Shown here: piece by piece, positions 1 through 64,000 of the stretch | Position numbering within the stretch: position 1 is the first letter of the stretch | Layout: each line of letters opens with the position of its first letter | Assembly: GCF_900101825.1 (NCBI RefSeq) | Contig: NZ_FNAG01000001.1 | Location: 992,001-1,056,000, forward strand | Source: Aquimonas voraii | GTDB lineage: Bacteria > Pseudomonadota > Gammaproteobacteria > Xanthomonadales > Xanthomonadaceae | Reading direction: 5' to 3' | DNA: 64,000 bases | Made by a program: the position numbers and the translations under genes | Notes under the pieces: generated by a model | The model's input: the letters and a program-made list of their open reading frames with translations, nothing else | Told to the model about the DNA's origin: nothing | Databases searched by the model: none

Positions 1-1153
1 GGCTCGACGCCAGCCGACGCTGCAGCGAAGTCAGTGCGAAACCAACGGTGCCCTTGCGCCCGCCGTCGGCCAACTGGTCTGCCTTGGCGAACTCGGTCTT
101 CACGTACTCGGTCACCGCGGCGTACAGCGCGGCCTCCAAGTCGGACAGCTTGTAGTTGACGGTGTAGGCTCGACGCTCGGGGAACAGCGGGGTGCCGTCG
201 AACTTGAGTAGGTCTTCCTTGACCATGCGGCGCATCAGATCGGTGACATCGACCTTGTGGGCGCCGTCTCGAAACTTGCCGTAGAAGCGGTCGGCATCCA
301 GCAGCGACATGAACAGCTGGAAGTCCTCTTCCTTGCCGTTGTGCGGCGTGGCTGTCATCAACAGGAAGTGCCGAGTTATGGAGCCCAACAGCTCGCCGAG
401 TTGGAAGCGCTTGGTCTTGTTGACCTTGTTGCCGAAGTAGCTGGCCGAGAGCTTATGCGCCTCGTCGACCACTACCAGATCCCAGTGCGACAGCCGTAGC
501 TTCTCCTGCAGGTCTTCGGCGCGTGCCAACTGATCGACGCGAGCGACGAGCAGGTCGATGTCGTCGAAGGGATTGCCGCTGCGGGACTGCTCAACCTGCT
601 CGCGCGAAAACAGCGTGAACGACAGCCCGAACTTCTCGAACATTTCGTCCTGCCACTGCTCGACGAGACTGCCGGGCGCGACGATCAGCACGCGCTTGGC
701 GTCCGCGCGCATCAACAGCTCGCGGATGAACAGGCCAGCCATGATGGTCTTGCCGGCGCCGGGATCGTCTGCCAGCACATAGCGCAGCGGTTGGCGCGGC
801 AGCATCGACTCGTAGACTGCGGTGATCTGGTGCGGTAGCGGCTCCACGTTCGACGTGTGCACTGCCATCATCGGATCGAACAGGTGAGCCAGGTTGATGC
901 GATAGGCCTCGGCGGCGAGCTTGAAATCTTCGCCAGGCGCATCGAAAGCCCAAGGACGCCCTGCTTCCGCGAGCGAGAGTTTGATCTCGTCGGTGCGGAA
1001 CAACATGCGTTCCAGGAGCTTGCCGTCGGCGGTCTTGTAGTAGACGGTCAGGGCGTTGTCACCGACCGGCTCGGTCGTAACGATGCGCACCACCTGCCCG
1101 GGTTCCAGACCCGAGATGGCGGCATTCCTCTGGATCTGTTCGAGCTTCAGCAC
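1..1153 (-). CDS. SNF2/DEAH-type helicase, N-terminal part (cut by window edge)
   Basis: Superfamily 2 helicase of the RapA/SNF2 type; 384 codons are visible and the gene runs off the left edge. It begins at a GTG (1151-1153), giving [10 protein letters not shown]. Visible motifs are Walker A PGAGKT (about residues 131-136), the DEAH box in [10 protein letters not shown] (230-233) and motif [13 protein letters not shown] (264-273). The segment before the ATPase core (residues 1-100) looks like the small N-terminal domain common in this helicase group. Relatives are usually about 1000 residues and often sit in defence islands beside DUF1156-type methylases, DUF499 ATPases or PLD nucleases (known for the family, not visible here). 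It is the third gene of a unit with the WYL regulator and the 68-residue protein, 31 bases after the latter. Anti-phage function is an inference from family and context. Confidence 0.85.
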
Positions 1154-1184
1154 GGTGCGCCTCTTGTCGTTCCAACCCGATGGA

Positions 1185-1391
1185 TCAGGGCTTGCGCCGG
1201 TTGTAAGGCGACTGATTGGTGGGCTTGAGAGAGACGCTGGTCTCGCTTGCCTTGGCGCGTACCGAGTCTTCCGTTCGACCCATCTTCAGGCCGATGACAC
1301 GGGTGGGCGTGTTTTCCTTGGCGAGCTGCGCGAGCTGTTTAACGTCAGCAGGCGTCCACTGCTTGCCGTGGTTGGAAGGAGACTTAGCCAT
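1185..1391 (-). CDS. Conserved 68-residue basic protein, putative HTH
   Basis: A small basic protein beginning [20 protein letters not shown]. The arrangement W-T-x(2)-D-x(2)-L-x(2)-L followed by a second helix containing [19 protein letters not shown] resembles a Myb/SANT or sigma-like helix-turn-helix, so DNA binding is plausible. Short proteins of this kind are widespread in Proteobacteria, usually annotated as hypothetical. Here it sits 63 bases after the WYL regulator and 31 bases before the helicase, on the same strand, so it is probably co-transcribed with them. The tail [11 protein letters not shown] is polar and basic. No catalytic motif is seen. Its role in the unit is unknown. Confidence 0.75.
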
Positions 1392-1454
1392 GGTCGAACT
1401 CCTCGAAGGTGCGATGCTCAGGGGAAAAACAGGGATAGGTGATCGGCATCTTGG

Positions 1455-2396
1455 TCACCACTCCCTACTCGATTCGCCATACCCCGGCGCGAGCACCAGG
1501 TTGGTCACGCCATACAGCGCTTGGCGATTGCGCAGCCACAGGCGGTACTCGCCCCCTTTGAGGCTGTGGTTTTCGGTGCAGTCGACATTCCAGCGCCGCA
1601 ACAAGTAGCCCGCCAACGCGGCGCGGGCGCGAACCTTGAGAACGCCACGATCCATGCCGTACTCGGCCTCGATGGTGTCGGGGTGCTGGACGTTGGCAGG
1701 ATGCGGAACGAGCTCCAGCTCCGTGATCCGATTCCACTGAATGTCTTGACTGGGCGACTCGTCGTCACCGACCGAGCCGGCGACAATGCGAGCGTCATCA
1801 AGGCGCCCCAGAACGAAATCGCGGAACTCACGGCTGCGGCGGTCATAGGCACGGACGTGCCAACGCAAGCCGCTATCCGCCAGTGCGAAGGGAACGATTT
1901 CTCGCCTTGTGAGCCCGCTGGACAGTGCGCGGTAGGAGACTTCAACAGCGGAGCCCTGATGGATGGCGCGCGTCAACACCGACAGGATTTCCAGATCGAC
2001 CTTACCCGGCAGGCTAGTCCCCTCGTGCGCGACGATGCCTTTCCAGCGGATCGGCTCACCATCACCGTAGCCCTGCGACACCCAGGTCAAGACGCGCTCT
2101 GCCGGAAAGTCGAACAGCGGGCGGAACCAGGAGCTGCGGACGTAGACCTTGCCTTTGGTGTCGTACTCCATGTTGCCCGGCACCAGTTCCTTGTACTGAG
2201 CGATGTCGCGAGTCGCTGCCGCGGCCTGGATGCCAAAACGCGTCACCAAGTCCTGCCGGCGGATTTCCCCAACGAACCGCAGACGTAGCTCGACAAACGC
2301 CAGCCGGTCGCGTTGCGCCTGGGTCATTTCAGAGAGCCGGTCTGTTGACATGTTCGTGCGCTGGCTTCCGTAGCTTTTGCGGAAGCGTACGAGCAT
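1455..2396 (-). CDS. WYL-domain transcriptional regulator, BrxR/CapW type
   Basis: Predicted regulator with an N-terminal winged helix (around residues 30-75, RLAFVELRLRFVGEIRRQDL), a central WYL domain (about 130-210, with SYRALSSG and the GLRWHVRAYDRRSREFRDF segment) and a C-terminal WCX-like extension. This three-part order and length (about 300 residues) match the BrxR/CapW family, which represses BREX, CBASS and other phage-defence operons (established for the family). Two ATGs are possible: 2396, or 2351 giving MSTDRLSEMT; neither has a decisive ribosome site. It is the first gene of the unit that continues into the helicase. The DNA just upstream carries repeats that could be its own operator, so autoregulation is likely but not shown. 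Confidence 0.85.
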   Translation of the reverse strand: MLVRFRKSYGSQRTNMSTDRLSEMTQAQRDRLAFVELRLRFVGEIRRQDLVTRFGIQAAAATRDIAQYKELVPGNMEYDTKGKVYVRSSWFRPLFDFPAERVLTWVSQGYGDGEPIRWKGIVAHEGTSLPGKVDLEILSVLTRAIHQGSAVEVSYRALSSGLTRREIVPFALADSGLRWHVRAYDRRSREFRDFVLGRLDDARIVAGSVGDDESPSQDIQWNRITELELVPHPANVQHPDTIEAEYGMDRGVLKVRARAALAGYLLRRWNVDCTENHSLKGGEYRLWLRNRQALYGVTNLVLAPGYGESSREW

Positions 2397-2420
2397 CCTA
2401 ACCGAACGTCAACAACTACT

Positions 2421-2463
2421 ATTTTGATCTTTCATGCGCCGCATTTTGATTATAACAAGATCA
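2421..2463 (-). promoter_or_regulatory. Promoter and candidate operators of the WYL regulator unit
   Basis: A perfect TATAAT -10 box lies on the minus strand at 2449-2454; the -35 region is poor. It is embedded in an AT-rich stretch. The heptamer TGATCTT (2425-2431) is matched by its inverse AAGATCA (2457-2463), and the octamer ATTTTGAT occurs twice in the same orientation (2421-2428 and 2443-2450), 22 bases or two helical turns apart. Repeats around the -10 box suit binding by the dimeric WYL regulator encoded just downstream. Confidence 0.5.
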
Positions 2464-2485
2464 GGGATGAGCAAGTGAGGGAAGT

Positions 2486-2554
2486 GGCGAAATCAGCGAA
2501 ATTAGCGCAGGGCTGGCCACTTGCGGCCTTCCGGGGCCGGCGAAACCAGCGAAA
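2486..2554. repeat. Two iteron-like 16-bp repeats downstream of the DUF3987 gene
   Basis: The 16-mer GGCGAAAYCAGCGAAA occurs at 2486-2501 and 2539-2554 with one difference, and a partial AGCGAAATTAGCG overlaps the first. They lie between the end of the recombinase-ParB-DUF3987 operon and the promoter of the regulator-helicase unit. Iteron-like direct repeats near ParB-like genes could be binding sites for those proteins; this is inference only. Confidence 0.35.
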
Positions 2555-2566
2555 AAATCCCCGGCC

Positions 2567-3958
2567 CTACGCCGCAGCTAGCCGGTACACCCTCGAAGGC
2601 GCGCCGGGCGCCCCGTCGGCACGCTCGCTCCACTGCACTGTGATCCTTGGTGGCGTGGCCGCCAACAGGTGCTCCAAACACGCGTCGATCCGCGACTTTG
2701 ACACCTTGCCACGAAAGCACTCGGTGTTGATTTGGCTGCGCGTGGCCTGGCCACGCTCGCGAAGGTAGACCAACACGCGGTTCGACAGATCCAGCAGTTG
2801 CGCCAGCTTCGCTTCTTCGGCGGCGCTGACGAAGACGAAACGCACGGATGCCGTGGCGTGCCGAATCCACGCCATCGCGGCATCGATGTGTATCGCGTCG
2901 ATTCGCGTTTTCAGATCGGTGAGCGCCATGAGCATCGCGAGCCGGAGCAACATCGGCGCGCGGCGCTCCAACAGCGCGCCGACCACGCCATCGCCCAAGT
3001 CGTCGTTCAGTTCACCGCGGTAGAACTTGGCGTAGCGCCATTGGGCCTGCGGCGACAGCTCCACCCGCAGATGGTCGCGTTCGTTGTGCCGGTCGGCGCG
3101 AGTGAAGGCCAGTACCTCACGCGTCCTGCGCGCCAACTGCTCGACATCTGCCTGCGGCGTTTCCTTCGGGAACGGCAGCATCCGCGTGCGCTCGGCCCAG
3201 ATCATCAGGAAGCGATTGGCGAAACCATTGGTGAGATCGCGCGAGCTCATCAGGCCGGTGAGTTCCCCAGGCGAGATCGCGCCACTCACGCAGACGTGCG
3301 GATCGCTGGCATAGAGCCGGTTCGACTTGGTGGCAGGCTTGAGATCGACGCCATCCCAACAGTCGCGTAGCGCTGCCGACAGCGTGTTGCCGTCGCGCCG
3401 CCCCTGATGCAGCACGTTGGCAAACTCGGACTCGACGACCCAAAGCCGCTTGTCCTCGATGGCAAGTACGTCCTGCCGGCCCTGCCGGTAGCCGTCATGC
3501 ATCAAAGCCACGAGTCCTTCGCGGCTGGACAGGCCGCCACGATGGACCTGCGGAGCCAAGGGTCCGTCCATCGCGCGCAGCGCCCGATCAATGCGCAGCA
3601 CCAGCGACACGGCGTCGCCTTTGCGACCACGGCCCGAGCGCCCAACGTGCAGGCAGAACAGGCGTGCATGGTGTCGGGTGTTGCCGATGGGGAGGTACAC
3701 GCCGCGCCCGATGGCGCAGGACAGGTAGGTCATGAAGTTCGCCGCGATGGCGTACGCGTTGGTCTCGGTGCCCTCACTGCCCGCGCGGGCGACCTCGCCG
3801 ATCAAGCCGTAGAGACAGGCGGAGTCGGCCTGCGGTGCATTGCGGTGCGCGAGCGCCGCCATCTCGTCGTCAGCCACACCGCCAAAGTGCTGCGCGTCGG
3901 ACGCTGCGCTCGCTGCGTCCAGGTCGGGCAGACCCGCAGTGGTGACGCCGCCATTCAC
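2567..3958 (-). CDS. DUF3987 (YfjI-like) protein
   Basis: A 463-residue protein of the DUF3987 family, whose members occur in prophages and integrative elements and have a P-loop-like core. The segment FCLHVGRSGRGRKGD (about residues 101-115) is the degenerate Walker A-like loop typical of the family; the conserved SSREGL and a helical C-terminal half follow. The last 90 residues (from AKLAQLLDLSNRVLVYL) look like a winged-helix module. Its ATG (3956-3958) overlaps the stop of the preceding ParB-like gene as ATGA, so translation is probably coupled. It is the last gene of the operon. A helicase- or primase-related role in element maintenance is suggested for the family but unproven; no intact Walker A lysine-serine/threonine pair is seen. 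Confidence 0.8.
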   Translation of the reverse strand: MNGGVTTAGLPDLDAASAASDAQHFGGVADDEMAALAHRNAPQADSACLYGLIGEVARAGSEGTETNAYAIAANFMTYLSCAIGRGVYLPIGNTRHHARLFCLHVGRSGRGRKGDAVSLVLRIDRALRAMDGPLAPQVHRGGLSSREGLVALMHDGYRQGRQDVLAIEDKRLWVVESEFANVLHQGRRDGNTLSAALRDCWDGVDLKPATKSNRLYASDPHVCVSGAISPGELTGLMSSRDLTNGFANRFLMIWAERTRMLPFPKETPQADVEQLARRTREVLAFTRADRHNERDHLRVELSPQAQWRYAKFYRGELNDDLGDGVVGALLERRAPMLLRLAMLMALTDLKTRIDAIHIDAAMAWIRHATASVRFVFVSAAEEAKLAQLLDLSNRVLVYLRERGQATRSQINTECFRGKVSKSRIDACLEHLLAATPPRITVQWSERADGAPGAPSRVYRLAAA

Positions 3959-4839
3959 TTGTCCAGCGACGTGGCTTGGACGATGCGCCCGAATTCGGTG
4001 AGCATGTCCGAGTGCTTCTGGGTGAGAAAACGAAACACCGCCTCATTGCCCAGCAGCTTGCCGAGATATCCCCGGGCCAGCACCAGGTTGAGCATGTCCT
4101 GGCTGTAGGACTGCTCGATCAGTTTGAACTGCTCGTGCAGGTTCCCCATCTCGCGCTCCATCTTCATCATCTGGCCCGCGGTGACGCCCTCCATCTTCTT
4201 GGGTTTGGTTTCGCCGACCAGCAGGTTCGCAGGCGTGGCGACCAGCAGCGCTCGGGCGAAGGCCACGGTCAGGTTGTTGGAGGACAGCATCAGCTCCACG
4301 CACTCGACCTGCCGTGTCGGCTTCATCTTGCGCAGCACTGCACTGAGGTGGAACGAGAACTGCTGATCCTTCAGCAGCTCGGCGGTTTCGGGCGCGATGC
4401 CTTCGAGCAGGTTCAGTTTCCGGAAGATGCTGGTGACGTCGACGTCCAGCGCCTCGGCGAGTTTGGCGGGGGTGACCACGCCTTGCTTGACGGCGCGCTG
4501 GATCATCACGTGCTCCTGGATCGTCGAGAGCCGGTTGATCCGGTTGTTGTAGGTGTAGCTCTCGTCGTCGGTGGCGATCAGGCATGGCGCGTCGGTGTAG
4601 CCCAGTTCTGTCAGCGCCGCCATCCGTGTATGGCCATCGAGCAGCAGGTGTTTGCCGGTCTTCTTGTCCTTGGGACTGACCGACAGCGGCTCGATCAGGC
4701 CGACTGCCTTGATCGAGGCTGCGATCTGCTTGAACTTGCGGGTCTCGGTCAGGCCCACCGGCTGCTTGTGCGAGAGCAGGATCGCGTCAAGCGGTAGTGT
4801 TTGCGGTTGGAACAGGAAACCCAGCGGCACGGTGCTCAT
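3955..4839 (-). CDS. ParB-like protein (second of two)
   Basis: ParB N-terminal domain protein of 294 residues starting MSTVPLGFLFQPQTLPLDAI. The ParB/sulfiredoxin-type fold is indicated by LPLDAILLSHK, AASIKAVGLIEPLSVS and the box DGHTRMAALTELG (about residues 70-82). NRLSTIQEHVMIQRAVKQG and the KLAEALDVDVTSIFRKLNLL segment look like the linker and helix-turn-helix. The C-terminal 90 residues are helical, without a clear family match. I chose ATG 4839 because it overlaps the stop of the upstream ParB-like gene (ATGA at 4836-4839); the reading frame stays open further upstream but that part is in another gene. It differs strongly from its upstream neighbour, so the pair is not a recent duplication. 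Confidence 0.85.
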   Translation of the reverse strand: MSTVPLGFLFQPQTLPLDAILLSHKQPVGLTETRKFKQIAASIKAVGLIEPLSVSPKDKKTGKHLLLDGHTRMAALTELGYTDAPCLIATDDESYTYNNRINRLSTIQEHVMIQRAVKQGVVTPAKLAEALDVDVTSIFRKLNLLEGIAPETAELLKDQQFSFHLSAVLRKMKPTRQVECVELMLSSNNLTVAFARALLVATPANLLVGETKPKKMEGVTAGQMMKMEREMGNLHEQFKLIEQSYSQDMLNLVLARGYLGKLLGNEAVFRFLTQKHSDMLTEFGRIVQATSLDK

Positions 4840-5756
4840 GCGCTGCCCCCGCGCGGCCAGACCCGATCCGCCAGGTACTGCGGCAAGGTGTCCAGCCCCT
4901 CGGCACGCAGCAGGTTGGTGAAGTTCTCGTCGGCGAGCAGCTCGTGTAGCGCACCAACGACGAACAGCAGGCAACGCTGCGCGAACTCGGCCTTCTTGAC
5001 CATCTGCTTCTGTCGCTCAACCTCGCGCTGGTAGCTACGCACGAGGCTCGACGGCGTGACATCCGTTGATGGCGCGTTCTTGCGCGATGACGCGCCGCGC
5101 GCGAGCGACCGGCCCAGCGTGCGACGGCGCTCGATCACGCGCCGCGCCTGGATCAACTGGCTGCCCCGCAGCTTGCCGGATTCGTAGGCATCTTGCAGAG
5201 CCGACTGGATCGCCTTGTCGTCGTTGCCCGCGCCTGCGATGGTGATCGCCGAATTCAGTGGGATGCGTCCCGATTCGACCGCCATCAGCAGGCGCTCCTC
5301 ACCGTTGTTCAGCAGGTACAGCACGCCTTGGACGTATTCGGTGCTGAGGCCGGTCTTGTCGGCAATGGCCTTCTTGTCGTAGCCCTTGTCGCGCAACTGG
5401 CCGATGCCGACCAGCAGTTCCACTGGATGAAACTTGCGCCGAGCAATGTTCTCGGTGAGGCTCATGATGTACGCCTCTTCCGTGCCTACCTCCACCACGA
5501 GCGCCGGGATGCTGTCCTGCTTGAGCGTCTTGTACGCCTTCAACCAGCCTTCGCCGCAGATGAGCAAGTAGTGCTCGCCGCCATTCGTGCCCGGACGCGG
5601 CGTGACTGTGATGGGCTTCTTCAGACCGATGTCGCGGATGTTGCCGACGATCTCGTGGAACACGCGGTGATTGCGCTCGCGCGTGTTGAGCACCTCGATG
5701 CTACCGATGGGAATCATCCGCAGTTCGGCGCCGCGGTGTTGCTTGTTCTGACTCAT
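4836..5756 (-). CDS. ParB/RepB-like protein (first of two)
   Basis: A 306-residue ParB-family protein starting MSQNKQHRGAELRMIPIGSI. It has the N-terminal ParB domain: IEVLNTRERNHRVF, GNIRDIGLKKPITVTP, LLICGEGWLKAYK (in place of the GERR box) and the strongly conserved box SLTENIARRKFHPVE (about 95-109). A helix-turn-helix follows (DKKAIADKTGLSTEYVQGVL). The C-terminal half resembles the RepB C-terminal type found in plasmid partition proteins. The start ATG at 5756 overlaps the recombinase stop (ATGA), and its own stop overlaps the next start in the same way. No ParA-type ATPase is nearby, so classical partitioning is doubtful. A role as accessory or DNA-bridging factor for the recombinase is inference. 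Confidence 0.85.
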   Translation of the reverse strand: MSQNKQHRGAELRMIPIGSIEVLNTRERNHRVFHEIVGNIRDIGLKKPITVTPRPGTNGGEHYLLICGEGWLKAYKTLKQDSIPALVVEVGTEEAYIMSLTENIARRKFHPVELLVGIGQLRDKGYDKKAIADKTGLSTEYVQGVLYLLNNGEERLLMAVESGRIPLNSAITIAGAGNDDKAIQSALQDAYESGKLRGSQLIQARRVIERRRTLGRSLARGASSRKNAPSTDVTPSSLVRSYQREVERQKQMVKKAEFAQRCLLFVVGALHELLADENFTNLLRAEGLDTLPQYLADRVWPRGGSA

Positions 5757-7315
5757 GCGGCCCTCCGAATGCGGTAGCGCCGGGTCATGCCATAGAGGTA
5801 CTCGAGGCCATCGAAGCGATAGCTGTCGAACTCGATGGCGTTGCGGTCGGCGAGGTGAATGCGTTGCTGGCCGAAGTCCAGGCGCGGCAGCAGGTAGTAG
5901 TCGAGCGGGGCTTGATTGGTCTCGTCGAGTCGGACGGCGACCGTGATGTCCGGCGCAAGGCTTGTGTCGAAGCGCACTTTCCAGCGGCGGCGACCGTCGT
6001 CGAGCAATTGGCAGCGCGACAACACCAGCGATACGGTGAACTCGCGGTTGATCGTGAGGAGGTCGGTCGCGGGATCGCGTTCGACCGCACCGCCGACCTC
6101 GCCGATCCTCCGCTCGGTCTGACCGACGATTTCCGGGTGCAGACGGCGCAGGAACTGATTGACCTCCAGATACTGGTAGTCCCGGTCCGGCGTGAAGCCT
6201 ACCGTTTGGTAGGCGCGGATCAGGCTGCCGAAGCGATGCGCGTATGCGGCTGACGACGGCATGCCTTCGGCTTCGTCGATGATCAGGCCGGAGAGGTAGC
6301 CGTGCTGCTGGAACAAGCGGCGCAGCTTCTCGATCAGTTCCTCGTCGCTGAAGCGATGCGCACGTTCGCGCAGGATGCCCTGTGCGGTGAAGAACATTTC
6401 GGGCGGTACGATGCCCTCGAACGCGCCTTCCTTCTTGATCCACATCTCCGGTCGGTTCACGACCCGGTGCTTCTTGAGCTTGAACGAGCGGCGGTTATAG
6501 ACGTTGTTTCCGATGTACTTCTCGTTGGACAGCACCTCGCGCACCGTGGCCCGCGTCCAGTCACGGCCGAGGTCGGTGAGGATGCCCCTGGCGTTGAGCC
6601 GGTCGGCGATCTCGGTTTCGAGCAGGTTGCCCTCGACGAACCAGCGGTAGATCTGGTTGACGTTGGCGACTTCGAGGTCCGGACCCGGCATCAGGATCAC
6701 TCGATCGGTTTGCAGGCTTTTGTGCTCACCGCGCGACAGTTCGCCTTTCACCGATCCGGATTGGTCGATCAGCACGCGGCGCAGGCCGTAGCCCGCAGGC
6801 CCGCCTTGCCGGAAACCCAACTCGATCAGGCGGCATTGTCCGGCGAACACCTTGGCCGACAGCTCTCGGCTGTATTCGCCCGCCATCGCGCGCTTGACGC
6901 CTTTGACAATGGTAGACACGGGCGAGCCATCGTTTTCGAACTGCTCGGCGCAGTAGGCGACTTGGATTCCGGCGCGGCGGCAGATGTATTCGTAGTACGC
7001 GCTCTCGTCGGCATCCTGAAACCTGCCCCAGCGGCTCACGTCGTAGACGAGGATGATCTGGAAATCGACCTTGCCCGCCTGCACGTCGGCGATCAATTGC
7101 TGGAGTGCCTGTCTGCCGTCGATGCGCAGCCCGCTCTTGCCCTCGTCGGCGTAGGTGCGGACGATCTCGAGGTTGCGTCGGGCGGCGTACTCGCGGATTT
7201 TGTCGCCCTGGTTCTCCGTCGAGTACTGCTGGTGCTCGGTGGACATCCGCACGTACTGGGCCGCGCGGAACACCGTTTGTCTGGGCTCGTCCTCAGTAGG
7301 CGCGCTGGCATGCAT
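5753..7315 (-). CDS. Large serine recombinase
   Basis: Site-specific recombinase of the resolvase/invertase superfamily. The N-terminal catalytic domain shows the nucleophile motif YVRMSTEHQ (Ser about residue 25 from ATG 7315), ADEGKSGLRIDGR and DVSRWGRFQDADE; the recombinase DNA-binding domain follows (GYGLRRVLID to NEKYIGNNVYNRRSFKL). I prefer ATG 7315 (MHASAPTEDEP), which places the catalytic serine close to the N-terminus as usual; the frame is open to 7426. Unlike phage-type large serine integrases, I see no CxxC zinc ribbon: the last 200 residues contain isolated cysteines only and end RRYRIRRAA. Its stop overlaps the first ParB-like gene (ATGA). It probably moves the island or a part of it; att sites are not identified. 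Confidence 0.88.
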   Translation of the reverse strand: MHASAPTEDEPRQTVFRAAQYVRMSTEHQQYSTENQGDKIREYAARRNLEIVRTYADEGKSGLRIDGRQALQQLIADVQAGKVDFQIILVYDVSRWGRFQDADESAYYEYICRRAGIQVAYCAEQFENDGSPVSTIVKGVKRAMAGEYSRELSAKVFAGQCRLIELGFRQGGPAGYGLRRVLIDQSGSVKGELSRGEHKSLQTDRVILMPGPDLEVANVNQIYRWFVEGNLLETEIADRLNARGILTDLGRDWTRATVREVLSNEKYIGNNVYNRRSFKLKKHRVVNRPEMWIKKEGAFEGIVPPEMFFTAQGILRERAHRFSDEELIEKLRRLFQQHGYLSGLIIDEAEGMPSSAAYAHRFGSLIRAYQTVGFTPDRDYQYLEVNQFLRRLHPEIVGQTERRIGEVGGAVERDPATDLLTINREFTVSLVLSRCQLLDDGRRRWKVRFDTSLAPDITVAVRLDETNQAPLDYYLLPRLDFGQQRIHLADRNAIEFDSYRFDGLEYLYGMTRRYRIRRAA

Positions 7316-7472
7316 GGGCTCGGTCACTTTGCTGGTGGCGAACTCTCCAGCCGCTGCCTTCCATGGATTCTGGCCCGCCTGACAGCTGCGTAGGCCCGCA
7401 AAATCCTTGTAGAGCAATGGGTTCAAGACGCCGGATACGCACGACGCTAGCGATGGCTCTGCAGGCTGTCGA

Positions 7473-7946
7473 TCACGTCATCTCTTGACGCGTCCATCTT
7501 TCGCGGTCAGCCGCCGCCACCGGTGTGATCTCGACGATCCACGAACCGTCGTTGTTGCCGGGGAGATCGGGACGCATGCTGATCCAGTAGAGATCCCGCG
7601 GCAGGACGGACACGTCCATCTTTACACGACTGGCCGCGATCCTCGGCGACGCATGACGTGGCGCGTCGCTCCCCGCGGAATTGTCGCGATCTCTCGCGGC
7701 GGACGCTTGCTGCGCCTGTCGCCAGTCTCGCCAGTAGCCGCCGTTTCTGGCCGACCACGCTCGTTGCGCGGCACGCTGATTGGCTTGATAGTCGGAATCG
7801 GTGCGCAGCTTGTCTTTCTGCCACTGGCGCTTGCGCGCCCGCTGGCACTCGGGCGAGGAACAGTAGGCTTGGTCGGGAACTTGCGGGCGGGGTTCGAAGG
7901 TCTTGCTACAACCGGCACAGTGTCGGGGCATCGTCGGGGTCTCCAT
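7473..7946 (-). CDS. Small basic Cys-rich protein, unknown function
   Basis: About 157 residues starting METPTMPRHCAGCSKTF (a start at 7931 giving MPRHCAGC is equally possible). A putative zinc site is formed by CAGC and C-S-S-P-E-C near the N-terminus, followed by a very basic, Arg/Gln/Trp-rich helix (RARKRQWQKDKLRTD, AWSARNGGYWRDWRQ). The C-terminal third (VSVLPRDLYWISMRPDLPG) is conserved-looking without a known match. Such proteins resemble short zinc-finger proteins seen beside transposase or recombinase genes. It lies between the AbiEi-like gene and the recombinase, same strand, 157 bases before the preferred recombinase start. Nucleic-acid binding is likely; no function can be assigned. 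Confidence 0.65.
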   Translation of the reverse strand: METPTMPRHCAGCSKTFEPRPQVPDQAYCSSPECQRARKRQWQKDKLRTDSDYQANQRAAQRAWSARNGGYWRDWRQAQQASAARDRDNSAGSDAPRHASPRIAASRVKMDVSVLPRDLYWISMRPDLPGNNDGSWIVEITPVAAADRERWTRQEMT

Positions 7947-8032
7947 GCATGTCCACTGGAAACCGCGACCGATCAGCGCGACCGGAGGATCACGCGCGCG
8001 AACTGGCGCTTCATGGGAGCGAAGCCACGCAA

Positions 8033-8656
8033 TTACTCGTGGGCGACCATCTCCATATAGGGGCGCATCACGTTGGCGACCCGGCAAAACCCTGCGTACC
8101 GCCACAGGTCATCCGCCGAGGCCTTTCGCGCCCTCCAGGCATCCTTCAGCGCCTCCATCGCCACATCCAGCCCGATCTTGTTGCGGTGCTTGAAGCAGTC
8201 CACGACCGTCTTGGCCGCGCCGTAGACCCGCAGATTCACGCCGTCGCGCCGATGTTCCTCGATGCCCGCGGCGTGGACGTCGCCTGTCATCTGCACCATC
8301 CGAATCGGCGGCCAGTCGATTCGGGGCGGGTGGCTGCCGCGCGGCATAGCGATCCAGACCTGGCGCGGCAGTTGCGTCGTGAGCCCGTGGAATTGCAATG
8401 CGGTGAGCATGCAGAACACGGCCTGCGGCACCTTGGCCGCCACCACCACGAGGCTTTCGTGCTCCGACGTCGGATGATTCGGCAGGCGGTAGAGGCCACG
8501 CCCGACCTTGTCCAGCAGGCCAGCGACGGTCATGCGCGTCAGGACGGCCCGGGGCACCTCGATGACATCCAGATCACTGGCGCGCAGGAGCCCCTTCCGG
8601 CTGGCCAGATCAAGGACACGTTGGGCTTGTGTGTCGGCGGGCATGGCTCGAAGCAT
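8033..8656 (-). CDS. AbiEi-family antitoxin-like protein, apparently orphan
   Basis: A 207-residue protein matching the AbiEi type: an N-terminal winged helix (residues 10-60, AQRVLDLASRKGLLRASDL to VGRGLYRLPN), then the AbiEi core (SLVVVAAKVPQAVFCMLTAL, LPRQVWIAMPRGSHPPR, RVYGAAKTVVDCFKHRNKIG). In type IV toxin-antitoxin pairs AbiEi represses its own promoter and counters the nucleotidyltransferase toxin AbiEii, normally encoded directly downstream. Here the next same-strand gene is the small Cys-rich protein, and no nucleotidyltransferase is seen in the window. The start may be ATG 8656 or the Met four codons later. It could be a solitary regulator or the remnant of a broken pair. It is the first gene of the minus-strand series that leads to the recombinase. 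Confidence 0.8.
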   Translation of the reverse strand: MLRAMPADTQAQRVLDLASRKGLLRASDLDVIEVPRAVLTRMTVAGLLDKVGRGLYRLPNHPTSEHESLVVVAAKVPQAVFCMLTALQFHGLTTQLPRQVWIAMPRGSHPPRIDWPPIRMVQMTGDVHAAGIEEHRRDGVNLRVYGAAKTVVDCFKHRNKIGLDVAMEALKDAWRARKASADDLWRYAGFCRVANVMRPYMEMVAHE

Positions 8657-8674
8657 GTTCCGTTATTTCATCCA

Positions 8675-8685
8675 ATACAATGTAT
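8675..8685. promoter_or_regulatory. Palindrome upstream of the AbiEi-like gene
   Basis: An 11-bp perfect palindrome ATACA-A-TGTAT lies 19 bases upstream of the AbiEi-like ATG in an AT-rich patch. AbiEi proteins are known to bind inverted repeats in their own promoters, so this is a natural candidate operator. No convincing -35/-10 pair could be fixed around it. Confidence 0.35.
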
Positions 8686-8784
8686 CGACGATAAATAGAA
8701 ACTTTCGGCACACGGCCAAGTTGCGGCGGACGCATACCACTCCGACGCCCATTTCCGTCCATTCATGGTGCGACGGTGGCCTGC

Positions 8785-8807
8785 TCGATTCCGCGCTTGA
8801 GAATCGA
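8785..8807. repeat. T-arm-like hairpin A
   Basis: TCGATTC (8785-8791) and GAATCGA (8801-8807) form a 7-bp dyad. On the minus strand it reads GGTTCGATTCTCAAG, like the T-arm of a tRNA. A similar element, hairpin B, lies at 11188-11218, so the two bracket the DUF1508, nuclease and DUF3800 genes. No complete tRNA can be folded here. Confidence 0.35.
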
Positions 8808-8860
8808 ACCACCCGAACAGCGACTACTTTGGCGACCACGCGAGTGGGGCGTGGACCGTG

Positions 8861-8890
8861 TTGACGCCGCCTGACGTCGTGTCAGGGTAT
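8861..8890 (+). promoter_or_regulatory. Possible promoter with overlapping operator-like dyad
   Basis: A good -35 hexamer TTGACG (8861-8866) is followed by the dyad CCTGAC-GTCGT-GTCAGG (8870-8886) in the spacer region; the -10 is poor (GGGTAT at 8885-8890). The DUF1508 gene with its AGGAG ribosome site starts 43 bases on. A repressor binding the dyad would block this promoter. Confidence 0.3.
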
Positions 8891-8932
8891 GCATCGCGGT
8901 AGAGTTGCAGGTTCCAGCGAAGGAGCAAACGC

Positions 8933-9265
8933 ATGGCCGGCAAGTTCGTGGTGAAGACCGCCAGCAACGGCGAGACGTATTTCCGCCTGCAGGCGGGCAA
9001 CGGCGAGACCATCCTCAAGAGCGAGATGTACTCGTCGAAGGCGGCCGCGCTCAACGGCATCGAGTCGGTTCGCAAGAACGCGCCCGACGACGCGCGTTAC
9101 GAGCGCAAGACCGCGGCCGGTGGCCAGTTCATGTTCAACCTGAAAGCCGCCAACCACCAGGTCATCGGCACCAGCGAGACGTACAAATCCGAAGCATCGC
9201 GCGAGGGCGGCATCGCGTCGGTCAAAGCCAACGCGCCGGATGCCAAGGTCGACGACCAGACGTGA
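8933..9265 (+). CDS. DUF1508 (YegP-like) tandem-repeat protein
   Basis: A 110-residue protein made of two DUF1508 repeats, each with the pattern F-x-L-x-A-x-N-x-x-x-I-x-x-S-E-x-Y. The first is around residues 4-52 (YFRLQAGNGETILKSEMYSS), the second around 55-103 (FMFNLKAANHQVIGTSETYK); both end in a VRKNAP or VKANAP motif. Proteins of this size and layout are the YegP group, small soluble proteins of unknown function. A clear AGGAG ribosome site precedes ATG 8933. It starts a plus-strand set with the nuclease (40 bases on) and may be co-transcribed with it. Nothing links it to a specific pathway. Confidence 0.85.
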   Translation: MAGKFVVKTASNGETYFRLQAGNGETILKSEMYSSKAAALNGIESVRKNAPDDARYERKTAAGGQFMFNLKAANHQVIGTSETYKSEASREGGIASVKANAPDAKVDDQT

Positions 9266-9305
9266 CGATCCGCAGATCGATCAGTACGAGGGTCTGCGGG
9301 TAAGC

Positions 9306-10106
9306 ATGGCGCGTCGGAACCCATTCCTACTCGATGTCCTGGCGCGCGCACCGTGGCCGGTCGGCTTGATCGCCGGCGTGGCGGTGCTGATCGCAGCGGA
9401 GGTCCTGGCGACCGTCCTCGGCAATCTGCAGAATCCCTATCTCGCGGCCATCGGGAAGCAGCTTGCCGGCGGCGCTCTCAACCCGCTGTTCTGGCTGCTC
9501 GCCGCCTTGTGCTGGCTGGCGGCCTTGTTCTCGTTTTTCGGCCAGAAGCAACGACAGAAGCTACTGGAAGCCCAGTCTGGCCTCGATTCGCTTCGGGCCA
9601 TGAGCTGGCGCGATCTGGAGAGGCTGGTCTCCGAGGCCTATCGACGAATGGGCTACCAGGTCGACGAAACCGGCCAGGGAGGCGCTGACGGCGGGATTGA
9701 TCTGGTGCTGCGACGCAACGGCCAAATGACCCTGGTGCAGTGCAAGCACTGGCGCACGCAACGTGTGGGGGCACCCGTCGTGCGCGAGCAGTTCGGACTA
9801 CTGACGCACCATCGGGCCGCCGCCGTCATCATCGTGACCACCGGTGATTTCACGCCCGAAGCCAAGTCCTTCGCCGAGGGCAAGGCCATCGAGTTGATCG
9901 CTGGCCCGGAGTTGCTGGCGCTGGTTCAGAGCGTGCAGCGCCAATCTCCACCCAGCGTCGCCACGTCCACGACGCAACTGGCGGCGTCGGAACAATCTTG
10001 CCCGACCTGCGCGGCACCCATGGTCAGACGCACGGCACGGCAGACCAAGGCGGACTTCCTCGGGTGCTCCAGGTTTCCTGCATGCCGCGGAACGCGGCCG
10101 ATCTGA
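9306..10106 (+). CDS. Membrane-anchored Mrr-type restriction endonuclease with zinc finger
   Basis: A 266-residue protein with two predicted membrane helices (about 18-40 and 60-78), an Mrr/PD-(D/E)XK nuclease domain (about 97-205) and a C-terminal four-cysteine finger (about 231-263). Nuclease motifs are the N-terminal SWRDLERLVSEAYRRMGYQV, the acidic GGADGGIDLVL and the catalytic LVQCKHW. The finger CPTC...C..FPAC resembles the topoisomerase I C-terminal zinc ribbon. Mrr-like enzymes cut methylated or foreign DNA; membrane anchoring would place this one where DNA enters the cell. I chose ATG 9306 because it leads directly into the first membrane helix; the frame is open to 9240. Its location in the island supports a defence role, which remains inference. 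Confidence 0.85.
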   Translation: MARRNPFLLDVLARAPWPVGLIAGVAVLIAAEVLATVLGNLQNPYLAAIGKQLAGGALNPLFWLLAALCWLAALFSFFGQKQRQKLLEAQSGLDSLRAMSWRDLERLVSEAYRRMGYQVDETGQGGADGGIDLVLRRNGQMTLVQCKHWRTQRVGAPVVREQFGLLTHHRAAAVIIVTTGDFTPEAKSFAEGKAIELIAGPELLALVQSVQRQSPPSVATSTTQLAASEQSCPTCAAPMVRRTARQTKADFLGCSRFPACRGTRPI

Positions 10107-10210
10107 CGTGCAGGCAGCCGGGTGCGCGGTGCGACATCTCGCAGTTGAACTCAAGCCTTCGCGTATGGTCTGAGTTGACGTCAGCCTGCCGCGCGTTCAG
10201 CACCAAGTCA

Positions 10211-10239
10211 TTGACTTTGCACGCAACTCCCCGCATCAT
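10211..10239 (+). promoter_or_regulatory. Candidate promoter of the DUF3800 leader
   Basis: TTGACT (10211-10216), a 17-base spacer, then CATCAT (10234-10239) give a plausible sigma-70 promoter. Transcription would start near 10246, about 90 bases before the DUF3800 ATG. Confidence 0.4.
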
Positions 10240-10245
10240 GTCGTC

Positions 10246-10323
10246 AGATGCTTGCATCTAACCGTCGAACTGGGGAAACCTGGGCGACAAATCCTAAGGC
10301 CGCTCACGCGGCCTTAGTTGTTT
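10246..10323 (+). ncRNA. Structured leader / candidate small RNA upstream of DUF3800
   Basis: The roughly 75-base stretch ahead of the DUF3800 gene can form a short GATG-CTTG-CATC hairpin (10248-10259), a GTCG...CGAC pairing enclosing a GAAA loop (10264-10287) and a perfect 10-bp hairpin CTAAGGCCGC-TCAC-GCGGCCTTAG (10294-10317) followed by TTGTTT. The end looks like an intrinsic terminator. The sequence CTGGGGAAACCTG (10270-10282) recurs almost exactly at 10324-10335 over the ribosome site of the DUF3800 gene. Published comparative work has described several RNA motifs, named DUF3800 motifs, upstream of such genes, so a member of that group is plausible. Which motif, if any, cannot be decided by eye. 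Confidence 0.45.
10294..10323 (+). terminator. Terminator-like hairpin directly before DUF3800
   Basis: A perfect 10-bp stem (10294-10303 with 10308-10317), a 4-base loop, then TTGTTT. It could end the nuclease transcript, end a small RNA, or act as an attenuator, since the DUF3800 start codon is only 18 bases past the stem. Confidence 0.5.
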
Positions 10324-10335
10324 CTGGGGAACCTG

Positions 10336-11169
10336 ATGCATCTTTGCTACGTCGACGAAGCAGGTTGTCCTGGAGCGCTCCCCTCGGCGACATCCGACGT
10401 TCAGCCGGTCCTTGTGATCGCGGCCTTGTTCGTTCCCCAGTCGCAGCTGGCCTTGCTGACGCGAGATTTCTTGCAGCTCAAACGGCACTTCAACCCAGGA
10501 CTTGCACCGGCTTCGTCGCCATGGCTGGACTTGGCGAAATGTGAGATCAAAGGTGCTGACCTCAGGCGTGACCTGCGTTGTGCTGGCCGCAACCGCCGAC
10601 GCGCAGTAAACGGATTCCTCGACCGAGTCCTCGGATTGCTGGAGCGGGCGAACGCCAAGCTCGTCGCTCGCATCTACATCAAAGGCCCAGGGAGTCCATT
10701 CAATGGCCGCGCCGTCTACACATCCTCGGTGCAGGCGTTGTGTGCTTCGTTCCAGCACTTCTTGGCCGTCCAAGACTCACGAGGTTTCATGGTTGCCGAT
10801 TCGCGCACGCCCGCACTCAACTCGGTTGTGTCGCACTCGGTGTTCACGCAGAAGTTCAAGGCAACGGGCGATGCCTACGACCGCATCTTGGAGATGCCAA
10901 CCTTCGGCCATAGCGAGAACCACGTTGCGCTTCAGATTACCGATTTCCTTTGCTCTTCCGTGCTCAGCCCGATGGCAACCAGCACGTACCGCCCAGGCTA
11001 CATAAATAGCGTCCATGTCCACGCCCGTGACGAAGACATCCGCAAACTCTACGCGCCAAGGATCAAGGCACTGAGCTACCGGTACAACGACGGCCTACGT
11101 CCGAAAGGCGGTCTGACAGTCAACGATGCGATCCAACAGCGACACGGCGGCTTGATGTTTCGCCCGTAG
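10336..11169 (+). CDS. DUF3800 protein (putative RNase H-like)
   Basis: A 277-residue protein of the DUF3800 family, thought to have an RNase H-like fold. The diagnostic N-terminal motif is CYVDEAG (residues 4-10) and the C-terminal motif VALQITDFLCSSVLSPM carries the second conserved acidic residue. The start at ATG 10336 (MHLCYVDEAG) is preceded by GGGGAA; the frame is open to 10318. Family members occur in mobile and defence regions and some are preceded by conserved RNA motifs. Here the gene has a structured leader whose 12-13 base segment is duplicated over the ribosome site, which suggests regulation through RNA. The biochemical activity of the family is unknown to me. It is the last gene of the island before the tRNA-like remnants. 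Confidence 0.85.
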   Translation: MHLCYVDEAGCPGALPSATSDVQPVLVIAALFVPQSQLALLTRDFLQLKRHFNPGLAPASSPWLDLAKCEIKGADLRRDLRCAGRNRRRAVNGFLDRVLGLLERANAKLVARIYIKGPGSPFNGRAVYTSSVQALCASFQHFLAVQDSRGFMVADSRTPALNSVVSHSVFTQKFKATGDAYDRILEMPTFGHSENHVALQITDFLCSSVLSPMATSTYRPGYINSVHVHARDEDIRKLYAPRIKALSYRYNDGLRPKGGLTVNDAIQQRHGGLMFRP

Positions 11170-11187
11170 GTCGTGCAGTCGTAGTGC

Positions 11188-11218
11188 GGGTTCGAATGCC
11201 GAGTTGAGGATCGAACCC
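11188..11218. repeat. T-arm-like hairpin B
   Basis: GGGTTCGA (11188-11195) and TCGAACCC (11211-11218) form a perfect 8-bp dyad. Read on the minus strand the segment GGTCGTGGGTTCGATCC resembles the variable/T-arm part of a tRNA and partly matches the T-arm of the tRNA-Arg at 12280-12356. It resembles hairpin A at 8785-8807. Confidence 0.35.
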
Positions 11219-11330
11219 ACGACCATCGAAAGCCACGCATGTACGCGGTCGTGGTGGGAAGACGCAGTGTCGCCTCGGATTTCCCCTGTTCTGCAACGAC
11301 CGCCGCGGGTTTCCCCGCTGCTGGATAAGA

Positions 11331-11362
11331 CGGGTTCGTGCCCGAGGTACACTCCGCCACCA
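11331..11362 (+). other. Degenerate tRNA 3'-end-like stretch
   Basis: CGGGTTCGTGCCCG followed by ACTCCGCCACCA resembles a T-arm plus acceptor end, most like tRNA-Ser. The T-loop appears one base short and no 5' half of a tRNA is found upstream. A terminator 13 bases on is placed as for a tRNA gene. It may be an attachment-site remnant. Confidence 0.3.
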
Positions 11363-11374
11363 AGATTTCATCGG

Positions 11375-11401
11375 AAAACCGGCCCTCGCGGCCGGTTTTT
11401 T
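11375..11401 (+). terminator. Intrinsic terminator
   Basis: A perfect 10-bp stem AAAACCGGCC / GGCCGGTTTT with loop CTCGC, continuing into a run of six T. No complete plus-strand gene ends just upstream, so its original gene may have been displaced by the island. Confidence 0.75.
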
Positions 11402-11474
11402 GTTGCCCTCGGTTCGACTGCTTGCGTGGACGGCGGTCGATGTCAGGTCGCGTCAGCGGTGCCTTGGGGATCGA

Positions 11475-12023
11475 TCAGTCACAGGTGACCCGCATGGCAG
11501 CAAGATCACGCTCAAGGCTGTTGCGGTCGCCACCCCCGCAACCGTCGTCACCGTAGACCGAGCCCTTGATCGTCACATCGATCGCATAGGGTTTGGGCAC
11601 CTGGAATCCCTGCGACATGAGATAGCTGCACACGGTGCGGGTGATGGTCTTTCCCAGGTCAGCGATCTGATAGGCGCTGATTCCTCCCGAGCCACAGGCC
11701 GCCGGTCGCTCCCCAGGTGTGGCCGCGTGCGCGGCCATGCATGCCATCAGCGCCTCGCTGGCCCGCCGTCGGCATCGATTGGGCACCGTGGCCCCGCAGC
11801 CTCGGGTGGCGGAAAAGCCGAACGAGCCATCCCGGTTGGCCACTCCGCCGATGACCTCGGTGACGGGAACGCGTGTGCCGCCGTCAGCCGATTCGATCAC
11901 GCTGAGATGCAGGCGATACCCCGCTGAACAACTGCGCTCGATGTTCTGGGCAAGCGCGAGGCACGGAAACGCGGTCGAACCGAAGCCGATCGCAAGCAAG
12001 GCAAAAGCGCGCGCAGCAGCCAT
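11475..12023 (-). CDS. Secreted protein of unknown function
   Basis: A 182-residue protein. ATG 12023 gives a classical signal peptide ([20 protein letters not shown] with a likely cut after ALA-Q), while the open frame further upstream does not. The mature part has many cysteines (about nine: C-S-A-G, C-G-A-T, C-R-R-R, C-M-A-A, C-G-S-G, C-S-Y-L, C-G-G-G, T-C-D), typical of a periplasmic or secreted disulfide-bonded protein. The sequence [15 protein letters not shown] is glycine-rich. I recognise no family. It lies between the island edge and the tRNA-Arg gene, reading towards the island. Its product is probably periplasmic; function unknown. Confidence 0.65.
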
Positions 12024-12098
12024 GGCATGACTCCAGAAAGTGTGGCCACAAGCTTGCACCTAGCCCGCGAGGTTGCCTTGACGCGTGTCAAGTGCGAA

Positions 12099-12152
12099 CT
12101 GGACCGCGAAGTCTGACCGACCGCGCTGGACCGCGAAGTCTGACCGACCGCG
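12099..12152. repeat. 27-bp tandem repeat, two copies
   Basis: Two exact adjacent copies (12099-12125 and 12126-12152) of a unit beginning CTGGACCGCGAAG and ending GACCGACCGCG, just downstream of the tRNA-Arg 3' end region. Confidence 0.7.
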
Positions 12153-12215
12153 GACGACCGAGGTTCAGGCACCACGAGATTCGCCGATGGGGGGGCGCTG
12201 AAGAGAGCCCGCCGC

Positions 12216-12243
12216 GATGCCGGCACGGAGATGCCGGCACGGA
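12216..12243. repeat. 14-bp tandem repeat, two copies
   Basis: GATGCCGGCACGGA occurs twice in tandem (12216-12229 and 12230-12243), 36 bases from the tRNA-Arg 3' end. It contains the self-complementary GCCGGC. Confidence 0.7.
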
Positions 12244-12279
12244 AAGGAATGCGCCCCTCTGCGGCGGCTCGGCGAGCAC

Positions 12280-12356
12280 TGGCGCCCCCGGCGCGATTCG
12301 AACGCACGACCTTCCCCTTAGGAGGGGGACGCTCTATCCAGCTGAGCTACGGGGGC
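12280..12356 (-). tRNA. tRNA-Arg (anticodon CCT)
   Basis: A 77-base gene read on the minus strand from GCCCCCGTAGCTCAG to GGCGCCA. The acceptor arms GCCCCCG and CGGGGGC pair fully, CCA is encoded, the anticodon arm is TCCCC-CTCCTAA-GGGGA, so the anticodon is CCT (decodes AGG), and the T-arm has TTCGAAT. Its 3' end faces the accessory island, the usual orientation for an integration target. Confidence 0.95.
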
Positions 12357-12493
12357 TGAAGTCGCGGATTCTGCCATGGTCGGCAGCATCGCGGAGCGAA
12401 CAGGGTTGCCGGCAGGGCTGTAGTAAACTGCAACATCAGCCGCGCCCGCTCGGGTCGCCGGCGCCCTCTTCGTTTCCTTCGCAGGTATTCCGC

Positions 12494-14029
12494 ATGAGCT
12501 CCCAGCTGCTGCAGGCCCTCGGCCTGTCCGCCGTCAATTCCGGCACCTATCTTGGCAACGGCGAATGGTCGACCACCAACGATGCCGGCGTGCTGCAGTC
12601 GATCAATCCGACCACCAACGCGCTGATCGCCGAAGTGCACGCCAGCAGCGAAAGCGACTACGAGACGGTGATCGCCCGCGCGCAGGCCGCCTTCAAGACC
12701 TGGCGGACCACCCCTGCCCCGCGTCGTGGCGAGGCCGTGCGCCTGTGCGGCGAGGCGCTGCGACGCCACAAGGACGCGCTCGGCTCGCTGGTCGCGCTGG
12801 AGATGGGCAAGAGCAAGCCAGAGGGTGACGGCGAAGTCCAGGAGATGATCGACATCGCCGACTTCGCGGTGGGCCAGAGCCGCATGCTCTACGGCTACAC
12901 CATGCACTCGGAGCGCCCCGGCCATCGCATGTACGAGCAGTATCACCCGCTCGGCCTGGTCGGAATCATCAGTGCCTTCAATTTTCCCGTGGCGGTCTGG
13001 GCGTGGAACTCCTTCCTCGCGGCGATCTGCGGCGACATCTGCATCTGGAAGCCGTCCAACAAGACACCGTTGACCGCGATCGCCTCGATGAAGATCTGCA
13101 ACGAAGCCCTGCGCGAAGCCGGCTTCCCGGACATCTTCTTCCTGATCAACGACGCCGGCATCGAGCTGGCCCAGCGCTTCGTCGACGACCGTCGCATCCC
13201 GCTGATCAGCTTCACGGGCTCCACCGAAGTGGGCCGCACGGTGGGTGAGCGCGTAGCGCGCCGCATGGGCCGCAGCCTGCTGGAGCTGGGCGGCAACAAC
13301 GCCATCATCCTGGATGAGACCGCCGACCTGAAGCTGGCCATCCCCGGCATCGTGTTCGGTGCGGTGGGTACCGCCGGCCAGCGCTGCACCACGACCCGCC
13401 GCCTGCTGGTGCACGAATCGATCTATGACACCGTTCTGGCCACCCTGGTCAAGGCCTACAAGCAGGTCGAGGGCAAGATCGGCGATCCCACCGACCCGGC
13501 CAACCTGATGGGGCCGCTCAACAGCCGTGGCGCCGTGCAGCAGTTCCTGGCCGCGATCGAGAAGGCCAAGGCCAGCGGCGGCAAGGTCGAGACCGGCGGT
13601 GCCGCCATCGACCGCCCCGGCAACTTCGTGCTGCCGACCATCATCACCGGGCTGAAGAACAGCGACGAGGTGGTGCAGCACGAAACCTTCGCGCCGATCC
13701 TGTACGTCATGAAGTTCAAGACGCTGGACGAGGCCATCGAGATGCAGAACGGGGTGCCGCAGGGCCTGTCGTCCTCGATCTTCACCCAGAACCTGAAGGC
13801 GGCCGAGCAGTTCCTCTCGGCAGCGGGTTCTGACTGCGGGATCGCCAACGTCAACATCGGCACCTCGGGCGCCGAGATCGGCGGCGCCTTCGGCGGTGAG
13901 AAGGAGACCGGTGGCGGTCGCGAGTCGGGTTCGGATGCGTGGAAGGTCTACATGCGTCGCCAGACGAACACGATCAACTACTCGAACGCCCTACCTCTGG
14001 CACAGGGCATCCGCTTCGACATCGATTGA
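12494..14029 (+). CDS. amaB: ALDH7-family aldehyde dehydrogenase (likely L-piperidine-6-carboxylate / alpha-aminoadipic semialdehyde dehydrogenase)
   Basis: NAD(P)-dependent aldehyde dehydrogenase of 511 residues, starting [10 protein letters not shown] at ATG 12494. It has the cofactor segment [10 protein letters not shown], the catalytic glutamate region [10 protein letters not shown] and the catalytic cysteine in [12 protein letters not shown]. The long N-terminus, the substrate-entry segment [13 protein letters not shown], and [20 protein letters not shown] are typical of the ALDH7 (antiquitin) group, which oxidises alpha-aminoadipic semialdehyde in lysine breakdown. The symbol is by family resemblance; exact substrate is inferred. 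It stands alone after tRNA-Arg, separated from pyrD by a GC hairpin. Confidence 0.88.
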
Positions 14030-14039
14030 GCTAGCTGGC

Positions 14040-14068
14040 CGGGGCGGGGCCTTCGAGGTCCCGCCCCG
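14040..14068 (+). terminator. GC-rich hairpin after the ALDH gene
   Basis: CGGGGCGGG (14040-14048) pairs with CCCGCCCCG (14060-14068) eleven bases past the stop codon at 14029. There is no T-run, so it may act as a transcript end barrier or only stabilise the message. Confidence 0.4.
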
Positions 14069-14212
14069 ATGGCGGGTCGGGCGCTCGACGGGGAGCGGGC
14101 GCTATCGAGGGGTTCCGGCCCCGTTTCCCGGTTGTGGGTTTGTGTTCCTTCGGGTGGGACGCCCTGGCTGCGTCAGTCTCCCTTTGCCGGCTCCAAGTTC
14201 GGAAACCTCTCC

Positions 14213-15259
14213 ATGTACACCTTCGCCCGCCCGCTGCTGATGATGATGGACGCCGAACGCGCCCATGACCTCGCGCTTTCCGGGCTCTCCTCGCTCTATC
14301 GACTGGGCCTGAACCCCCTGGTCGCGCAGCGTTCCAAGCCGCTGCCGGTGAAACTCTGGGACCTCGAGTTTCCGAATCCGGTCGGGCTCGCGGCTGGCCT
14401 CGACAAGAACGGCAGCCACATCGACGCGCTGGGGGCTCTGGGTTTCGGCTACATCGAGATCGGCACCACCACGCCGCGCCCGCAGGAAGGCAACCCGAAG
14501 CCGCGCATGTTCCGCCTGCGCTCGCACGCCGCGGTCATCAACCGGATGGGCTTCAACAACGAGGGTGTCAACACGCTCTTGGCCAACGTCGAACGCAGCC
14601 GCTACCGCGGCGTGCTTGGCATCAACATCGGCAAGAACAAGGACACGCCCAACGAGCGTGCCTTCGAAGACTACCTCTACTGCCTGGAGCGCGTGTTCCC
14701 GGTGGCGAGCTACGTCACCGTCAACATTTCCTCGCCCAACACCGCGGGCCTGCGCGACCTGCAGAGCGCGGACGAGCTGCACCGCCTGTTGAGCCAGCTG
14801 CGTGAGGCGCAGGAGCGCCTTGCCGCCAAGCATCGCCGACGCACCCCGATTCTCATCAAGGTCGCTCCCGACCTGAGCGACGAGCAGATCGAACGCATGG
14901 GCCTGATCCTGGCGGCTGCCCGGGTTGATGGTGTGATCGCCACCAACACCACGGTGGATCGCCTGCCGGTCGAGGCGCACCCGCTGGCCAAGGAAGCCGG
15001 CGGCCTGTCAGGGCGGCCACTGTATGGCCGCTCGACCTGGGTTCTGCGTCATTTGCGATCCCACCTTCCGGCCTCGATCCCGCTGATCGGAGTGGGTGGC
15101 ATCCACACCGGTGCGGATGCGGTCGGCAAGATCACCGCCGGCGCCACCCTCGTCCAGCTCTACACGGGCTTCGTCTACCGAGGGCCGATCCTCATCCGAC
15201 AGTGCGTGGAGGCGATCCGGCGCCGCCGCGAGCAGCCTGTGCGCGGCCTGTCTCGATGA
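14213..15259 (+). CDS. pyrD: Dihydroorotate dehydrogenase (quinone), class 2
   Basis: Membrane-associated flavoenzyme that oxidises dihydroorotate to orotate with quinone in pyrimidine synthesis. The 348-residue product starts [20 protein letters not shown], the hydrophobic/amphipathic N-terminus of class 2 enzymes. Clear signatures are [13 protein letters not shown] (FMN site), GFNNEGV, the active-site serine in [23 protein letters not shown], and the C-terminal FMN-binding [15 protein letters not shown] 14213 is the family start; the open frame upstream is not conserved. Its stop overlaps the murB start as ATGA. Confidence 0.97.
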
Positions 15260-16314
15260 GCGCAGCGGTGGCCTGGCGCAGCGATGTCGAACTCGCCGAC
15301 CTCAACACCTTCCATGTGCGCGCACGCGCCCGGCGCTTCTGCCGGGTGGAGAACGTCGATGCCCTGATAGAGGCCGCGGCGGACTGCCAGGCTCGGCACG
15401 TCGTGCCCTTCGTCCTCGGAGGGGGCAGCAACCTGCTGATCCTGGGCGATCTCGATGTGCCGGTGATCCAGCCGGCCCTGCTGGGTCTCTCGATCACGCC
15501 GCTGGACGGAGATCGCGTCGAACTGCAGGCGGCGGCCGGCGAGCCATGGGATGCCGTGGTCAGCTTCGCCTGCCGCGATGGCCTGTGGGGCGTCGAGAAC
15601 CTCGCGCTGATTCCAGGCAGCGCGGGCGCGGCGCCGGTGCAGAACATCGGCGCTTACGGCGTGGAGCTGGGGGATCGTCTGGCCTGGGTCGAGGCGCTGG
15701 ACCTGGGCGACATGAGCTTGCGGCGCTTGCCCAGGGAGGAACTCGCGCTCGGCTATCGCGACAGCCGGTTCAAGGCCGAGCGCGGTCGCTGGATCATCAC
15801 CCGCATCGCCCTGCACCTGCTGCGCAGCGCGCAGCCGAAGCTTGGCTACGCCGGCCTGCGCGAAGCCTTCGGCGATGGCGAACCGACGACCCCCGGGCAG
15901 GTGGCGGACGCGGTGCGCGCGATCCGTCGGCGCAAGCTGCCCGACCCGGCTCAAGTCGGCAATGCAGGCAGCTTCTTCAAGAACCCGGAGCTGCCGGACG
16001 CGAGCGCGGCCGTCCTCGCTGCCGAGCATCCAGGCCTTCCCGTCTATCCGGGCACCCGACCGGGCTTCAGCAAGCTGTCCGCGGGCTGGCTGATCGAGCG
16101 CGCGGGCTGCAAGGGGCTGCGGCATGGCGATGCCGGCGTCTCGGACCAGCATGCCCTCGTGCTGGTCAACCACGGGGCAGCCTGCGGGCGCGAACTCTTC
16201 GAGCTCGCCGAGGACGTGCGCGAGCGCGTGCGGCAGCGATTCGGAGTCCGGCTTGAGCCGGAGCCGGTCATCCTGGGTGGGATGGGCGCGGCCGTCGAGA
16301 GTCCAAGCCCGTGA
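15256..16314 (+). CDS. murB: UDP-N-acetylenolpyruvoylglucosamine reductase
   Basis: FAD enzyme that reduces UDP-GlcNAc-enolpyruvate to UDP-MurNAc in peptidoglycan synthesis. The 352 residues start [10 protein letters not shown] at ATG 15256, overlapping the pyrD stop. Motifs are [11 protein letters not shown] (FAD), [26 protein letters not shown] (type I loop), the proton-donor serine in NAGSFFKNP, and [16 protein letters not shown] near the C-terminus. The type I layout matches the E. coli enzyme. The end overlaps the next gene as GTGA, making a tightly packed three-gene unit with pyrD. Confidence 0.97.
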
Positions 16315-17231
16315 GCGCTGGCGCGCTCGCTTCGGCCCAGGTGTGGCGGGCAGTGCTGCTGATGCTGGCCAGCGCCTGCCTGTTCGGCTGCATGGCAGTG
16401 GTCATCCGGCTTGCTTCGGCGCAGCTGCATCCCTTCGAGATCGCGTTCTTCCGCAACCTGTTCGGCTTGGTGTTCGCCCTGCCCCTGCTGCTGCGCCATG
16501 GCCCCGGCCTGCTCAAGACCTCGAAACTCCCGCTGTATTTCTTTCGTTCGACGATCGGCATCATCTCGATGCTTTGCGGCTTCTGGGCCATCGTGAACCT
16601 GCCGCTGGCGCAGGCGGTTTCGCTGTCCTACTCGACACCCCTGTTTGTGACCATCGGCGCCGTGCTGGTCCTTGGCGAGGTGGTGCGCGCACGGCGCTGG
16701 ACTGCGGTGGCCCTGGGTTTCGTCGGCGTCATCCTCATCTTGCGGCCGGGCGCGGAGTTCAGTCCGGGCGTACTGGTCGCCCTGTTGGCGGCGGCGCTGA
16801 GTGCGGCGGTGGCGATCAGCATCAAGTTCCTCTCGCGCACCGAGAAGCCCGACGCGATCGTGCTCTACACCACCCTGCTGTGGGTGCCGCTGTCGCTTGT
16901 CCCCGCGCTGTGGGTCTGGGAGAACCCGCAGGGCATCACCTGGCTGTGGATTGTGCTTGCCGGTTTCTTCGGCACCGCCGGGCACATGTTCTGGGCGCGC
17001 GCTCTGCAGCTCGGCGACGCGTCCATGCTCACGCCCATCAGTTTCCTACAGGTGCCGATTGTGGCCACGGCAGGCTATCTGCTGTTCGAGGAGCATCTCG
17101 ACGCTTGGATCGTGGTCGGCGCCGGCATCATCTTCCTGGCAAACGCCTACATCGCCCACCGCGAGGCGCAATTGGCGCGGCGCGCGGTTACCGATCCCGA
17201 AATCGCCAACGAACCGCCCGCTGCCCGCTGA
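16311..17231 (+). CDS. EamA-family (DMT) transporter
   Basis: Inner-membrane protein of 306 residues with about ten hydrophobic helices in two homologous halves, the EamA/DMT pattern (VLLMLASACLFGCMAVVIRL at the start of half one; VLVALLAAALSAAVAISIKF at half two). The motif HPFEIAFFRNLFGLVFALPL is typical of the S-adenosylmethionine or metabolite exporter-like subgroup. The start is GTG 16311, overlapping the murB stop (GTGA). The substrate cannot be read from sequence. Its coupling to murB may only reflect compact gene order. Confidence 0.9.
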   Translation: MSAGALASAQVWRAVLLMLASACLFGCMAVVIRLASAQLHPFEIAFFRNLFGLVFALPLLLRHGPGLLKTSKLPLYFFRSTIGIISMLCGFWAIVNLPLAQAVSLSYSTPLFVTIGAVLVLGEVVRARRWTAVALGFVGVILILRPGAEFSPGVLVALLAAALSAAVAISIKFLSRTEKPDAIVLYTTLLWVPLSLVPALWVWENPQGITWLWIVLAGFFGTAGHMFWARALQLGDASMLTPISFLQVPIVATAGYLLFEEHLDAWIVVGAGIIFLANAYIAHREAQLARRAVTDPEIANEPPAAR

Positions 17232-17244
17232 GGGCAGGGCGGCT

Positions 17245-18090
17245 TCAGTGCGGGGCGTACAGGAACAGGGCGATCAAGGCCCCGGCAATGGCTGCGGCGG
17301 CTGCAATCAGCCAGAGGAAGTTGAATCCGCGCGCTGCCTCCCTGGCCGCGACGGCCGAGCTGGCAGGCGCTGCCGATACGGCAGCCTGCGCTACTTCAGT
17401 CGAGCGCATGGGCCTAACGGGCGTGTGCGGGTCTTCCCGTCGCCCCGGGCGCAGACCTGGCGCTTCCAGCACGAAACGTGCAGTCCCCACCCGCAATTGG
17501 TCGCCGGGAAGCATCCAGCCCGCCACGAGCGGATGCCCGTTGAGTTCGAAAGGCGCCGGCTGGAGGTTCGATTCCGACTGCACCAGACAGCGGTCACCGT
17601 ACCAATGCAGGCGCACCTGGATGGGCGCGAGGCCGTCGTCGTCAAGGCAAAGATCCGCCCGCTCGCTGCGGCCGATGCTCAGGCTGGGCGCGAAACCGAA
17701 GCTACGCCCGAAGTAGGGTCCGCAGACGCCGCGGAGTACCACGCGAGGTCCTCCCGGACGCGCTCCGTCGCCCATCTGTCCCGCGGGCGGCAGCGGAGCG
17801 TTGGCGATCGACCCGAGAATCTGCACACGCACGCGATTGAGCGTCAGAACGTCACCTGCCCGCAACAGCGCCAGACTGCGAACCGGTCGCGCATTGAGAT
17901 AAGCCAACGCGCCCGGAGCGAGCCGCAGCGCGCAAAGCCTTCGCTCAGGCTGAAGCTCGATGCGCGCGTGTCCTGGCAGCAAGCCCGCCGAAGGCAGGCA
18001 GACCGTATCCCCGGCCTCCGAACCAATGCTGAGGCTGCCGCGTGTCAGTTCGAGGTCGGCATGCTCGCCGTTGGGGAAAGTGAAGCGCAT
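17245..18090 (-). CDS. FHA-domain membrane protein
   Basis: A 281-residue protein with two forkhead-associated-like regions and one C-terminal membrane helix. The first region (1-95) has SLSIGSEAGDTVCLPS and GHARIEL; the second (about 115-210) has PSLSIGRSERADLCLDDDGLAPIQVRL, followed by ELNGHPLVAG. The linker is Pro/Ala/Arg-rich and the chain ends in FLWLIAAAAAIAGALIALFLYAPH. FHA domains bind phosphothreonine, usually with Ser/Thr kinases, but no kinase or phosphatase gene is adjacent. It converges with the EamA transporter and diverges from the PHA-system gene. Its partner and pathway are unknown; a C-tail-anchored cytoplasmic domain is the simplest topology. Confidence 0.75.
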   Translation of the reverse strand: MRFTFPNGEHADLELTRGSLSIGSEAGDTVCLPSAGLLPGHARIELQPERRLCALRLAPGALAYLNARPVRSLALLRAGDVLTLNRVRVQILGSIANAPLPPAGQMGDGARPGGPRVVLRGVCGPYFGRSFGFAPSLSIGRSERADLCLDDDGLAPIQVRLHWYGDRCLVQSESNLQPAPFELNGHPLVAGWMLPGDQLRVGTARFVLEAPGLRPGRREDPHTPVRPMRSTEVAQAAVSAAPASSAVAAREAARGFNFLWLIAAAAAIAGALIALFLYAPH

Positions 18091-18283
18091 GCGGCATCCT
18101 AACGCGTGCCTCGCCCGCCATCTAGCGACGCACGGCAGGGGCGGGGGCGGGCTGCGCGGCTGGCACTTGCGAGGGCGGCGCGCTTACTCTGCACACTCTC
18201 AGCGCACGCCGGCCCACGTCCTCGCCCGTCTCTGCCGATCGAGCCCTCGCCCTTCCTGTTCCTGATCGACGAACCCCGCCAAC

Positions 18284-18568
18284 ATGCCGAGCATCCAGAT
18301 CTCCCGCCGCCACACGCGAACCCTGAAGGACGCGCGGGTGGCCATCGAGCACGTCGCCGAAAAGCTGGCGGAGAAGTTCGCTGTCGAATACGCCTGGGAG
18401 GGCAACACCCTCCACTTCGAGCGCATGGGGGTGAACGGCAACATCGCGCTCGGTCGCGGCAAGGTCGACATCGTCGTCCAGCTTGGTTTCCTGTTGTCGG
18501 CCCTGCGCGGGCCCATCGAGACCGAGATCCACCGCTACATCGATCGTGAACTCGGCCCCGAGGAGTAG
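18284..18568 (+). CDS. Polyhydroxyalkanoic acid system family protein
   Basis: A 94-residue protein of the PHA granule-region family (PHA_gran_rgn). It starts MPSIQISRRHTRTLKDARVA, continues with a basic helix EHVAEKLAEKFAVEYAWEG and the segment VNGNIALGRGKVDIVVQLGF that closes this short family, ending in an acidic tail GPEE. Homologues are found near PHA genes in several Proteobacteria, but no synthase or phasin lies in this window. Its function is not established. It converges with the next minus-strand gene, with 17 bases between. Confidence 0.85.
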   Translation: MPSIQISRRHTRTLKDARVAIEHVAEKLAEKFAVEYAWEGNTLHFERMGVNGNIALGRGKVDIVVQLGFLLSALRGPIETEIHRYIDRELGPEE

Positions 18569-18585
18569 GCGCCCGAGCGCCGTCA

Positions 18586-19173
18586 TCAGCGCGGCGGGCG
18601 GATGTCGATCGGGGTCTCGAAGTCGTAGACGATGCGGACGCTGTCCTTACGGCGCTTGCCACTGGTCGAGGTCAGCTGGCGCGGCAGGCCACTGTCTTTG
18701 CACACCGCCATTTCGGTGGTGCTGTCGCTGGACACGCCCATGAACTTGCCCCGGGTGGTGTAGCGGTAGCTGACCGCATCGCAGCCTTCGACCATGCCTT
18801 CGCCGATTCGCTCGACCTCGGCCAGGCCGCGCTTGCCCTCTTCGATGGCCTCGGCGCTGTAGGCCTCGACCATGCGCGACATGTTCATCGGCATCTGCAT
18901 CCAGTTGCCGTTCACGCGCATCCAGGTGCCTTGCGGCAGCAGGATCATCTCGCTATCGGGCGAGCGCATGTGGAAGCTCGACGGCAGCTGCACGTCCATT
19001 TCCTGCGTGGTGGTGCGGCCACGGCTTTCGACCTCCATGCGCATGCGGTAGCTGCCGTGGTCGAGGGTCTTCTGCCATGCGGCCACGACTTCGTCGCGAG
19101 CGTCGGCGAGGGCGGCGTCGGCGCCGAGACTGGCGAAAGCGATACAGCACAGCAGGGACAGCGGTCGGTTCAT
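18586..19173 (-). CDS. Secreted/periplasmic protein, unknown function
   Basis: A 195-residue protein with a signal peptide MNRPLSLLCCIAFASLGADA and likely cut after LADA or ALA. The start is ATG 19173 because a GGAG site lies 6-10 bases upstream; the frame is open further out without a signal peptide. The mature part repeats a lipoprotein-carrier-like pattern (GSYRMRMEVESRGRTTTQEM, SFHMRSPDSEMILLPQGTWM, VNGNWMQMPMNMSRMV) seen in LolA/LolB-fold and DUF4412-like periplasmic proteins, then VEGCDAVSYRYTTRGKF with one conserved Cys. It is divergent from the leucine dehydrogenase gene and may share the control region between them. No specific role can be given. Confidence 0.75.
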   Translation of the reverse strand: MNRPLSLLCCIAFASLGADAALADARDEVVAAWQKTLDHGSYRMRMEVESRGRTTTQEMDVQLPSSFHMRSPDSEMILLPQGTWMRVNGNWMQMPMNMSRMVEAYSAEAIEEGKRGLAEVERIGEGMVEGCDAVSYRYTTRGKFMGVSSDSTTEMAVCKDSGLPRQLTSTSGKRRKDSVRIVYDFETPIDIRPPR

Positions 19174-19272
19174 GGGGAACTCCGTGGGGACTGGGGGAAT
19201 CACCGGGCGCATCGTCAGAAAAGCGCAGGTGTACGCAAACGTACGGAGAAAGTCGACGGAAACCGACATCCT

Positions 19273-19299
19273 TGCAGCGCAAGTTTGCGCTGCAGCGCA
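19273..19299. promoter_or_regulatory. Overlapping palindromes between divergent genes
   Basis: TGCAGCGCAA-GT-TTGCGCTGCA (19273-19294) is a perfect 10-bp dyad, and TGCGCTG-CAGCGCA (19286-19299) is a second perfect palindrome overlapping it. They lie about 30 bases upstream of the leucine dehydrogenase -10 box and between divergent genes, so a dimeric regulator site is likely. Confidence 0.5.
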
Positions 19300-19324
19300 G
19301 GGTGTAGCCGGCGAATGTCCGGGC

Positions 19325-19330
19325 TAGAAT
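19325..19330 (+). promoter_or_regulatory. -10 box (TAGAAT) for leucine dehydrogenase
   Basis: TAGAAT followed by GCGCGGC, a -10 form common in this lineage, 77 bases before the start codon. No good -35 is visible, which fits an activated promoter. Confidence 0.5.
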
Positions 19331-19406
19331 GCGCGGCTTCCCGGATCCGATTGCGTATCCGGGCGTTTCCACGCAACGGGCCGCCCCCGCCCCACCGGAG
19401 TCTGCA

Positions 19407-20510
19407 ATGATCTTCGAAACCCTGTCGCGCACCGGCCATGAGCAGGTCGTGTTCTGCCACAACGCCGATGCCGGCCTGAAGGCCATCATCGCCATCCACA
19501 ACACCGTTCTGGGTCCGGCTCTGGGTGGCACCCGCATGTGGAATTACGCGAGTGACGAGGAAGCGTTGAATGACGTCCTGCGTCTGTCGCGGGGCATGAC
19601 CTACAAGGCCGCGGTGTCGGGCCTGAACCTCGGCGGCGGCAAGGCCGTAATCTGGGGCGACCCCAACAAGGACAAGTCGGAGGCCCTGTTCCGCGCCTTC
19701 GGCCGCTTTGTCAACTCGCTGAACGGCCGCTACATCACCGCCGAGGACGTTGGCATCGACGTCAACGACATGGAGTATGTGCTGAAGGAAACCGAGTTCG
19801 TCACCGGCGTGCACCAGGTCCACGGTGGCTCGGGCGACCCCTCGCCCTTCACCGCCTACGGCACCCTGCAGGGGCTGATGGCGGCGATGCACGTCAAGCT
19901 CGGCCATGAGGAAGTCGGCAAGCTGAGCTACGCCGTGCAGGGCGTGGGCCATGTCGGCATGGAGTTCGTCAAGCTGCTGCGCGAGCGCGGCGCCAAGGTC
20001 TACGTCACCGACATCAACCAGAAGGCCGTGGCGCGCGCGGTCGAGGAGTTCGGCTGCGAGGCTGTGGGGCTTGACGAGATCTACGACGTGCCGGCCGACG
20101 TGTTCTCGCCGACCGCGCTGGGCGGCACCCTCAACGACAAGACCATCGACCGCATCAAGGCCGGGATCATCTGTGGCGCGGCGAACAACCAGTTGGCCAA
20201 TGACGGCATCGGCGACGAACTGCACCGTCGCGGCGTGCTCTATGCGCCGGACTACGCGGTCAACGCAGGCGGCCTGATGAATGTCTCGCTGGAGATCGAC
20301 GGTTACAACCGCGAACGCGCCATGCGCATGATGCGGACGATCTACTACAACCTCGGCCGCATCTTCGAGATCAGCGCCCGCGACAACATCCCGACCTACA
20401 AGGCCGCCGACCGGATGGCCGAAGAGCGCATCGTCGCCATCGGCAAGGTCAAGCTGCCGCACATGGGCAACTCGGCGCCGCGCTTCCTGGGCCGCATGCG
20501 CAACGGCTGA
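19407..20510 (+). CDS. Leucine dehydrogenase (Glu/Leu/Phe/Val dehydrogenase family)
   Basis: NAD-dependent branched-chain amino acid dehydrogenase, 367 residues, converting leucine (also valine, isoleucine) to the 2-oxo acid and ammonia. Evidence: the substrate loop GPALGGTRMWNY, the catalytic-lysine region RGMTYKAAVSGLNLGGGKAV, the acid TAEDVGIDVNDMEY, and the Rossmann motif GVGHVGMEFVKLL. Length fits leucine rather than glutamate dehydrogenase (about 450). ATG 19407 has GGAG upstream. It is followed 132 bases on by isovaleryl-CoA dehydrogenase, so both probably serve leucine breakdown. Confidence 0.93.
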   Translation: MIFETLSRTGHEQVVFCHNADAGLKAIIAIHNTVLGPALGGTRMWNYASDEEALNDVLRLSRGMTYKAAVSGLNLGGGKAVIWGDPNKDKSEALFRAFGRFVNSLNGRYITAEDVGIDVNDMEYVLKETEFVTGVHQVHGGSGDPSPFTAYGTLQGLMAAMHVKLGHEEVGKLSYAVQGVGHVGMEFVKLLRERGAKVYVTDINQKAVARAVEEFGCEAVGLDEIYDVPADVFSPTALGGTLNDKTIDRIKAGIICGAANNQLANDGIGDELHRRGVLYAPDYAVNAGGLMNVSLEIDGYNRERAMRMMRTIYYNLGRIFEISARDNIPTYKAADRMAEERIVAIGKVKLPHMGNSAPRFLGRMRNG

Positions 20511-20642
20511 TCCGCCCTGGCGCGATGACGCGATGCGCATGCCCGCTGCGGCATGCTCATCGCGTCAGATCCCTGCCCGTCTTCCTTACAACGCCTTGTG
20601 CACGCCTGTCGGCGCTGCACGCAGACCCATCGGAGCCAGCCC

Positions 20643-21800
20643 ATGCGAGCCTTTGAACTCGGCGAAGACATCGACAGCCTGCGCGAAGCCGTGGCGCGTT
20701 TCGCCGCCGCCGAGATCGCCCCGCGCGCCGAAGCCATCGACCGCGACAACGCGTTCCCGGTGGACCTGTGGCGCAAGCTCGGCGAGATGGGACTGCTCGG
20801 CATCACCCTGCCAGGCGAGTACGGCGGCTCGGAGATGGGCTATCTCGCCCACCTTGTGGCGATGGAGGAGATCTCCCGCGCCTCCGGCTCGGTGGGCCTG
20901 TCCTACGGCGCGCACAGCAACCTCTGTGTGCAGAACCTCTACAACCATGGCACGCCCGAGCAGCGCGCGCGCTTTCTACCCAAGCTCTGCAGCGGCGAGT
21001 TCGTGGGTGCGCTCGCGATGAGCGAGCCGGGTGCTGGCTCCGACGTGGTCGGCTCGATGGCCTGCCGCGCCGAGTTGCACGGTGACACCTGGATCGCCAA
21101 CGGCAACAAGATGTGGATCACCAACGGCCCCGACGCCGACGTGCTGATCGTCTACATGCGCACCGCCGACAAGTCGGAGGGCTCGCGCTGCATGACCGCC
21201 TTCCTGATCGAGAAGGGCATGAAGGGCTTCCGCACCGCGCAGAAGCTGGACAAGCTGGGCATGCGCGGCAGCAACACCTGCGAGCTGGTGTTCGACAACT
21301 GCGAGATCCCGGCCGCCAACGTGCTCGGCGAAGTGCACCTCGGCGTCAAGGTGCTGATGTCCGGCCTGAACAGCGAGCGCCTGGTGCTTTCCGGCGGGCC
21401 GATCGGCCTGATGCAGGCGGCCATGGACATCGTCCTGCCCTATGTGCGCGAGCGCCGCCAGTTCGATTCGCCGATCGGCCGCTTCGGCATCATGCAGGCC
21501 AAGATCGCCGACATGTACACGGCGTTGCAGTCCTCGCGCGCCTTCGCCTACTCGGTGGCCCGCGAGTACGACCGCGGCGTGCGCTCGCGCGTCGATGCCG
21601 CCAGCTGCCTGCTGCATTCCTCCGAGTCGGCGGTGAAGGTGACGCTGGAGGCCATCCAGACCCTGGGCGGCAACGGCTACATCAACGACTACCCGACGGG
21701 TCGCCTGCTGCGCGACGCCAAGCTCTATGAGATCGGCGCCGGCACCAACGAGATCCGTCGAATGCTGATCGGGCGCGAGCTCTTCGAAGGGCGGTTCTGA
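20643..21800 (+). CDS. ivd: Isovaleryl-CoA dehydrogenase
   Basis: FAD-dependent acyl-CoA dehydrogenase, 385 residues, that oxidises isovaleryl-CoA to 3-methylcrotonyl-CoA in leucine catabolism. Family motifs are [25 protein letters not shown], and the C-terminal ETLGGNGYI-like segment [17 protein letters not shown]. The isovaleryl subtype is indicated by the placement of the catalytic glutamate in [16 protein letters not shown] rather than near the C-terminus. The start ATG 20643 follows a GGAGC site. The later liu genes (carboxylase, hydratase) are not in the window. Confidence 0.92.
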
Positions 21801-22126
21801 GAAAGGCCGGGATTGGGGGCGAGATGGCTCGCTTGCGCGGCACTGCCGCGCGAGCCATCGAACGCCCGAGCGCTGCGCGCGAGGGCCGGGAAGGGACTCG
21901 TCGGGTTGAGCGTGTAGTTCCAACGTCGACTCGGCGTCTCCGCTCCGTGCTCACGCATACCTAGGACCGCGTCAGACAAGCTGCTGCATAGGGTGGGCCT
22001 GGCCCACCGGAGCTGAAGGCTCGCCGCATCCACCTCTCGAAGCGCGCCTTCGATCTGCCGTGTGCGTTCCGCGAAACGCTCGCCCCATCCCGCTTTCTAA
22101 GCACGGCAGCGAATGGCCGCCTCGCC
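21801..22126. other. Convergent intergenic stretch with a large dyad
   Basis: 326 bases between the ends of isovaleryl-CoA dehydrogenase and lolA hold no credible gene. The notable element is a dyad GATGGCTCGC (21823-21832) / GCGAGCCATC (21850-21859) with an inner GCGGCA/TGCCGC hairpin. It lacks a T-run and could be a bidirectional transcript end or a REP-like element. Confidence 0.5.
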
Positions 22127-22774
22127 TCACTCCCCCAGCGGCAGCACCTCTGCAGAGGGCGTGTAATCGCCCACGACGTCGGCATTCGCCGGCACCTGGA
22201 AGCGGAAGAAGCCCGCCTCGAAACGCGGATTGCGCTGCCACTCGCTGAAGCTGATGCGCGTGCGCTGACCCAGCGAATCGATGAACTCCATGCGCGCCAG
22301 GGTCTGTCCGTCGATGCCCAGCAGCGCGGTGCGGATCTGGGCGTCCGCCAGCTTGGATTCCAGCTCGATCCACTCCAGCCCGTCGCGCCGGCCCGCACTC
22401 TTCGAGTTGAACTGCCGCTGCCGCTCTTCAGGGTCGATCAGCGCCAGCAGCGGACTCTGCTGCTCGTCCTCGATCTGCCGGCGCACCGTCACCTGCTCCA
22501 GGTCCGGGTCGTAGATGAAGAGGTGCTCGCCGTCAGCGACGATCAGCTGCGGAAACGGGGTCTCGTACTCCCAGCGCAGCTGGCGCGGCACCGCCAGTGC
22601 GATGCTGCCGCTGGTCTGCTCCTTGAGCGTGCCGTTCTGGTCCAGCACCTGCTGCTCGAAGCGCCCCTGAAGGCCGCTGAGACCGGCAGTGAAGCCGTCG
22701 ATGACCGCCTCGGCGTCCGCAGCGAACAGGGGCAGCGAGACGAGGCTGAGAACGCAGGCAGCGATGAAGCGCAT
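22127..22774 (-). CDS. lolA: Outer-membrane lipoprotein carrier protein LolA
   Basis: Periplasmic chaperone that carries lipoproteins from LolCDE to LolB. The 215-residue product has a signal peptide (MRFIAACVLSLVSLPLFAADA) and the typical segments LQGRFEQQVLDQNGTLKEQT, VPRQLRWEYETPFPQLIVAD and IYDPDLEQVTVR. It ends NADVVGDYTPSAEVLPLGE. It lies 90 bases downstream of ftsK on the same strand, the ftsK-lolA order known from many gammaproteobacteria. Confidence 0.95.
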   Translation of the reverse strand: MRFIAACVLSLVSLPLFAADAEAVIDGFTAGLSGLQGRFEQQVLDQNGTLKEQTSGSIALAVPRQLRWEYETPFPQLIVADGEHLFIYDPDLEQVTVRRQIEDEQQSPLLALIDPEERQRQFNSKSAGRRDGLEWIELESKLADAQIRTALLGIDGQTLARMEFIDSLGQRTRISFSEWQRNPRFEAGFFRFQVPANADVVGDYTPSAEVLPLGE

Positions 22775-22864
22775 GGGCGCAAGTCCATTTGGGTGGGAGG
22801 CGCGCGGAGTCTGGACCGCGCGCGCTTAATCGATGCCTGACAGGCGAAAAGGCTTCGAGGAACT

Positions 22865-25219
22865 TCAGTCGCCGCGCGGCGGCACCAGCACCGTGCGGTC
22901 GCCGTTGTGCTCGGGCGGGCTGACGATGCCGGCGGCTTCCATGGCCTCGATCAGGCGCGCCGCGCGGTTGTAGCCGATCTTCAGCCGGCGCTGCACGCCG
23001 GAGATCGAGGCGCGGCGGGTTTCCATCACCACCTGCACCGCCTGGTCGTAGAGCGCGTCGGCCTCGGGGTCACCGGACTTGAACTCCTCCGGCAAGCCCG
23101 TGGCGCCGACCACCACACCGTCGCCGAGGGTCTGCACCTCGTCGAGCACGCCTTCCAGGTAGTCAGGGCCGCCGCTGATCTGGCGCAGGTGTTCGACCAC
23201 CCGATGCACTTCCTCGTCGCTGACGAAGGCGCCGTGCACGCGGTCCGGCATGGCCGTGCCGGGCGGCAGGTAGAGCATGTCGCCATGGCCCAGCAGGGTC
23301 TCGGCGCCGGACTGATCGAGGATCGTGCGCGAGTCGATCTTGGAGCTGACCTGGAAAGCGATGCGCGTCGGAATATTGGCCTTGATCAGGCCGGTGATGA
23401 CATCGACCGAAGGCCGCTGGGTGGCGAGGATGAGGTGAATGCCGGCAGCACGCGCTTTCTGCGCGAGACGCGCGATCAACTCTTCGACCTTCTTGCCGAC
23501 GATCATCATCATGTCGGCGAACTCGTCGATGATCACGACGAGGTAGGGCAAGGTCTCCAGTGCGCGCGGCGCCTCACCCAGTTCCGGGTTCGGCTTGAAC
23601 AGCGGGTCCATCAGCGGCTGGCCCGCGTCGATGGCGTCGCGCACCTTCTTGTTGAAGCCGGCCAGATTGCGGACGCCGACCGCGGCCATCAGCTTGTAGC
23701 GGCGCTCCATCTCGGCCACGCACCAGCGCAGGCCGTTGGCGGCTTCCTTCATGTCGGTGACCACCGGCGCCAGCAGATGCGGGATGCCCTCGTAGACCGA
23801 GAGCTCCAGCATCTTCGGGTCGATCATCAGCATGCGCACGTCGTTGGCGGTGGCCTTGTACAGCAGGCTCAACACCATGGCGTTCAGCGCCACCGACTTG
23901 CCCGAGCCGGTGGTACCGGCGACCAGCAGGTGCGGCATGCGGGCCAGGTCGACCACCGTTGGGCGACCGCCGATGTCCTTGCCGAGCGCCAGTGCCAGCG
24001 GCGAGCTGATCTTGTCGTACTCCTTCGAGCGCAGGATCTCCGACAGGTAGATGATTTCGCGGTTGGCGTTGGGGATCTCCAGGCCAATCACCGATTTGCC
24101 CGGAATGACGTCGACCACGCGCACCGACTTCACCGACAGGCCGCGGGCGATGTCCTTGTCCAGCGAGGAGATCTGGCTGCCCTTGATGCCGGGCGCGGGC
24201 TCCATCTCGAAGCGGGTGATGACTGGCCCCGGATAGACGCCGACCACCTGCACTTCGATGCGGAAGTCCTTGAGCTTGAATTCGATCTGCCGCGACAGCG
24301 TGGCCAGGGCCTCGTCGGAGTAGCCCTTGGGCTGCGGCTTGGGATCATCCAGCAGCGACAGCGGCGGCAGTGCACCGTTCTCACCCAGCGAGACGGTGAA
24401 CAAAGGGATCTGCTGCTCGCGCTGGGCGCGCTCGCTGCGTTCGGGCGCCGGCGGCTGCGGCTCGATACGCACGGGCTCGCGCTTGGCGCGCTTCACCTTC
24501 TCCTCGCGGCGCACTTCCTCGCGCTCGGTGATCGCCGCGCGGGCAACACGGTATTCGCTGGCGGCATGCACCTGCTTGCGCCCGCGCTCGGCCAGCCACA
24601 GCACGCCGCGACCCAATCGATCCATCAGGCCGAGCCAGGACAGCCCCGTGGCGAGGGTGATCGACAGCAGCAGGAGTGCGAGCAGGAACAGGCTGCCGCC
24701 GGCGAAGCCGATGCCGCGGGTCAGCGCCGAGCCGACGAGACTGCCCAAGAGGCCGCCGGCCTGCATCGGCAGATCGCTGCCCCAGTCGGTGTAGTGCAGC
24801 GCGGCCATGGCGGAGCTGGCGACGAGGAAGCCGACCACACCGATCAGGCGCAGGGCCGGCGTGAGCGGAGTCTCTTCGTCAGCCGCGCGCGGTCGGAGGG
24901 CGACCGCCGCGATGATGCCGGCCAGCACCGGCACGAAGTAAGCGGTCAGACCGAAGAAGGAGAACAGCAGGTCGGCGAAGGTGGCGCCGGCCAGACCGCC
25001 GAAATTGCGGATTTCGCCGGTGATCTCGCCAGCGCGCGACCAGCCTGGATCCTGCGGGCTCCAAGTCCACAGGCAGGCCAGCACGTAGAGCAGCACCGGC
25101 GCCAGCAGCAGGATCAGCGCTTCGCGCCAGAGGCCACGACGGTTCTCGGCAATCACCGGCTTGCGGGAGTCTTCCTTCGCTCGTGACACAGGTGCGCGGA
25201 TCCTTGGGTTTCGCCACAT
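22865..25219 (-). CDS. ftsK: DNA translocase FtsK
   Basis: Septal DNA pump of 784 residues that couples chromosome dimer resolution to division. Four to five N-terminal membrane helices (about 30-200) are followed by a fairly short charged linker, then the motor: Walker [14 protein letters not shown], Walker [30 protein letters not shown]. The C-terminal gamma winged helix ([21 protein letters not shown] to the end) reads the KOPS/FtsK-orienting sites and contacts XerD. The start at 25219 is the first ATG; an internal GTG near residue 12 is possible. Confidence 0.96.
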
Positions 25220-25292
25220 TGACGGGCGTCGATTCTACACCTGCCCTCCGCAGGGCTTGCGCTTCATGACAGCCCAGCGAACGGCAGCTTGA

Positions 25293-26360
<1,068 letters not shown>

Positions 26361-26370
26361 TCTGTTCGTC

Positions 26371-26401
26371 GCTTGGCGGTGTCGGGCTGGCACCGCCAAG
26401 C
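26371..26401 (+). terminator. Hairpin after trxB
   Basis: A perfect 11-bp stem GCTTGGCGGTG (26371-26381) / CACCGCCAAGC (26391-26401) with a 9-base loop starts ten bases past the trxB stop codon. No T-run follows, so termination may be partial. Confidence 0.45.
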
Positions 26402-26471
26402 AAGGCGCACTCACTGCGTTTGCACGGGGCCTTGCCCAGCGTGATGCCAACTCTTCGGACCCCTGCCCCGC

Positions 26472-27608
26472 ATGCCGCTGCGCCATCGCTTCGTTCCGCG
26501 TCTTGCCGAGGTCGATGCTGCCCGTTGGGACACGCTGCGCGGCAGCGATGATCCGTTCACCTCACACGCCTTCCTCTCGGGGCTGGAGGAGAACGGCTGT
26601 CTGCGGCCGCACTGGGGCTGGACGCCGCACCATCTGCTGATCGAGAACGAGGCGGGCGAACTTCAGGCTGCCGCGCCCTGCTACCTCAAGACCAACTCGC
26701 ACGGCGAGTTCGTGTTCGACCACGCCTGGGCGGACGCCTATGACCGCGCCGGCCTCGACTACTTCCCCAAGCTGCTGGTGGCGGTGCCCTACTCGCCCGT
26801 CACCGGGCCGCGACTGCTCTGTGGCGGTGATGCAAGGCTTCGCGCCGAACTGCTGCGCGCGCTGGAGAGTTTCACGAGCGAGCATCGGCTCTCGGGCGCG
26901 CACATCAACTTCCATCCGGCCGACGAAGCCCCCGACGGGGCATGGCTGGCCCGCACGGACATCCAGTTCCACTGGCACAACGCCGGCTACACGGACTTCG
27001 AGGACTTCCTCGCCGCGCTTTCGTCGAAGAAGCGCAAGAACCTGCGCCAGGAGCGCGCGCAGGTGGCGCGCGCTGGCATCCGCCTGCGCCGAGTGCACGG
27101 TGATGAGGCCAGCGCCGAGGAGATCGCCACCGCGCACAGGCTCTACTGCCGCACCTTCGACGACAAGGGCAACCACGCCGCGCTGACGCTCGAATTCTTC
27201 CACCATCTCGCGCAGCGCCTCGGTCGTGGCCTTCTGCTGGTCCTGGCAGAGCGCGGGGACGACGTGATCGCGATGGCGCTGTGCCTGCGTTCGGCCGACA
27301 CCCTCTACGGTCGCTACTGGGGCTGCTTCGAGGAGGTGCCGGGCCTGCACTTCGAGTGCTGCTACCACCAGGGCATCGAGTACTGCATCGAGCAGGGCCT
27401 GAAGCGCTTCGAGCCTGGTGCGCAGGGCGAGCACAAGCTCGCGCGTGGCTTCCTGCCGCAGCTGACGCACTCCAGCCACTACTTGCCGATGCCGGCCTTC
27501 CGCGATGCCGTGGCGAGGTCGCTCGTGGACGAACGCCGCTGGCTGGCACAGTACCGGCAGGAACTGCTGGCCCACAGCCCCTACCGGCAGGAGGACAGTC
27601 GCGGATGA
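26472..27608 (+). CDS. FemAB-like GNAT-fold protein (DUF482 / peptidogalycan family)
   Basis: A 378-residue protein of the FemAB_like (DUF482) family. It shows the family landmarks HAFLSGLEENGCLRPHWGW, FDHAWADAYDRAGLDYFPKL, VPYSPVTGPRLL, FHWHNAGYTDFEDFLAALSS, KKRKNLRQER and YYQGIEYCIE-like HFECCYHQGIEYCIEQGLKRFEPGAQGEHK. The fold is a double GNAT domain related to aminoacyl-tRNA-dependent peptide transferases, but the reaction for this branch is not established. It overlaps the aat start (ATGA), so the two are translated together. Confidence 0.88.
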   Translation: MPLRHRFVPRLAEVDAARWDTLRGSDDPFTSHAFLSGLEENGCLRPHWGWTPHHLLIENEAGELQAAAPCYLKTNSHGEFVFDHAWADAYDRAGLDYFPKLLVAVPYSPVTGPRLLCGGDARLRAELLRALESFTSEHRLSGAHINFHPADEAPDGAWLARTDIQFHWHNAGYTDFEDFLAALSSKKRKNLRQERAQVARAGIRLRRVHGDEASAEEIATAHRLYCRTFDDKGNHAALTLEFFHHLAQRLGRGLLLVLAERGDDVIAMALCLRSADTLYGRYWGCFEEVPGLHFECCYHQGIEYCIEQGLKRFEPGAQGEHKLARGFLPQLTHSSHYLPMPAFRDAVARSLVDERRWLAQYRQELLAHSPYRQEDSRG

Positions 27609-28339
27609 GCTTCCGATTACCCGAACTCGGCGCTGATCCGCGTTCGCCCTTTCCGCCGGTCGAGCAGGCCCTGCGGGATCCCAACGGCCTGCTGGCCTGG
27701 GGCGGCGGACTGGAGCCCCAGCGTCTGCTGCGCGCCTACGCGCAGGGCATCTTTCCGTGGTTCTCGCCGGGCGAGCCGCCGCTGTGGTGGAGCCCCGACC
27801 CGCGCATGGTGATCGCCACCGATGCCCTGCACCTGACGCGTCGCTTCCGTCGCGAACTGCGCGGCCGCGATTGGTTCGTGACCGCCGACCGCGACTTCGA
27901 GGCCGTCATCACCCACTGCGCCAAGCTGCCGCGCCGCGGCCAGCGCGGCACCTGGATCGTGCCGGCGATCCGCCGCGCCTACATCGAGCTGCATCGGCTG
28001 GGCCACGCGCATTCGATCGAGGCCTGGGACGGCGGACGATTGATTGGCGGGCTTTACGGAATCAGCCTCGGACGCGCCTTCTTTGGAGAGTCCATGTTCA
28101 CCCTGGAATCGGGCGCCTCGAAATGCGTGATCGCGGCGCTGTGCTGCCGTCTCGCCGAGTGGGACATGCCCCTGCTCGACGGTCAGGTCGAGTCGGAACA
28201 CCTTGCGAGCCTCGGTTTCAGGCCGATCCCGCGCCCGCGGTTTCTTGCTGACCTGGGCAGGCTGTGCGCCGGGGCGGGCCGCATCGGCTCTTGGACGGAG
28301 GCGTTTGGCGAAGTCCAGGCCCGCTCGCTGGCCCACTGA
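27605..28339 (+). CDS. aat: Leucyl/phenylalanyl-tRNA--protein transferase
   Basis: Enzyme (244 residues) that adds Leu or Phe from tRNA to proteins with N-terminal Lys or Arg, marking them for ClpS/ClpAP degradation. Motifs are LLAWGGGLEPQRLLRAYAQG, GIFPWFSPGEPPLWWSPDPR and the GGLYGISLGRAFFGESMF core. ATG 27605 overlaps the preceding stop. ClpS and ClpA, the recogniser and unfoldase of the same N-degron route, are encoded at 33-36 kb in this window. Confidence 0.96.
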   Translation: MSFRLPELGADPRSPFPPVEQALRDPNGLLAWGGGLEPQRLLRAYAQGIFPWFSPGEPPLWWSPDPRMVIATDALHLTRRFRRELRGRDWFVTADRDFEAVITHCAKLPRRGQRGTWIVPAIRRAYIELHRLGHAHSIEAWDGGRLIGGLYGISLGRAFFGESMFTLESGASKCVIAALCCRLAEWDMPLLDGQVESEHLASLGFRPIPRPRFLADLGRLCAGAGRIGSWTEAFGEVQARSLAH

Positions 28340-28397
28340 GCCCGTTGCATCGGACCGGCCAAGCCGCCCCGCGCTTTTCCCCTGCGGCCCGCCGTGG

Positions 28398-28403
28398 CAG
28401 AAT
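28398..28403 (+). promoter_or_regulatory. -10 box (CAGAAT) for infA
   Basis: CAGAAT followed by GCGCGAC, 48 bases before the infA start. No clear -35. Confidence 0.4.
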
Positions 28404-28450
28404 GCGCGACTTGTCCGCGGCCCGCTGGCCGCTTCCAGACCCAAGACCGA

Positions 28451-28669
28451 ATGTCCAAAGACGATTCCATCGAGATGGAGGGCACCGTGTTGGAGACCCT
28501 TCCCAACACCGTGTTCCGCGTGAAGCTCGAGAACGGCCACGTGGTGACTGCCCACATCTCCGGTCGCATGCGCAAGAACTACATCCGCATCCTGACCGGC
28601 GACAAGGTGAAGGTTGAAATGACGCCCTACGACCTCACCAAGGGTCGTATCACCTACCGGATGAAGTGA
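28451..28669 (+). CDS. infA: Translation initiation factor IF-1
   Basis: A 72-residue S1/OB-fold protein that binds the ribosomal A site during initiation. The sequence [40 protein letters not shown] and [20 protein letters not shown] is the canonical full-length IF-1. It is monocistronic with a perfect terminator immediately after the stop. The aat-infA order is common in gammaproteobacteria. Confidence 0.99.
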
Positions 28670-28676
28670 TCGGAAA

Positions 28677-28714
28677 ACAAAACCCCGGCCTGCTCCAGCA
28701 GGCCGGGGTTTTGT
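28677..28714 (+). terminator. Strong intrinsic terminator after infA
   Basis: A 16-bp perfect stem (28677-28692 with 28699-28714) around loop CTCCAG, flanked by A-rich and T-rich sides, so it can end transcription from both strands. The next gene is convergent. Confidence 0.9.
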
Positions 28715-28874
28715 TGTGCCCGTCGATCTGTGGGCGTACTTGCCAGAGAGTCCGACAGCGCGGATCGATGGGATACATCGGGCCGAGCCACTCGCCTGCA
28801 CTCTGCCTGGCAGGCAGCGTCTGTGGATCGATCGGGATCGCCTTCCATGGCGCTCCCGACCGAGATTCGCGCCG

Positions 28875-30920
28875 TCAGAGAGCGGTCTCGAAGCCGTTCG
28901 AGAACAGTGCATCCGGCGAGGGTGCGGCGGCGCCGGGTACCAGGGTGTCGACCCGCACGCTGGCAGGCGTCCCCGGCTCGGCCACGCCCAGCGAGCCGCT
29001 GCCTGCCTGCGGAGCCTGCGTGGTGGTGAGCGAGAAGCGGAACATCACGCCCCAGTTCAGCGGATTGTTCGGCGCAGTCGGCGTGCCTGCGGCCTGCCAG
29101 ACGAGGCTTGAACCCACCCGGCTGAGCGTCCAGTTGTTGGCCGAATCGAGATCGCCATCGGCGAATTCGGTGGAGATGAGCTCGGCGTCTTCGGGAAACG
29201 GCAGCTCGAAGCGATTGAAGCCGTTGTTGCGAAGCACGCGCAAATTGGGCTCGGCTCCTTGGGTCACGGCGCGGGCGAAATCGAAGTTCATCACTGCGTA
29301 GTCGTAGCGGTACTGGCCGCCGCCGAGGTCGTTCACCCGCAGGGCGACACGCAGGCTGCCATCCCCCGTCTTGATATCCGTGCTCCGCTCGTTGGGTGCC
29401 GTGGTGTCAGGCGCCACCCACCGCCCCAGCGCCGCGCCGAGACGCAAAGGTGTGCCATTCATGCTGTTCCAGGCGCTGCCGGTCCAGTTGAAGGTGATGG
29501 GCAGCGACTGCATCGTGTTCTGGATGTTGATGTCGTCGCGGACGATGTACCAGGACTCCGCGAAATAGGTGGCACCCGGATTCAGGCTGGTATCGATGAA
29601 CTGCTCGATCACCGGCATCCGGAACGCGTAATTGCTGCAGTCCGTGCCGCCGACATTGACACAGGGCGAGCTGGTGTCGCGCGCGCCGTTGCAGTCGGCG
29701 TCGTAGACCGAACCGCAGCGTCCCCACTGCCCCGTGAAGGGCAGGATCTCGTTGCGCGGACCCAAGTCGGTGATCGCATCATTGTTGCCGGTGCCATAGG
29801 TATCGACACAGCCGCGGCCGAGGATGTGGTTGTTGCCCGGATTGACGTCGCAGGGCGAGTTGGTGGTCAGCCAGGCGTGCTTCACGCCGGAGCGTCCGAT
29901 CTGCTCGATGCGGCCGGTGGAATCGACGCGGTAGAGGTTCCAGATCAGGTAGGGGTGCTGGTCGTTGCCGTGAGGCGCGAAGTTGCCGCTGAACTTCTGC
30001 CACCACGGCACATCGGCCGCGTAACGCGCTGTACTGGTGCCAAGTGGGTCGCCAGCGACGGTGGCGATCAATGGATTGCCGAGGTTGGACTCGTCGGCCG
30101 AACCGGTTCCGCGGTTGTTCCGCAGGGTCGAGCTGGGAGTGAAGACCACGAGTCCGGTGTTCTGCCCGCCAGGGCCATCGGCTGCGTTCTGTTTGCGGGT
30201 GTACTGCAGGTTGAAGCTGCTCATGAAGACATCGACTTCGTACACCCCGCCGTTGGGGGCCGGGCTTCCGTGCCAACGTGAACTGCCCTTGGGCCGGGCG
30301 ATGACGGCGCCCGGCGTGGCGATGCGCGCGTACATCTCAAGGCCCGCCACCACCCAGCCGGCATAGGCTCGGTTGCCGAGGGCGGCCGCGAGCTCGGGCG
30401 CGATGCGCAGATCCATGGCGCGTACGTTCATCTGGGGAACGTCGCCGCCCTCCAGCTTGTACATGAGACGGTCGATGTAGAACCAGGCTTTACCGTCCGC
30501 GCTAATGACATCGAGCTGGAATGGATGCTTCGGGCTCGGACGCAGCACCAGATTGCTGAGATCGATGTCGAGGTTCTCGCCAGTCAACCGAAAACCGCCG
30601 CGGGACTGCAGGCGACCGCCCGCGAAGCCAGCGAAGTCGGAGGAATTCTCTACGCGTATCTCGAGACCGGCCGCTTCGCGCAGGGCAATGCGTTCCACAT
30701 GCGGTTCGTCACGCACGTCGAGCCGATCCTTCGCGGGACTCACGGTGAATCCGAGATCCCCCATCAGGTCGCGGTTCCAGTTGAAGCGCAGCTCGCCGCC
30801 CCAGACCATCCACTGCTGGGCGTTTCTGGCGGCTTGAGCCTGGCTCTCGACCACCTGCGCAGTGGCGAGAGGCGTAATTGCGAGTGCGGCGAGAAGCGCC
30901 GCAGGAAGATGCTTGAACAT
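28875..30920 (-). CDS. Large secreted protein with FSNGFE-type C-terminal tail
   Basis: A 681-residue exported protein. ATG 30920 (MFKHLPAALLAALAITPLAT) gives a clean signal peptide ending near TAQ and has GGGGG upstream; the TTG four codons earlier is less likely. The mature chain has no recognised domain. It contains Cys-rich, Asn/Gly-rich stretches (CDVNPGNNHILGRGCVDTYG, YDADCNGARD) that look like extracellular beta-rich structure. It ends SPDALFSNGFETAL; an F-x-(D/N)-G-F-E motif close to the C-terminus is shared by many secreted proteins of this order and may be a sorting signal. The downstream side converges with infA. Function unknown. Confidence 0.8.
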   Translation of the reverse strand: MFKHLPAALLAALAITPLATAQVVESQAQAARNAQQWMVWGGELRFNWNRDLMGDLGFTVSPAKDRLDVRDEPHVERIALREAAGLEIRVENSSDFAGFAGGRLQSRGGFRLTGENLDIDLSNLVLRPSPKHPFQLDVISADGKAWFYIDRLMYKLEGGDVPQMNVRAMDLRIAPELAAALGNRAYAGWVVAGLEMYARIATPGAVIARPKGSSRWHGSPAPNGGVYEVDVFMSSFNLQYTRKQNAADGPGGQNTGLVVFTPSSTLRNNRGTGSADESNLGNPLIATVAGDPLGTSTARYAADVPWWQKFSGNFAPHGNDQHPYLIWNLYRVDSTGRIEQIGRSGVKHAWLTTNSPCDVNPGNNHILGRGCVDTYGTGNNDAITDLGPRNEILPFTGQWGRCGSVYDADCNGARDTSSPCVNVGGTDCSNYAFRMPVIEQFIDTSLNPGATYFAESWYIVRDDINIQNTMQSLPITFNWTGSAWNSMNGTPLRLGAALGRWVAPDTTAPNERSTDIKTGDGSLRVALRVNDLGGGQYRYDYAVMNFDFARAVTQGAEPNLRVLRNNGFNRFELPFPEDAELISTEFADGDLDSANNWTLSRVGSSLVWQAAGTPTAPNNPLNWGVMFRFSLTTTQAPQAGSGSLGVAEPGTPASVRVDTLVPGAAAPSPDALFSNGFETAL

Positions 30921-31036
30921 CGATACCCCCAAGACCCTAGGTTTGAACGCGCACTCTTTCCCAGTGCTGCGCTCGCTGTGTGCAAACCATCACGCCTGAA
31001 TCCACTCACCGCCGCCTTCTCGAGGGCAGGCAGGGA

Positions 31037-32902
31037 TCAAGGCACCTGCGCCGAAGCGCTTTCCATCAAGATCGGCGGTGATCTTCCGTAAGCCGGGTTG
31101 GACCACAGCCCATAAAGATAGGCACCGCGACTCAGATTCTGCGGGCCGACATCGAAGGGCCGGCCAGGCCCACCCTCACACATCGCGTTTTCGCCCTCGA
31201 AGTCGCGTTCCACGGCCTGATCGCGGAGAAACTCGACGTACTCCTTGCTGGAAATCTGGAAGTGCAGTCGCGCCTGTACCGTGAGCGGACCGCTGACGCC
31301 CGCGACCGGAATGCTGTAGCGGGCCATATCGACATTGCGTAAGCGCTCGGAACCGGGTCGTTCTGGCGGATAGATCGCGCCCACCGGGGCGATCTCGACA
31401 TCGTTGCCACCCGTGAACCCCAGCGGAGGAATGCGATTGTCCTTCGCCACGCAGTTGTTCAAGACGAAATGGAAGCTCGCCCTGCCCTGTGCGTCGGCGA
31501 TGCGACAGCTGCCTGAGCCCGGATCCCAGATGCCCTGCTTGATCTCGTAGACGCGCGTCTGCGCATCCCGCTGCAGCTCGCCGGTCGCGGGATCCCAACT
31601 GCCGTTGCTGTAGACGAGGCTGCCCTGGGCATCGCGCACTTCCAACTCGATCCACATGCGACGGCCTTCGGAGTAGCCCGTGGGCAGCTTGTGGCCTGAC
31701 CGATTGGTGACTTCAACCTCCACCTCCAGCGTCTGTCCATCGGCCGAGCGCTGGCCGCGCGCGGACAGCAGCGCGGTGCGCTGGGTGAGGAGTTGCGTCG
31801 ACCACAGGATCGCCTGATCGAAGGCCTCGTCGTAGCCCAGGCCCGGGAACTCGCCCTTCAGGATCTTCGGGACCCAAGCGTTGGCGCCGGAGAAGTTGTG
31901 CACGGACAGCGTGCCGTTGCGGTTGGGGCCGTAGAAACAGGCCAGGAACTGCTCCTCGGGATTGTCGCTGCGCGCGATTTCCATGTGGCAGTCCTGGCAG
32001 GTCTGCTGCTGCTTGACCACGACGCCGGGCTGATTGCGCATCGGCGCAGCCTCCGCACCATCGGCGAACAGCGCGGAGCCGTAATCACTCTTGCGCCATT
32101 CGCTGTAGGTGCGCTCGATCGGGAAGGCGATGCCCGTGTCCACTCCGGCAGCGCTGACCAGCGTGCGCAGCGGTACACCGTTGTTGAGGGGCGAAGTCAC
32201 GTCGTGGCAGCTGCCGCACATCTCGCTGCTCGACAGATGCGACGACTGCTTCCAAGGATGGGGCGGCGGTGAAGTGCCCTCGCGGGCATAGTCGTAGGGT
32301 CCGCCGCGGCACGGGCCGCTACCACCGTTCTCGCAGGGCTCGTCGTCCAGCCAGACGTCCCCGCTCTCCAGGTGGTTCGGCTCGCCGTTCGGGCCGTTCG
32401 GCTGGGCGCGATGACAGTAGTGACAGCCAACGCCCGCGTAATCGTTGCCAAAACCGGGCACGTCATCATGCTTGCCCTGCAGAAGGCAGCCATCGGTACC
32501 CTCCACGCGGGTGCCGCTCGCGGTCTTGCTGACGCGGCCGGCGAACCAGCCCTCGGGCACGTGGCAGCGGAGACACCAGTCGCCCACGCCGGGCACCCCG
32601 ATGCTTTCTCCGTCGGCATTGGCAACGTCCAGCGCGGCCCAGAACACCGGGTCGCGGCCGGCATTGGCCATCATCGAACCCTTCCAGCTGGTGGCCGGGT
32701 AGTGGAATTCGAGGGTGCCACCGGCATGGCAGCCCATGCAGTCGCCGGAAGTCTCGATGGGATGCAGCAGCCCGGGCTGCGAGCCCCGCGCGGTCAGATC
32801 GGGCAGCAGAGTGCCCGCGTAGACCGCCAGCCCGAAGGCCAGCCCCACCAGCAGCGCCAGCGCGCCACCCCACAGCTTGCTTGCCCCCACGCCTTCCCCC
32901 AC
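31037..32902 (-). CDS. Pentahaem c-type cytochrome
   Basis: A 621-residue membrane-anchored or exported cytochrome. It begins at GTG 32902 with a hydrophobic N-terminus (GGALALLVGLAFGLAVYAGT) and carries five CxxCH haem sites: CMGCH, CLRCH, CHYCH, CGSCH and CQDCH, all in the first half (about residues 55-305). The second half (from about 330) is beta-rich without haem sites, with VEVTNRSGHKLPTGYSEGRR, a segment seen in cytochrome c554/multihaem families. It probably transfers electrons in the periplasm; the donor and acceptor are unknown. It is on the same strand as the secreted protein, 116 bases upstream of it, so they may be co-expressed. Confidence 0.9.
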   Translation of the reverse strand: MGEGVGASKLWGGALALLVGLAFGLAVYAGTLLPDLTARGSQPGLLHPIETSGDCMGCHAGGTLEFHYPATSWKGSMMANAGRDPVFWAALDVANADGESIGVPGVGDWCLRCHVPEGWFAGRVSKTASGTRVEGTDGCLLQGKHDDVPGFGNDYAGVGCHYCHRAQPNGPNGEPNHLESGDVWLDDEPCENGGSGPCRGGPYDYAREGTSPPPHPWKQSSHLSSSEMCGSCHDVTSPLNNGVPLRTLVSAAGVDTGIAFPIERTYSEWRKSDYGSALFADGAEAAPMRNQPGVVVKQQQTCQDCHMEIARSDNPEEQFLACFYGPNRNGTLSVHNFSGANAWVPKILKGEFPGLGYDEAFDQAILWSTQLLTQRTALLSARGQRSADGQTLEVEVEVTNRSGHKLPTGYSEGRRMWIELEVRDAQGSLVYSNGSWDPATGELQRDAQTRVYEIKQGIWDPGSGSCRIADAQGRASFHFVLNNCVAKDNRIPPLGFTGGNDVEIAPVGAIYPPERPGSERLRNVDMARYSIPVAGVSGPLTVQARLHFQISSKEYVEFLRDQAVERDFEGENAMCEGGPGRPFDVGPQNLSRGAYLYGLWSNPAYGRSPPILMESASAQVP

Positions 32903-32909
32903 GGAAGTA

Positions 32910-32929
32910 CGGCGCCCTGCAGGGCGCCG
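32910..32929. repeat. 20-bp perfect palindrome
   Basis: CGGCGCCCTG-CAGGGCGCCG, fully self-complementary, 7 bases upstream of the cytochrome start codon and between it and clpA. It could be an operator for the cytochrome gene or a cruciform end element. Confidence 0.5.
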
Positions 32930-33054
32930 TCTGTCAAGAATCCGTCGAGGTTATGCGCGAAAACCGGACAGGGCAACAACCAGAAGGCGTGTACAGCGCG
33001 TCGCGCGGGCCGGGGAAGAATGCCACGCCCCGCATCTGCGAACCGGTTCGCGGT

Positions 33055-35328
<2,274 letters not shown>

Positions 35329-35408
35329 GCCGGGGCTCCTTGCGCCTGACGGATATCGCTGCTGCCGCTGACTGCCGGTGCCCTCACCGGCAGACGAAGA
35401 TTGCACTC

Positions 35409-35804
35409 TTACGCTTTTTCCATGCTGCACAGCAGCGGGTGCTGGTGCGCGCGCGAGAATTCATTGACCTGCTGGACCTTGGTTTCTGCCACTTCACGTG
35501 TATACACCCCGCAGACGCCCTTGCCGCGGGTGTGTACATGCAGCATCACCTGGGTGGCGCGCTCCGAGTTCATGCCGAAGAAGACTTGCAAGACCTCGAC
35601 CACAAAATCCATTGGCGTGTAGTCGTCGTTCAGCAGGACCACTTGGTAGAGCGGCGGACGAGTGACCTCCGGTCGTGCTTCCTCCACCGCCAGACCGCGC
35701 TGCTGGGCTTCATCCGGAGCGCCGTCGGGGTCGCCGGCCATACGTGGAGACTGCGCCTGCGATGGCATCGGGAAACTGTGTAGGAAGTCAGGCAGTACGG
35801 TCAT
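35409..35804 (-). CDS. clpS: ATP-dependent Clp protease adaptor ClpS
   Basis: N-recognin that delivers proteins with Leu, Phe, Tyr or Trp N-termini to ClpAP. The core [20 protein letters not shown] and the [24 protein letters not shown] helix-strand pattern are diagnostic. The product is 131 residues as written; Met13 or Met22 would give the more usual length of about 110-120, so the start is uncertain. Clear order clpS then clpA on the minus strand. Confidence 0.95.
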
Positions 35805-35953
35805 GGTGTGCTATGTGGTTGCGTTGCGGCCGGATGCAAGAGCCTGCTTCAGCTGCAGTCTGGCCCGCATCCCGTCGACCCGGCTTGAACCTGTGCAGGG
35901 AACGCGCTGCGGCCTGTTGTAAAGTTCCGCCTCTTTGCCAGCCGGCGTGTCTC

Positions 35954-36415
35954 GTGCCCAAGAGCGACATCCAGTTCAACCCGGACATCACCGTGGCCTG
36001 CGTCATCGTACGCGAGGGGCGCTTCCTGCTGGTGGAGGAGGAGGTTCGCGGTCGTCTGGTGCTGAACCAGCCGGCCGGCCACCTGGAACCCGGCGAGGGC
36101 CTGGTCGAGGCCGCCGCTCGCGAGGCGCTGGAGGAAACCGGCTGGCAGGTGCGCCCGCAGTGCTTCGTCGGCAGCTATCTGTGGCGGGCCGAGACTGGCA
36201 AGACCTACATCCGCTTCGCCTTCGGCGCCGAGGCCGTGCGCCATGATCCAGCGCGGCCGCTCGATGCGGGCATCACCCGCTGCCTGTGGCTGGCGCCCGC
36301 CGAAATCGACGCCGAAGCCGACCGCCTGCGCAGCCCGCTGGTGCAGGCGGTGGTGCGCGATTTCCTGGCCGGCCAGCGCGCGCCGCTCCAGCACGTGCGC
36401 CACGTGCTGGGCTGA
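35954..36415 (+). CDS. nudJ: Nudix hydrolase, phosphatase NudJ type
   Basis: A 153-residue Nudix enzyme. The Nudix box is GHLEPGEGLVEAAAREALEE followed by TGW, matching G-x5-E-x7-R-E-U-x-E-E-x-G-U. Early residues NPDITVACVIVREGRFLLVE are like NudJ. The start is taken as GTG 35954 (V-PKSDIQFNPD), since the frame upstream overlaps the clpS control region. It acts on nucleoside or thiamin diphosphates in E. coli (family knowledge). The order nudJ-mnmA-hflD matches E. coli; mnmA starts 6 bases after the stop. Confidence 0.9.
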   Translation: MPKSDIQFNPDITVACVIVREGRFLLVEEEVRGRLVLNQPAGHLEPGEGLVEAAAREALEETGWQVRPQCFVGSYLWRAETGKTYIRFAFGAEAVRHDPARPLDAGITRCLWLAPAEIDAEADRLRSPLVQAVVRDFLAGQRAPLQHVRHVLG

Positions 36416-36421
36416 GCCTGC

Positions 36422-37540
36422 ATGCAGCCGGGAACCGTCATCGTCGGCATGTCCGGGGGCGTGGACTCCTCGGTCGCCGCGCTGCTGCTGCAGCGCGCGG
36501 GCACGCCGATCGAAGGCCTGTTCATGCAGAACTGGGAAGAAGATTCGCGCGAGGGCGGCTGTCGCGCCGAGGAGGACCGCAAGGACGCGATCGCGGTCTG
36601 CGGGCGCCTGGGCATCCGCTGCCACACCCGCAACTTCGCCGCCGAGTACTGGGACGGCGTGTTCGCGCACTTCGTCGCTGAATACCGCGCCGGCCGCACG
36701 CCCAACCCGGACATCCTCTGCAATCGCGAGATCAAGTTCCGCACCTTCCTCGATCACGCCCGCGCGCTCGGCGCCGAGCGCATCGCCACCGGTCACTACG
36801 CGCGCGTGCGCTGCGAGAACGGCCGCTGGCAGCTGCTGCGCGGCCTCGATGCGGCCAAGGACCAGAGCTATTTCCTCTACACCCTGGGTCAGGAGGCGCT
36901 CTCCGCCACCCTGTTTCCGGTCGGTGAGCTACCGAAGTCGGAAGTGCGCCGCCTCGCCGCCGAGGCCGCCCTACCCACCCATGCCAAGAAGGACTCGACC
37001 GGCATCTGCTTCATCGGCGAGCGCGATTTTCGCGAGTTCCTCGGCCGCTACCTGCCCGCCCGGGAAGGCGAGATCGTCGATCCGGAGGGCGTGGTGCTTG
37101 GCCGCCACGGCGGGGCCTTCTTCTACACTCTCGGCCAGCGTGAGGGCCTCAACCTGGGCGGCGTGCGTGGCCGGCCGCAGGCACCCTGGTTCGTGGTCGG
37201 CAAGGACATCGCCCGCAACCGCCTGGTCGTCGATCAGGGCCACGACAGCCCCTACCTGATGAGCCGGCGCCTGCGCACCGCCCGCCCCGACTTCGCCGAC
37301 GGCGCACCGCCCGCCACCCGTTTTGAATGCACGGCCAAGACTCGCTATCGCCAGGCCGACGAATCCTGCAGCGTCGAAGTGCGCGAGGACGGTAGCCTGC
37401 GCGTCGAGTTCGCTCGCCCGCAGCGCGCCGTCACTCCTGGCCAATCCATCGTTTTCTATGCTGGCGAGGTCTGCCTGGGCGGGGCGGTCATCGAAGCCAC
37501 CGATGCCCCGCTCGAGATCCATGCCATGGAGGTTGAATGA
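36422..37540 (+). CDS. mnmA: tRNA 2-thiouridine(34) synthase
   Basis: Enzyme (372 residues) that inserts sulfur at the wobble uridine of tRNA-Lys, -Glu and -Gln. The PP-loop [16 protein letters not shown] is at residues 9-24, the catalytic cysteines are C100 in [10 protein letters not shown] and C196 in TGICFIGE. Sulfur is relayed through the Tus system in relatives. The stop overlaps the hflD start (ATGA). Confidence 0.97.
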
Positions 37541-38151
37541 AAGACCGCGTGCTCGCGCTCGCCGGCCTGCTGCAGGCACTGACAGCCGTGCGCCAGATCG
37601 CCCACGAAGGCCGCGCCGACGCCGATCTGGTGCAGCCCTGCCTCGACAGCGTTTTCCGCCTCGATGCGGAAAGTGTCGAAGCGGTCTACGGCGGCGCCCC
37701 GCGCCTGCAGCCGGGGTTGATCTGTCTGCTGCGCCAGATCAGCGGCCAGGGTCGCGACGTTGCCCTATCGCGGATGGCCGTCACCGTCCTGCAGTTGGAG
37801 CGTCAGCTGGTCAAACAGCCGAAGATGCTGGACGCCCTGCGCCAGGGCATCGAGTCGATCGAGCGCCAGCGCGAGCACTTTGGCAGCGAGCACGGCAGCG
37901 TCAGCCAGCGCCTTGCCGACCTCTACGCCGATACGCTCAGCCAGCTCAAGCCGCGCGTGATGGTTCAGGGTAACCCGCTGCAGCTCGCTCAGTCGGCCGT
38001 GGTGGCGCAAATACGCGCCGCCCTTCTGGCCGCTGTGCGTTCGGCGGTGCTGTGGCGCCAGCTCGGCGGCAGCTACTGGGATTTCGCCCTGCGCCGCGGC
38101 GCGATGACGCGGGTCGCGAAAGGCCTGCTCGACGACTTTCCGAGGAGCTGA
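37537..38151 (+). CDS. hflD: High frequency lysogenisation protein HflD homologue
   Basis: A 204-residue helical protein of the HflD family, membrane-associated in E. coli, where it binds phage lambda CII. It starts [20 protein letters not shown] and continues with the family patterns [17 protein letters not shown] and LISLLRQI-like [13 protein letters not shown], then a long C-terminal helical segment. It overlaps mnmA. In E. coli purB follows; here it does not. Confidence 0.93.
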
Positions 38152-38205
38152 CCACCGCTGGGGTGATGGACCCGCGCCTTGGCGCCTGCTCGGCACGGTG
38201 CGCCT

Positions 38206-38910
38206 TCAGCGCTTTCGCTCAAGCTCCGCGAGCAGGTCGAGCTGGATCTCCTGGATCTGCGCGAGGCGCTCCCACTGGTGGGAGAGCAGGTGGTCCATTT
38301 TCTCGTGCAAATGGCGAATCTCGAGCTCGGCCTTCATGTTGATCTGGTAGTCGTGCTGCGCCCTGGCACGGTCCTTCGCCTCCTGTCGGTTCTGGCTCAT
38401 CATGATGATCGGAGCCTGGATCGCGGCGAGACAGGAGAGCAGAAGGTTCAACAGGATGAAGGGATACGGATCCGGCGGGCGCGCCACCAAGACGAACGTG
38501 TTGAGCGCGATCCAGGCCGCGAGGAACAGGCCGAAGCAGATCAGGAAGGCCCAGCTTCCACCGAAGGTCGCGATCCGATCCGCCAGGCGCTCGCCGAGCG
38601 TCCACTGCTGCTGCACGTCGAGGTCGACGTTGCGACTCAACAGATCATGGTCGCGCAGGCTGAGCAGCACTTCCTGTTCCAGCTGGGTCAGCTCGCCCCG
38701 CTCGGCCTGGAGCAGTGAGCGGACGTAGCGGGTCCGATAGGCCTGCAGATCCGGGGAACAGATCAGCGAGTCCTCGTTCCAATCCGGGTGGCTCTCGCGG
38801 ATCAGCTCGGCGATGCCGTCACGCACCGCCAGTGCATGTGTGAGCTGGCGGCGCGCGAACCTGCGTCCACAGACTGCGCAGAAAGCGCTCGTGTCCTTGC
38901 CGGTCCCCAT
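38206..38910 (-). CDS. DUF1003 membrane protein
   Basis: A 234-residue protein with an N-terminal cysteine pair (CAVCGRRFARRQLTH), a cytoplasmic region and two membrane helices (SWAFLICFGLFLAAWIALNT and FILLNLLLSCLAAIQAPIIM), then the DUF1003 signature MMSQNRQEAKDRARAQHDYQ and a long coiled C-terminus. The signature is characteristic of this family of uncharacterised inner-membrane proteins. ATG 38910 has GGAG upstream; the longer open frame further out is not coding. It converges with hflD. Confidence 0.88.
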   Translation of the reverse strand: MGTGKDTSAFCAVCGRRFARRQLTHALAVRDGIAELIRESHPDWNEDSLICSPDLQAYRTRYVRSLLQAERGELTQLEQEVLLSLRDHDLLSRNVDLDVQQQWTLGERLADRIATFGGSWAFLICFGLFLAAWIALNTFVLVARPPDPYPFILLNLLLSCLAAIQAPIIMMSQNRQEAKDRARAQHDYQINMKAELEIRHLHEKMDHLLSHQWERLAQIQEIQLDLLAELERKR

Positions 38911-38980
38911 GCGCGCTCCAGAAACGAACCAAGCCCCAAGTGTGCATGAGGCGGGAGCCACGTGGGCGCAGCTGCCTCGC

Positions 38981-39679
38981 TCAGCGTCCCTCTCGCTCGG
39001 CGATGGTCTGCGCCACCTTGTCGCGGAGGTACAGAGGCTGGACGTCTTCCGGGTGCTCGGAATAGGCGCCGAGGTCGTATGCGCGCAGCGCCAGACGGGC
39101 CAGATCGGTGGCAGCTGGCAGGGCACCCGGCTCCAACCGCCAGCCCTGGGCCTGCAGACGCTGGCCGACTTCGCCCTGGCCTGCGGCGAGCCCGGTGCCG
39201 CGGGCCCAGCCATAGCTGTCCTCGGGCAGGCGCACCTCGTCGGGCCGCGCCAGCTGCGGCGCGTCGACGGGTTCGGGCAGGCCATCACGATGGATACGGA
39301 AGGCCGCGGCGTAGACCTCGCCCATGCGCGCATCGATGCTGGCGAACACGCCGTCACCCGGCTGCGCGCCGCGTGCGCCGGCCGCGAGGATCTGCAGGCT
39401 GCTGATGCCGATCAGCGGGCGCCCCAGCGTAAGCGCCAGGCCCTGCCCCAACGCCACCGCCAGACGCACGCCAGTGAACGCGCCGGGGCCGATGCCGACG
39501 GCGATCGCATCCAGTTGATTGCGGGCGATTCCGGCTTCCGACAGCAGCGCATCCGCCCACGGCAAGACCAGCTCGGCATGGCGGCGCGGCGCGATCTCGA
39601 AGCGCTCCAGCACGGCGTCGCCGCAGCGCAGGGCGACGCTGCAGGCTTCGGTGGTGGTGTCGATGGCGAGCAGGTTCAT
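38981..39679 (-). CDS. tsaB: tRNA threonylcarbamoyladenosine biosynthesis protein TsaB
   Basis: A 232-residue ASKHA-fold protein that works with TsaD and TsaE to make t6A37 in tRNAs decoding ANN codons. It begins MNLLAIDTTTEACSVALRCG, the nucleotide-binding N-terminus, and has AVGIGPGAFTGVRLAVALGQ, LIGISSLQILAAG and ASIDARMGEVYAAAF. ATG 39679 is the family start; the preceding GTG frame is not conserved. The helicase gene yoaA is 99 bases upstream on the same strand, as in E. coli (yoaA-tsaB). Confidence 0.95.
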   Translation of the reverse strand: MNLLAIDTTTEACSVALRCGDAVLERFEIAPRRHAELVLPWADALLSEAGIARNQLDAIAVGIGPGAFTGVRLAVALGQGLALTLGRPLIGISSLQILAAGARGAQPGDGVFASIDARMGEVYAAAFRIHRDGLPEPVDAPQLARPDEVRLPEDSYGWARGTGLAAGQGEVGQRLQAQGWRLEPGALPAATDLARLALRAYDLGAYSEHPEDVQPLYLRDKVAQTIAEREGR

Positions 39680-39778
39680 CGCGGGGCCGGACAACGGGAA
39701 ACCGCCGAGTGTACGTGCAGGGGCCGGTCTGTCCAGCCGCGGGCCGCGCGAGATGCGGATTCGCGACCCTGCCCGCAC

Positions 39779-41788
39779 TCAGACTGGATCGGGCTCGTCG
39801 ATGTCGAAGCTGCGGATCAGGCTGGCGCTCGCCGCTGAACAGACGCCTTCGATGGGGAGGGGCGAAGCCGCGAAGAACGCGCGCACATCCTCGATGCGCT
39901 CGGTGCGCGGCAGCGGCGGCAGGCTGCTGAGGAAGCTGCGCCCATAGCCCTTGCGGTTCAGTCGCGGGTCGCCGAGCACCAGCACGCCGCGGTCGCTCTC
40001 GCTGCGGATGAGCCGCCCCACCCCCTGCTTGAAGGCGATCACCGCGGTCGGCAGCTGCCAGTCGCGGAAGGGGTTGCCGCCGTTGCGGCGGATGTGGTCC
40101 AGCCGCGCTTCGAGCACCGGGTCATCGGGCGCCGCAAACGGCAGCTTGTCGATCAGCACCAGCGACAGCGCCTCGCCGGCCACGTCGACACCCTCCCAGA
40201 AGCTGGCCGCCCCCAGCAGCAGGCCATTGCCCGACTCGCGAAAGGCCTGCAGCAGGCGATGTCGGGGCTGGCTCCCCTGCACGAACAGCGGAAAGCCGGG
40301 TGCGTTCGCTGCGAGCCACTCGGCGGCCTCGCGCAGGGCACGATGGCTGGTGAACAGCAGGAAGGCGCGCCCCTGCGAGGCCTCCAGCGCCGGCAGGCTG
40401 GCGCGCAGCAGGGCCGCGGTGTAACCGCGCTCGATCGGATCCGGCAGCGCCGGCGGCAGCCAGGCCAGCGACTGCTGTCCGTAGTCGAAGGGGCTGGGCT
40501 CCAGCAGGGTGCGTGGCTCGATCAGGCCCAGCTGATCGGCGAAGTGGCTGAAGCTGCCGCTGACCGCCAGCGTGGCCGAGGTGAAGATCCAGGCCGCATG
40601 CGCCTTCGCGCGGAACTCGGTGAGCGGCCCGGCGATATCCAGTGGAGTCACATGCAGGCTGAAGCCGCGCGACGCCAACTCGTACCAGCGCACCTGCGGC
40701 ACGCTGTCGTCGCCCCGCGGATGCAGGGCCTGCATCCGCTGCTGCAGCGACTGCGCACGTACCAGGCAGGCTTCGAGGCCTGGGCTGCGTTCGGCCTGGC
40801 CTTCGATCGCGTGCAGCAGGTCGTCGAGCGCATGCTCCAGCACCTCCAGGCTGTCGGCACAGGGATCGTGGCGCAGGGCCTGTTCGATCGGACCGCGCGC
40901 GGGCAGCGGGTCCCAGGCCAGGCGGAACTCACGCAGGGCCTTGTCCATCGCCTCCACCGCCGGCTGCAGCGCGCCGGTGGCGCCGGAGGCCTGCTGCGCT
41001 TCGGCGAGCGCATCGCGGCCCAGCTCCTGCAGCTGGCGCGCGGAAAGGCTGCTGCCGAAGAAGCGCGTGGCGAGCTCGGGCAGCTGGTGCGCCTCGTCGA
41101 TCACGAAGGCATGTGCGCCGGGCAGGATCTCGCCGAAGCCCTCCCGCTTCAGGGCCAAATCGGCGAACAGCAGATGGTGATTGACCACCACCAGATCGGC
41201 CGCCTGCGCGCGGGCCCGGGCCTTGGCGACGAAGCACTCGCCGTAGAAGGGACACTCGCTGCCGAGGCAGTTGTCCGGCGTCGAGGTGATCTGCGGCCAC
41301 AGGGCCGAGTCCTCGGTGACGAAGTCGATGCCGGCGATGTCGCCGTCCTCGCTGGCACCGGCGAAGCTCCAGACCCGCGCAAGCTGGGCGGCCTGCTCAC
41401 GCGAGCCGAACAGGCGATCGCTGCGCGCGCGGTCCATGCGGTACCAGCACAGGTAGTTGCTGCGGCCTTTCAGCAGGGCGGTCTTGAGGCCGACGCCCAG
41501 AGCCTCGCGCAGTCGCGGCAGGTCGCGGTGATAGAGCTGGTCCTGCAGGGCGCGGGTGCCGGTGGAGACGATCACCCGCAGGCCGGACAGAAGCGCTGGC
41601 ACCAGGTAGGCGTAGGTCTTGCCGGTGCCGGTGCCGGCTTCGGCGATGAGTTCGCCGCGCTCCAGCATGGCGGTGGAGACGGCTTCAGCGAGCCGCTGCT
41701 GCGCCTCGCGCGCACGGAATTCCGGCCAGGCCCGCGCCAGCGGGCCCTGCGCGGACAGTGCCGCGGCCGTGGCGTCGAGCAGTTCCAT
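39779..41788 (-). CDS. yoaA: DinG-family ATP-dependent helicase YoaA
   Basis: A 669-residue XPD-like superfamily 2 helicase with an iron-sulfur cluster, involved in tolerance to replication stress in E. coli. Walker A is EAGTGTGKTYAYLVPALL; the Fe-S cysteines are YLCWYR, NCLGSEC and FYGEC; the DEAH box is VIDEAHQLPE; the C-terminal helicase motifs are ASFWEGVDVAGEALSLV and FKQGVGRLIRSESDRGVLV. The gene order with tsaB supports yoaA over dinG. It is about 80 bases from the convergent lipoprotein/mrcB side only through its start region. Confidence 0.93.
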   Translation of the reverse strand: MELLDATAAALSAQGPLARAWPEFRAREAQQRLAEAVSTAMLERGELIAEAGTGTGKTYAYLVPALLSGLRVIVSTGTRALQDQLYHRDLPRLREALGVGLKTALLKGRSNYLCWYRMDRARSDRLFGSREQAAQLARVWSFAGASEDGDIAGIDFVTEDSALWPQITSTPDNCLGSECPFYGECFVAKARARAQAADLVVVNHHLLFADLALKREGFGEILPGAHAFVIDEAHQLPELATRFFGSSLSARQLQELGRDALAEAQQASGATGALQPAVEAMDKALREFRLAWDPLPARGPIEQALRHDPCADSLEVLEHALDDLLHAIEGQAERSPGLEACLVRAQSLQQRMQALHPRGDDSVPQVRWYELASRGFSLHVTPLDIAGPLTEFRAKAHAAWIFTSATLAVSGSFSHFADQLGLIEPRTLLEPSPFDYGQQSLAWLPPALPDPIERGYTAALLRASLPALEASQGRAFLLFTSHRALREAAEWLAANAPGFPLFVQGSQPRHRLLQAFRESGNGLLLGAASFWEGVDVAGEALSLVLIDKLPFAAPDDPVLEARLDHIRRNGGNPFRDWQLPTAVIAFKQGVGRLIRSESDRGVLVLGDPRLNRKGYGRSFLSSLPPLPRTERIEDVRAFFAASPLPIEGVCSAASASLIRSFDIDEPDPV

Positions 41789-41870
41789 GGGCCCGCATCT
41801 TAGCGGCTGCGCGTGAGGCTGCAGCCTTGGAGGACATCGAAGCGGTCAGGCGCGAGGAGAGCGCCGGACC

Positions 41871-42386
41871 TCACATGCGAATGACGGGCTCCGCCGTGCA
41901 GCGCTGCGACTGCGCGCGCGCGGTCTCGGCTTCAGCAGCGTTGCCACGCACTTCGCGGGCCAGTTGGATCGCGGCCCAGTTGCGGCGGCACAGTGGTCCC
42001 AGTCGTGGACCGTTCTCGAACGAGGCGATGGCGTACTGCTCGGCCTCGTCCAGCAGCTGCTGACCCAGGGCGACTTCGGCACGCAGCTGCAGCAGGTCCG
42101 GGCGGCCTGGGCGGATCTCCAGCGCCTGCGCGAGGTTGCGGGCGGCGAGCTCCAGGTCACGCAGGGCCAGTGCCTCATGCGCGGCGGCCCGCAGATCCTC
42201 GATTTCCGGGTCGGGCAGCGGCTCGACCACGATCGCGTCTTCAGCCTCGACCATCGCATAGAGCTCAGCGATCAGGTCGCGGGCCGGCGGTTCGGGCTCG
42301 GGCGCCTGCACGGTTTGCACCGGCTGGAACGTTGCGCAGCCGGAGAGCAGCAGGCCGGTGCACACAAGCAGGGTCAGACGCTTCAC
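41871..42386 (-). CDS. Small lipoprotein with TPR-like repeats, LpoP-type PBP1b activator candidate
   Basis: A 171-residue lipoprotein. The lipobox LLSGC follows a hydrophobic signal (KRLTLLVCTGLLLSGC), so it is exported and lipidated. The start is GTG 42386, which overlaps the mrcB stop as GTGA; translation is probably coupled. The mature part is Pro/Glu-rich then helical (LRAAAHEALALRDLELAARNLAQALEIRPGRPDLLQLRAE), a TPR-like pattern, and ends CTAEPVIRM. In Pseudomonas aeruginosa a TPR lipoprotein, LpoP, is encoded next to PBP1b and activates it (established there). The same position and type here support an LpoP-like role; this is inference. Confidence 0.75.
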   Translation of the reverse strand: MKRLTLLVCTGLLLSGCATFQPVQTVQAPEPEPPARDLIAELYAMVEAEDAIVVEPLPDPEIEDLRAAAHEALALRDLELAARNLAQALEIRPGRPDLLQLRAEVALGQQLLDEAEQYAIASFENGPRLGPLCRRNWAAIQLAREVRGNAAEAETARAQSQRCTAEPVIRM

Positions 42387-44710
42387 TGTTCGGGATCTCC
42401 GCCGCCGAACCATTCGCGCACGCGCGCCATCGGGCAGCCGTCATAGGTTTCTGGGGTATAGCCGCGGATGAAGGCGAAGCGGCGTGCGCCGGGACAGCCT
42501 TCATCGGTGAGCGCGAAATTGTCGGCGGCGAGCCAGGCGAACTCCAGCCCGTCCTCGCCGACGTTCAGCGGGGAGCTGGGTAGACGCTTGAACAGGTCGG
42601 TCCAGACCCGCATTGCACCGGAAGCGCCGTACAGCCCGGTCGGTGCATTGCCGTCGTTGCCCACCCACACCACAGCGAGATGGGACCCTGTGTAGCCGGC
42701 GAACCAGCTGTCCCGGCTGTCATTGCTGGTGCCGGTCTTGCCTGCCGGCTGCAGATGCCCCAAGCCTTCGGCGTACAGGCGCCGGCCGGTGCCGCTGCGC
42801 GCGGCTTCCTGCAGGGCCATGCCGATCAGGCGGGCGGCCAGCGCATCGCCCGGCTGCGCCGGATCGGACGCCTTCTCGTAGCGGGTCAGCGTCGAACCCT
42901 GTGCGTCCAGCACGCCGCGGACCGCGCGCAGCGGCTGCAAACGTCCACCGGAAGCGAGGAACTGGTAGAGCTGGGCCATCTGATAAGGGCTCATGTCGAC
43001 CGCGCCGAGCAGCAGCGAAGGGTGCGCCGGCGGGCGGGTTCCGGACAGCGCTTCGATCAGCCGACTGGCGCGGTCCACCCCGAGCTCCATGCCCAACCGC
43101 ACCGTCGCCTGGTTGTAGGACTGCGCCAGCGCCTGCAGCAGGGTCACCGTGCCGTGGCTGACGTCATCCGCGTTGGTGGGGGCCCAGGTCTGGCCATTCG
43201 GCAGGCGCAGCTCGATCGGCGCGTCCTCGAGTGGTGTGGCCAGGGCGAAGCGCCCCGGTTGGGCCAGCGCCAGCAGATAGACGAAGGGTTTGATCAGCGA
43301 GCCGACGGGGCGCTGCGCATCAAGCGCGCGGTTGAAGCCACTGCCCTCGCCTTCGCGGTCGCCGACCAGGGCGAGCACTTCGCCGCGCTCGCTGTCGGTG
43401 AGCACCACCGCGGTTTGCAGCTCGGGGCGCCCCTGCGTCTGCAGCTCGGCGAGCTGCTCGCGCGCGGCGCGCTCGGCCAGCGACTGCGCCAGCGGCGACA
43501 GCGTGGTGTGGATGGTGAGCCCTGCGCCGCGCAGGTCCTCGGCCTTGTAGTCCCGCTCCAGCTGGGTGCGCACCAAGGCCAGAAAGGACGGCGCACGGTT
43601 GCCGGCCAGCCCGACCTGGCGCTTGATGCCGAGTGGCAAGGCAGCCTCACGTTCGGCGGTCGCGGCATCGATCAGGCCGGTCTCGGCCATCTGGTTCAGC
43701 ACGCGATTGCGTCGAGTCAGGGCACGTTCGGGGTGGCGGCGCGGGTCGTAGTAGGACGGCCCGCGGATCATGCCGATGATCAGGGCGATCTCATGCGGCT
43801 TGAGCTGGCCCAGCTCGCGACCGAACCAGAAATCCGCGGCTGCGGCCACGCCGTGGATGGCCTGGTTGCCCTGCTGGCCGAGGAAGATCTCGTTGAGGTA
43901 GGCCTCCAGGATCTGCGCCTTGGAGAAGCGGCGCTCCATCGCCAGCGCGTGCAGGGCTTCCTTGACCTTGCGCCACAGCGCCTGCTCGCGGCTCAGGTAG
44001 AGGTTGCGGGCGAGCTGCTGGGTGAGCGTGCTGGCGCCCTGCCGCACCTCACCCTCGCGCAGGTTGATCCAGGCGGCGCGCACGATGCCGCTGAAGTCGA
44101 CGCCGATGTGATGCTTGAAGTCGCGGTCCTCGACCGCCTGCAGGCTCATCACGAACAGCGGCGGCACATCCTCCAGCCGAACCAGCCGGCGCTCCTCGCG
44201 CTTTTCGCCGTACAGGGTCGCGATGCGGGCGGGGTCGACTCGGAGTTCCCGCACCGCAGTGCCCGAGAGATTGGTGAGCGAGCGCACCTTCCCTTGCGCC
44301 AGCTGGACGCGCACGCTGCGTGACGATTGCGGGCCATCGACGTCGATGAAGGCGCGCGTGGTCAGCTGCACCGAACCGCCGTCCACGCCGTAGCTGCCGG
44401 CCTCGCGGCCCTGCCCGTCCTCGCGGTAGCCGGCCGCGTCCAGCTCGGCGCGCAGTCCGGCCAGATCCATCGGGACACCCACGTCAAGCCGCAGCGGCCG
44501 GGCCATGACCCGCGTCGGCACCTGCCAGGTCAGCGCCGCGAAGTCGGCGGCGACGCGCTGGTCGATCACGTAGAAGTAGGGCGCGAGGAAGCCCGCGCCG
44601 AAACCTAGACCGAGCAGCAGCACGGGCGCCAACAGTCGCCACAGAAGGCCTGGCCAGCGTCGTTGCTCGGCAGGGACGGGCGCCCTGCGGGTGGTGTTCT
44701 GTCGACTCAA
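42383..44710 (-). CDS. mrcB: Bifunctional penicillin-binding protein 1b
   Basis: Peptidoglycan glycosyltransferase and transpeptidase (class A PBP). After an N-terminal membrane anchor (LLWRLLAPVLLLGLGFGAGF) comes a UB2H-like region, the GT51 domain (QAVEDRDFKHHIGVDFSGIV, EGEVRQGASTLTQQLARNLY) and the transpeptidase with SxxK in GSLIKPFVYLLAL, the SYN-like SYNQATVRLG, and KTG in AGKTGTSNDSRDSWFAGYTG. Both possible starts are TTG (44767 or 44710); I chose 44710 because a TACACT -10 box lies in between. It would be about 775 residues. The lipoprotein follows directly. Confidence 0.92.
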   Translation of the reverse strand: MSRQNTTRRAPVPAEQRRWPGLLWRLLAPVLLLGLGFGAGFLAPYFYVIDQRVAADFAALTWQVPTRVMARPLRLDVGVPMDLAGLRAELDAAGYREDGQGREAGSYGVDGGSVQLTTRAFIDVDGPQSSRSVRVQLAQGKVRSLTNLSGTAVRELRVDPARIATLYGEKREERRLVRLEDVPPLFVMSLQAVEDRDFKHHIGVDFSGIVRAAWINLREGEVRQGASTLTQQLARNLYLSREQALWRKVKEALHALAMERRFSKAQILEAYLNEIFLGQQGNQAIHGVAAAADFWFGRELGQLKPHEIALIIGMIRGPSYYDPRRHPERALTRRNRVLNQMAETGLIDAATAEREAALPLGIKRQVGLAGNRAPSFLALVRTQLERDYKAEDLRGAGLTIHTTLSPLAQSLAERAAREQLAELQTQGRPELQTAVVLTDSERGEVLALVGDREGEGSGFNRALDAQRPVGSLIKPFVYLLALAQPGRFALATPLEDAPIELRLPNGQTWAPTNADDVSHGTVTLLQALAQSYNQATVRLGMELGVDRASRLIEALSGTRPPAHPSLLLGAVDMSPYQMAQLYQFLASGGRLQPLRAVRGVLDAQGSTLTRYEKASDPAQPGDALAARLIGMALQEAARSGTGRRLYAEGLGHLQPAGKTGTSNDSRDSWFAGYTGSHLAVVWVGNDGNAPTGLYGASGAMRVWTDLFKRLPSSPLNVGEDGLEFAWLAADNFALTDEGCPGARRFAFIRGYTPETYDGCPMARVREWFGGGDPEQ

Positions 44711-44873
44711 GGGAGGGGTCCGATGCGGCTGCAGCCACTTGTCCAGCGCCGCAGTGTAGCGACCCAAGGGGGCCGGGCTGGCGTCCTGGCCGAGACCGGT
44801 TCTGGCAGGCGTCGGGCAGCGTCGCCTGCCTGCCGCTGGATCGTCCGCGCTGGCCTCGCCTGCACGCGGTTGC

Positions 44874-44879
44874 GATAAT
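44874..44879 (+). promoter_or_regulatory. Extended -10 (TGCGATAAT) upstream of the large glycosyltransferase
   Basis: GATAAT preceded by TGC, 79 bases before the TTG start. The extended form can compensate for the missing -35. Confidence 0.4.
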
Positions 44880-44957
44880 CCGCGCCGTCAATGCGCCCCA
44901 CGCGCAGGAATCGCGCCCGCGGCCGCCTCACCGCCGCATCCAGCCATCGGAATTTCC

Positions 44958-47900
44958 TTGAACTCCAGTCTCCCCTCGGACGGCACCCACCCCGCCCTGC
45001 TCTGCGTTTACGCCAAGCATCTCGCGCCCGGCCAGACCCGTCTCGAGGCCCTGCCCCCGCTGCCCTGCCTCGCGGGTTTGCCCGCTGATCTGCAGGTGCT
45101 GCAGGCCAGCGACGCGGCCTCCGCGCTGCAGGCTGCGCTGCTGGCGCAGCCGGGCTGTCCAGTGCTGCTGCTGGACCTTGATGCGGAACTGCCGCCCTAC
45201 ACGGCGCTGCGCCTGCTGCGGCTGCCGCGGAGCGAGCGTGTGCTGAGCGTGCTGGATGCTGGTGCGCTCGCGCTCCAAGCCGGCGCTAGCGGCGTGGTCG
45301 ATGCGGATAGCCTCGACCGGCTGTGCTGGCTGGCTGCGCCTGCCGAGCCCCTGCCCGACACCGGCTTCGATCCGCGCTGCTGCCGCCTGCCGGCGGCGCG
45401 CGTCGGCCAGTTTGCGGCACTGCTGGCCGCCGAGCCGTGGCCAGCCCTTCCTGCTGACTGCGAGGCCGAGCTCTATGCCCGTGTCTGCCTGCCGGCTGCG
45501 GACCAGGGCGCCCACCCCACCCGGTTTGATCCGCCAGTGCTGGCGGGGCTGCGTGCGCGGCTGCAGCCGCTGACCTCGGAATCCTTGCCCAAGGGCTATC
45601 CGGGACTCGACGGCAGGCCCGTCCTGCTGCATGCCCTGCACGGCTGGGGCGGCGGCAGCGAGCGTTTCGTCGGCGATTTGATTGAGTCCGACCTGCATGC
45701 GCATCACCTGCTGCTGCAAGCGGTGAGCGCACCGGACAGCAGGTTGACCGGAGTCGCCCTGGCGCTGCGACTGCGTCCCGGGGGCAGCGCCCTGCGCGAG
45801 CAGCCGCTGGCCGCGCCGATCGCAGCGACGGCGCTGCATTCGCGCGAGTGCGTCGACTTCCTCTCCGCAGTCTGCGTGGACTATGGCGTGGGGGGCGTGC
45901 TGGTGTCCTCGCTGATCGGGCTCAGCCTCGATCTGCTGCGCAGCGGACTGCCGACCGCGGTCGTCTGCCACGACTATCACCCCTTGTGGCCCAGCCTGCA
46001 CGCTGACTTTGGCGCCGCCGACTTCGATGGCTCGGAGCCTGCGCTACGCGCCTGCGTCGCCGCGCAGGGCGCGGATTACCCCTTCGGCGAACGCCGGGCC
46101 GAGGCCTGGCTGGCGCTGCGCGCCGCCTACATCGAAGCGCTGCTGAAGGCCCGGGCGCGCCTGATCGCCCCCACCCGCGCCGTGCTCGGCAACTACCTGC
46201 GGCTGGCGCCGGCGCTTTCGGAACTGCCGCAGCAGTGCATTCCCCACGGCATCGCGCCCTTCGCTGCGCCGCTGCCGCCGCCGGCCAGCCGCGCCGGGCG
46301 TGCGCGCCTGCGGGTGCTGGTTCCGGGCCGGATCAACGGGGGCAAGGGTGAGCATCTGCTGGCGGAGCTGATTCCGCGCCTGCCCGAGCAGGTCGAACTG
46401 GTCCTGCTCGGTTGCGGCGCGGCGGGCATGCGCTTCTTCGGCGCCGATCGCGTGCATCTGCTGATGGACTACCAGCGCGAGGATCTGCCGCGCCTCGTCG
46501 CCGAGCTGAATCCCGACATCGCCCTGCTGCCGGCCAGCGTGGCCGAAACCTTCAGCTACACCTTGAGCGAGCTGCGCCTGCTGGGCCTGCCGGTGTTGGC
46601 GACCCGTCTTGGCAGTTACCTCGAACGCATCCAGCACGGCCGCGACGGACTGCTGGTCGAGCCCGATGCCGGCGCCATCGCGCGCGCCCTCGAGTTCATC
46701 GCCCGTAGCCCCGCCGCGCTGGCCAGCCTGCGTGCGCGGCCAGTAGCCGTGCAGAGCCTCGCCGACATGGCGGCTGCCTATGCCGAGGCCCTGAACATTC
46801 AGATCCGCTCGGCGCTGGCCGCTGCGAATGGCGTGCGCCCGCTGGTCGAGATCTCTGCGCTGGGCTTGGCCGCACGGCTCGCGGAGGCCAAGGCGCACAT
46901 CGATGCCTTGAGCGCGCGCAGCCTCCATTGGGAAGCGCAGGCCGCCGAGCGGGCCCGCTGGGCACGCGACCAGGAAAAGCTCGCGCAGGAGCGCACCGCC
47001 TGGGCCGAGAACCAGGGGCTACGCATCACGGCGCTGGAGCGGGAGCTCGAAAGCGCTGGCGAATCGGTCGAGGCCTCGCGCCTGCGGCTGCTGCAGGTGC
47101 TACGTGCCGCCGGCGAATCCTCGGAACAGCTCGGCGACCGCACCAGCCTGAGCGAAGCCGCCGAGGTCGCCGCCGGTCGACTCGACGCGCTCGACCATGA
47201 AGTGCGCCGGCTCGGCGAGTGGGTGCAGTCGCTGGAGCGCCAGCGCGACGAGTTCGAGGCAGAGCGCAATCGCATCCTGCAGAGCAGCTCGTGGAAGCTG
47301 ACCCGGCCGCTGCGCGGCGCCCGCAAGCTGATCGAGCGTGGCCTGGCCAGCTTGGGCTTCCGCCGCCAGCGCGCGGGCTCACTGGTGAGCCGCGGTCTGC
47401 GCAGCCTGCGCACGCGCGGGGTCAGCGGCACCCTGCAGCGCATCCGCGCCGAAGTGCGCCCCGAACTGCCGCCGACCGTGCTCGACATTCCAACGAGCCT
47501 GCCCTTCGCGCCCTTCGCCCTGCCCTGCCCCGAGACGCCGCGCGTCAGCGTGGTGATTCCGGTCTACAACCACCTCGATCACAGCCTGACCTGCCTGCGC
47601 TCGATCGCAGCGCACCCCTCGCTGATCGCCGCCGAGATCATCGTCGTCGACGACTGCTCCGCGGATGACACCGAAGCGACCCTGCCGCAGATCGAGGGCC
47701 TGCGCTACCAGCGCAATCCGCAGAACCTCGGCTTCATCGGCGCCTGCAATGCCGGCGCCGAGGCTGCGCGCGGCGAGTACCTGGTCTTCCTCAACAACGA
47801 CACGGCGGTGCAGCCGGGCTGGCTGGACGCGCTGATCGAGACCTTCGAGACGGAAGCGCGCGTCGGCCTGGTCGGCGCCAAGCTCATCTACCCCGACGGC

Positions 47901-49421
47901 CGCCTGCAGGAAGCCGGAGGCATCGTCTTCAACGATGCTTCGGGATGGAACTACGGCCGCTTCGGCGACCCCGGCGCGCCGGAATACAACTATCTGCGCG
48001 AGGTCGACTACTGCTCGGGCGCGGCGATCGCCATCCGCGCCGAGCTGTTCGCCGAGTTCGGCGGCTTCGACCGCCACTACGCACCGGCCTACTACGAAGA
48101 CACCGACCTCGCCATGAAGGTCTGGGCCCACGGCCTGCGCGTGCTCTACCAGCCGAAGTCGGCGGTGGTGCATTTCGAGGGCGTGAGCTCGGGCACCGAC
48201 ACCTCGACCGGGGTCAAGGCCTACCAGGTCGTCAACCAACAGAAATTCCTCGAACGCTGGGCCGAGCGGCTCAAAGCCCATCCGGCGCCGGGCACGCCGA
48301 TCGAGTTGGCGCGTCAGCACCGCGACAGCCGCCGCGTGCTGATCATCGATGCCACCACGCCGACGCCCGACCAGGATTCCGGCTCGCTGCGCATGGTCAA
48401 CCTGATGCGCGTGCTGCGCGCCGAGGGCGTGGCGGTGAGCTTCTTCGCCGACAACCGCGCCTTCGTCGAGCGCTACACCACCGATCTGCAGCAGCTTGGC
48501 GTCGAGGTGCTGTGGCACCCCTTCCTGGCCGACGTGCCGGGCTGGTTCGCCGAGCACGGGCGGCACTTCGACTTGATCGTGCTGAGCCGGCACTACATCG
48601 CCATCCAGTACGTCGACCTGGTGCGCCTGCACGCGCCACAGGCGCGGCTGGTGTTCGATACCGTCGACCTGCACTACCTGCGCGAGCAGCGCGAGGCCGA
48701 GCTGTCGGGGCGCGATGACCTGCGCCGCCAGGCCGCGCAGACCCGCGATAAAGAGCTGGATCTCATCCGGCGCAGCGACATCACGCTCGTGGTCAGCCCG
48801 GTCGAGCAGGCCCTGCTGGCCACGGAAGCCCCCGGCGCGCGCGTCGACATCCTCTCGAACGTCCACGAGGTGTTTGGCTGTCGCAAGCCCTTCGAGCAGC
48901 GCCACGACCTCGTGTTCATGGGCGGCTACCAGCACACCCCGAACGTCGATGCGGTGCTGTGGTTCGCCGATGAAGTGCTGCCGCTGATCCGCGCCGAGGC
49001 GCCGGAGATCACCTTCCATATCGTCGGCAGCAAGGCCCCCGAGTCCGTACGCGCGCTCGGCGAGCGCCCCGGCATCGTGTTCCAGGGCTTCGTCCCGGAC
49101 GTCGCGCCCTTCATGGACGACTGCCGGCTGGCGGTGGCGCCCCTGCGCTACGGCGCCGGCGTCAAGGGCAAGGTCAACATGAGCATGAGCTATGGCCAGC
49201 CGGTGGTGGCCACCCCGATTGCGATCGAGGGCATGCACGCCGAGCCCGGGGTGGATGTGCTGGTCGCCGAGAGCGCAGAAGACTTCGCCAGGCAGGTTCT
49301 ACGCGCTTATCGCGATCGCGAGCTCTGGCACACGCTGTCGGCGGGTGGCCTCGCCAATGTCGAGCGTCATTTCGGCTTCGAGAGCGCTCGCCGGGCCGTG
49401 CGCGGGCTGTTCGCAGGCTGA
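44958..49421 (+). CDS. Three-part glycosyltransferase (GT4-like, coiled coil, GT2, GT4)
   Basis: A 1487-residue multidomain glycosyltransferase. Part one (about 215-610) has GT4-like features: HALHGWGGGSERFVGDL, VLVPGRINGGKGEHLLAEL, PASVAETFSYTLSELRLLGL. A coiled coil (about 635-790, RARWARDQEKLAQERTAWAE) links to a GT2 domain (about 855-1100) with VSVVIPVYNHLDHSLTCLRS, the DxD-type NNDTAVQPGW and EDTDLAMKVWAHGL. Part three (about 1120-1487) is again GT4-like: VFMGGYQHTPNVDAVLWFAD, GVKGKVNMSMSYGQPVVATP. The first 210 residues match nothing I know. It starts at TTG 44958 with GGAA upstream. Such proteins build surface polysaccharide or glycan chains; the sugar cannot be inferred. Confidence 0.88.
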   Translation: MNSSLPSDGTHPALLCVYAKHLAPGQTRLEALPPLPCLAGLPADLQVLQASDAASALQAALLAQPGCPVLLLDLDAELPPYTALRLLRLPRSERVLSVLDAGALALQAGASGVVDADSLDRLCWLAAPAEPLPDTGFDPRCCRLPAARVGQFAALLAAEPWPALPADCEAELYARVCLPAADQGAHPTRFDPPVLAGLRARLQPLTSESLPKGYPGLDGRPVLLHALHGWGGGSERFVGDLIESDLHAHHLLLQAVSAPDSRLTGVALALRLRPGGSALREQPLAAPIAATALHSRECVDFLSAVCVDYGVGGVLVSSLIGLSLDLLRSGLPTAVVCHDYHPLWPSLHADFGAADFDGSEPALRACVAAQGADYPFGERRAEAWLALRAAYIEALLKARARLIAPTRAVLGNYLRLAPALSELPQQCIPHGIAPFAAPLPPPASRAGRARLRVLVPGRINGGKGEHLLAELIPRLPEQVELVLLGCGAAGMRFFGADRVHLLMDYQREDLPRLVAELNPDIALLPASVAETFSYTLSELRLLGLPVLATRLGSYLERIQHGRDGLLVEPDAGAIARALEFIARSPAALASLRARPVAVQSLADMAAAYAEALNIQIRSALAAANGVRPLVEISALGLAARLAEAKAHIDALSARSLHWEAQAAERARWARDQEKLAQERTAWAENQGLRITALERELESAGESVEASRLRLLQVLRAAGESSEQLGDRTSLSEAAEVAAGRLDALDHEVRRLGEWVQSLERQRDEFEAERNRILQSSSWKLTRPLRGARKLIERGLASLGFRRQRAGSLVSRGLRSLRTRGVSGTLQRIRAEVRPELPPTVLDIPTSLPFAPFALPCPETPRVSVVIPVYNHLDHSLTCLRSIAAHPSLIAAEIIVVDDCSADDTEATLPQIEGLRYQRNPQNLGFIGACNAGAEAARGEYLVFLNNDTAVQPGWLDALIETFETEARVGLVGAKLIYPDGRLQEAGGIVFNDASGWNYGRFGDPGAPEYNYLREVDYCSGAAIAIRAELFAEFGGFDRHYAPAYYEDTDLAMKVWAHGLRVLYQPKSAVVHFEGVSSGTDTSTGVKAYQVVNQQKFLERWAERLKAHPAPGTPIELARQHRDSRRVLIIDATTPTPDQDSGSLRMVNLMRVLRAEGVAVSFFADNRAFVERYTTDLQQLGVEVLWHPFLADVPGWFAEHGRHFDLIVLSRHYIAIQYVDLVRLHAPQARLVFDTVDLHYLREQREAELSGRDDLRRQAAQTRDKELDLIRRSDITLVVSPVEQALLATEAPGARVDILSNVHEVFGCRKPFEQRHDLVFMGGYQHTPNVDAVLWFADEVLPLIRAEAPEITFHIVGSKAPESVRALGERPGIVFQGFVPDVAPFMDDCRLAVAPLRYGAGVKGKVNMSMSYGQPVVATPIAIEGMHAEPGVDVLVAESAEDFARQVLRAYRDRELWHTLSAGGLANVERHFGFESARRAVRGLFAG

Positions 49422-49536
49422 GCGCCCAGAGCCAACACCGCCGGATCTCCCCGCACCAGTGAAGCTCGCGGCGAGAGTCGAGCGACCCATGCCCCCGCTC
49501 CGGCGGCTGAAATCGAGAAGCGGCGCGCGTCGTGAG

Positions 49537-52500
49537 TCAGCGCTCGACCGGGGAGTCGCGCTCGGCAGCCGTGGCCTGCGGGCGCTCGGGGCCGCGATCG
49601 ATCACCTCGATCTTGGGCGCATCCCAGCTGCCTTCGACGCTGTAGAGCGTGCGGTTCATCTGCTTCATCGGCGCTTGCAGAACGGCCTGCGCGACGGCGC
49701 CCACCGCCGCGCCGGCCGGCCCCGCGGTGATGGCCCCCAACGCCGGCAACACACTGCCGGTGCGCGGCAGAACTTCCACCTGCAGGGCGTAGTCGCGGGT
49801 GGCGAGGCCGGTGCGCCCGCGCAGCTTGATCTCGGCGGCCGGACCGTCTATCCGCAGGTCGTCGGTCACGGCATTACCGCCGAGCAGCTGGAAGCTGCCC
49901 TCGATGCTGTTGAAGGCCAGCCCGGAGCGGAAGAAGTCACTGAAATCCAGGGCCAGACGACGCGGGATCTCGGCGAGGCTGAGCAGGCCGATGAAGCGCC
50001 CGGCCCCCGGCTCCAGTTCGGGCACGCGGCCCTTGCCCACGGTCAGGCGCAGCTGGCCATCAGCCACCGAGAAGGCGAAGTTGGCCGGGCCGCCCTGCCA
50101 GCGCAGGTCCATGTCGGCGCGGGTCTTCCCGCCCTGCACCAGCGGCGTGATGCCCAGCGCGGCCAGCATGCGGCCGAGGTCATCGCCGCTGAAGCCGAGG
50201 GTGAAGCGGCTTTCGCTGCCCTGCAGGGTCCGGCTCCAGTCGCCGCGGATGTCGATGGCCAGATCGGGCGAGCGCGTCTGCAGGCGCTCGACCAGCTGGC
50301 CGTCCGGGCCACGGCGAGTCAGCAGCTCCAGTCGGCCCAGCTTCATCTTGCCGAAGCTGGCATCCTCGACCAGCAGGTCAAGGGGCGGCAGCGCGGTGGG
50401 ATCGGGCTCCTGCACCTGCCGCGGCGGTGCGTTCGGATCCTCGTCCGGGCCCGGCGGCCAGGACAGGCGCTCGAAACGCCCCAGCACCGGCAGCGTCGCG
50501 TCCACGGGCCATTCGATGCGTCCCTGCGCGGACGCACCATCGAGCAGGATCTCGCGGACGCCATCCTCGCGCAGGCGGTAGCGCAGGCGCTGGTCGACCA
50601 AGCTCCGCTCGCCCACGCGCAGCTGTCCGGCGACGAGATCGATGCTGTCGAGCGCGACGCCCTGTCCACCGCCGGCACCGGCGACGGCGATCCAGGCCGG
50701 CGCATCCAGCACCGAGGCGCTGCCGCGCACGGCCAGCCCGTGCTCCGGCAGGTCGAACGGCGGCTCGCCGCCAAATGCGGCAAGGCCGCGGAACTCGGCA
50801 GCGCTGGCGCCCGGTCGGCCCAGCAGCCGCAACAGCTGGCCCAAGCGCAGATCGATTGAACCGCCTGCCAGCGGCATGTCGATGCGCAGGTCCAGCGGCA
50901 GGGCGTCATTGGCGGTCTTGCGCAGCGGCGCTGGCAGGCGCAGTTCCGTGCCGGCGAGGTCGGAGCGCACGCGCAGCTGCGGGCCGGGAGCGTCAGTGCG
51001 GGGGGCGGCGGCAACGGCATCTGCAGCGGTGGACTCGGTCACGCCCGGCGACGGCACGTGGAAATCGAGCGACCAGGTCGAGAGCCCGGCGAGATAGGGT
51101 TCGAGCCAGTGCAGCTCCGGGCGCAGCGCCAGCAGCGAGTCCGGGCTGAAGCTGCCGCTCAGGCTGGCCTCGAACACGTGGGCAGGTTCAGCACAGAAGC
51201 GCCCGGCGGCCAGGCTCAGGCTGGCCGGCTGGCCGTCAAAGCGGACGCCGAGCGCATCCGCACTGAAGCCTTCGCGGGTGAAGCGAAGCCGTCCCGAGGC
51301 CTCGCCGAAGCGCAGGCCCCATTGGGTGTCGACCAGGTCGGCCTGGGCGAGGTCGACCTGGCCTTCCAGCGCCAGCTCTCCAAGCTCGCGGCGCAGCGGT
51401 GCCTCGATGCGCACCCGCGCCTCGCCGCGACCACCGACGCTCAAGCCGCGCATGTGCGGGCCGAAGCGCTGCCACAGGGGCGTTTCGCGCAGCAGGGCCA
51501 GCAGCCGTCCGCCTTCGGCGCCGCCCTCCAGATCGAGACGCAGCACGGGGGCGCCGAAGTCGGCGATGCCGCCAGCGGCGCGCCGCACCGGCACGCCCAG
51601 CACGCGCGCGGACACTTCACCGTCGAGGCTGGTGTTGAGGAAGCGCGCCCAGCCCTCCAGGCGGGTACCGATCGGCCAGTCGGGCAAATAGTCCATGACG
51701 ACCTCGCGCACCTCAGCGCGGGCATCGAACACGCCCTCGAAATTGCGGAAGGGCCAGTCGTCGAGATCGCCGCGGATCAGGGCCACGCCGGACACCAGTT
51801 CGCCCTCGACCAGCGCCCGCTGCAGCCACTCGACGGTCTTTGGCGGCATCCGGTTGCGCACCCAGAAGCGGCGGGCCGCGCTGATCGGGCCGGGATCGAC
51901 GACCGCGCGCAGGTCCAGGCTGGGCCTGCGGCCCGTGCCGTCCAGCCAGGCCATGCCCTCGATCGTGGCGCCGAAGTCGGGGCCGGTGATGCGCAGCGGA
52001 CTGAGCTCGATGTAAGGCACCTCGTCCTCGCGCCAGACGCTGATCTGGCCCGACAGTGCGGCCGGCACCGGGCCGCGCAGGCTCTCCGGCGCATCGAGGA
52101 TGAAGGCCGGCGCATCCAGCTCGACGGACAGCAGGCCGCCCTCGCCCTGCACCCGGCCGCTCAAGCCGGAAAAGCCCGGCCGCGCACCGACCGCCGACAG
52201 GCCCAGATCGGACAGCCGTGCCGACAGCGCGACCTGGCCGGCGCCGTCCACGCCCAGCTCCAGCGCCTCCAGCCGGCCGCGCGGATGTGCCGCATGCAGC
52301 CAGGCGAGCAGCTCGGGGTCGATCGGCATGAGCGCCGGCAGCAGTTCGGCGAATGCCGCGAACTCCAGCGCATCGAGGCGCAGGGCGAGGCGATCGTCCT
52401 GCCAGCGCAGGTCGAGCCCGCTCAGCGAGCGCGCGTCGTCCGAACTCAGCTCGAAGCGCGGCAGGCTGAGCCGCCAGCCCTCGCCCTCGCGTTTGAGCCA

Positions 52501-53397
52501 CAGCTGCAGGGCGAGCGACTTTAGTTCGGCGGCGGGTGCCTCCGGGCCGGCCGAGGCCGCGCGCATCCGCAATTCGCTGAGCTGGGCGACGCTGTCGACC
52601 TCGACCAGCCGGCCCGCCTCGACGCGCAGCCAGAGATCGATGTCCGAGTGCCCGGATTCGAGTCCCAGGCCCGCGAGGCGGCTGCCCTGCAGCCACGCCG
52701 GCAGGTCGAGGCCACGAGCACCAAGGTGCAACTCTCCGTCCTGCAGCCGAGTGTCCAGCTGGCCGGTCAGGCGCAAGGGCGCGCTGTCCTCGGCGTGCAC
52801 GCGCAGGGCGAAGCGAAAGCTGCCGCCCGCCGTTCGCAAGCGCGCGTCGATGCGGTCCAGCTCGACATCGAAGTCGGCGTAGCGGTCTTCGAGCACCAGC
52901 GCGCCATCGAAAAGTTCGATCTCGCCGACACGCTCCAGCTGGGCGAGGGCCTGCTCGATGTCGATACCGGCACCGCCCGCGAAACCGCGCGCCTGCCATT
53001 GCCCTTCCAGGGTGCGCGCCAGTTCGAGGCGCAGGCCTTCGACGCGGAGGCTCAGCAGAGGCAGGCCCGGCAGAATCCCGGTGTAGACATTGACCCGCAC
53101 CCGCGCACTGCCGATGTCGAGCCCGGAGCCCGGGCTGCCGTCACCACCGATGCGCAGATCGCGCAGGTCCAGCAGCGGGCCGCGCCGGCTCCAGCGTGCG
53201 CTGACGCCGCTGATGCTCACCGGCTGACCGATGCGCGCCTCAAGCCATTGCGCGACCTCCGCCGGATGGCGCTCCAGCACGGGCAGCAGCTGATGCGCGA
53301 GCGCCACCAGCACCGCCATACAGATGAGCAGCAGGGCCGCCGACAGCCCCAGCCACCGACGCAATCGCCGCCCAAGGCGGCGCAGCGGCTGGGTCAC
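49537..53397 (-). CDS. yhdP: YhdP family AsmA-like protein
   Basis: A 1286-residue protein with one N-terminal membrane helix (WLGLSAALLLICMAVLVALA) followed by a very long, beta-rich periplasmic part with repeated hydrophobic strands (GLRLELARTLEGQWQARGFA, LAALDLR-type segments) and a C-terminal AsmA-like region (IDGPAAEIKLRGRTGLATRD). Length and layout match YhdP, which is thought to bridge the two membranes and carry phospholipid to the outer membrane. It starts at GTG 53397, overlapping the rng stop (GTGA), the rng-yhdP order known from E. coli. Confidence 0.94.
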   Translation of the reverse strand: MTQPLRRLGRRLRRWLGLSAALLLICMAVLVALAHQLLPVLERHPAEVAQWLEARIGQPVSISGVSARWSRRGPLLDLRDLRIGGDGSPGSGLDIGSARVRVNVYTGILPGLPLLSLRVEGLRLELARTLEGQWQARGFAGGAGIDIEQALAQLERVGEIELFDGALVLEDRYADFDVELDRIDARLRTAGGSFRFALRVHAEDSAPLRLTGQLDTRLQDGELHLGARGLDLPAWLQGSRLAGLGLESGHSDIDLWLRVEAGRLVEVDSVAQLSELRMRAASAGPEAPAAELKSLALQLWLKREGEGWRLSLPRFELSSDDARSLSGLDLRWQDDRLALRLDALEFAAFAELLPALMPIDPELLAWLHAAHPRGRLEALELGVDGAGQVALSARLSDLGLSAVGARPGFSGLSGRVQGEGGLLSVELDAPAFILDAPESLRGPVPAALSGQISVWREDEVPYIELSPLRITGPDFGATIEGMAWLDGTGRRPSLDLRAVVDPGPISAARRFWVRNRMPPKTVEWLQRALVEGELVSGVALIRGDLDDWPFRNFEGVFDARAEVREVVMDYLPDWPIGTRLEGWARFLNTSLDGEVSARVLGVPVRRAAGGIADFGAPVLRLDLEGGAEGGRLLALLRETPLWQRFGPHMRGLSVGGRGEARVRIEAPLRRELGELALEGQVDLAQADLVDTQWGLRFGEASGRLRFTREGFSADALGVRFDGQPASLSLAAGRFCAEPAHVFEASLSGSFSPDSLLALRPELHWLEPYLAGLSTWSLDFHVPSPGVTESTAADAVAAAPRTDAPGPQLRVRSDLAGTELRLPAPLRKTANDALPLDLRIDMPLAGGSIDLRLGQLLRLLGRPGASAAEFRGLAAFGGEPPFDLPEHGLAVRGSASVLDAPAWIAVAGAGGGQGVALDSIDLVAGQLRVGERSLVDQRLRYRLREDGVREILLDGASAQGRIEWPVDATLPVLGRFERLSWPPGPDEDPNAPPRQVQEPDPTALPPLDLLVEDASFGKMKLGRLELLTRRGPDGQLVERLQTRSPDLAIDIRGDWSRTLQGSESRFTLGFSGDDLGRMLAALGITPLVQGGKTRADMDLRWQGGPANFAFSVADGQLRLTVGKGRVPELEPGAGRFIGLLSLAEIPRRLALDFSDFFRSGLAFNSIEGSFQLLGGNAVTDDLRIDGPAAEIKLRGRTGLATRDYALQVEVLPRTGSVLPALGAITAGPAGAAVGAVAQAVLQAPMKQMNRTLYSVEGSWDAPKIEVIDRGPERPQATAAERDSPVER

Positions 53398-54881
53398 AGC
53401 AGGACCACGTCGTACTGCTCCTGCGCGTAGTTCTCATCCGGCTGGAAGCGGATGGTCTTGCCGATGAACTCCTCGAGTTCGGCCACCGCGCTCGACTCCT
53501 CGTCGAGGATGCGCGCCACCACCTTGGGCGAGGCCAGCACCAGCAGCTTCTGCGCGTCGAACTGGCGCACCGCGCGGGTGATCTCGCGGAAGATCTCATA
53601 GGTGACCGTCTCGGCGGTCTTGACCGTGCCGCGCCCGCCGCAGGCATTGCAGGGCTCGCAGAGCTGTCGCTCCAGGCTGTCGATGGTGCGTTTGCGGGTC
53701 ATCTCGACCAGGCCCAGCGGCGAGAACTCGTAGACCGTGGTCTTGGCGTGGTCGCGGGTCAGCGACTTCTCGAGCTGGCGCAGCACCTGACGGCGGTGCT
53801 CGGCGTCGGTCATGTCGATGAAATCGATGATGATGATGCCGCCGAGGTTGCGCAGGCGCAGCTGCCGCGCCACCGCCTGCGCCGCCTCGAGGTTGGTCCG
53901 GTAGACGGTCTCCTCAAGGTTGCGGCTGCCGAGGAAGGCGCCGGTGTTGACGTCGACCGTGGTCATCGCTTCGGTCTGGTCGATCACGAGATAGCCGCCG
54001 GACTTCAACGGCACCTCCTTCTGCATGGCGCGCTGGATCTCGTCCTCGACGCCATAGAGGTCGAAGATCGGCCGCTCGCCGGGGTAATGCTCGATGCGCG
54101 GCGCCAGCTCGGGCATGAACTGGCTGGCAAAGCGCAGGGTGCGCTCGAAGGTCTCTCGTGAATCGACACGCACCTTCTCGACCTCGTCGTGCAGCAGGTC
54201 ACGCAGCGCGCGCAGCGGCAGGGAAAGGTCCTCGTAGATGCAGCTGCCGACCTTGCTCTGCTGCGAGCCCGCCTGGATCGCATCCCAGAGCTTGCCGAGA
54301 TAGGCGAGGTCGTCGGCCAGGGCTTCGGCCGGCTGGCCATCGGCATTGGTGCGGACGATGTAGCCCAGGCTGGCCCCCTGCGAGAGCTCGGCGATCGCCG
54401 CCTTCAGCCGCGCCCGCTCGGTCTCGTCCTCGATGCGCGCCGATACGCCCAGAACACGGCTGTAGGGAAGCAGCACCAGATAGCGCGAGGGAATGCTGAG
54501 CTGGGTGGTCAGACGCGCGCCCTTGCTGCCGATAGGATCCTTCACCACCTGCACGACCACTTCTTGGCCTTCGCGCACAAGCTCCGAGATCGGCGGCGTG
54601 GGCGCCGGCGCCGGCGGCTCCTCGCCGTCGGGCGGCAGCGGCAGCGCCGTGGGCAGGCGCAGGATGTCCGAGGCGTGCAGGAAGGCTGCCCGCTGCAGGC
54701 CGATCTCGACGAAGGCGGCCTGCATGCCCGGCATCACCCGGATCACCTTGCCCTTGTAGATGTTGCCGACGTAGCCGCGGCGCGAGGCCCGCTCGATGTG
54801 GACCTCCTGCAGCATGCCGTTTTCCACAACCGCCACCCGCGTCTCGCGGGGGGTGACATTGATCAGGATCTCTTCGGACAA
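53394..54881 (-). CDS. rng: Ribonuclease G
   Basis: Endoribonuclease of the RNase E/G family, 495 residues, that matures 16S rRNA 5' ends and decays mRNAs. It shows the S1 domain (RGYVGNIYKGKVIRVMPGMQ), the catalytic acid in TMTTVDVNTGAFLG, LGGIIIIDFIDM, and the zinc-link cysteines CEPCNACGG. The start is taken as TTG 54881 (SEEILINVTPRETRVAVVEN), the family N-terminus; the open frame to 54959 adds unconserved residues. Followed by yhdP. Confidence 0.95.
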   Translation of the reverse strand: MSEEILINVTPRETRVAVVENGMLQEVHIERASRRGYVGNIYKGKVIRVMPGMQAAFVEIGLQRAAFLHASDILRLPTALPLPPDGEEPPAPAPTPPISELVREGQEVVVQVVKDPIGSKGARLTTQLSIPSRYLVLLPYSRVLGVSARIEDETERARLKAAIAELSQGASLGYIVRTNADGQPAEALADDLAYLGKLWDAIQAGSQQSKVGSCIYEDLSLPLRALRDLLHDEVEKVRVDSRETFERTLRFASQFMPELAPRIEHYPGERPIFDLYGVEDEIQRAMQKEVPLKSGGYLVIDQTEAMTTVDVNTGAFLGSRNLEETVYRTNLEAAQAVARQLRLRNLGGIIIIDFIDMTDAEHRRQVLRQLEKSLTRDHAKTTVYEFSPLGLVEMTRKRTIDSLERQLCEPCNACGGRGTVKTAETVTYEIFREITRAVRQFDAQKLLVLASPKVVARILDEESSAVAELEEFIGKTIRFQPDENYAQEQYDVVLL

Positions 54882-55065
54882 GGGAGGGCCGCGGACAGAA
54901 GTCGGAATCCCGGCACTTATAGCCGACGCGGACTGAACCGGCCAGAGCAGCCTGTGCACCGCATCGCGCTTTCAAACGCGGCGGCGAGATCTGCCCCCCC
55001 CGGCCGCCCGGGCGACGCACAGGTGCCAGTCCCGCCTGCCGTCGGCTCGGCCGGCGCAGCCGCGA

Positions 55066-56241
55066 TCAAGCCTCCGGGACGGCCGCGCCGGCACTCTCCG
55101 CAGTCTCCCGCTTCGGAACGATCACCGCGAAGCGCGCGGTGCGCATTTCCGGCCGCAATTCCGCGAGCCTCCGCGCGAAACCCTGGCGTATCTCATAGCC
55201 GGCCGGCGCGAGCAGCTGGCCGCCCTCGGTGTACAGCGGCTTGGCCAGCACCATGCCGGCCTCCAGCGCCGCCAGTCCCACCTCGCGCAGCTCACCGCCC
55301 TGATCACCGCTGCCGACCAGGGCCGCCAGCGCTTCGGTGAGCGTCGGATCGAGGCTCGGTCGCAGCTTGGCCACCGCGGCATCCGCCGGGAAGCCGTTGG
55401 CCTCCAGCCGCACGAAGCTGCGCGCCGTGCGCAGGATGGCCGACCACTGCCGGATCGCCTCGCGCTGGTCCGGCTGCCATTCGAGGTTGCCGCCAGACAG
55501 CGGCTCGGCAAGACGGATCACGTCACGCACCGGGCCCAGCCTCGGGACCTGCTGCAGGCTCTCCAGGGCGTGGCTGAAGCCTTGCGCGACCAGCTGCCGC
55601 TGCCGTGGATCGGGGTCCTCGCCCTGCAGCAGGCGTTTCTGGATGTCTTCCGGCAGGCTGACCAGGCCGAGGTGCAGCAGCATGGCCGCGATCTCCAGCA
55701 CCCAGTCGCTGCGCCCATTGAGCCGCACGGCGAGCGCGGCGCACAGGCTGCGCACGCGCTGGGCCTGCCCGAACACCGCCGGGCTCGCCATCGCCAGGGC
55801 ATCGGTCATGGCGTCTATCGCCCCCTTCAGCGTGTGCTCCAGCAACTCGCGCTCGGCGCGGACCAGCTCGTGCTGGCGCAGCCCATCGCGCACCGAGGCG
55901 TGAAGCACCTCACGCTCGCAGGGTTTGGTAAGGAAGCGGAAGATGCGGCCGTGGTTCACGGCCGCGATCGCGTCGGAGATGTCGGTGTAGCCGGTCAGCA
56001 GAATGCGGGTGGCGTCCGGATGGGCCTGGTGGAAGTCCTGGAGGACCCGCGCGCCATCGCGCACCGGCATGCGCATGTCGCAGATCACAAGGGCGAGCCG
56101 TGGCAGGCGGGACGCGATATCGAGCGCCTCCGCTCCGGATTCGGCGGTATGCACTTCGCCCGCGCCATGCAGGCTGAGTTCCAGACCCTCGAGCACGGCG
56201 GGTTCGTCGTCGATGCAGAGAATCTGTGGTCTCAAAGCCAT
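55066..56241 (-). CDS. Response regulator with degenerate HD output domain
   Basis: A 391-residue protein: receiver domain (1-125) with acidic pocket ILCIDDEP, phospho-acceptor D55 in VICDMRMPVRDG, T-loop LLTGYTD and LTKPCE, then a second domain (about 140-360) resembling HD-GYP or HD-related hydrolases. The key metal site reads AAMLLHLGLVSLPEDI where an active enzyme has HD (H-D-I-G); here the Asp is replaced by Leu. The GYP segment is also absent. It is probably catalytically dead and acts as a scaffold or effector. It starts 8 bases after the HDOD response regulator in an operon with a histidine kinase. Confidence 0.85.
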   Translation of the reverse strand: MALRPQILCIDDEPAVLEGLELSLHGAGEVHTAESGAEALDIASRLPRLALVICDMRMPVRDGARVLQDFHQAHPDATRILLTGYTDISDAIAAVNHGRIFRFLTKPCEREVLHASVRDGLRQHELVRAERELLEHTLKGAIDAMTDALAMASPAVFGQAQRVRSLCAALAVRLNGRSDWVLEIAAMLLHLGLVSLPEDIQKRLLQGEDPDPRQRQLVAQGFSHALESLQQVPRLGPVRDVIRLAEPLSGGNLEWQPDQREAIRQWSAILRTARSFVRLEANGFPADAAVAKLRPSLDPTLTEALAALVGSGDQGGELREVGLAALEAGMVLAKPLYTEGGQLLAPAGYEIRQGFARRLAELRPEMRTARFAVIVPKRETAESAGAAVPEA

Positions 56242-56249
56242 GACTCCCC

Positions 56250-57383
56250 TCAGGTCTGCCAGTCGGCAGCAGCGCGTTCAGCCGCATCCAATCGCGCCTC
56301 ATCGATCCGCCCCGTGGCGAGCAGGTCGCCGTCGAACCCCGGTTGCCCGGACCATGCCACCCGCTCTGCCGTGGCCAGCCGGCGCGTGAGCACGAGCGCG
56401 AGGTGCAGGGTCACCGCCGGGTGGTCGCCGTCGCAGCCGAGCAGGGACGGCCGATCAGCAAAGGCCACCGTCTGCACGAGACCGAAGGGCAACCCCCAGA
56501 GCGACAGCAGGTAGCCCGCGAGTTCGCCATCGGCGACGTCGGCATGGCCCAGCTCGGGAAGGGAAAGCCGCTGCAGTCGTCCCACGCCGTAGAGGACGGC
56601 GGCGGTGAACAGCCGTCGCCGGTCCTGCGACGGCAGGGCGATGGCCGAGGCGATATAGGCGCAGCGCAGGGTTTCCCGCTGGCACTCGGCGACGCGGGCG
56701 TGCAGCGCGCTGCCGCGCTCGATGCGCGAGTACAGCTCCTCGCTCAGCACCAGTCCGCGGATCAGCTCGAAGCCGAGGCGGGTGATGGCGGTGCGCAGGT
56801 CGGTGACCTCGCCGGCGCCCCGGAAGAAGGGCGAGTTGGCCACATGCAGGATGCGCGACACGATGGCCGGGTCCTCTTCCAGGATGTCGGCCACGTCCTG
56901 CGCGAAGGTGCCTTCGTCCAACAGCGCGATTTCAAGCCGGGCGCTGATCTCAGGCAGGCTCGGCAGCACCATCAGGTCGTGCACGGCGCTGACCACTTCC
57001 TCGCTGTGCAGGCGCCCCTGCAGCTGCAGGGTTTCGACCATCAGGCGCTGCAGGGCAACGAGGTCGCAGGGTTTGGCCAGCACCTGGTGGGCGACCGCGG
57101 CGGCGCGCAGGAAGCCCCGCGCGCCTGTTTCGCCGGACAGGATGATGCGAACCGTGGTGGGAAAACGCAGCTTGACCACTTCCAGCAGTTCCGCGCCGTC
57201 CATTCCGGGCATGCGCATGTCGGACACCACCACGTCTGCGGGCTTCTGGTTCAGCAGTCTCAGGGCTTCGACGCCGGATTCGGCGAAACGGCAGCGCCAA
57301 TCCGAGCGAATGGCATAGAGCCGGTTCTCGATGCCTTCCAGCACGTCCGGCTCGTCGTCGACGAACAGCACTTCGATGGCCAT
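56250..57383 (-). CDS. Response regulator with HDOD output domain
   Basis: A 377-residue protein: receiver (1-120) with VLFVDDEPDVLEG, D55 in VVVSDMRMPGMDG, LSGET and LAKPCD; then an HDOD domain (about 130-340: VLPSLPEISARLEIALLDEG, DVADILEEDPAIVSRILHVA, AITRLGFELIRGLVLSEELY). HDOD proteins bind signalling components or regulate motility and nucleotides without hydrolysis. Its ATG overlaps the kinase stop by one base (TGATG). It forms a signalling operon with the kinase upstream and the other response regulator downstream. Confidence 0.9.
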   Translation of the reverse strand: MAIEVLFVDDEPDVLEGIENRLYAIRSDWRCRFAESGVEALRLLNQKPADVVVSDMRMPGMDGAELLEVVKLRFPTTVRIILSGETGARGFLRAAAVAHQVLAKPCDLVALQRLMVETLQLQGRLHSEEVVSAVHDLMVLPSLPEISARLEIALLDEGTFAQDVADILEEDPAIVSRILHVANSPFFRGAGEVTDLRTAITRLGFELIRGLVLSEELYSRIERGSALHARVAECQRETLRCAYIASAIALPSQDRRRLFTAAVLYGVGRLQRLSLPELGHADVADGELAGYLLSLWGLPFGLVQTVAFADRPSLLGCDGDHPAVTLHLALVLTRRLATAERVAWSGQPGFDGDLLATGRIDEARLDAAERAAADWQT

Positions 57384-58648
57384 CAGGCGCCCTCCTTTGG
57401 CGGGCCTGCGATCGGCAGGCGGATCAGGAAGCGCGTGCCGTGCGGGACGACCCTCACGAAACCGAGTTCGCCACGCAGCTTGTCGACCACGATGGCGCGC
57501 GAGATCGAAAGGCCCTGCCCTGTCCCGGTGCCCACCGGCTTGGTGGTGAAGAACGGATCGAACACGCGATGCGCGATGGCCTCGGGGATACCGCAGCCGT
57601 TGTCTTCCACCGCGATCTCGACCTGCCCCTGGTCAGGCAGATGGCGCGTGCTGATGCGCAGCAGGCCGCGCTCGCCACGCTCGCCGAATTCAGTCTCCAT
57701 GGCGTGCGCGGCATTGGTGATCAGGTTCAGCAGCACCTGGCCGAGGTCACCACGCACGGCGGGCACGGTGGGCACGTCGGACAACTGCAGGTCGAGATCC
57801 GCGATGTACTTGAACGCGTTGGCGGAGACGGTCACCGCGTTCTCGATCAGTGCGTTGACATCGACATGCTCCAGGGCCACGCCCGGATGCGCGAACAGGC
57901 GCATGGCGCCGACAATCCGGCTGACCCTCAGCACGCCGTCGTGGGCGCGTTCGATGGCGCGAGGCAGGCGCCGGCGCAGGAAATCGAGGTCGAGGTCCTC
58001 CCGCCGACGCTGGCCGTCAGCAAGGGCAAGCAGGTCGTTGGCGCACTGCTCGATGAAATGCAGGTTGTCGCTGATGAACTGCATGGGCGTGTTGATCTCA
58101 TGCGCCACCCCCGCCGCCAACTGGCCGATCGACTCGAGCTTCTGCGCATGCCGCAGCTCCAGCTCCAGCCGCTTGCGCTCGCGCAGGTCGAGCCCGACCA
58201 GCAGCAGGCTCTGCAACTGCCCATCCTCGTCGTACTGGGCAGCGCTGCTGAGCAGCACGGGCAGATCGCTGCCATCCGCGCAGCGGAAGGCGAACTCGCC
58301 TCGACGGGAGGCGCGCTCGCAGCCGCTGAGGAAGGGCTGGGTGACTTCGGCGGCCGCGGGCAGCAGCCGGTCCAAGGGCCTGCCCTTGAGCGCGACTTCG
58401 GCGTAGCCCAGGAGCTTGCTTGCTTCGGTGTTCGCGCGCGTGACCCGCAGGCTTCCATCCAGCACCAGCAACAGGCCGGGAATCAGATCGTAGAGCCCCG
58501 CCAGGTAGGAGAACACCCGCGACATCTGGCTTTCGGTGACCTGCAACTCAAGCAGTTTCGCCTGCAGTTCACGGCGCAGAGAGGCGTTCTCGGCACGCAG
58601 CGACTCGGGGCTGGGCTGCGGCGTGTCGCTGTCTGGACTGGCGTTCAT
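57383..58648 (-). CDS. PAS-domain sensor histidine kinase
   Basis: A 421-residue cytoplasmic kinase without membrane helices. An N-terminal coiled coil (SLRAENASLRRELQAKLLEL) is followed by a PAS domain (about 50-150, LIPGLLLVLDGSLRVTRANT), then HisKA with the phospho-accepting H183 in AAGVAHEINTPMQFISDNLH, and HATPase with N, G1 (VEDNGCGIPE), F (FDPFFTTKPVGTGTGQGLSI) boxes. It likely phosphorylates the two receiver proteins encoded next. The signal is unknown; soluble PAS sensing is probable. Confidence 0.93.
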   Translation of the reverse strand: MNASPDSDTPQPSPESLRAENASLRRELQAKLLELQVTESQMSRVFSYLAGLYDLIPGLLLVLDGSLRVTRANTEASKLLGYAEVALKGRPLDRLLPAAAEVTQPFLSGCERASRRGEFAFRCADGSDLPVLLSSAAQYDEDGQLQSLLLVGLDLRERKRLELELRHAQKLESIGQLAAGVAHEINTPMQFISDNLHFIEQCANDLLALADGQRRREDLDLDFLRRRLPRAIERAHDGVLRVSRIVGAMRLFAHPGVALEHVDVNALIENAVTVSANAFKYIADLDLQLSDVPTVPAVRGDLGQVLLNLITNAAHAMETEFGERGERGLLRISTRHLPDQGQVEIAVEDNGCGIPEAIAHRVFDPFFTTKPVGTGTGQGLSISRAIVVDKLRGELGFVRVVPHGTRFLIRLPIAGPPKEGA

Positions 58649-58896
58649 GACGGGCTTCTCGCGCGGGCGCTTTCCAGCGAGTGCAAGTCCCGTTCCGTGC
58701 TTTGAGGGATGGCGTTGCCGGATTTCGTGTCGGTGCCGCTCCTACCGCCGGCACTGCTGGCCGCTAGGCCCCACCGTGCGCGCCGCCGCGTGGCTGAGCC
58801 TCTCTGCGCCTTCGGGTCGAGGACAGATCCCCGCGCACTCAAGCGCCGCGAGCCCATGCACCGCGGCAAGTGGCATGACAGATCTCCGGCCCTGCT

Positions 58897-59928
58897 TCAG
58901 ACTGAAGCGGCCTCGCGTCGGCGGTGCAGCACCGAGGACCAGATCGACAGCGCGATCAGCACCACGCCGGCCAGACCGGTGAACACCTCGGGGATGTGGT
59001 GGAAGGTGCTGACCAGCATCAGCACCGCGAGGATGCCGATCGCGTAGTGCGCGCCATGTTCGAGATAGATGAACTTGTCGAGCGTGCCGCGGTTGACCAG
59101 ATGCACGGTCATCGAGCGCACGAACATGGCACCGATCGCGAGCCCCAGCATGATGATCACCACGTCCTGGGTGATCGCGAACGCGCCGATCACGCCGTCG
59201 AAGGAGAACGAGGCGTCCAGCACCTCCAAATAGATGAAGCCGGCAGCGCCGGAGCGGCGCACGGTCTGCACGGCGGCCGCGCCCTCCTCCGGGCTTTCGA
59301 AGAACACATCCAGGCTGCCCACGCCTACGTAGAGCAGGATGCCCCAGGCGCCGGCGATCAGCGCATCCATGCGCGACTCCGCCGGCAGGAAGCCCTGCAG
59401 CGTCAGCAGGGCCAGGATGGCGAGGCCGACATTGACCGAATCGGCGCGGCCCACCGCGGACAGTCGGCGCTCCAGTGGGCCGAACCAGTGGGTGTCCTTG
59501 TCGGCATCGATCAGAAAGTTCAGGAACACCAACAGGAGGAACATGCCGCCGAAGGCGGCGATCGGCACGTGGCTTTCCATCAGGTGCCGCGAGTACTCCG
59601 CGGGCGACTGCAGCGCCATGTCGATCACTTCGAGCGCGCCAAGCCCCGTGGCCACGGCGACGATCACGATCGGGAAAACAAGACGCATACCGAACACCGC
59701 GATCAGGATGCCGACGGTGAGGAACATCTGCCGCCACCATTCGTCCATGTCGCGCAGCACGCGCGCGTTCACCACCGCATTGTCGAAGGACAGGCTGACC
59801 TCGAGGACCCCGAGGATCACCGTGATCAGCAGCGCCGACCATAGGCCATCGGCGGTATGCGCGCCCCACCAGGCGGCCAGCACGAGACAGATCGCGGTGA
59901 CGAGGAAGGAGTAGCGGAAATCTTTCAC
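58897..59928 (-). CDS. DUF475 (TerC-like) integral membrane protein
   Basis: A 343-residue multi-spanning membrane protein of the DUF475 family, a relative of TerC. The conserved acidic membrane motifs are LEVSLSFDNAVVNARVLRDM and LEVLDASFSFDGVIGAFAIT, each with Asp in a hydrophobic setting as in TerC metal-linked proteins. It starts at GTG 59928. The function of the family is not settled; TerC relatives are implicated in metal handling during protein export. It stands alone. Confidence 0.92.
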   Translation of the reverse strand: MKDFRYSFLVTAICLVLAAWWGAHTADGLWSALLITVILGVLEVSLSFDNAVVNARVLRDMDEWWRQMFLTVGILIAVFGMRLVFPIVIVAVATGLGALEVIDMALQSPAEYSRHLMESHVPIAAFGGMFLLLVFLNFLIDADKDTHWFGPLERRLSAVGRADSVNVGLAILALLTLQGFLPAESRMDALIAGAWGILLYVGVGSLDVFFESPEEGAAAVQTVRRSGAAGFIYLEVLDASFSFDGVIGAFAITQDVVIIMLGLAIGAMFVRSMTVHLVNRGTLDKFIYLEHGAHYAIGILAVLMLVSTFHHIPEVFTGLAGVVLIALSIWSSVLHRRREAASV

Positions 59929-60086
59929 GCGTGCGGCCCGGGGCGGGAGGTAGCGGCGCGCAGTCTACGCCTCTGCCCGATGTGGACAGGCAGCAGGGCC
60001 ACTCGGCCTGCTGCCTTCAGGGCTCGACAGCCGGGGGCACGACGGGCACAGGGGCCGCGACCGCCGTTGCCCGCCTGCTACAAACG

Positions 60087-60111
60087 CAAGGCCCCGCTGT
60101 GCGGGGCCTTG
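60087..60111 (-). terminator. Terminator-like hairpin after ssb
   Basis: CAAGGCCCCGC (60087-60097) / GCGGGGCCTTG (60101-60111), an 11-bp stem with 3-base loop, 36 bases past the ssb stop; on the minus strand it is followed by CGTTTG, a weak T-run. Confidence 0.6.
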
Positions 60112-60146
60112 GCGAATGGGACGCTGCGCCCAGGAAGATGTGCGGC

Positions 60147-60653
60147 TCAGAACGGGATGTCGTCTTCTTCGAAGTTGTCCACCGGCGGCGCCTGGCGCGA
60201 CGGTGCCGGGGCGCCGCCGCGCGGCGCCGAGGCGCGCTCGCCGCCGCGCGAATAGCCGCCACCCTGCTCACGCATGCCGCCGGAGTCACCGCTGCGCATG
60301 CCGCCGCCCTCACCCCCGGCACCGCCCAGCATCTGCATCTCGTTGGCGATGATGTCGGTGCTGTAGCGCTCGATGCCGTCCTTGTCCGTGTACTTGTCGG
60401 TGCGAAGACTGCCTTCGATATAGACCTGCTTGCCCTTCTTGAGGTACTCGGCAGCGATCTCGGCCAGTCGGCCGAACATCTTCACGCGGTGCCACTCGGT
60501 GCGCTCCTGCTTCTGGCCGGTCTGCTTGTCGGTCCAACTCTCGTTGGTGGCCAGCCGCATGCTGGTGATGGCCGAGCCGGAGGCGGTGTAGCGGGTTTCG
60601 GGATCGGCGCCGAGGGTGCCGACGATGATGACCTTATTGATGCCACGGGCCAT
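60147..60653 (-). CDS. ssb: Single-stranded DNA-binding protein
   Basis: Tetrameric SSB, 168 residues, starting [20 protein letters not shown]. The OB fold (1-110) with [20 protein letters not shown] and the glycine/arginine-rich linker ([20 protein letters not shown]) leads to the conserved acidic tip [10 protein letters not shown], which binds partner proteins. ATG 60653 is the family start. It is divergent from ispB with about 200 bases between. Confidence 0.98.
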
Positions 60654-60732
60654 GGGCGCTGTGTCCTTGTATCTTGCGGCCGCCGGCGCGGCCTGGTTGC
60701 GGAGAGCCCAAGCGGGCTCCAAGGTGGGGCGC

Positions 60733-60738
60733 AGTATA
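60733..60738 (-). promoter_or_regulatory. -10 box (TATACT) for ssb
   Basis: TATACT on the minus strand, 80 bases upstream of the ssb start. No clear -35. Confidence 0.4.
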
Positions 60739-60840
60739 CCGGGCAGGCTTCGGCGACGGGCCGCCAGCCCAGCGCCGGGTCTTCGCGCCGGAGGGTAGGA
60801 AAAGCGCCCGCAATCGCATCGGCCTCGCGCACCCCCTCGC

Positions 60841-60846
60841 TATAAT
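60841..60846 (+). promoter_or_regulatory. -10 box (TATAAT) for ispB
   Basis: A perfect TATAAT lies only 8 bases before the ATG at 60855. Transcription starting about 7 bases after it would begin at or next to the start codon, giving a leaderless or near-leaderless message. Confidence 0.55.
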
Positions 60847-60854
60847 CGCGCCCC

Positions 60855-61862
60855 ATGAACGCCGCCGTCCTGACTGAGAGCCCCCGCCCCGCCCTGCGCC
60901 TGCCCGAGATCCAGCAGCTGGTGGCGGCCGACATGGAAGCGGTCAACCGCCTGATCCGCCAGCGCCTGTCTTCCGACGTGGTGCTGATCAACCAGATCTC
61001 AGAGCACATCATTGCCGCCGGCGGCAAGCGTCTGCGACCGATGCTGGTGCTGCTGGCCGCGCGCGCCCTGGGCTATGCGGGCTCGGACCATCTGCAGATG
61101 GCGGCGATCATCGAGTTCATCCACACCTCGACCCTGCTGCACGACGACGTGGTGGACGAGTCCGACCTGCGGCGCGGCCGCAAGACCGCCAACGCGCTGT
61201 GGGGCAATGCGGCCAGCGTGCTGGTCGGCGATTTCCTCTACTCGCGCAGCTTCCAGTTGATGGTCGAGCTCGATCGCATGCCGGTCATGCGCATCCTCGC
61301 CAACACCACCAATGCCATCGCCGAAGGCGAGGTGCTGCAGCTGCTGCATGTCCACAATCCGGACACTGACGAAGCCGCCTACCTGCGCGTCATCGAGCGC
61401 AAGACCGCCGTGCTGTTCGCAGCCGCCACGCGGCTCGGCGCCCTGCTGGCCGGCGCTTCTGAAGACCAGCAGACCGCAATGGAGCGCTTCGGGCTGGCGC
61501 TCGGCTATGCCTTCCAGATCGCCGACGACGTGCTCGACTACACGGCGGACGCCAGCACGCTCGGCAAGAACCTCGGCGACGACCTCGCCGAAGGCAAGGC
61601 GACCCTGCCCCTGATCCATGCCCTGACCCGCGTCGACGCCGACTGCCGTGCGCGCATGGCGCGGGCGATTGAACACGGCGATACCGAAGCCCTGCCCGAG
61701 ATCGTCGCCGCGATCCGCGCCAGCGGCAGCCTTGACTACAGCCAGCGCGTCGCTCGGCGGTATGCCGACGAGGCGATCGAAGCGCTCGACGGCTTGCCGG
61801 AAAGCCCGCAACTCGCGGCCCTGCGTGGGCTGGCGCTGTACTCGGTGGAGCGGGAGTACTGA
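60855..61862 (+). CDS. ispB: Octaprenyl-diphosphate synthase (long-chain prenyl synthase)
   Basis: Trans-prenyltransferase of 335 residues making the side chain of ubiquinone. The first aspartate-rich motif is LLHDDVVDESDLRRG and the second is FQIADDVLDYTADASTLGKN; GGKRLRPMLVLLAARA and IERKTAVLFAAATRLGALLA are typical. The chain-length residues before the first motif (EFIHTSTLLHDD, small residues) fit a long-chain enzyme. It starts at ATG 60855, just after a perfect -10 box. Confidence 0.95.
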   Translation: MNAAVLTESPRPALRLPEIQQLVAADMEAVNRLIRQRLSSDVVLINQISEHIIAAGGKRLRPMLVLLAARALGYAGSDHLQMAAIIEFIHTSTLLHDDVVDESDLRRGRKTANALWGNAASVLVGDFLYSRSFQLMVELDRMPVMRILANTTNAIAEGEVLQLLHVHNPDTDEAAYLRVIERKTAVLFAAATRLGALLAGASEDQQTAMERFGLALGYAFQIADDVLDYTADASTLGKNLGDDLAEGKATLPLIHALTRVDADCRARMARAIEHGDTEALPEIVAAIRASGSLDYSQRVARRYADEAIEALDGLPESPQLAALRGLALYSVEREY

Positions 61863-61879
61863 AGGGCCGGGAATAGAGA

Positions 61880-61940
61880 AACGGGAATCGAGAATCGTGG
61901 AAGCATGCTTCGATTCCCGATTCCCGATTCCCGATTCCCG
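61880..61940. repeat. GATTCCC heptamer repeats forming a hairpin
   Basis: Four tandem GATTCCC units (61912-61939) are complementary to GGGAATCGAGAATCG upstream (61883-61897), so a long imperfect stem forms. Heptameric repeats of this kind are frequent between genes in this order. It separates the ends of ispB and the convergent hydrolase gene. Confidence 0.7.
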
Positions 61941-61944
61941 GCTC

Positions 61945-62715
61945 TCAAAACACCTCGGCGAAGAAGTCGTCCATCATCCGGTAGGCGCGTTTGGCGCTGC
62001 GCTCGTGGTACTGGCAGCCGGGCGAATTGGCGTCCGCCTCGGCGAAGCAGTGCACGGCATCAGCGAAGTTGACGAACTGCCAGTCGGCGCCGGCTTCGGT
62101 CATTTCCTTCTGCAGGCCGGCGATCTCCTCGGCACTGACATAGGTGTCGGCGGCGCCGTTCAGCACCAGCACGCTGGCCTGCACTTCACCGGCCTTGGCC
62201 GGCAACGATGTGCCGAGGCTGCCGTGGAAGCTGACCACGCCGGCGATGTCCTCGCGGCCGCTGCGGGCCAGCTCCAGCACCGTGGCGCCGCCGAAGCAGA
62301 AGCCGATCGCACCGATCTTGCCCTCGGCGAAAGTGCTGGCCTCGGGCTGGGCCTTGAGCTGGTCGACCGCTGCGCCGGCGCGGGCGCGCAGCAGCGCGCG
62401 ATTGTCGTACATGGAGCGCGCCGCCTGACCGGCCTCCTGCGCGTTGGCCGGGCGCAGGTCGGCACCGTAGACGTCGGCCAGCAGCACCGCATAGCCGCGA
62501 CCGGCGATGGCCTTCGCCTTGTCGAGCGCGGAGTCGGTGACGCCCATCCAGTTCGGCACCATCACCAGGCCGCCGCGCGAAGGCGCCGCATCATCGTGGA
62601 CGAAGTGCCCACGCATGGGCACGCCCTCGACTTCCCAGCTGAGTTCGCGGGAGACGATCTCGGCCTGCGCGGGCAGGGACAAGGCAAGCACAGTCGCAGC
62701 AAGCAGCAGTCGCAT
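61945..62715 (-). CDS. Secreted dienelactone hydrolase-like protein
   Basis: A 256-residue exported alpha/beta-hydrolase. ATG 62715 gives a signal peptide MRLLLAATVLALSLPAQAEI with cut after QA. The nucleophile is a Cys in IGFCFGGATVLELA (dienelactone hydrolases use Cys), with Asp in LNGAADTYVS and His in DAVHCFAEAD completing the triad. MVPNWMGVTDSALDKAKAIA fits the family entrance loop. The natural substrate is unknown; a periplasmic esterase or lactonase is likely. It converges with ispB over the heptamer repeats. Confidence 0.88.
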   Translation of the reverse strand: MRLLLAATVLALSLPAQAEIVSRELSWEVEGVPMRGHFVHDDAAPSRGGLVMVPNWMGVTDSALDKAKAIAGRGYAVLLADVYGADLRPANAQEAGQAARSMYDNRALLRARAGAAVDQLKAQPEASTFAEGKIGAIGFCFGGATVLELARSGREDIAGVVSFHGSLGTSLPAKAGEVQASVLVLNGAADTYVSAEEIAGLQKEMTEAGADWQFVNFADAVHCFAEADANSPGCQYHERSAKRAYRMMDDFFAEVF

Positions 62716-62790
62716 GGCGCACTCCGTCATCGTGGGAAACAGCCCACAGTGTAGGAGCCACCGACGTCGCGGCGACGTGTGCGCTGCACC

Positions 62791-63174
62791 TCAGTCGGCG
62801 TCCGGATCGAGGGCGCGCGCCTGGATCCGGTCGAGGTAGCTGTCGAGCTCTTCCACCGAGCGGAATATTTCCCGTACCGGCACCGCCTTGACGATGTCGA
62901 ACACCTTCTGCACCTGGGGCTGCGGGTTGACCACCAGCACCCTGCCCTCGCGCAGACCGAGCGCCTTGCGCGCCCGGAAGATCGAACGCAGGCCGGCGCT
63001 GCTGATGTAGTCCAGGTCCTGCAGGTCGAGCACCAGGTTCTGCAGGTTCGTATCGTCCAGCAGCGGCTGCAGCTCGCGGTCGAGGTCGGCGTGGTTGCTG
63101 CCATCCAGCCGCCCGACGATCCACACGTGGGCGCGCGCGGGCTCGGATTTCTGGATGCGGATCTCAAGGCTCAT
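62791..63174 (-). CDS. STAS-domain anti-sigma factor antagonist (HsbA-like)
   Basis: A 127-residue single STAS domain. The phosphorylatable serine lies in DLDYISSAGLRSIFRARK (S58/S59), after VLDLQDLDY. Such proteins are switched by a kinase/phosphatase pair. It starts at ATG 63174, overlapping the stop of the PP2C gene (ATGA). With that protein it forms a partner-switching module like HsbR-HsbA of Pseudomonas (established there), which affects biofilm and motility; the same role here is inference. Confidence 0.88.
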   Translation of the reverse strand: MSLEIRIQKSEPARAHVWIVGRLDGSNHADLDRELQPLLDDTNLQNLVLDLQDLDYISSAGLRSIFRARKALGLREGRVLVVNPQPQVQKVFDIVKAVPVREIFRSVEELDSYLDRIQARALDPDAD

Positions 63175-64000
63175 GTCGGGCGTCCGGTTTCACGGGGTTC
63201 TGGGGTCGATGGAGCGGCACGCGGCGCGTGGCGGGGCAGCCAGAGGATGAGGCGGTTCAGGCCGTCGCGGCGCTCGTAGTGGGCATCTCGCGCCAGCTCC
63301 CGTACCAGCAGCACGCCGAGGCCGCCGATGCCGCGTTCCTCGATCGGGATGTCCACGTCAGGCAGGTTCTGTGCCAGAGGATCGAAGGGCGATCCGTCGT
63401 CTTCAAAGCGCAGGCGCACGCGCTCGGGCAAGAGCTCGAAGCCGACGCGGGCGCCGACGCCGAAGGTGCTGTGGCAGCCGTGTGTGAGCGCGTTGCTGAC
63501 GATCTCCTCGGCGACCAGGCGGACATCGTGCAGGGTTTCGGCATCAAGGCCGCGTCCGGCGAGCTCGGCTTCCAGCTCCAGCAGCAGGTCAGGCAGGGCG
63601 GCCACGCCGAGCGAAGGCAGCAGGCCGACCTCGCCACAATGGACTTCGGCATCCAGGGGCCGCTGTAGACACAGCAGGGTCAGGTCATCGGCCGGGCTGG
63701 CCTGGCGGTGCTGCTGGACGGCCGCAGTCAAGGCATCGACCAGGCGTTGCGGTGCGATCTCCGGCACGGCGGCCATCACCTCGGCGATGCGCGCCTCGCC
63801 GAAAGCTGTGCCCCGCGCGTCCTCGGCCTCGCTGAGGCCGTCGGTGAACATCAGCAGAGCGTCGCCGGGGCGCAGGCGCAGCTGCACCTGCGGATACTCC
63901 GCCTCTTCCTCGAAGCCGAGTGCCGGTCCGGTGTCCAGCTCCACCCGCTGGACCCGACCATCGCCAGTGCGCAGCAGCGGCGGGTCGTGGCCGGCACTGG
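63171..64000 (-). CDS. SpoIIE-type PP2C phosphatase with C-terminal kinase-like ATPase (cut by window edge)
   Basis: The C-terminal 276 residues of a larger protein that runs off the right edge. The end of a PP2C/SpoIIE domain is visible: AGHDPPLLRTGDG, RPGDALLMFTDGLSEAEDARG and ASPADDLTLLCLQRP. It is followed by a GHKL ATPase of the RsbW/anti-sigma type: LVAEEIVSNALTHGC (N box) and IEERGIGGLGVLLVRELARD (G box). The layout matches HsbR-like proteins (often with an N-terminal receiver, outside the window). It probably controls the STAS protein encoded next. Confidence 0.9.
   Translation of the reverse strand, partial: SAGHDPPLLRTGDGRVQRVELDTGPALGFEEEAEYPQVQLRLRPGDALLMFTDGLSEAEDARGTAFGEARIAEVMAAVPEIAPQRLVDALTAAVQQHRQASPADDLTLLCLQRPLDAEVHCGEVGLLPSLGVAALPDLLLELEAELAGRGLDAETLHDVRLVAEEIVSNALTHGCHSTFGVGARVGFELLPERVRLRFEDDGSPFDPLAQNLPDVDIPIEERGIGGLGVLLVRELARDAHYERRDGLNRLILWLPRHAPRAAPSTPEPRETGRPT

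Follow-up and report, generated by a model that had tools for sequence, protein, structure and literature searches.

A DUF3800 gene in the 64,000-nucleotide stretch of the Aquimonas voraii genome analyzed here (the window) is preceded by a leader that encodes a real, conserved structured RNA, and this RNA and the DUF3800 gene travel jointly among the plasmids, phages, and chromosomes of distantly related bacteria. By analogy with type III toxin–antitoxin systems and AbiF, we see an even chance that the pair constitutes a mobile two-part module in which the RNA controls a nuclease. At the window locus the module consists of the following features:

10211–10239 (+): sigma-70-type promoter of the RNA, TTGACT-17-CATCAT (−35 at 10211–10216, −10 at 10234–10239)
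about 10246–10323 (+): small RNA of ~75 bases with three hairpins and a terminator
10246–10259 (+): hairpin H1, AGATG CTTG CATCT, its sequence different in most loci and its stem kept in most
10264–10288 (+): hairpin H2, GUCG AA [CUGGG GAAA CCUGG] G CGAC, the internal AA/G loop conserved, the apical stem variable
10289–10293 (+): single-stranded linker AAAUC, the final UC invariant in nine aligned copies (alignments A2 and A6)
10294–10323 (+): H3 and U-rich tail, an intrinsic terminator, CUAAGGCCGC UCAC GCGGCCUUAG UUGUUU, with a perfect 10-bp hairpin at 10294–10317
10324–10330 (+): Shine–Dalgarno sequence CTGGGGA of the DUF3800 gene, 0–2 bases past the terminator tail
10336–11169 (+): DUF3800 protein of 277 aa with a predicted RNase HII-like fold (PF12686; candidate catalytic residues D7, E8, D155, and D203)

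The preliminary description of this DNA had proposed TTGACT/CATCAT as a promoter, and this held up well: the pair is the single promoter-like site between 10100 and 11300 and outscores all of the ~3,000 control segments taken from the window. The foldable RNA of about 75 bases described behind it was likewise borne out by the perfect hairpin and the TTGTTT that follows it, and the folding of the leader lies 3.1 to 3.9 standard deviations below that of dinucleotide shuffles. Across the 13 loci compared, the end of the −10 element of the best upstream promoter lies 19–25 bases before H2 without exception, so that transcription would begin at H1; measured against control segments from the same locus, these promoters reach p ≤ 0.021 in 11 loci.

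Homologs were sought in the order and class of the host, a genome collection, plasmids, and viral contigs. The RNA was found directly upstream of every homolog read that shares at least 43% protein identity (range 43–97%), and its carriers comprise gammaproteobacterial chromosomes, plasmids of Acinetobacter pittii, Klebsiella, and Thiothrix (two in the latter), viral contigs, and a planctomycete. Among the viral contigs, L038 and L039 score well and L040 is more diverged; the planctomycete MAG (L007) has an RNA of 19 bits that is degenerate in sequence and retains the promoter, H1, H2 with its AA/G loop, and the terminator. The preliminary description had staked its reading on a covarying structure in homologs, and such a structure is present: in a nine-sequence alignment 97.6% of the cells are paired and both-sided changes occur at 10 of 19 pairs, a result equaled by none of 500 shuffles and destroyed by sliding the partners by 1–3 bases. 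With thirteen sequences the covariation score is 0.459 as compared to 0.199 ± 0.024 in shuffles, for an alignment that was fitted to the structure. A covariance model (R1) made of nine RNA copies recognized the four that had been held out (L038, 73.9 bits; L039, 73.1; L008, 47.8; L040, 43.9), and in the host genome it yielded, besides the window locus, terminator-like noise with a best score of 26.8 bits. An ordinary 5′ untranslated region that happens to carry the terminator of the upstream gene might be considered, because these genomes often contain similar sites that consist of a terminator only, but the covariation and the matches to held-out copies refute such a chance origin and leave it a negligible probability.

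The three hairpins are conserved in different ways. For H1, the stem score summed over 11 leaders is 53, against a shuffle mean of 40.9 (0 of 1000 shuffles as high); the hairpin is weak in single loci and missing from L040. H2 shows both-sided changes at six of nine pairs in alignment A2 and five of eight in alignment A6. Its flanking four-pair helix and AA/G loop stay constant while the apical stem is rewritten between loci, from CUGGG/CCUGG to CUAG/CUAG, CUUGGGG/CUUCAAG, or CCGGAAGUG/CACUUUCGG; variants of the internal loop are UA/G in Thiothrix and AC/G in L040. Every locus has one copy of H2 per RNA. The terminator hairpin H3 pairs in 100% of the cells, with both-sided changes at four of its ten pairs, and its sequence is unusually conserved. 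An extension of H3 through ACAA/UUGU pairing was considered and dropped, as it is not kept in L012 and L010.

The leader had also been described as mimicking its own ribosome site through a repeated element, CTGGGGAA(A)CCTG, once within the RNA and again over the Shine–Dalgarno sequence. As letters the repeat exists, the window containing CTGGGGAAACCTG once, at 10270, and CTGGGGAACCTG once, at 10324; as a conserved feature it does not. None of the relatives read has the ribosome-site copy; in the 97%-identical L006 the corresponding letters are CTGGGGTGTCAG (CTGGGATAAGGAAATC in L005, ATGGAGAATAGA in L012). At this site most loci retain GGGGA or GGAGA but not the remainder of the supposed second element. 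Within H2 the letters of the element simply form both arms of a stem that is free to vary in sequence. A self-repeat as good or better arises in 4 of 200 shuffled leaders, that is, with a chance of about 2%. We therefore rejected a binding element common to H2 and the ribosome site, and with it the proposal that one factor binds both the RNA and the mRNA start through the repeat: the ribosome-site mimic is a coincidence.

The RNA is tied to one subfamily of DUF3800 proteins. Of 396 sampled genomes of the host's order, the RNA reaches at least 80 bits in four, and precisely these four encode the protein; the next-best scores are 32–37 bits, and inspection of the four highest-scoring matches among them showed terminators without H2. 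Nowhere was the RNA found without the gene, and two plasmids with a truncated DUF3800 gene (L015 and L016) have no RNA. RNA and protein distances are correlated (Mantel r 0.90; 0 of 5000 permutations as high), as expected for a unit that is inherited and transferred together. In viral contigs, a strict RNA pattern matched the contig of L038 only, and there was no real RNA among the matches listed for a loose pattern. The Phage GenBank collection contained no relatives of the protein, and the Klebsiella cassette had no relative in E. coli genomes. Two 41%-identical homologs, L041 and L042, have leader hairpins and a terminator but are not recognized by the model, and they were not counted as members. 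A TTGACA promoter accompanies the several hairpins and the terminator of their different leader (3800–4000), which is possibly yet another class of DUF3800 RNA. In an Opitutales MAG (L009), a 26%-identical DUF3800 gene likewise has a hairpin-rich leader ending in a T-run (4920–5000).

The surroundings of the module point to mobility. Two neighboring features are relevant here:

9240–10106 (+): Mrr-type restriction endonuclease with a zinc ribbon, a neighbor outside the module (Pfam, PADLOC)
12280–12356 (−): tRNA-Arg(CCT), the edge of a variable region, with the module to its left

Synteny with a genome of the same genus ends exactly at 12280, which places the module within the variable region. 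The genes at 4836–8656 (−), encoding a large serine recombinase, a RepB/ParB-like protein, and an AbiEi-type protein, are the remains of an integrated element by the tRNA-Arg boundary. Just past the DUF3800 stop codon (11190–11230), GCGGGTTCGAATGCCG and GGATCGAACCCACGACC resemble T-arm pieces of tRNA genes and are possible attachment-site remnants. The stretch directly upstream of the module (8933–10106) contains a two-domain DUF1508 gene followed by the Mrr-type nuclease, whose zinc ribbon is of the topoisomerase type; in L006 the end of an Mrr-type gene also lies just upstream. Restriction genes occur beside the module in three independent loci: Mrr adjoins it in the window, a DpnII-MboI restriction enzyme is found in L046, and in L038 a phage terminase flanks the module on one side and an EcoRI-type methylase plus a GmrSD/HNH gene on the other. 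In one relative, a 4.5-kb mobilizable ColRNAI plasmid carries the module as its main cargo. Two Acinetobacter plasmids encode the same 132-aa protein (WP_024437500.1; L011, 3449–3847; L016, 2918–3316) after DUF3800; it has no Pfam match and is present also where DUF3800 is truncated (L016). PADLOC contains no model covering the module. The neighbors thus amount to the company of defense and plasmid-keeping genes, which is an association and not a function. In such mobile settings, and with so strong a terminator and promoter, the RNA might be a processing substrate or serve the mobile element itself in replication, transfer, or transcription insulation, with no binding by DUF3800. We regard this as very improbable, since H2 covaries although neither promoter nor terminator needs it, and since the RNA is tied exclusively to one protein subfamily across plasmids, phages, and chromosomes.

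The protein matches PF12686 (E 1.9e-11; 45.3 bits, gathering cut-off 21), and DUF3800 is the only family that Pfam recognizes in it. Fifteen residues, namely Y5, E8, G10, E70, K72, K116, D155, R157, H167, K173, N195, H196, Q200, D203, and H227, are identical in all 12 aligned sequences, and D7 is conserved in 11. The N-terminal DE(A/S)G of the protein resembles the DEAG motif of RNase HII. A structure prediction built from seven sequences is of moderate quality, with a pLDDT of 68 and a pTM of 0.74, with residues 1–19 and 149–192 below a pLDDT of 50. The top eight structural matches of this model are all RNases H2, HII, or HIII, with Z scores of 5.0–7.5 (below 8), the next, unrelated match having a Z score of 3.0; they superimpose with an rmsd of 3.3–4.2 over 127–157 residues. 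Foldseek alone gave a non-significant E of 0.33. The likeness to RNase HII and the RNase H2 catalytic subunit thus lies in the predicted fold and the N-terminal DE motif, whereas identity is 6–13% and a sequence search of the PDB gave no significant match. On this model, the DUF3800 protein resembles RNase HII-type nucleases (DE..D..D), and nuclease activity appears likely. For another DUF3800 protein, an AlphaFold2 analysis indicated an RNase H fold with catalytic rearrangement (PMC10910872). In L013, a Thiothrix subterranea plasmid, an intact DUF3800 frame (2501–3343) with an intact RNA alongside has D7 replaced by A (YIAES); the near-identical L014 keeps the Asp, which makes L013 a natural active-site variant.

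The arrangement of one locus bears on whether the RNA acts on its own. In L008, a Phyllobacteriaceae MAG, the RNA (4879–4965, −) has its own promoter and terminator and is inverted relative to the DUF3800 gene, which starts divergently at 5001 (+) and is interrupted by stops. This is the sole inverted RNA, and a search of 249 genomes for more Rhizobiales loci in which the arrangement might recur found none. The RNA is retained and the nuclease decayed, as might be expected for a kept antitoxin. L008 shows, for one locus in one MAG, that the RNA keeps its pairing as a separate unit; being inverted with its own promoter, it can stand apart from the mRNA. The main rival reading is a purely cis-acting leader that controls its own gene, either by attenuation at H3 or through DUF3800 binding to its mRNA leader. 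In all cis loci the terminator immediately precedes the ribosome site; this, the single promoter at the window locus, and the constant presence of the DUF3800 gene would all agree with such control, but L008 does not, nor does the ribosome-site copy proposed as an operator, given that it is unconserved. Furthermore, no conserved alternative (antiterminator) pairing was noticed by eye, and all three hairpins are conserved, beyond the needs of an attenuator. A purely cis-acting leader hence seems rather unlikely to us, and a separate small RNA appears, from the sequence comparisons, the better fit, given that the terminator is fixed and the inverted copy has a promoter to itself. Autoregulation of translation is possible.

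An alternative role for a separate RNA would be that of an effector, a cofactor that the nuclease needs for targeting or activation, as guide or scaffold, and that does not inhibit it. The predicted nuclease-like fold tied to one dedicated RNA would suit this role, as would the occurrence of DUF3800 proteins in certain type V and VI CRISPR loci, where they are accessory nucleases (PMC10910872, PMC12669027). However, no variable unpaired, guide-like segment is present in the RNA alignments, the two closest copies are nearly identical along the whole RNA, the parts that do vary are stems covarying with themselves, and the 3′ end of the RNA is a terminator. The lack of guide-like variation makes a guide or scaffold function less likely, and we consider an effector quite improbable. 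The RNA-guided system contemplated in the preliminary description thus found no support, as there is neither a guide segment nor an array, and Rfam detected no CRISPR repeat family at gathering score at the window locus.

For the RNA–nuclease module we propose the following course. Transcription from the promoter at 10211–10239 would yield the ~75-base RNA, which would mostly be ended at the H3 terminator, and occasional read-through past H3 would provide the DUF3800 mRNA with its ribosome site directly after the terminator. We infer that the RNA is thereby made in excess as a small RNA. The layout shared with type III systems and AbiF/RCd22 leads us to take it as bound by DUF3800 and inhibitory. 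By this analogy the protein probably does bind the RNA, and candidate contacts would be the AA/G loop of H2, the UC linker, and the base of H3. That the RNA inhibits rather than activates DUF3800 could, on the same analogy, go either way. The RNA, always in excess, would keep the nuclease inactive or set its specificity, and its loss, for example upon phage takeover or plasmid loss, would free the nuclease. An intact frame with a D7A exchange, as in L013, would be surprising for a nuclease required at all times. A role of the module in defense or plasmid-keeping would follow from this scheme.

Tentatively, the pair may represent a new class, in which a DUF3800 protein of RNase HII fold is restrained or directed by a non-repeat, three-hairpin RNA and exchanged with it as a unit. 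If this is true, many DUF3800-associated RNA motifs would be cognate RNAs of one nuclease superfamily; those upstream of DUF3800 genes are listed in Rfam without known function. The pair is compact (about 75 bases and 277 residues) and offers strong covariation, one arrangement as separate units, and predicted catalytic residues; being so well delimited, it makes the role of DUF3800 RNAs directly testable.

Several RNAs upstream of DUF3800 genes, among them DUF3800-I and DUF3800-IX, are present in Rfam (PMC11701678). As the preliminary description had stated, such motifs precede DUF3800 genes, and the RNA studied here is of the same kind, with a covarying structure immediately upstream; the covariance search with the Rfam motifs (Rfam 15), in contrast, gave no match. 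The window leader matched no family at gathering score and no DUF3800 model up to E 10, the DUF3800 motifs had no match at gathering scores in the 13 loci, and single scans up to E 10 found none in the window, L012, L007, L041, or L009. DUF3800-I (RF02969) did not match in any of 150 genomes, controls included, and hence provided no positive control; a search with DUF3800-IX (RF02968), also lacking a positive control, returned sub-threshold noise only; and neither model matched in the host genome. The RNA thus resembles RF02969, RF02968, and their sisters in that it is structured and immediately precedes a DUF3800 gene, and it differs in matching none of them, so that it would form a further, uncatalogued class of this kind, as set apart by a model search lacking a positive control.

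In type III toxin–antitoxin systems, one promoter is followed by an RNA, a Rho-independent terminator, and a ribonuclease gene, and the systems are found on plasmids and phages (PMC5086642). ToxIN, CptIN, and TenpIN share their layout with the DUF3800 module, by sequence layout only. Their antitoxins consist of tandem repeats, which the DUF3800 RNA does not have; classic type III antitoxins form a pseudoknot, and none was come across in an unsystematic look at the DUF3800 RNA; and their toxin is of the ToxN/CptN/TenpN fold, whereas the best structural matches of the predicted DUF3800 model are RNases H2, HII, and HIII. In AbiF/RCd22 of C. difficile, an RNA of ~100 bases is transcribed from a single promoter and mostly terminated, with occasional read-through into abiF, and the prophage-borne RNA acts both in cis and in trans to neutralize AbiF (PMC12373285). 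Protein (Abi_2) and RNA (RF03085) are unrelated to those of the DUF3800 module, and each RNA contains two motif copies instead of one; toxicity and neutralization, proposed here for the DUF3800 module, are experimentally established for AbiF. The two are alike in their order of promoter, RNA, terminator, and protein gene, with no second promoter.
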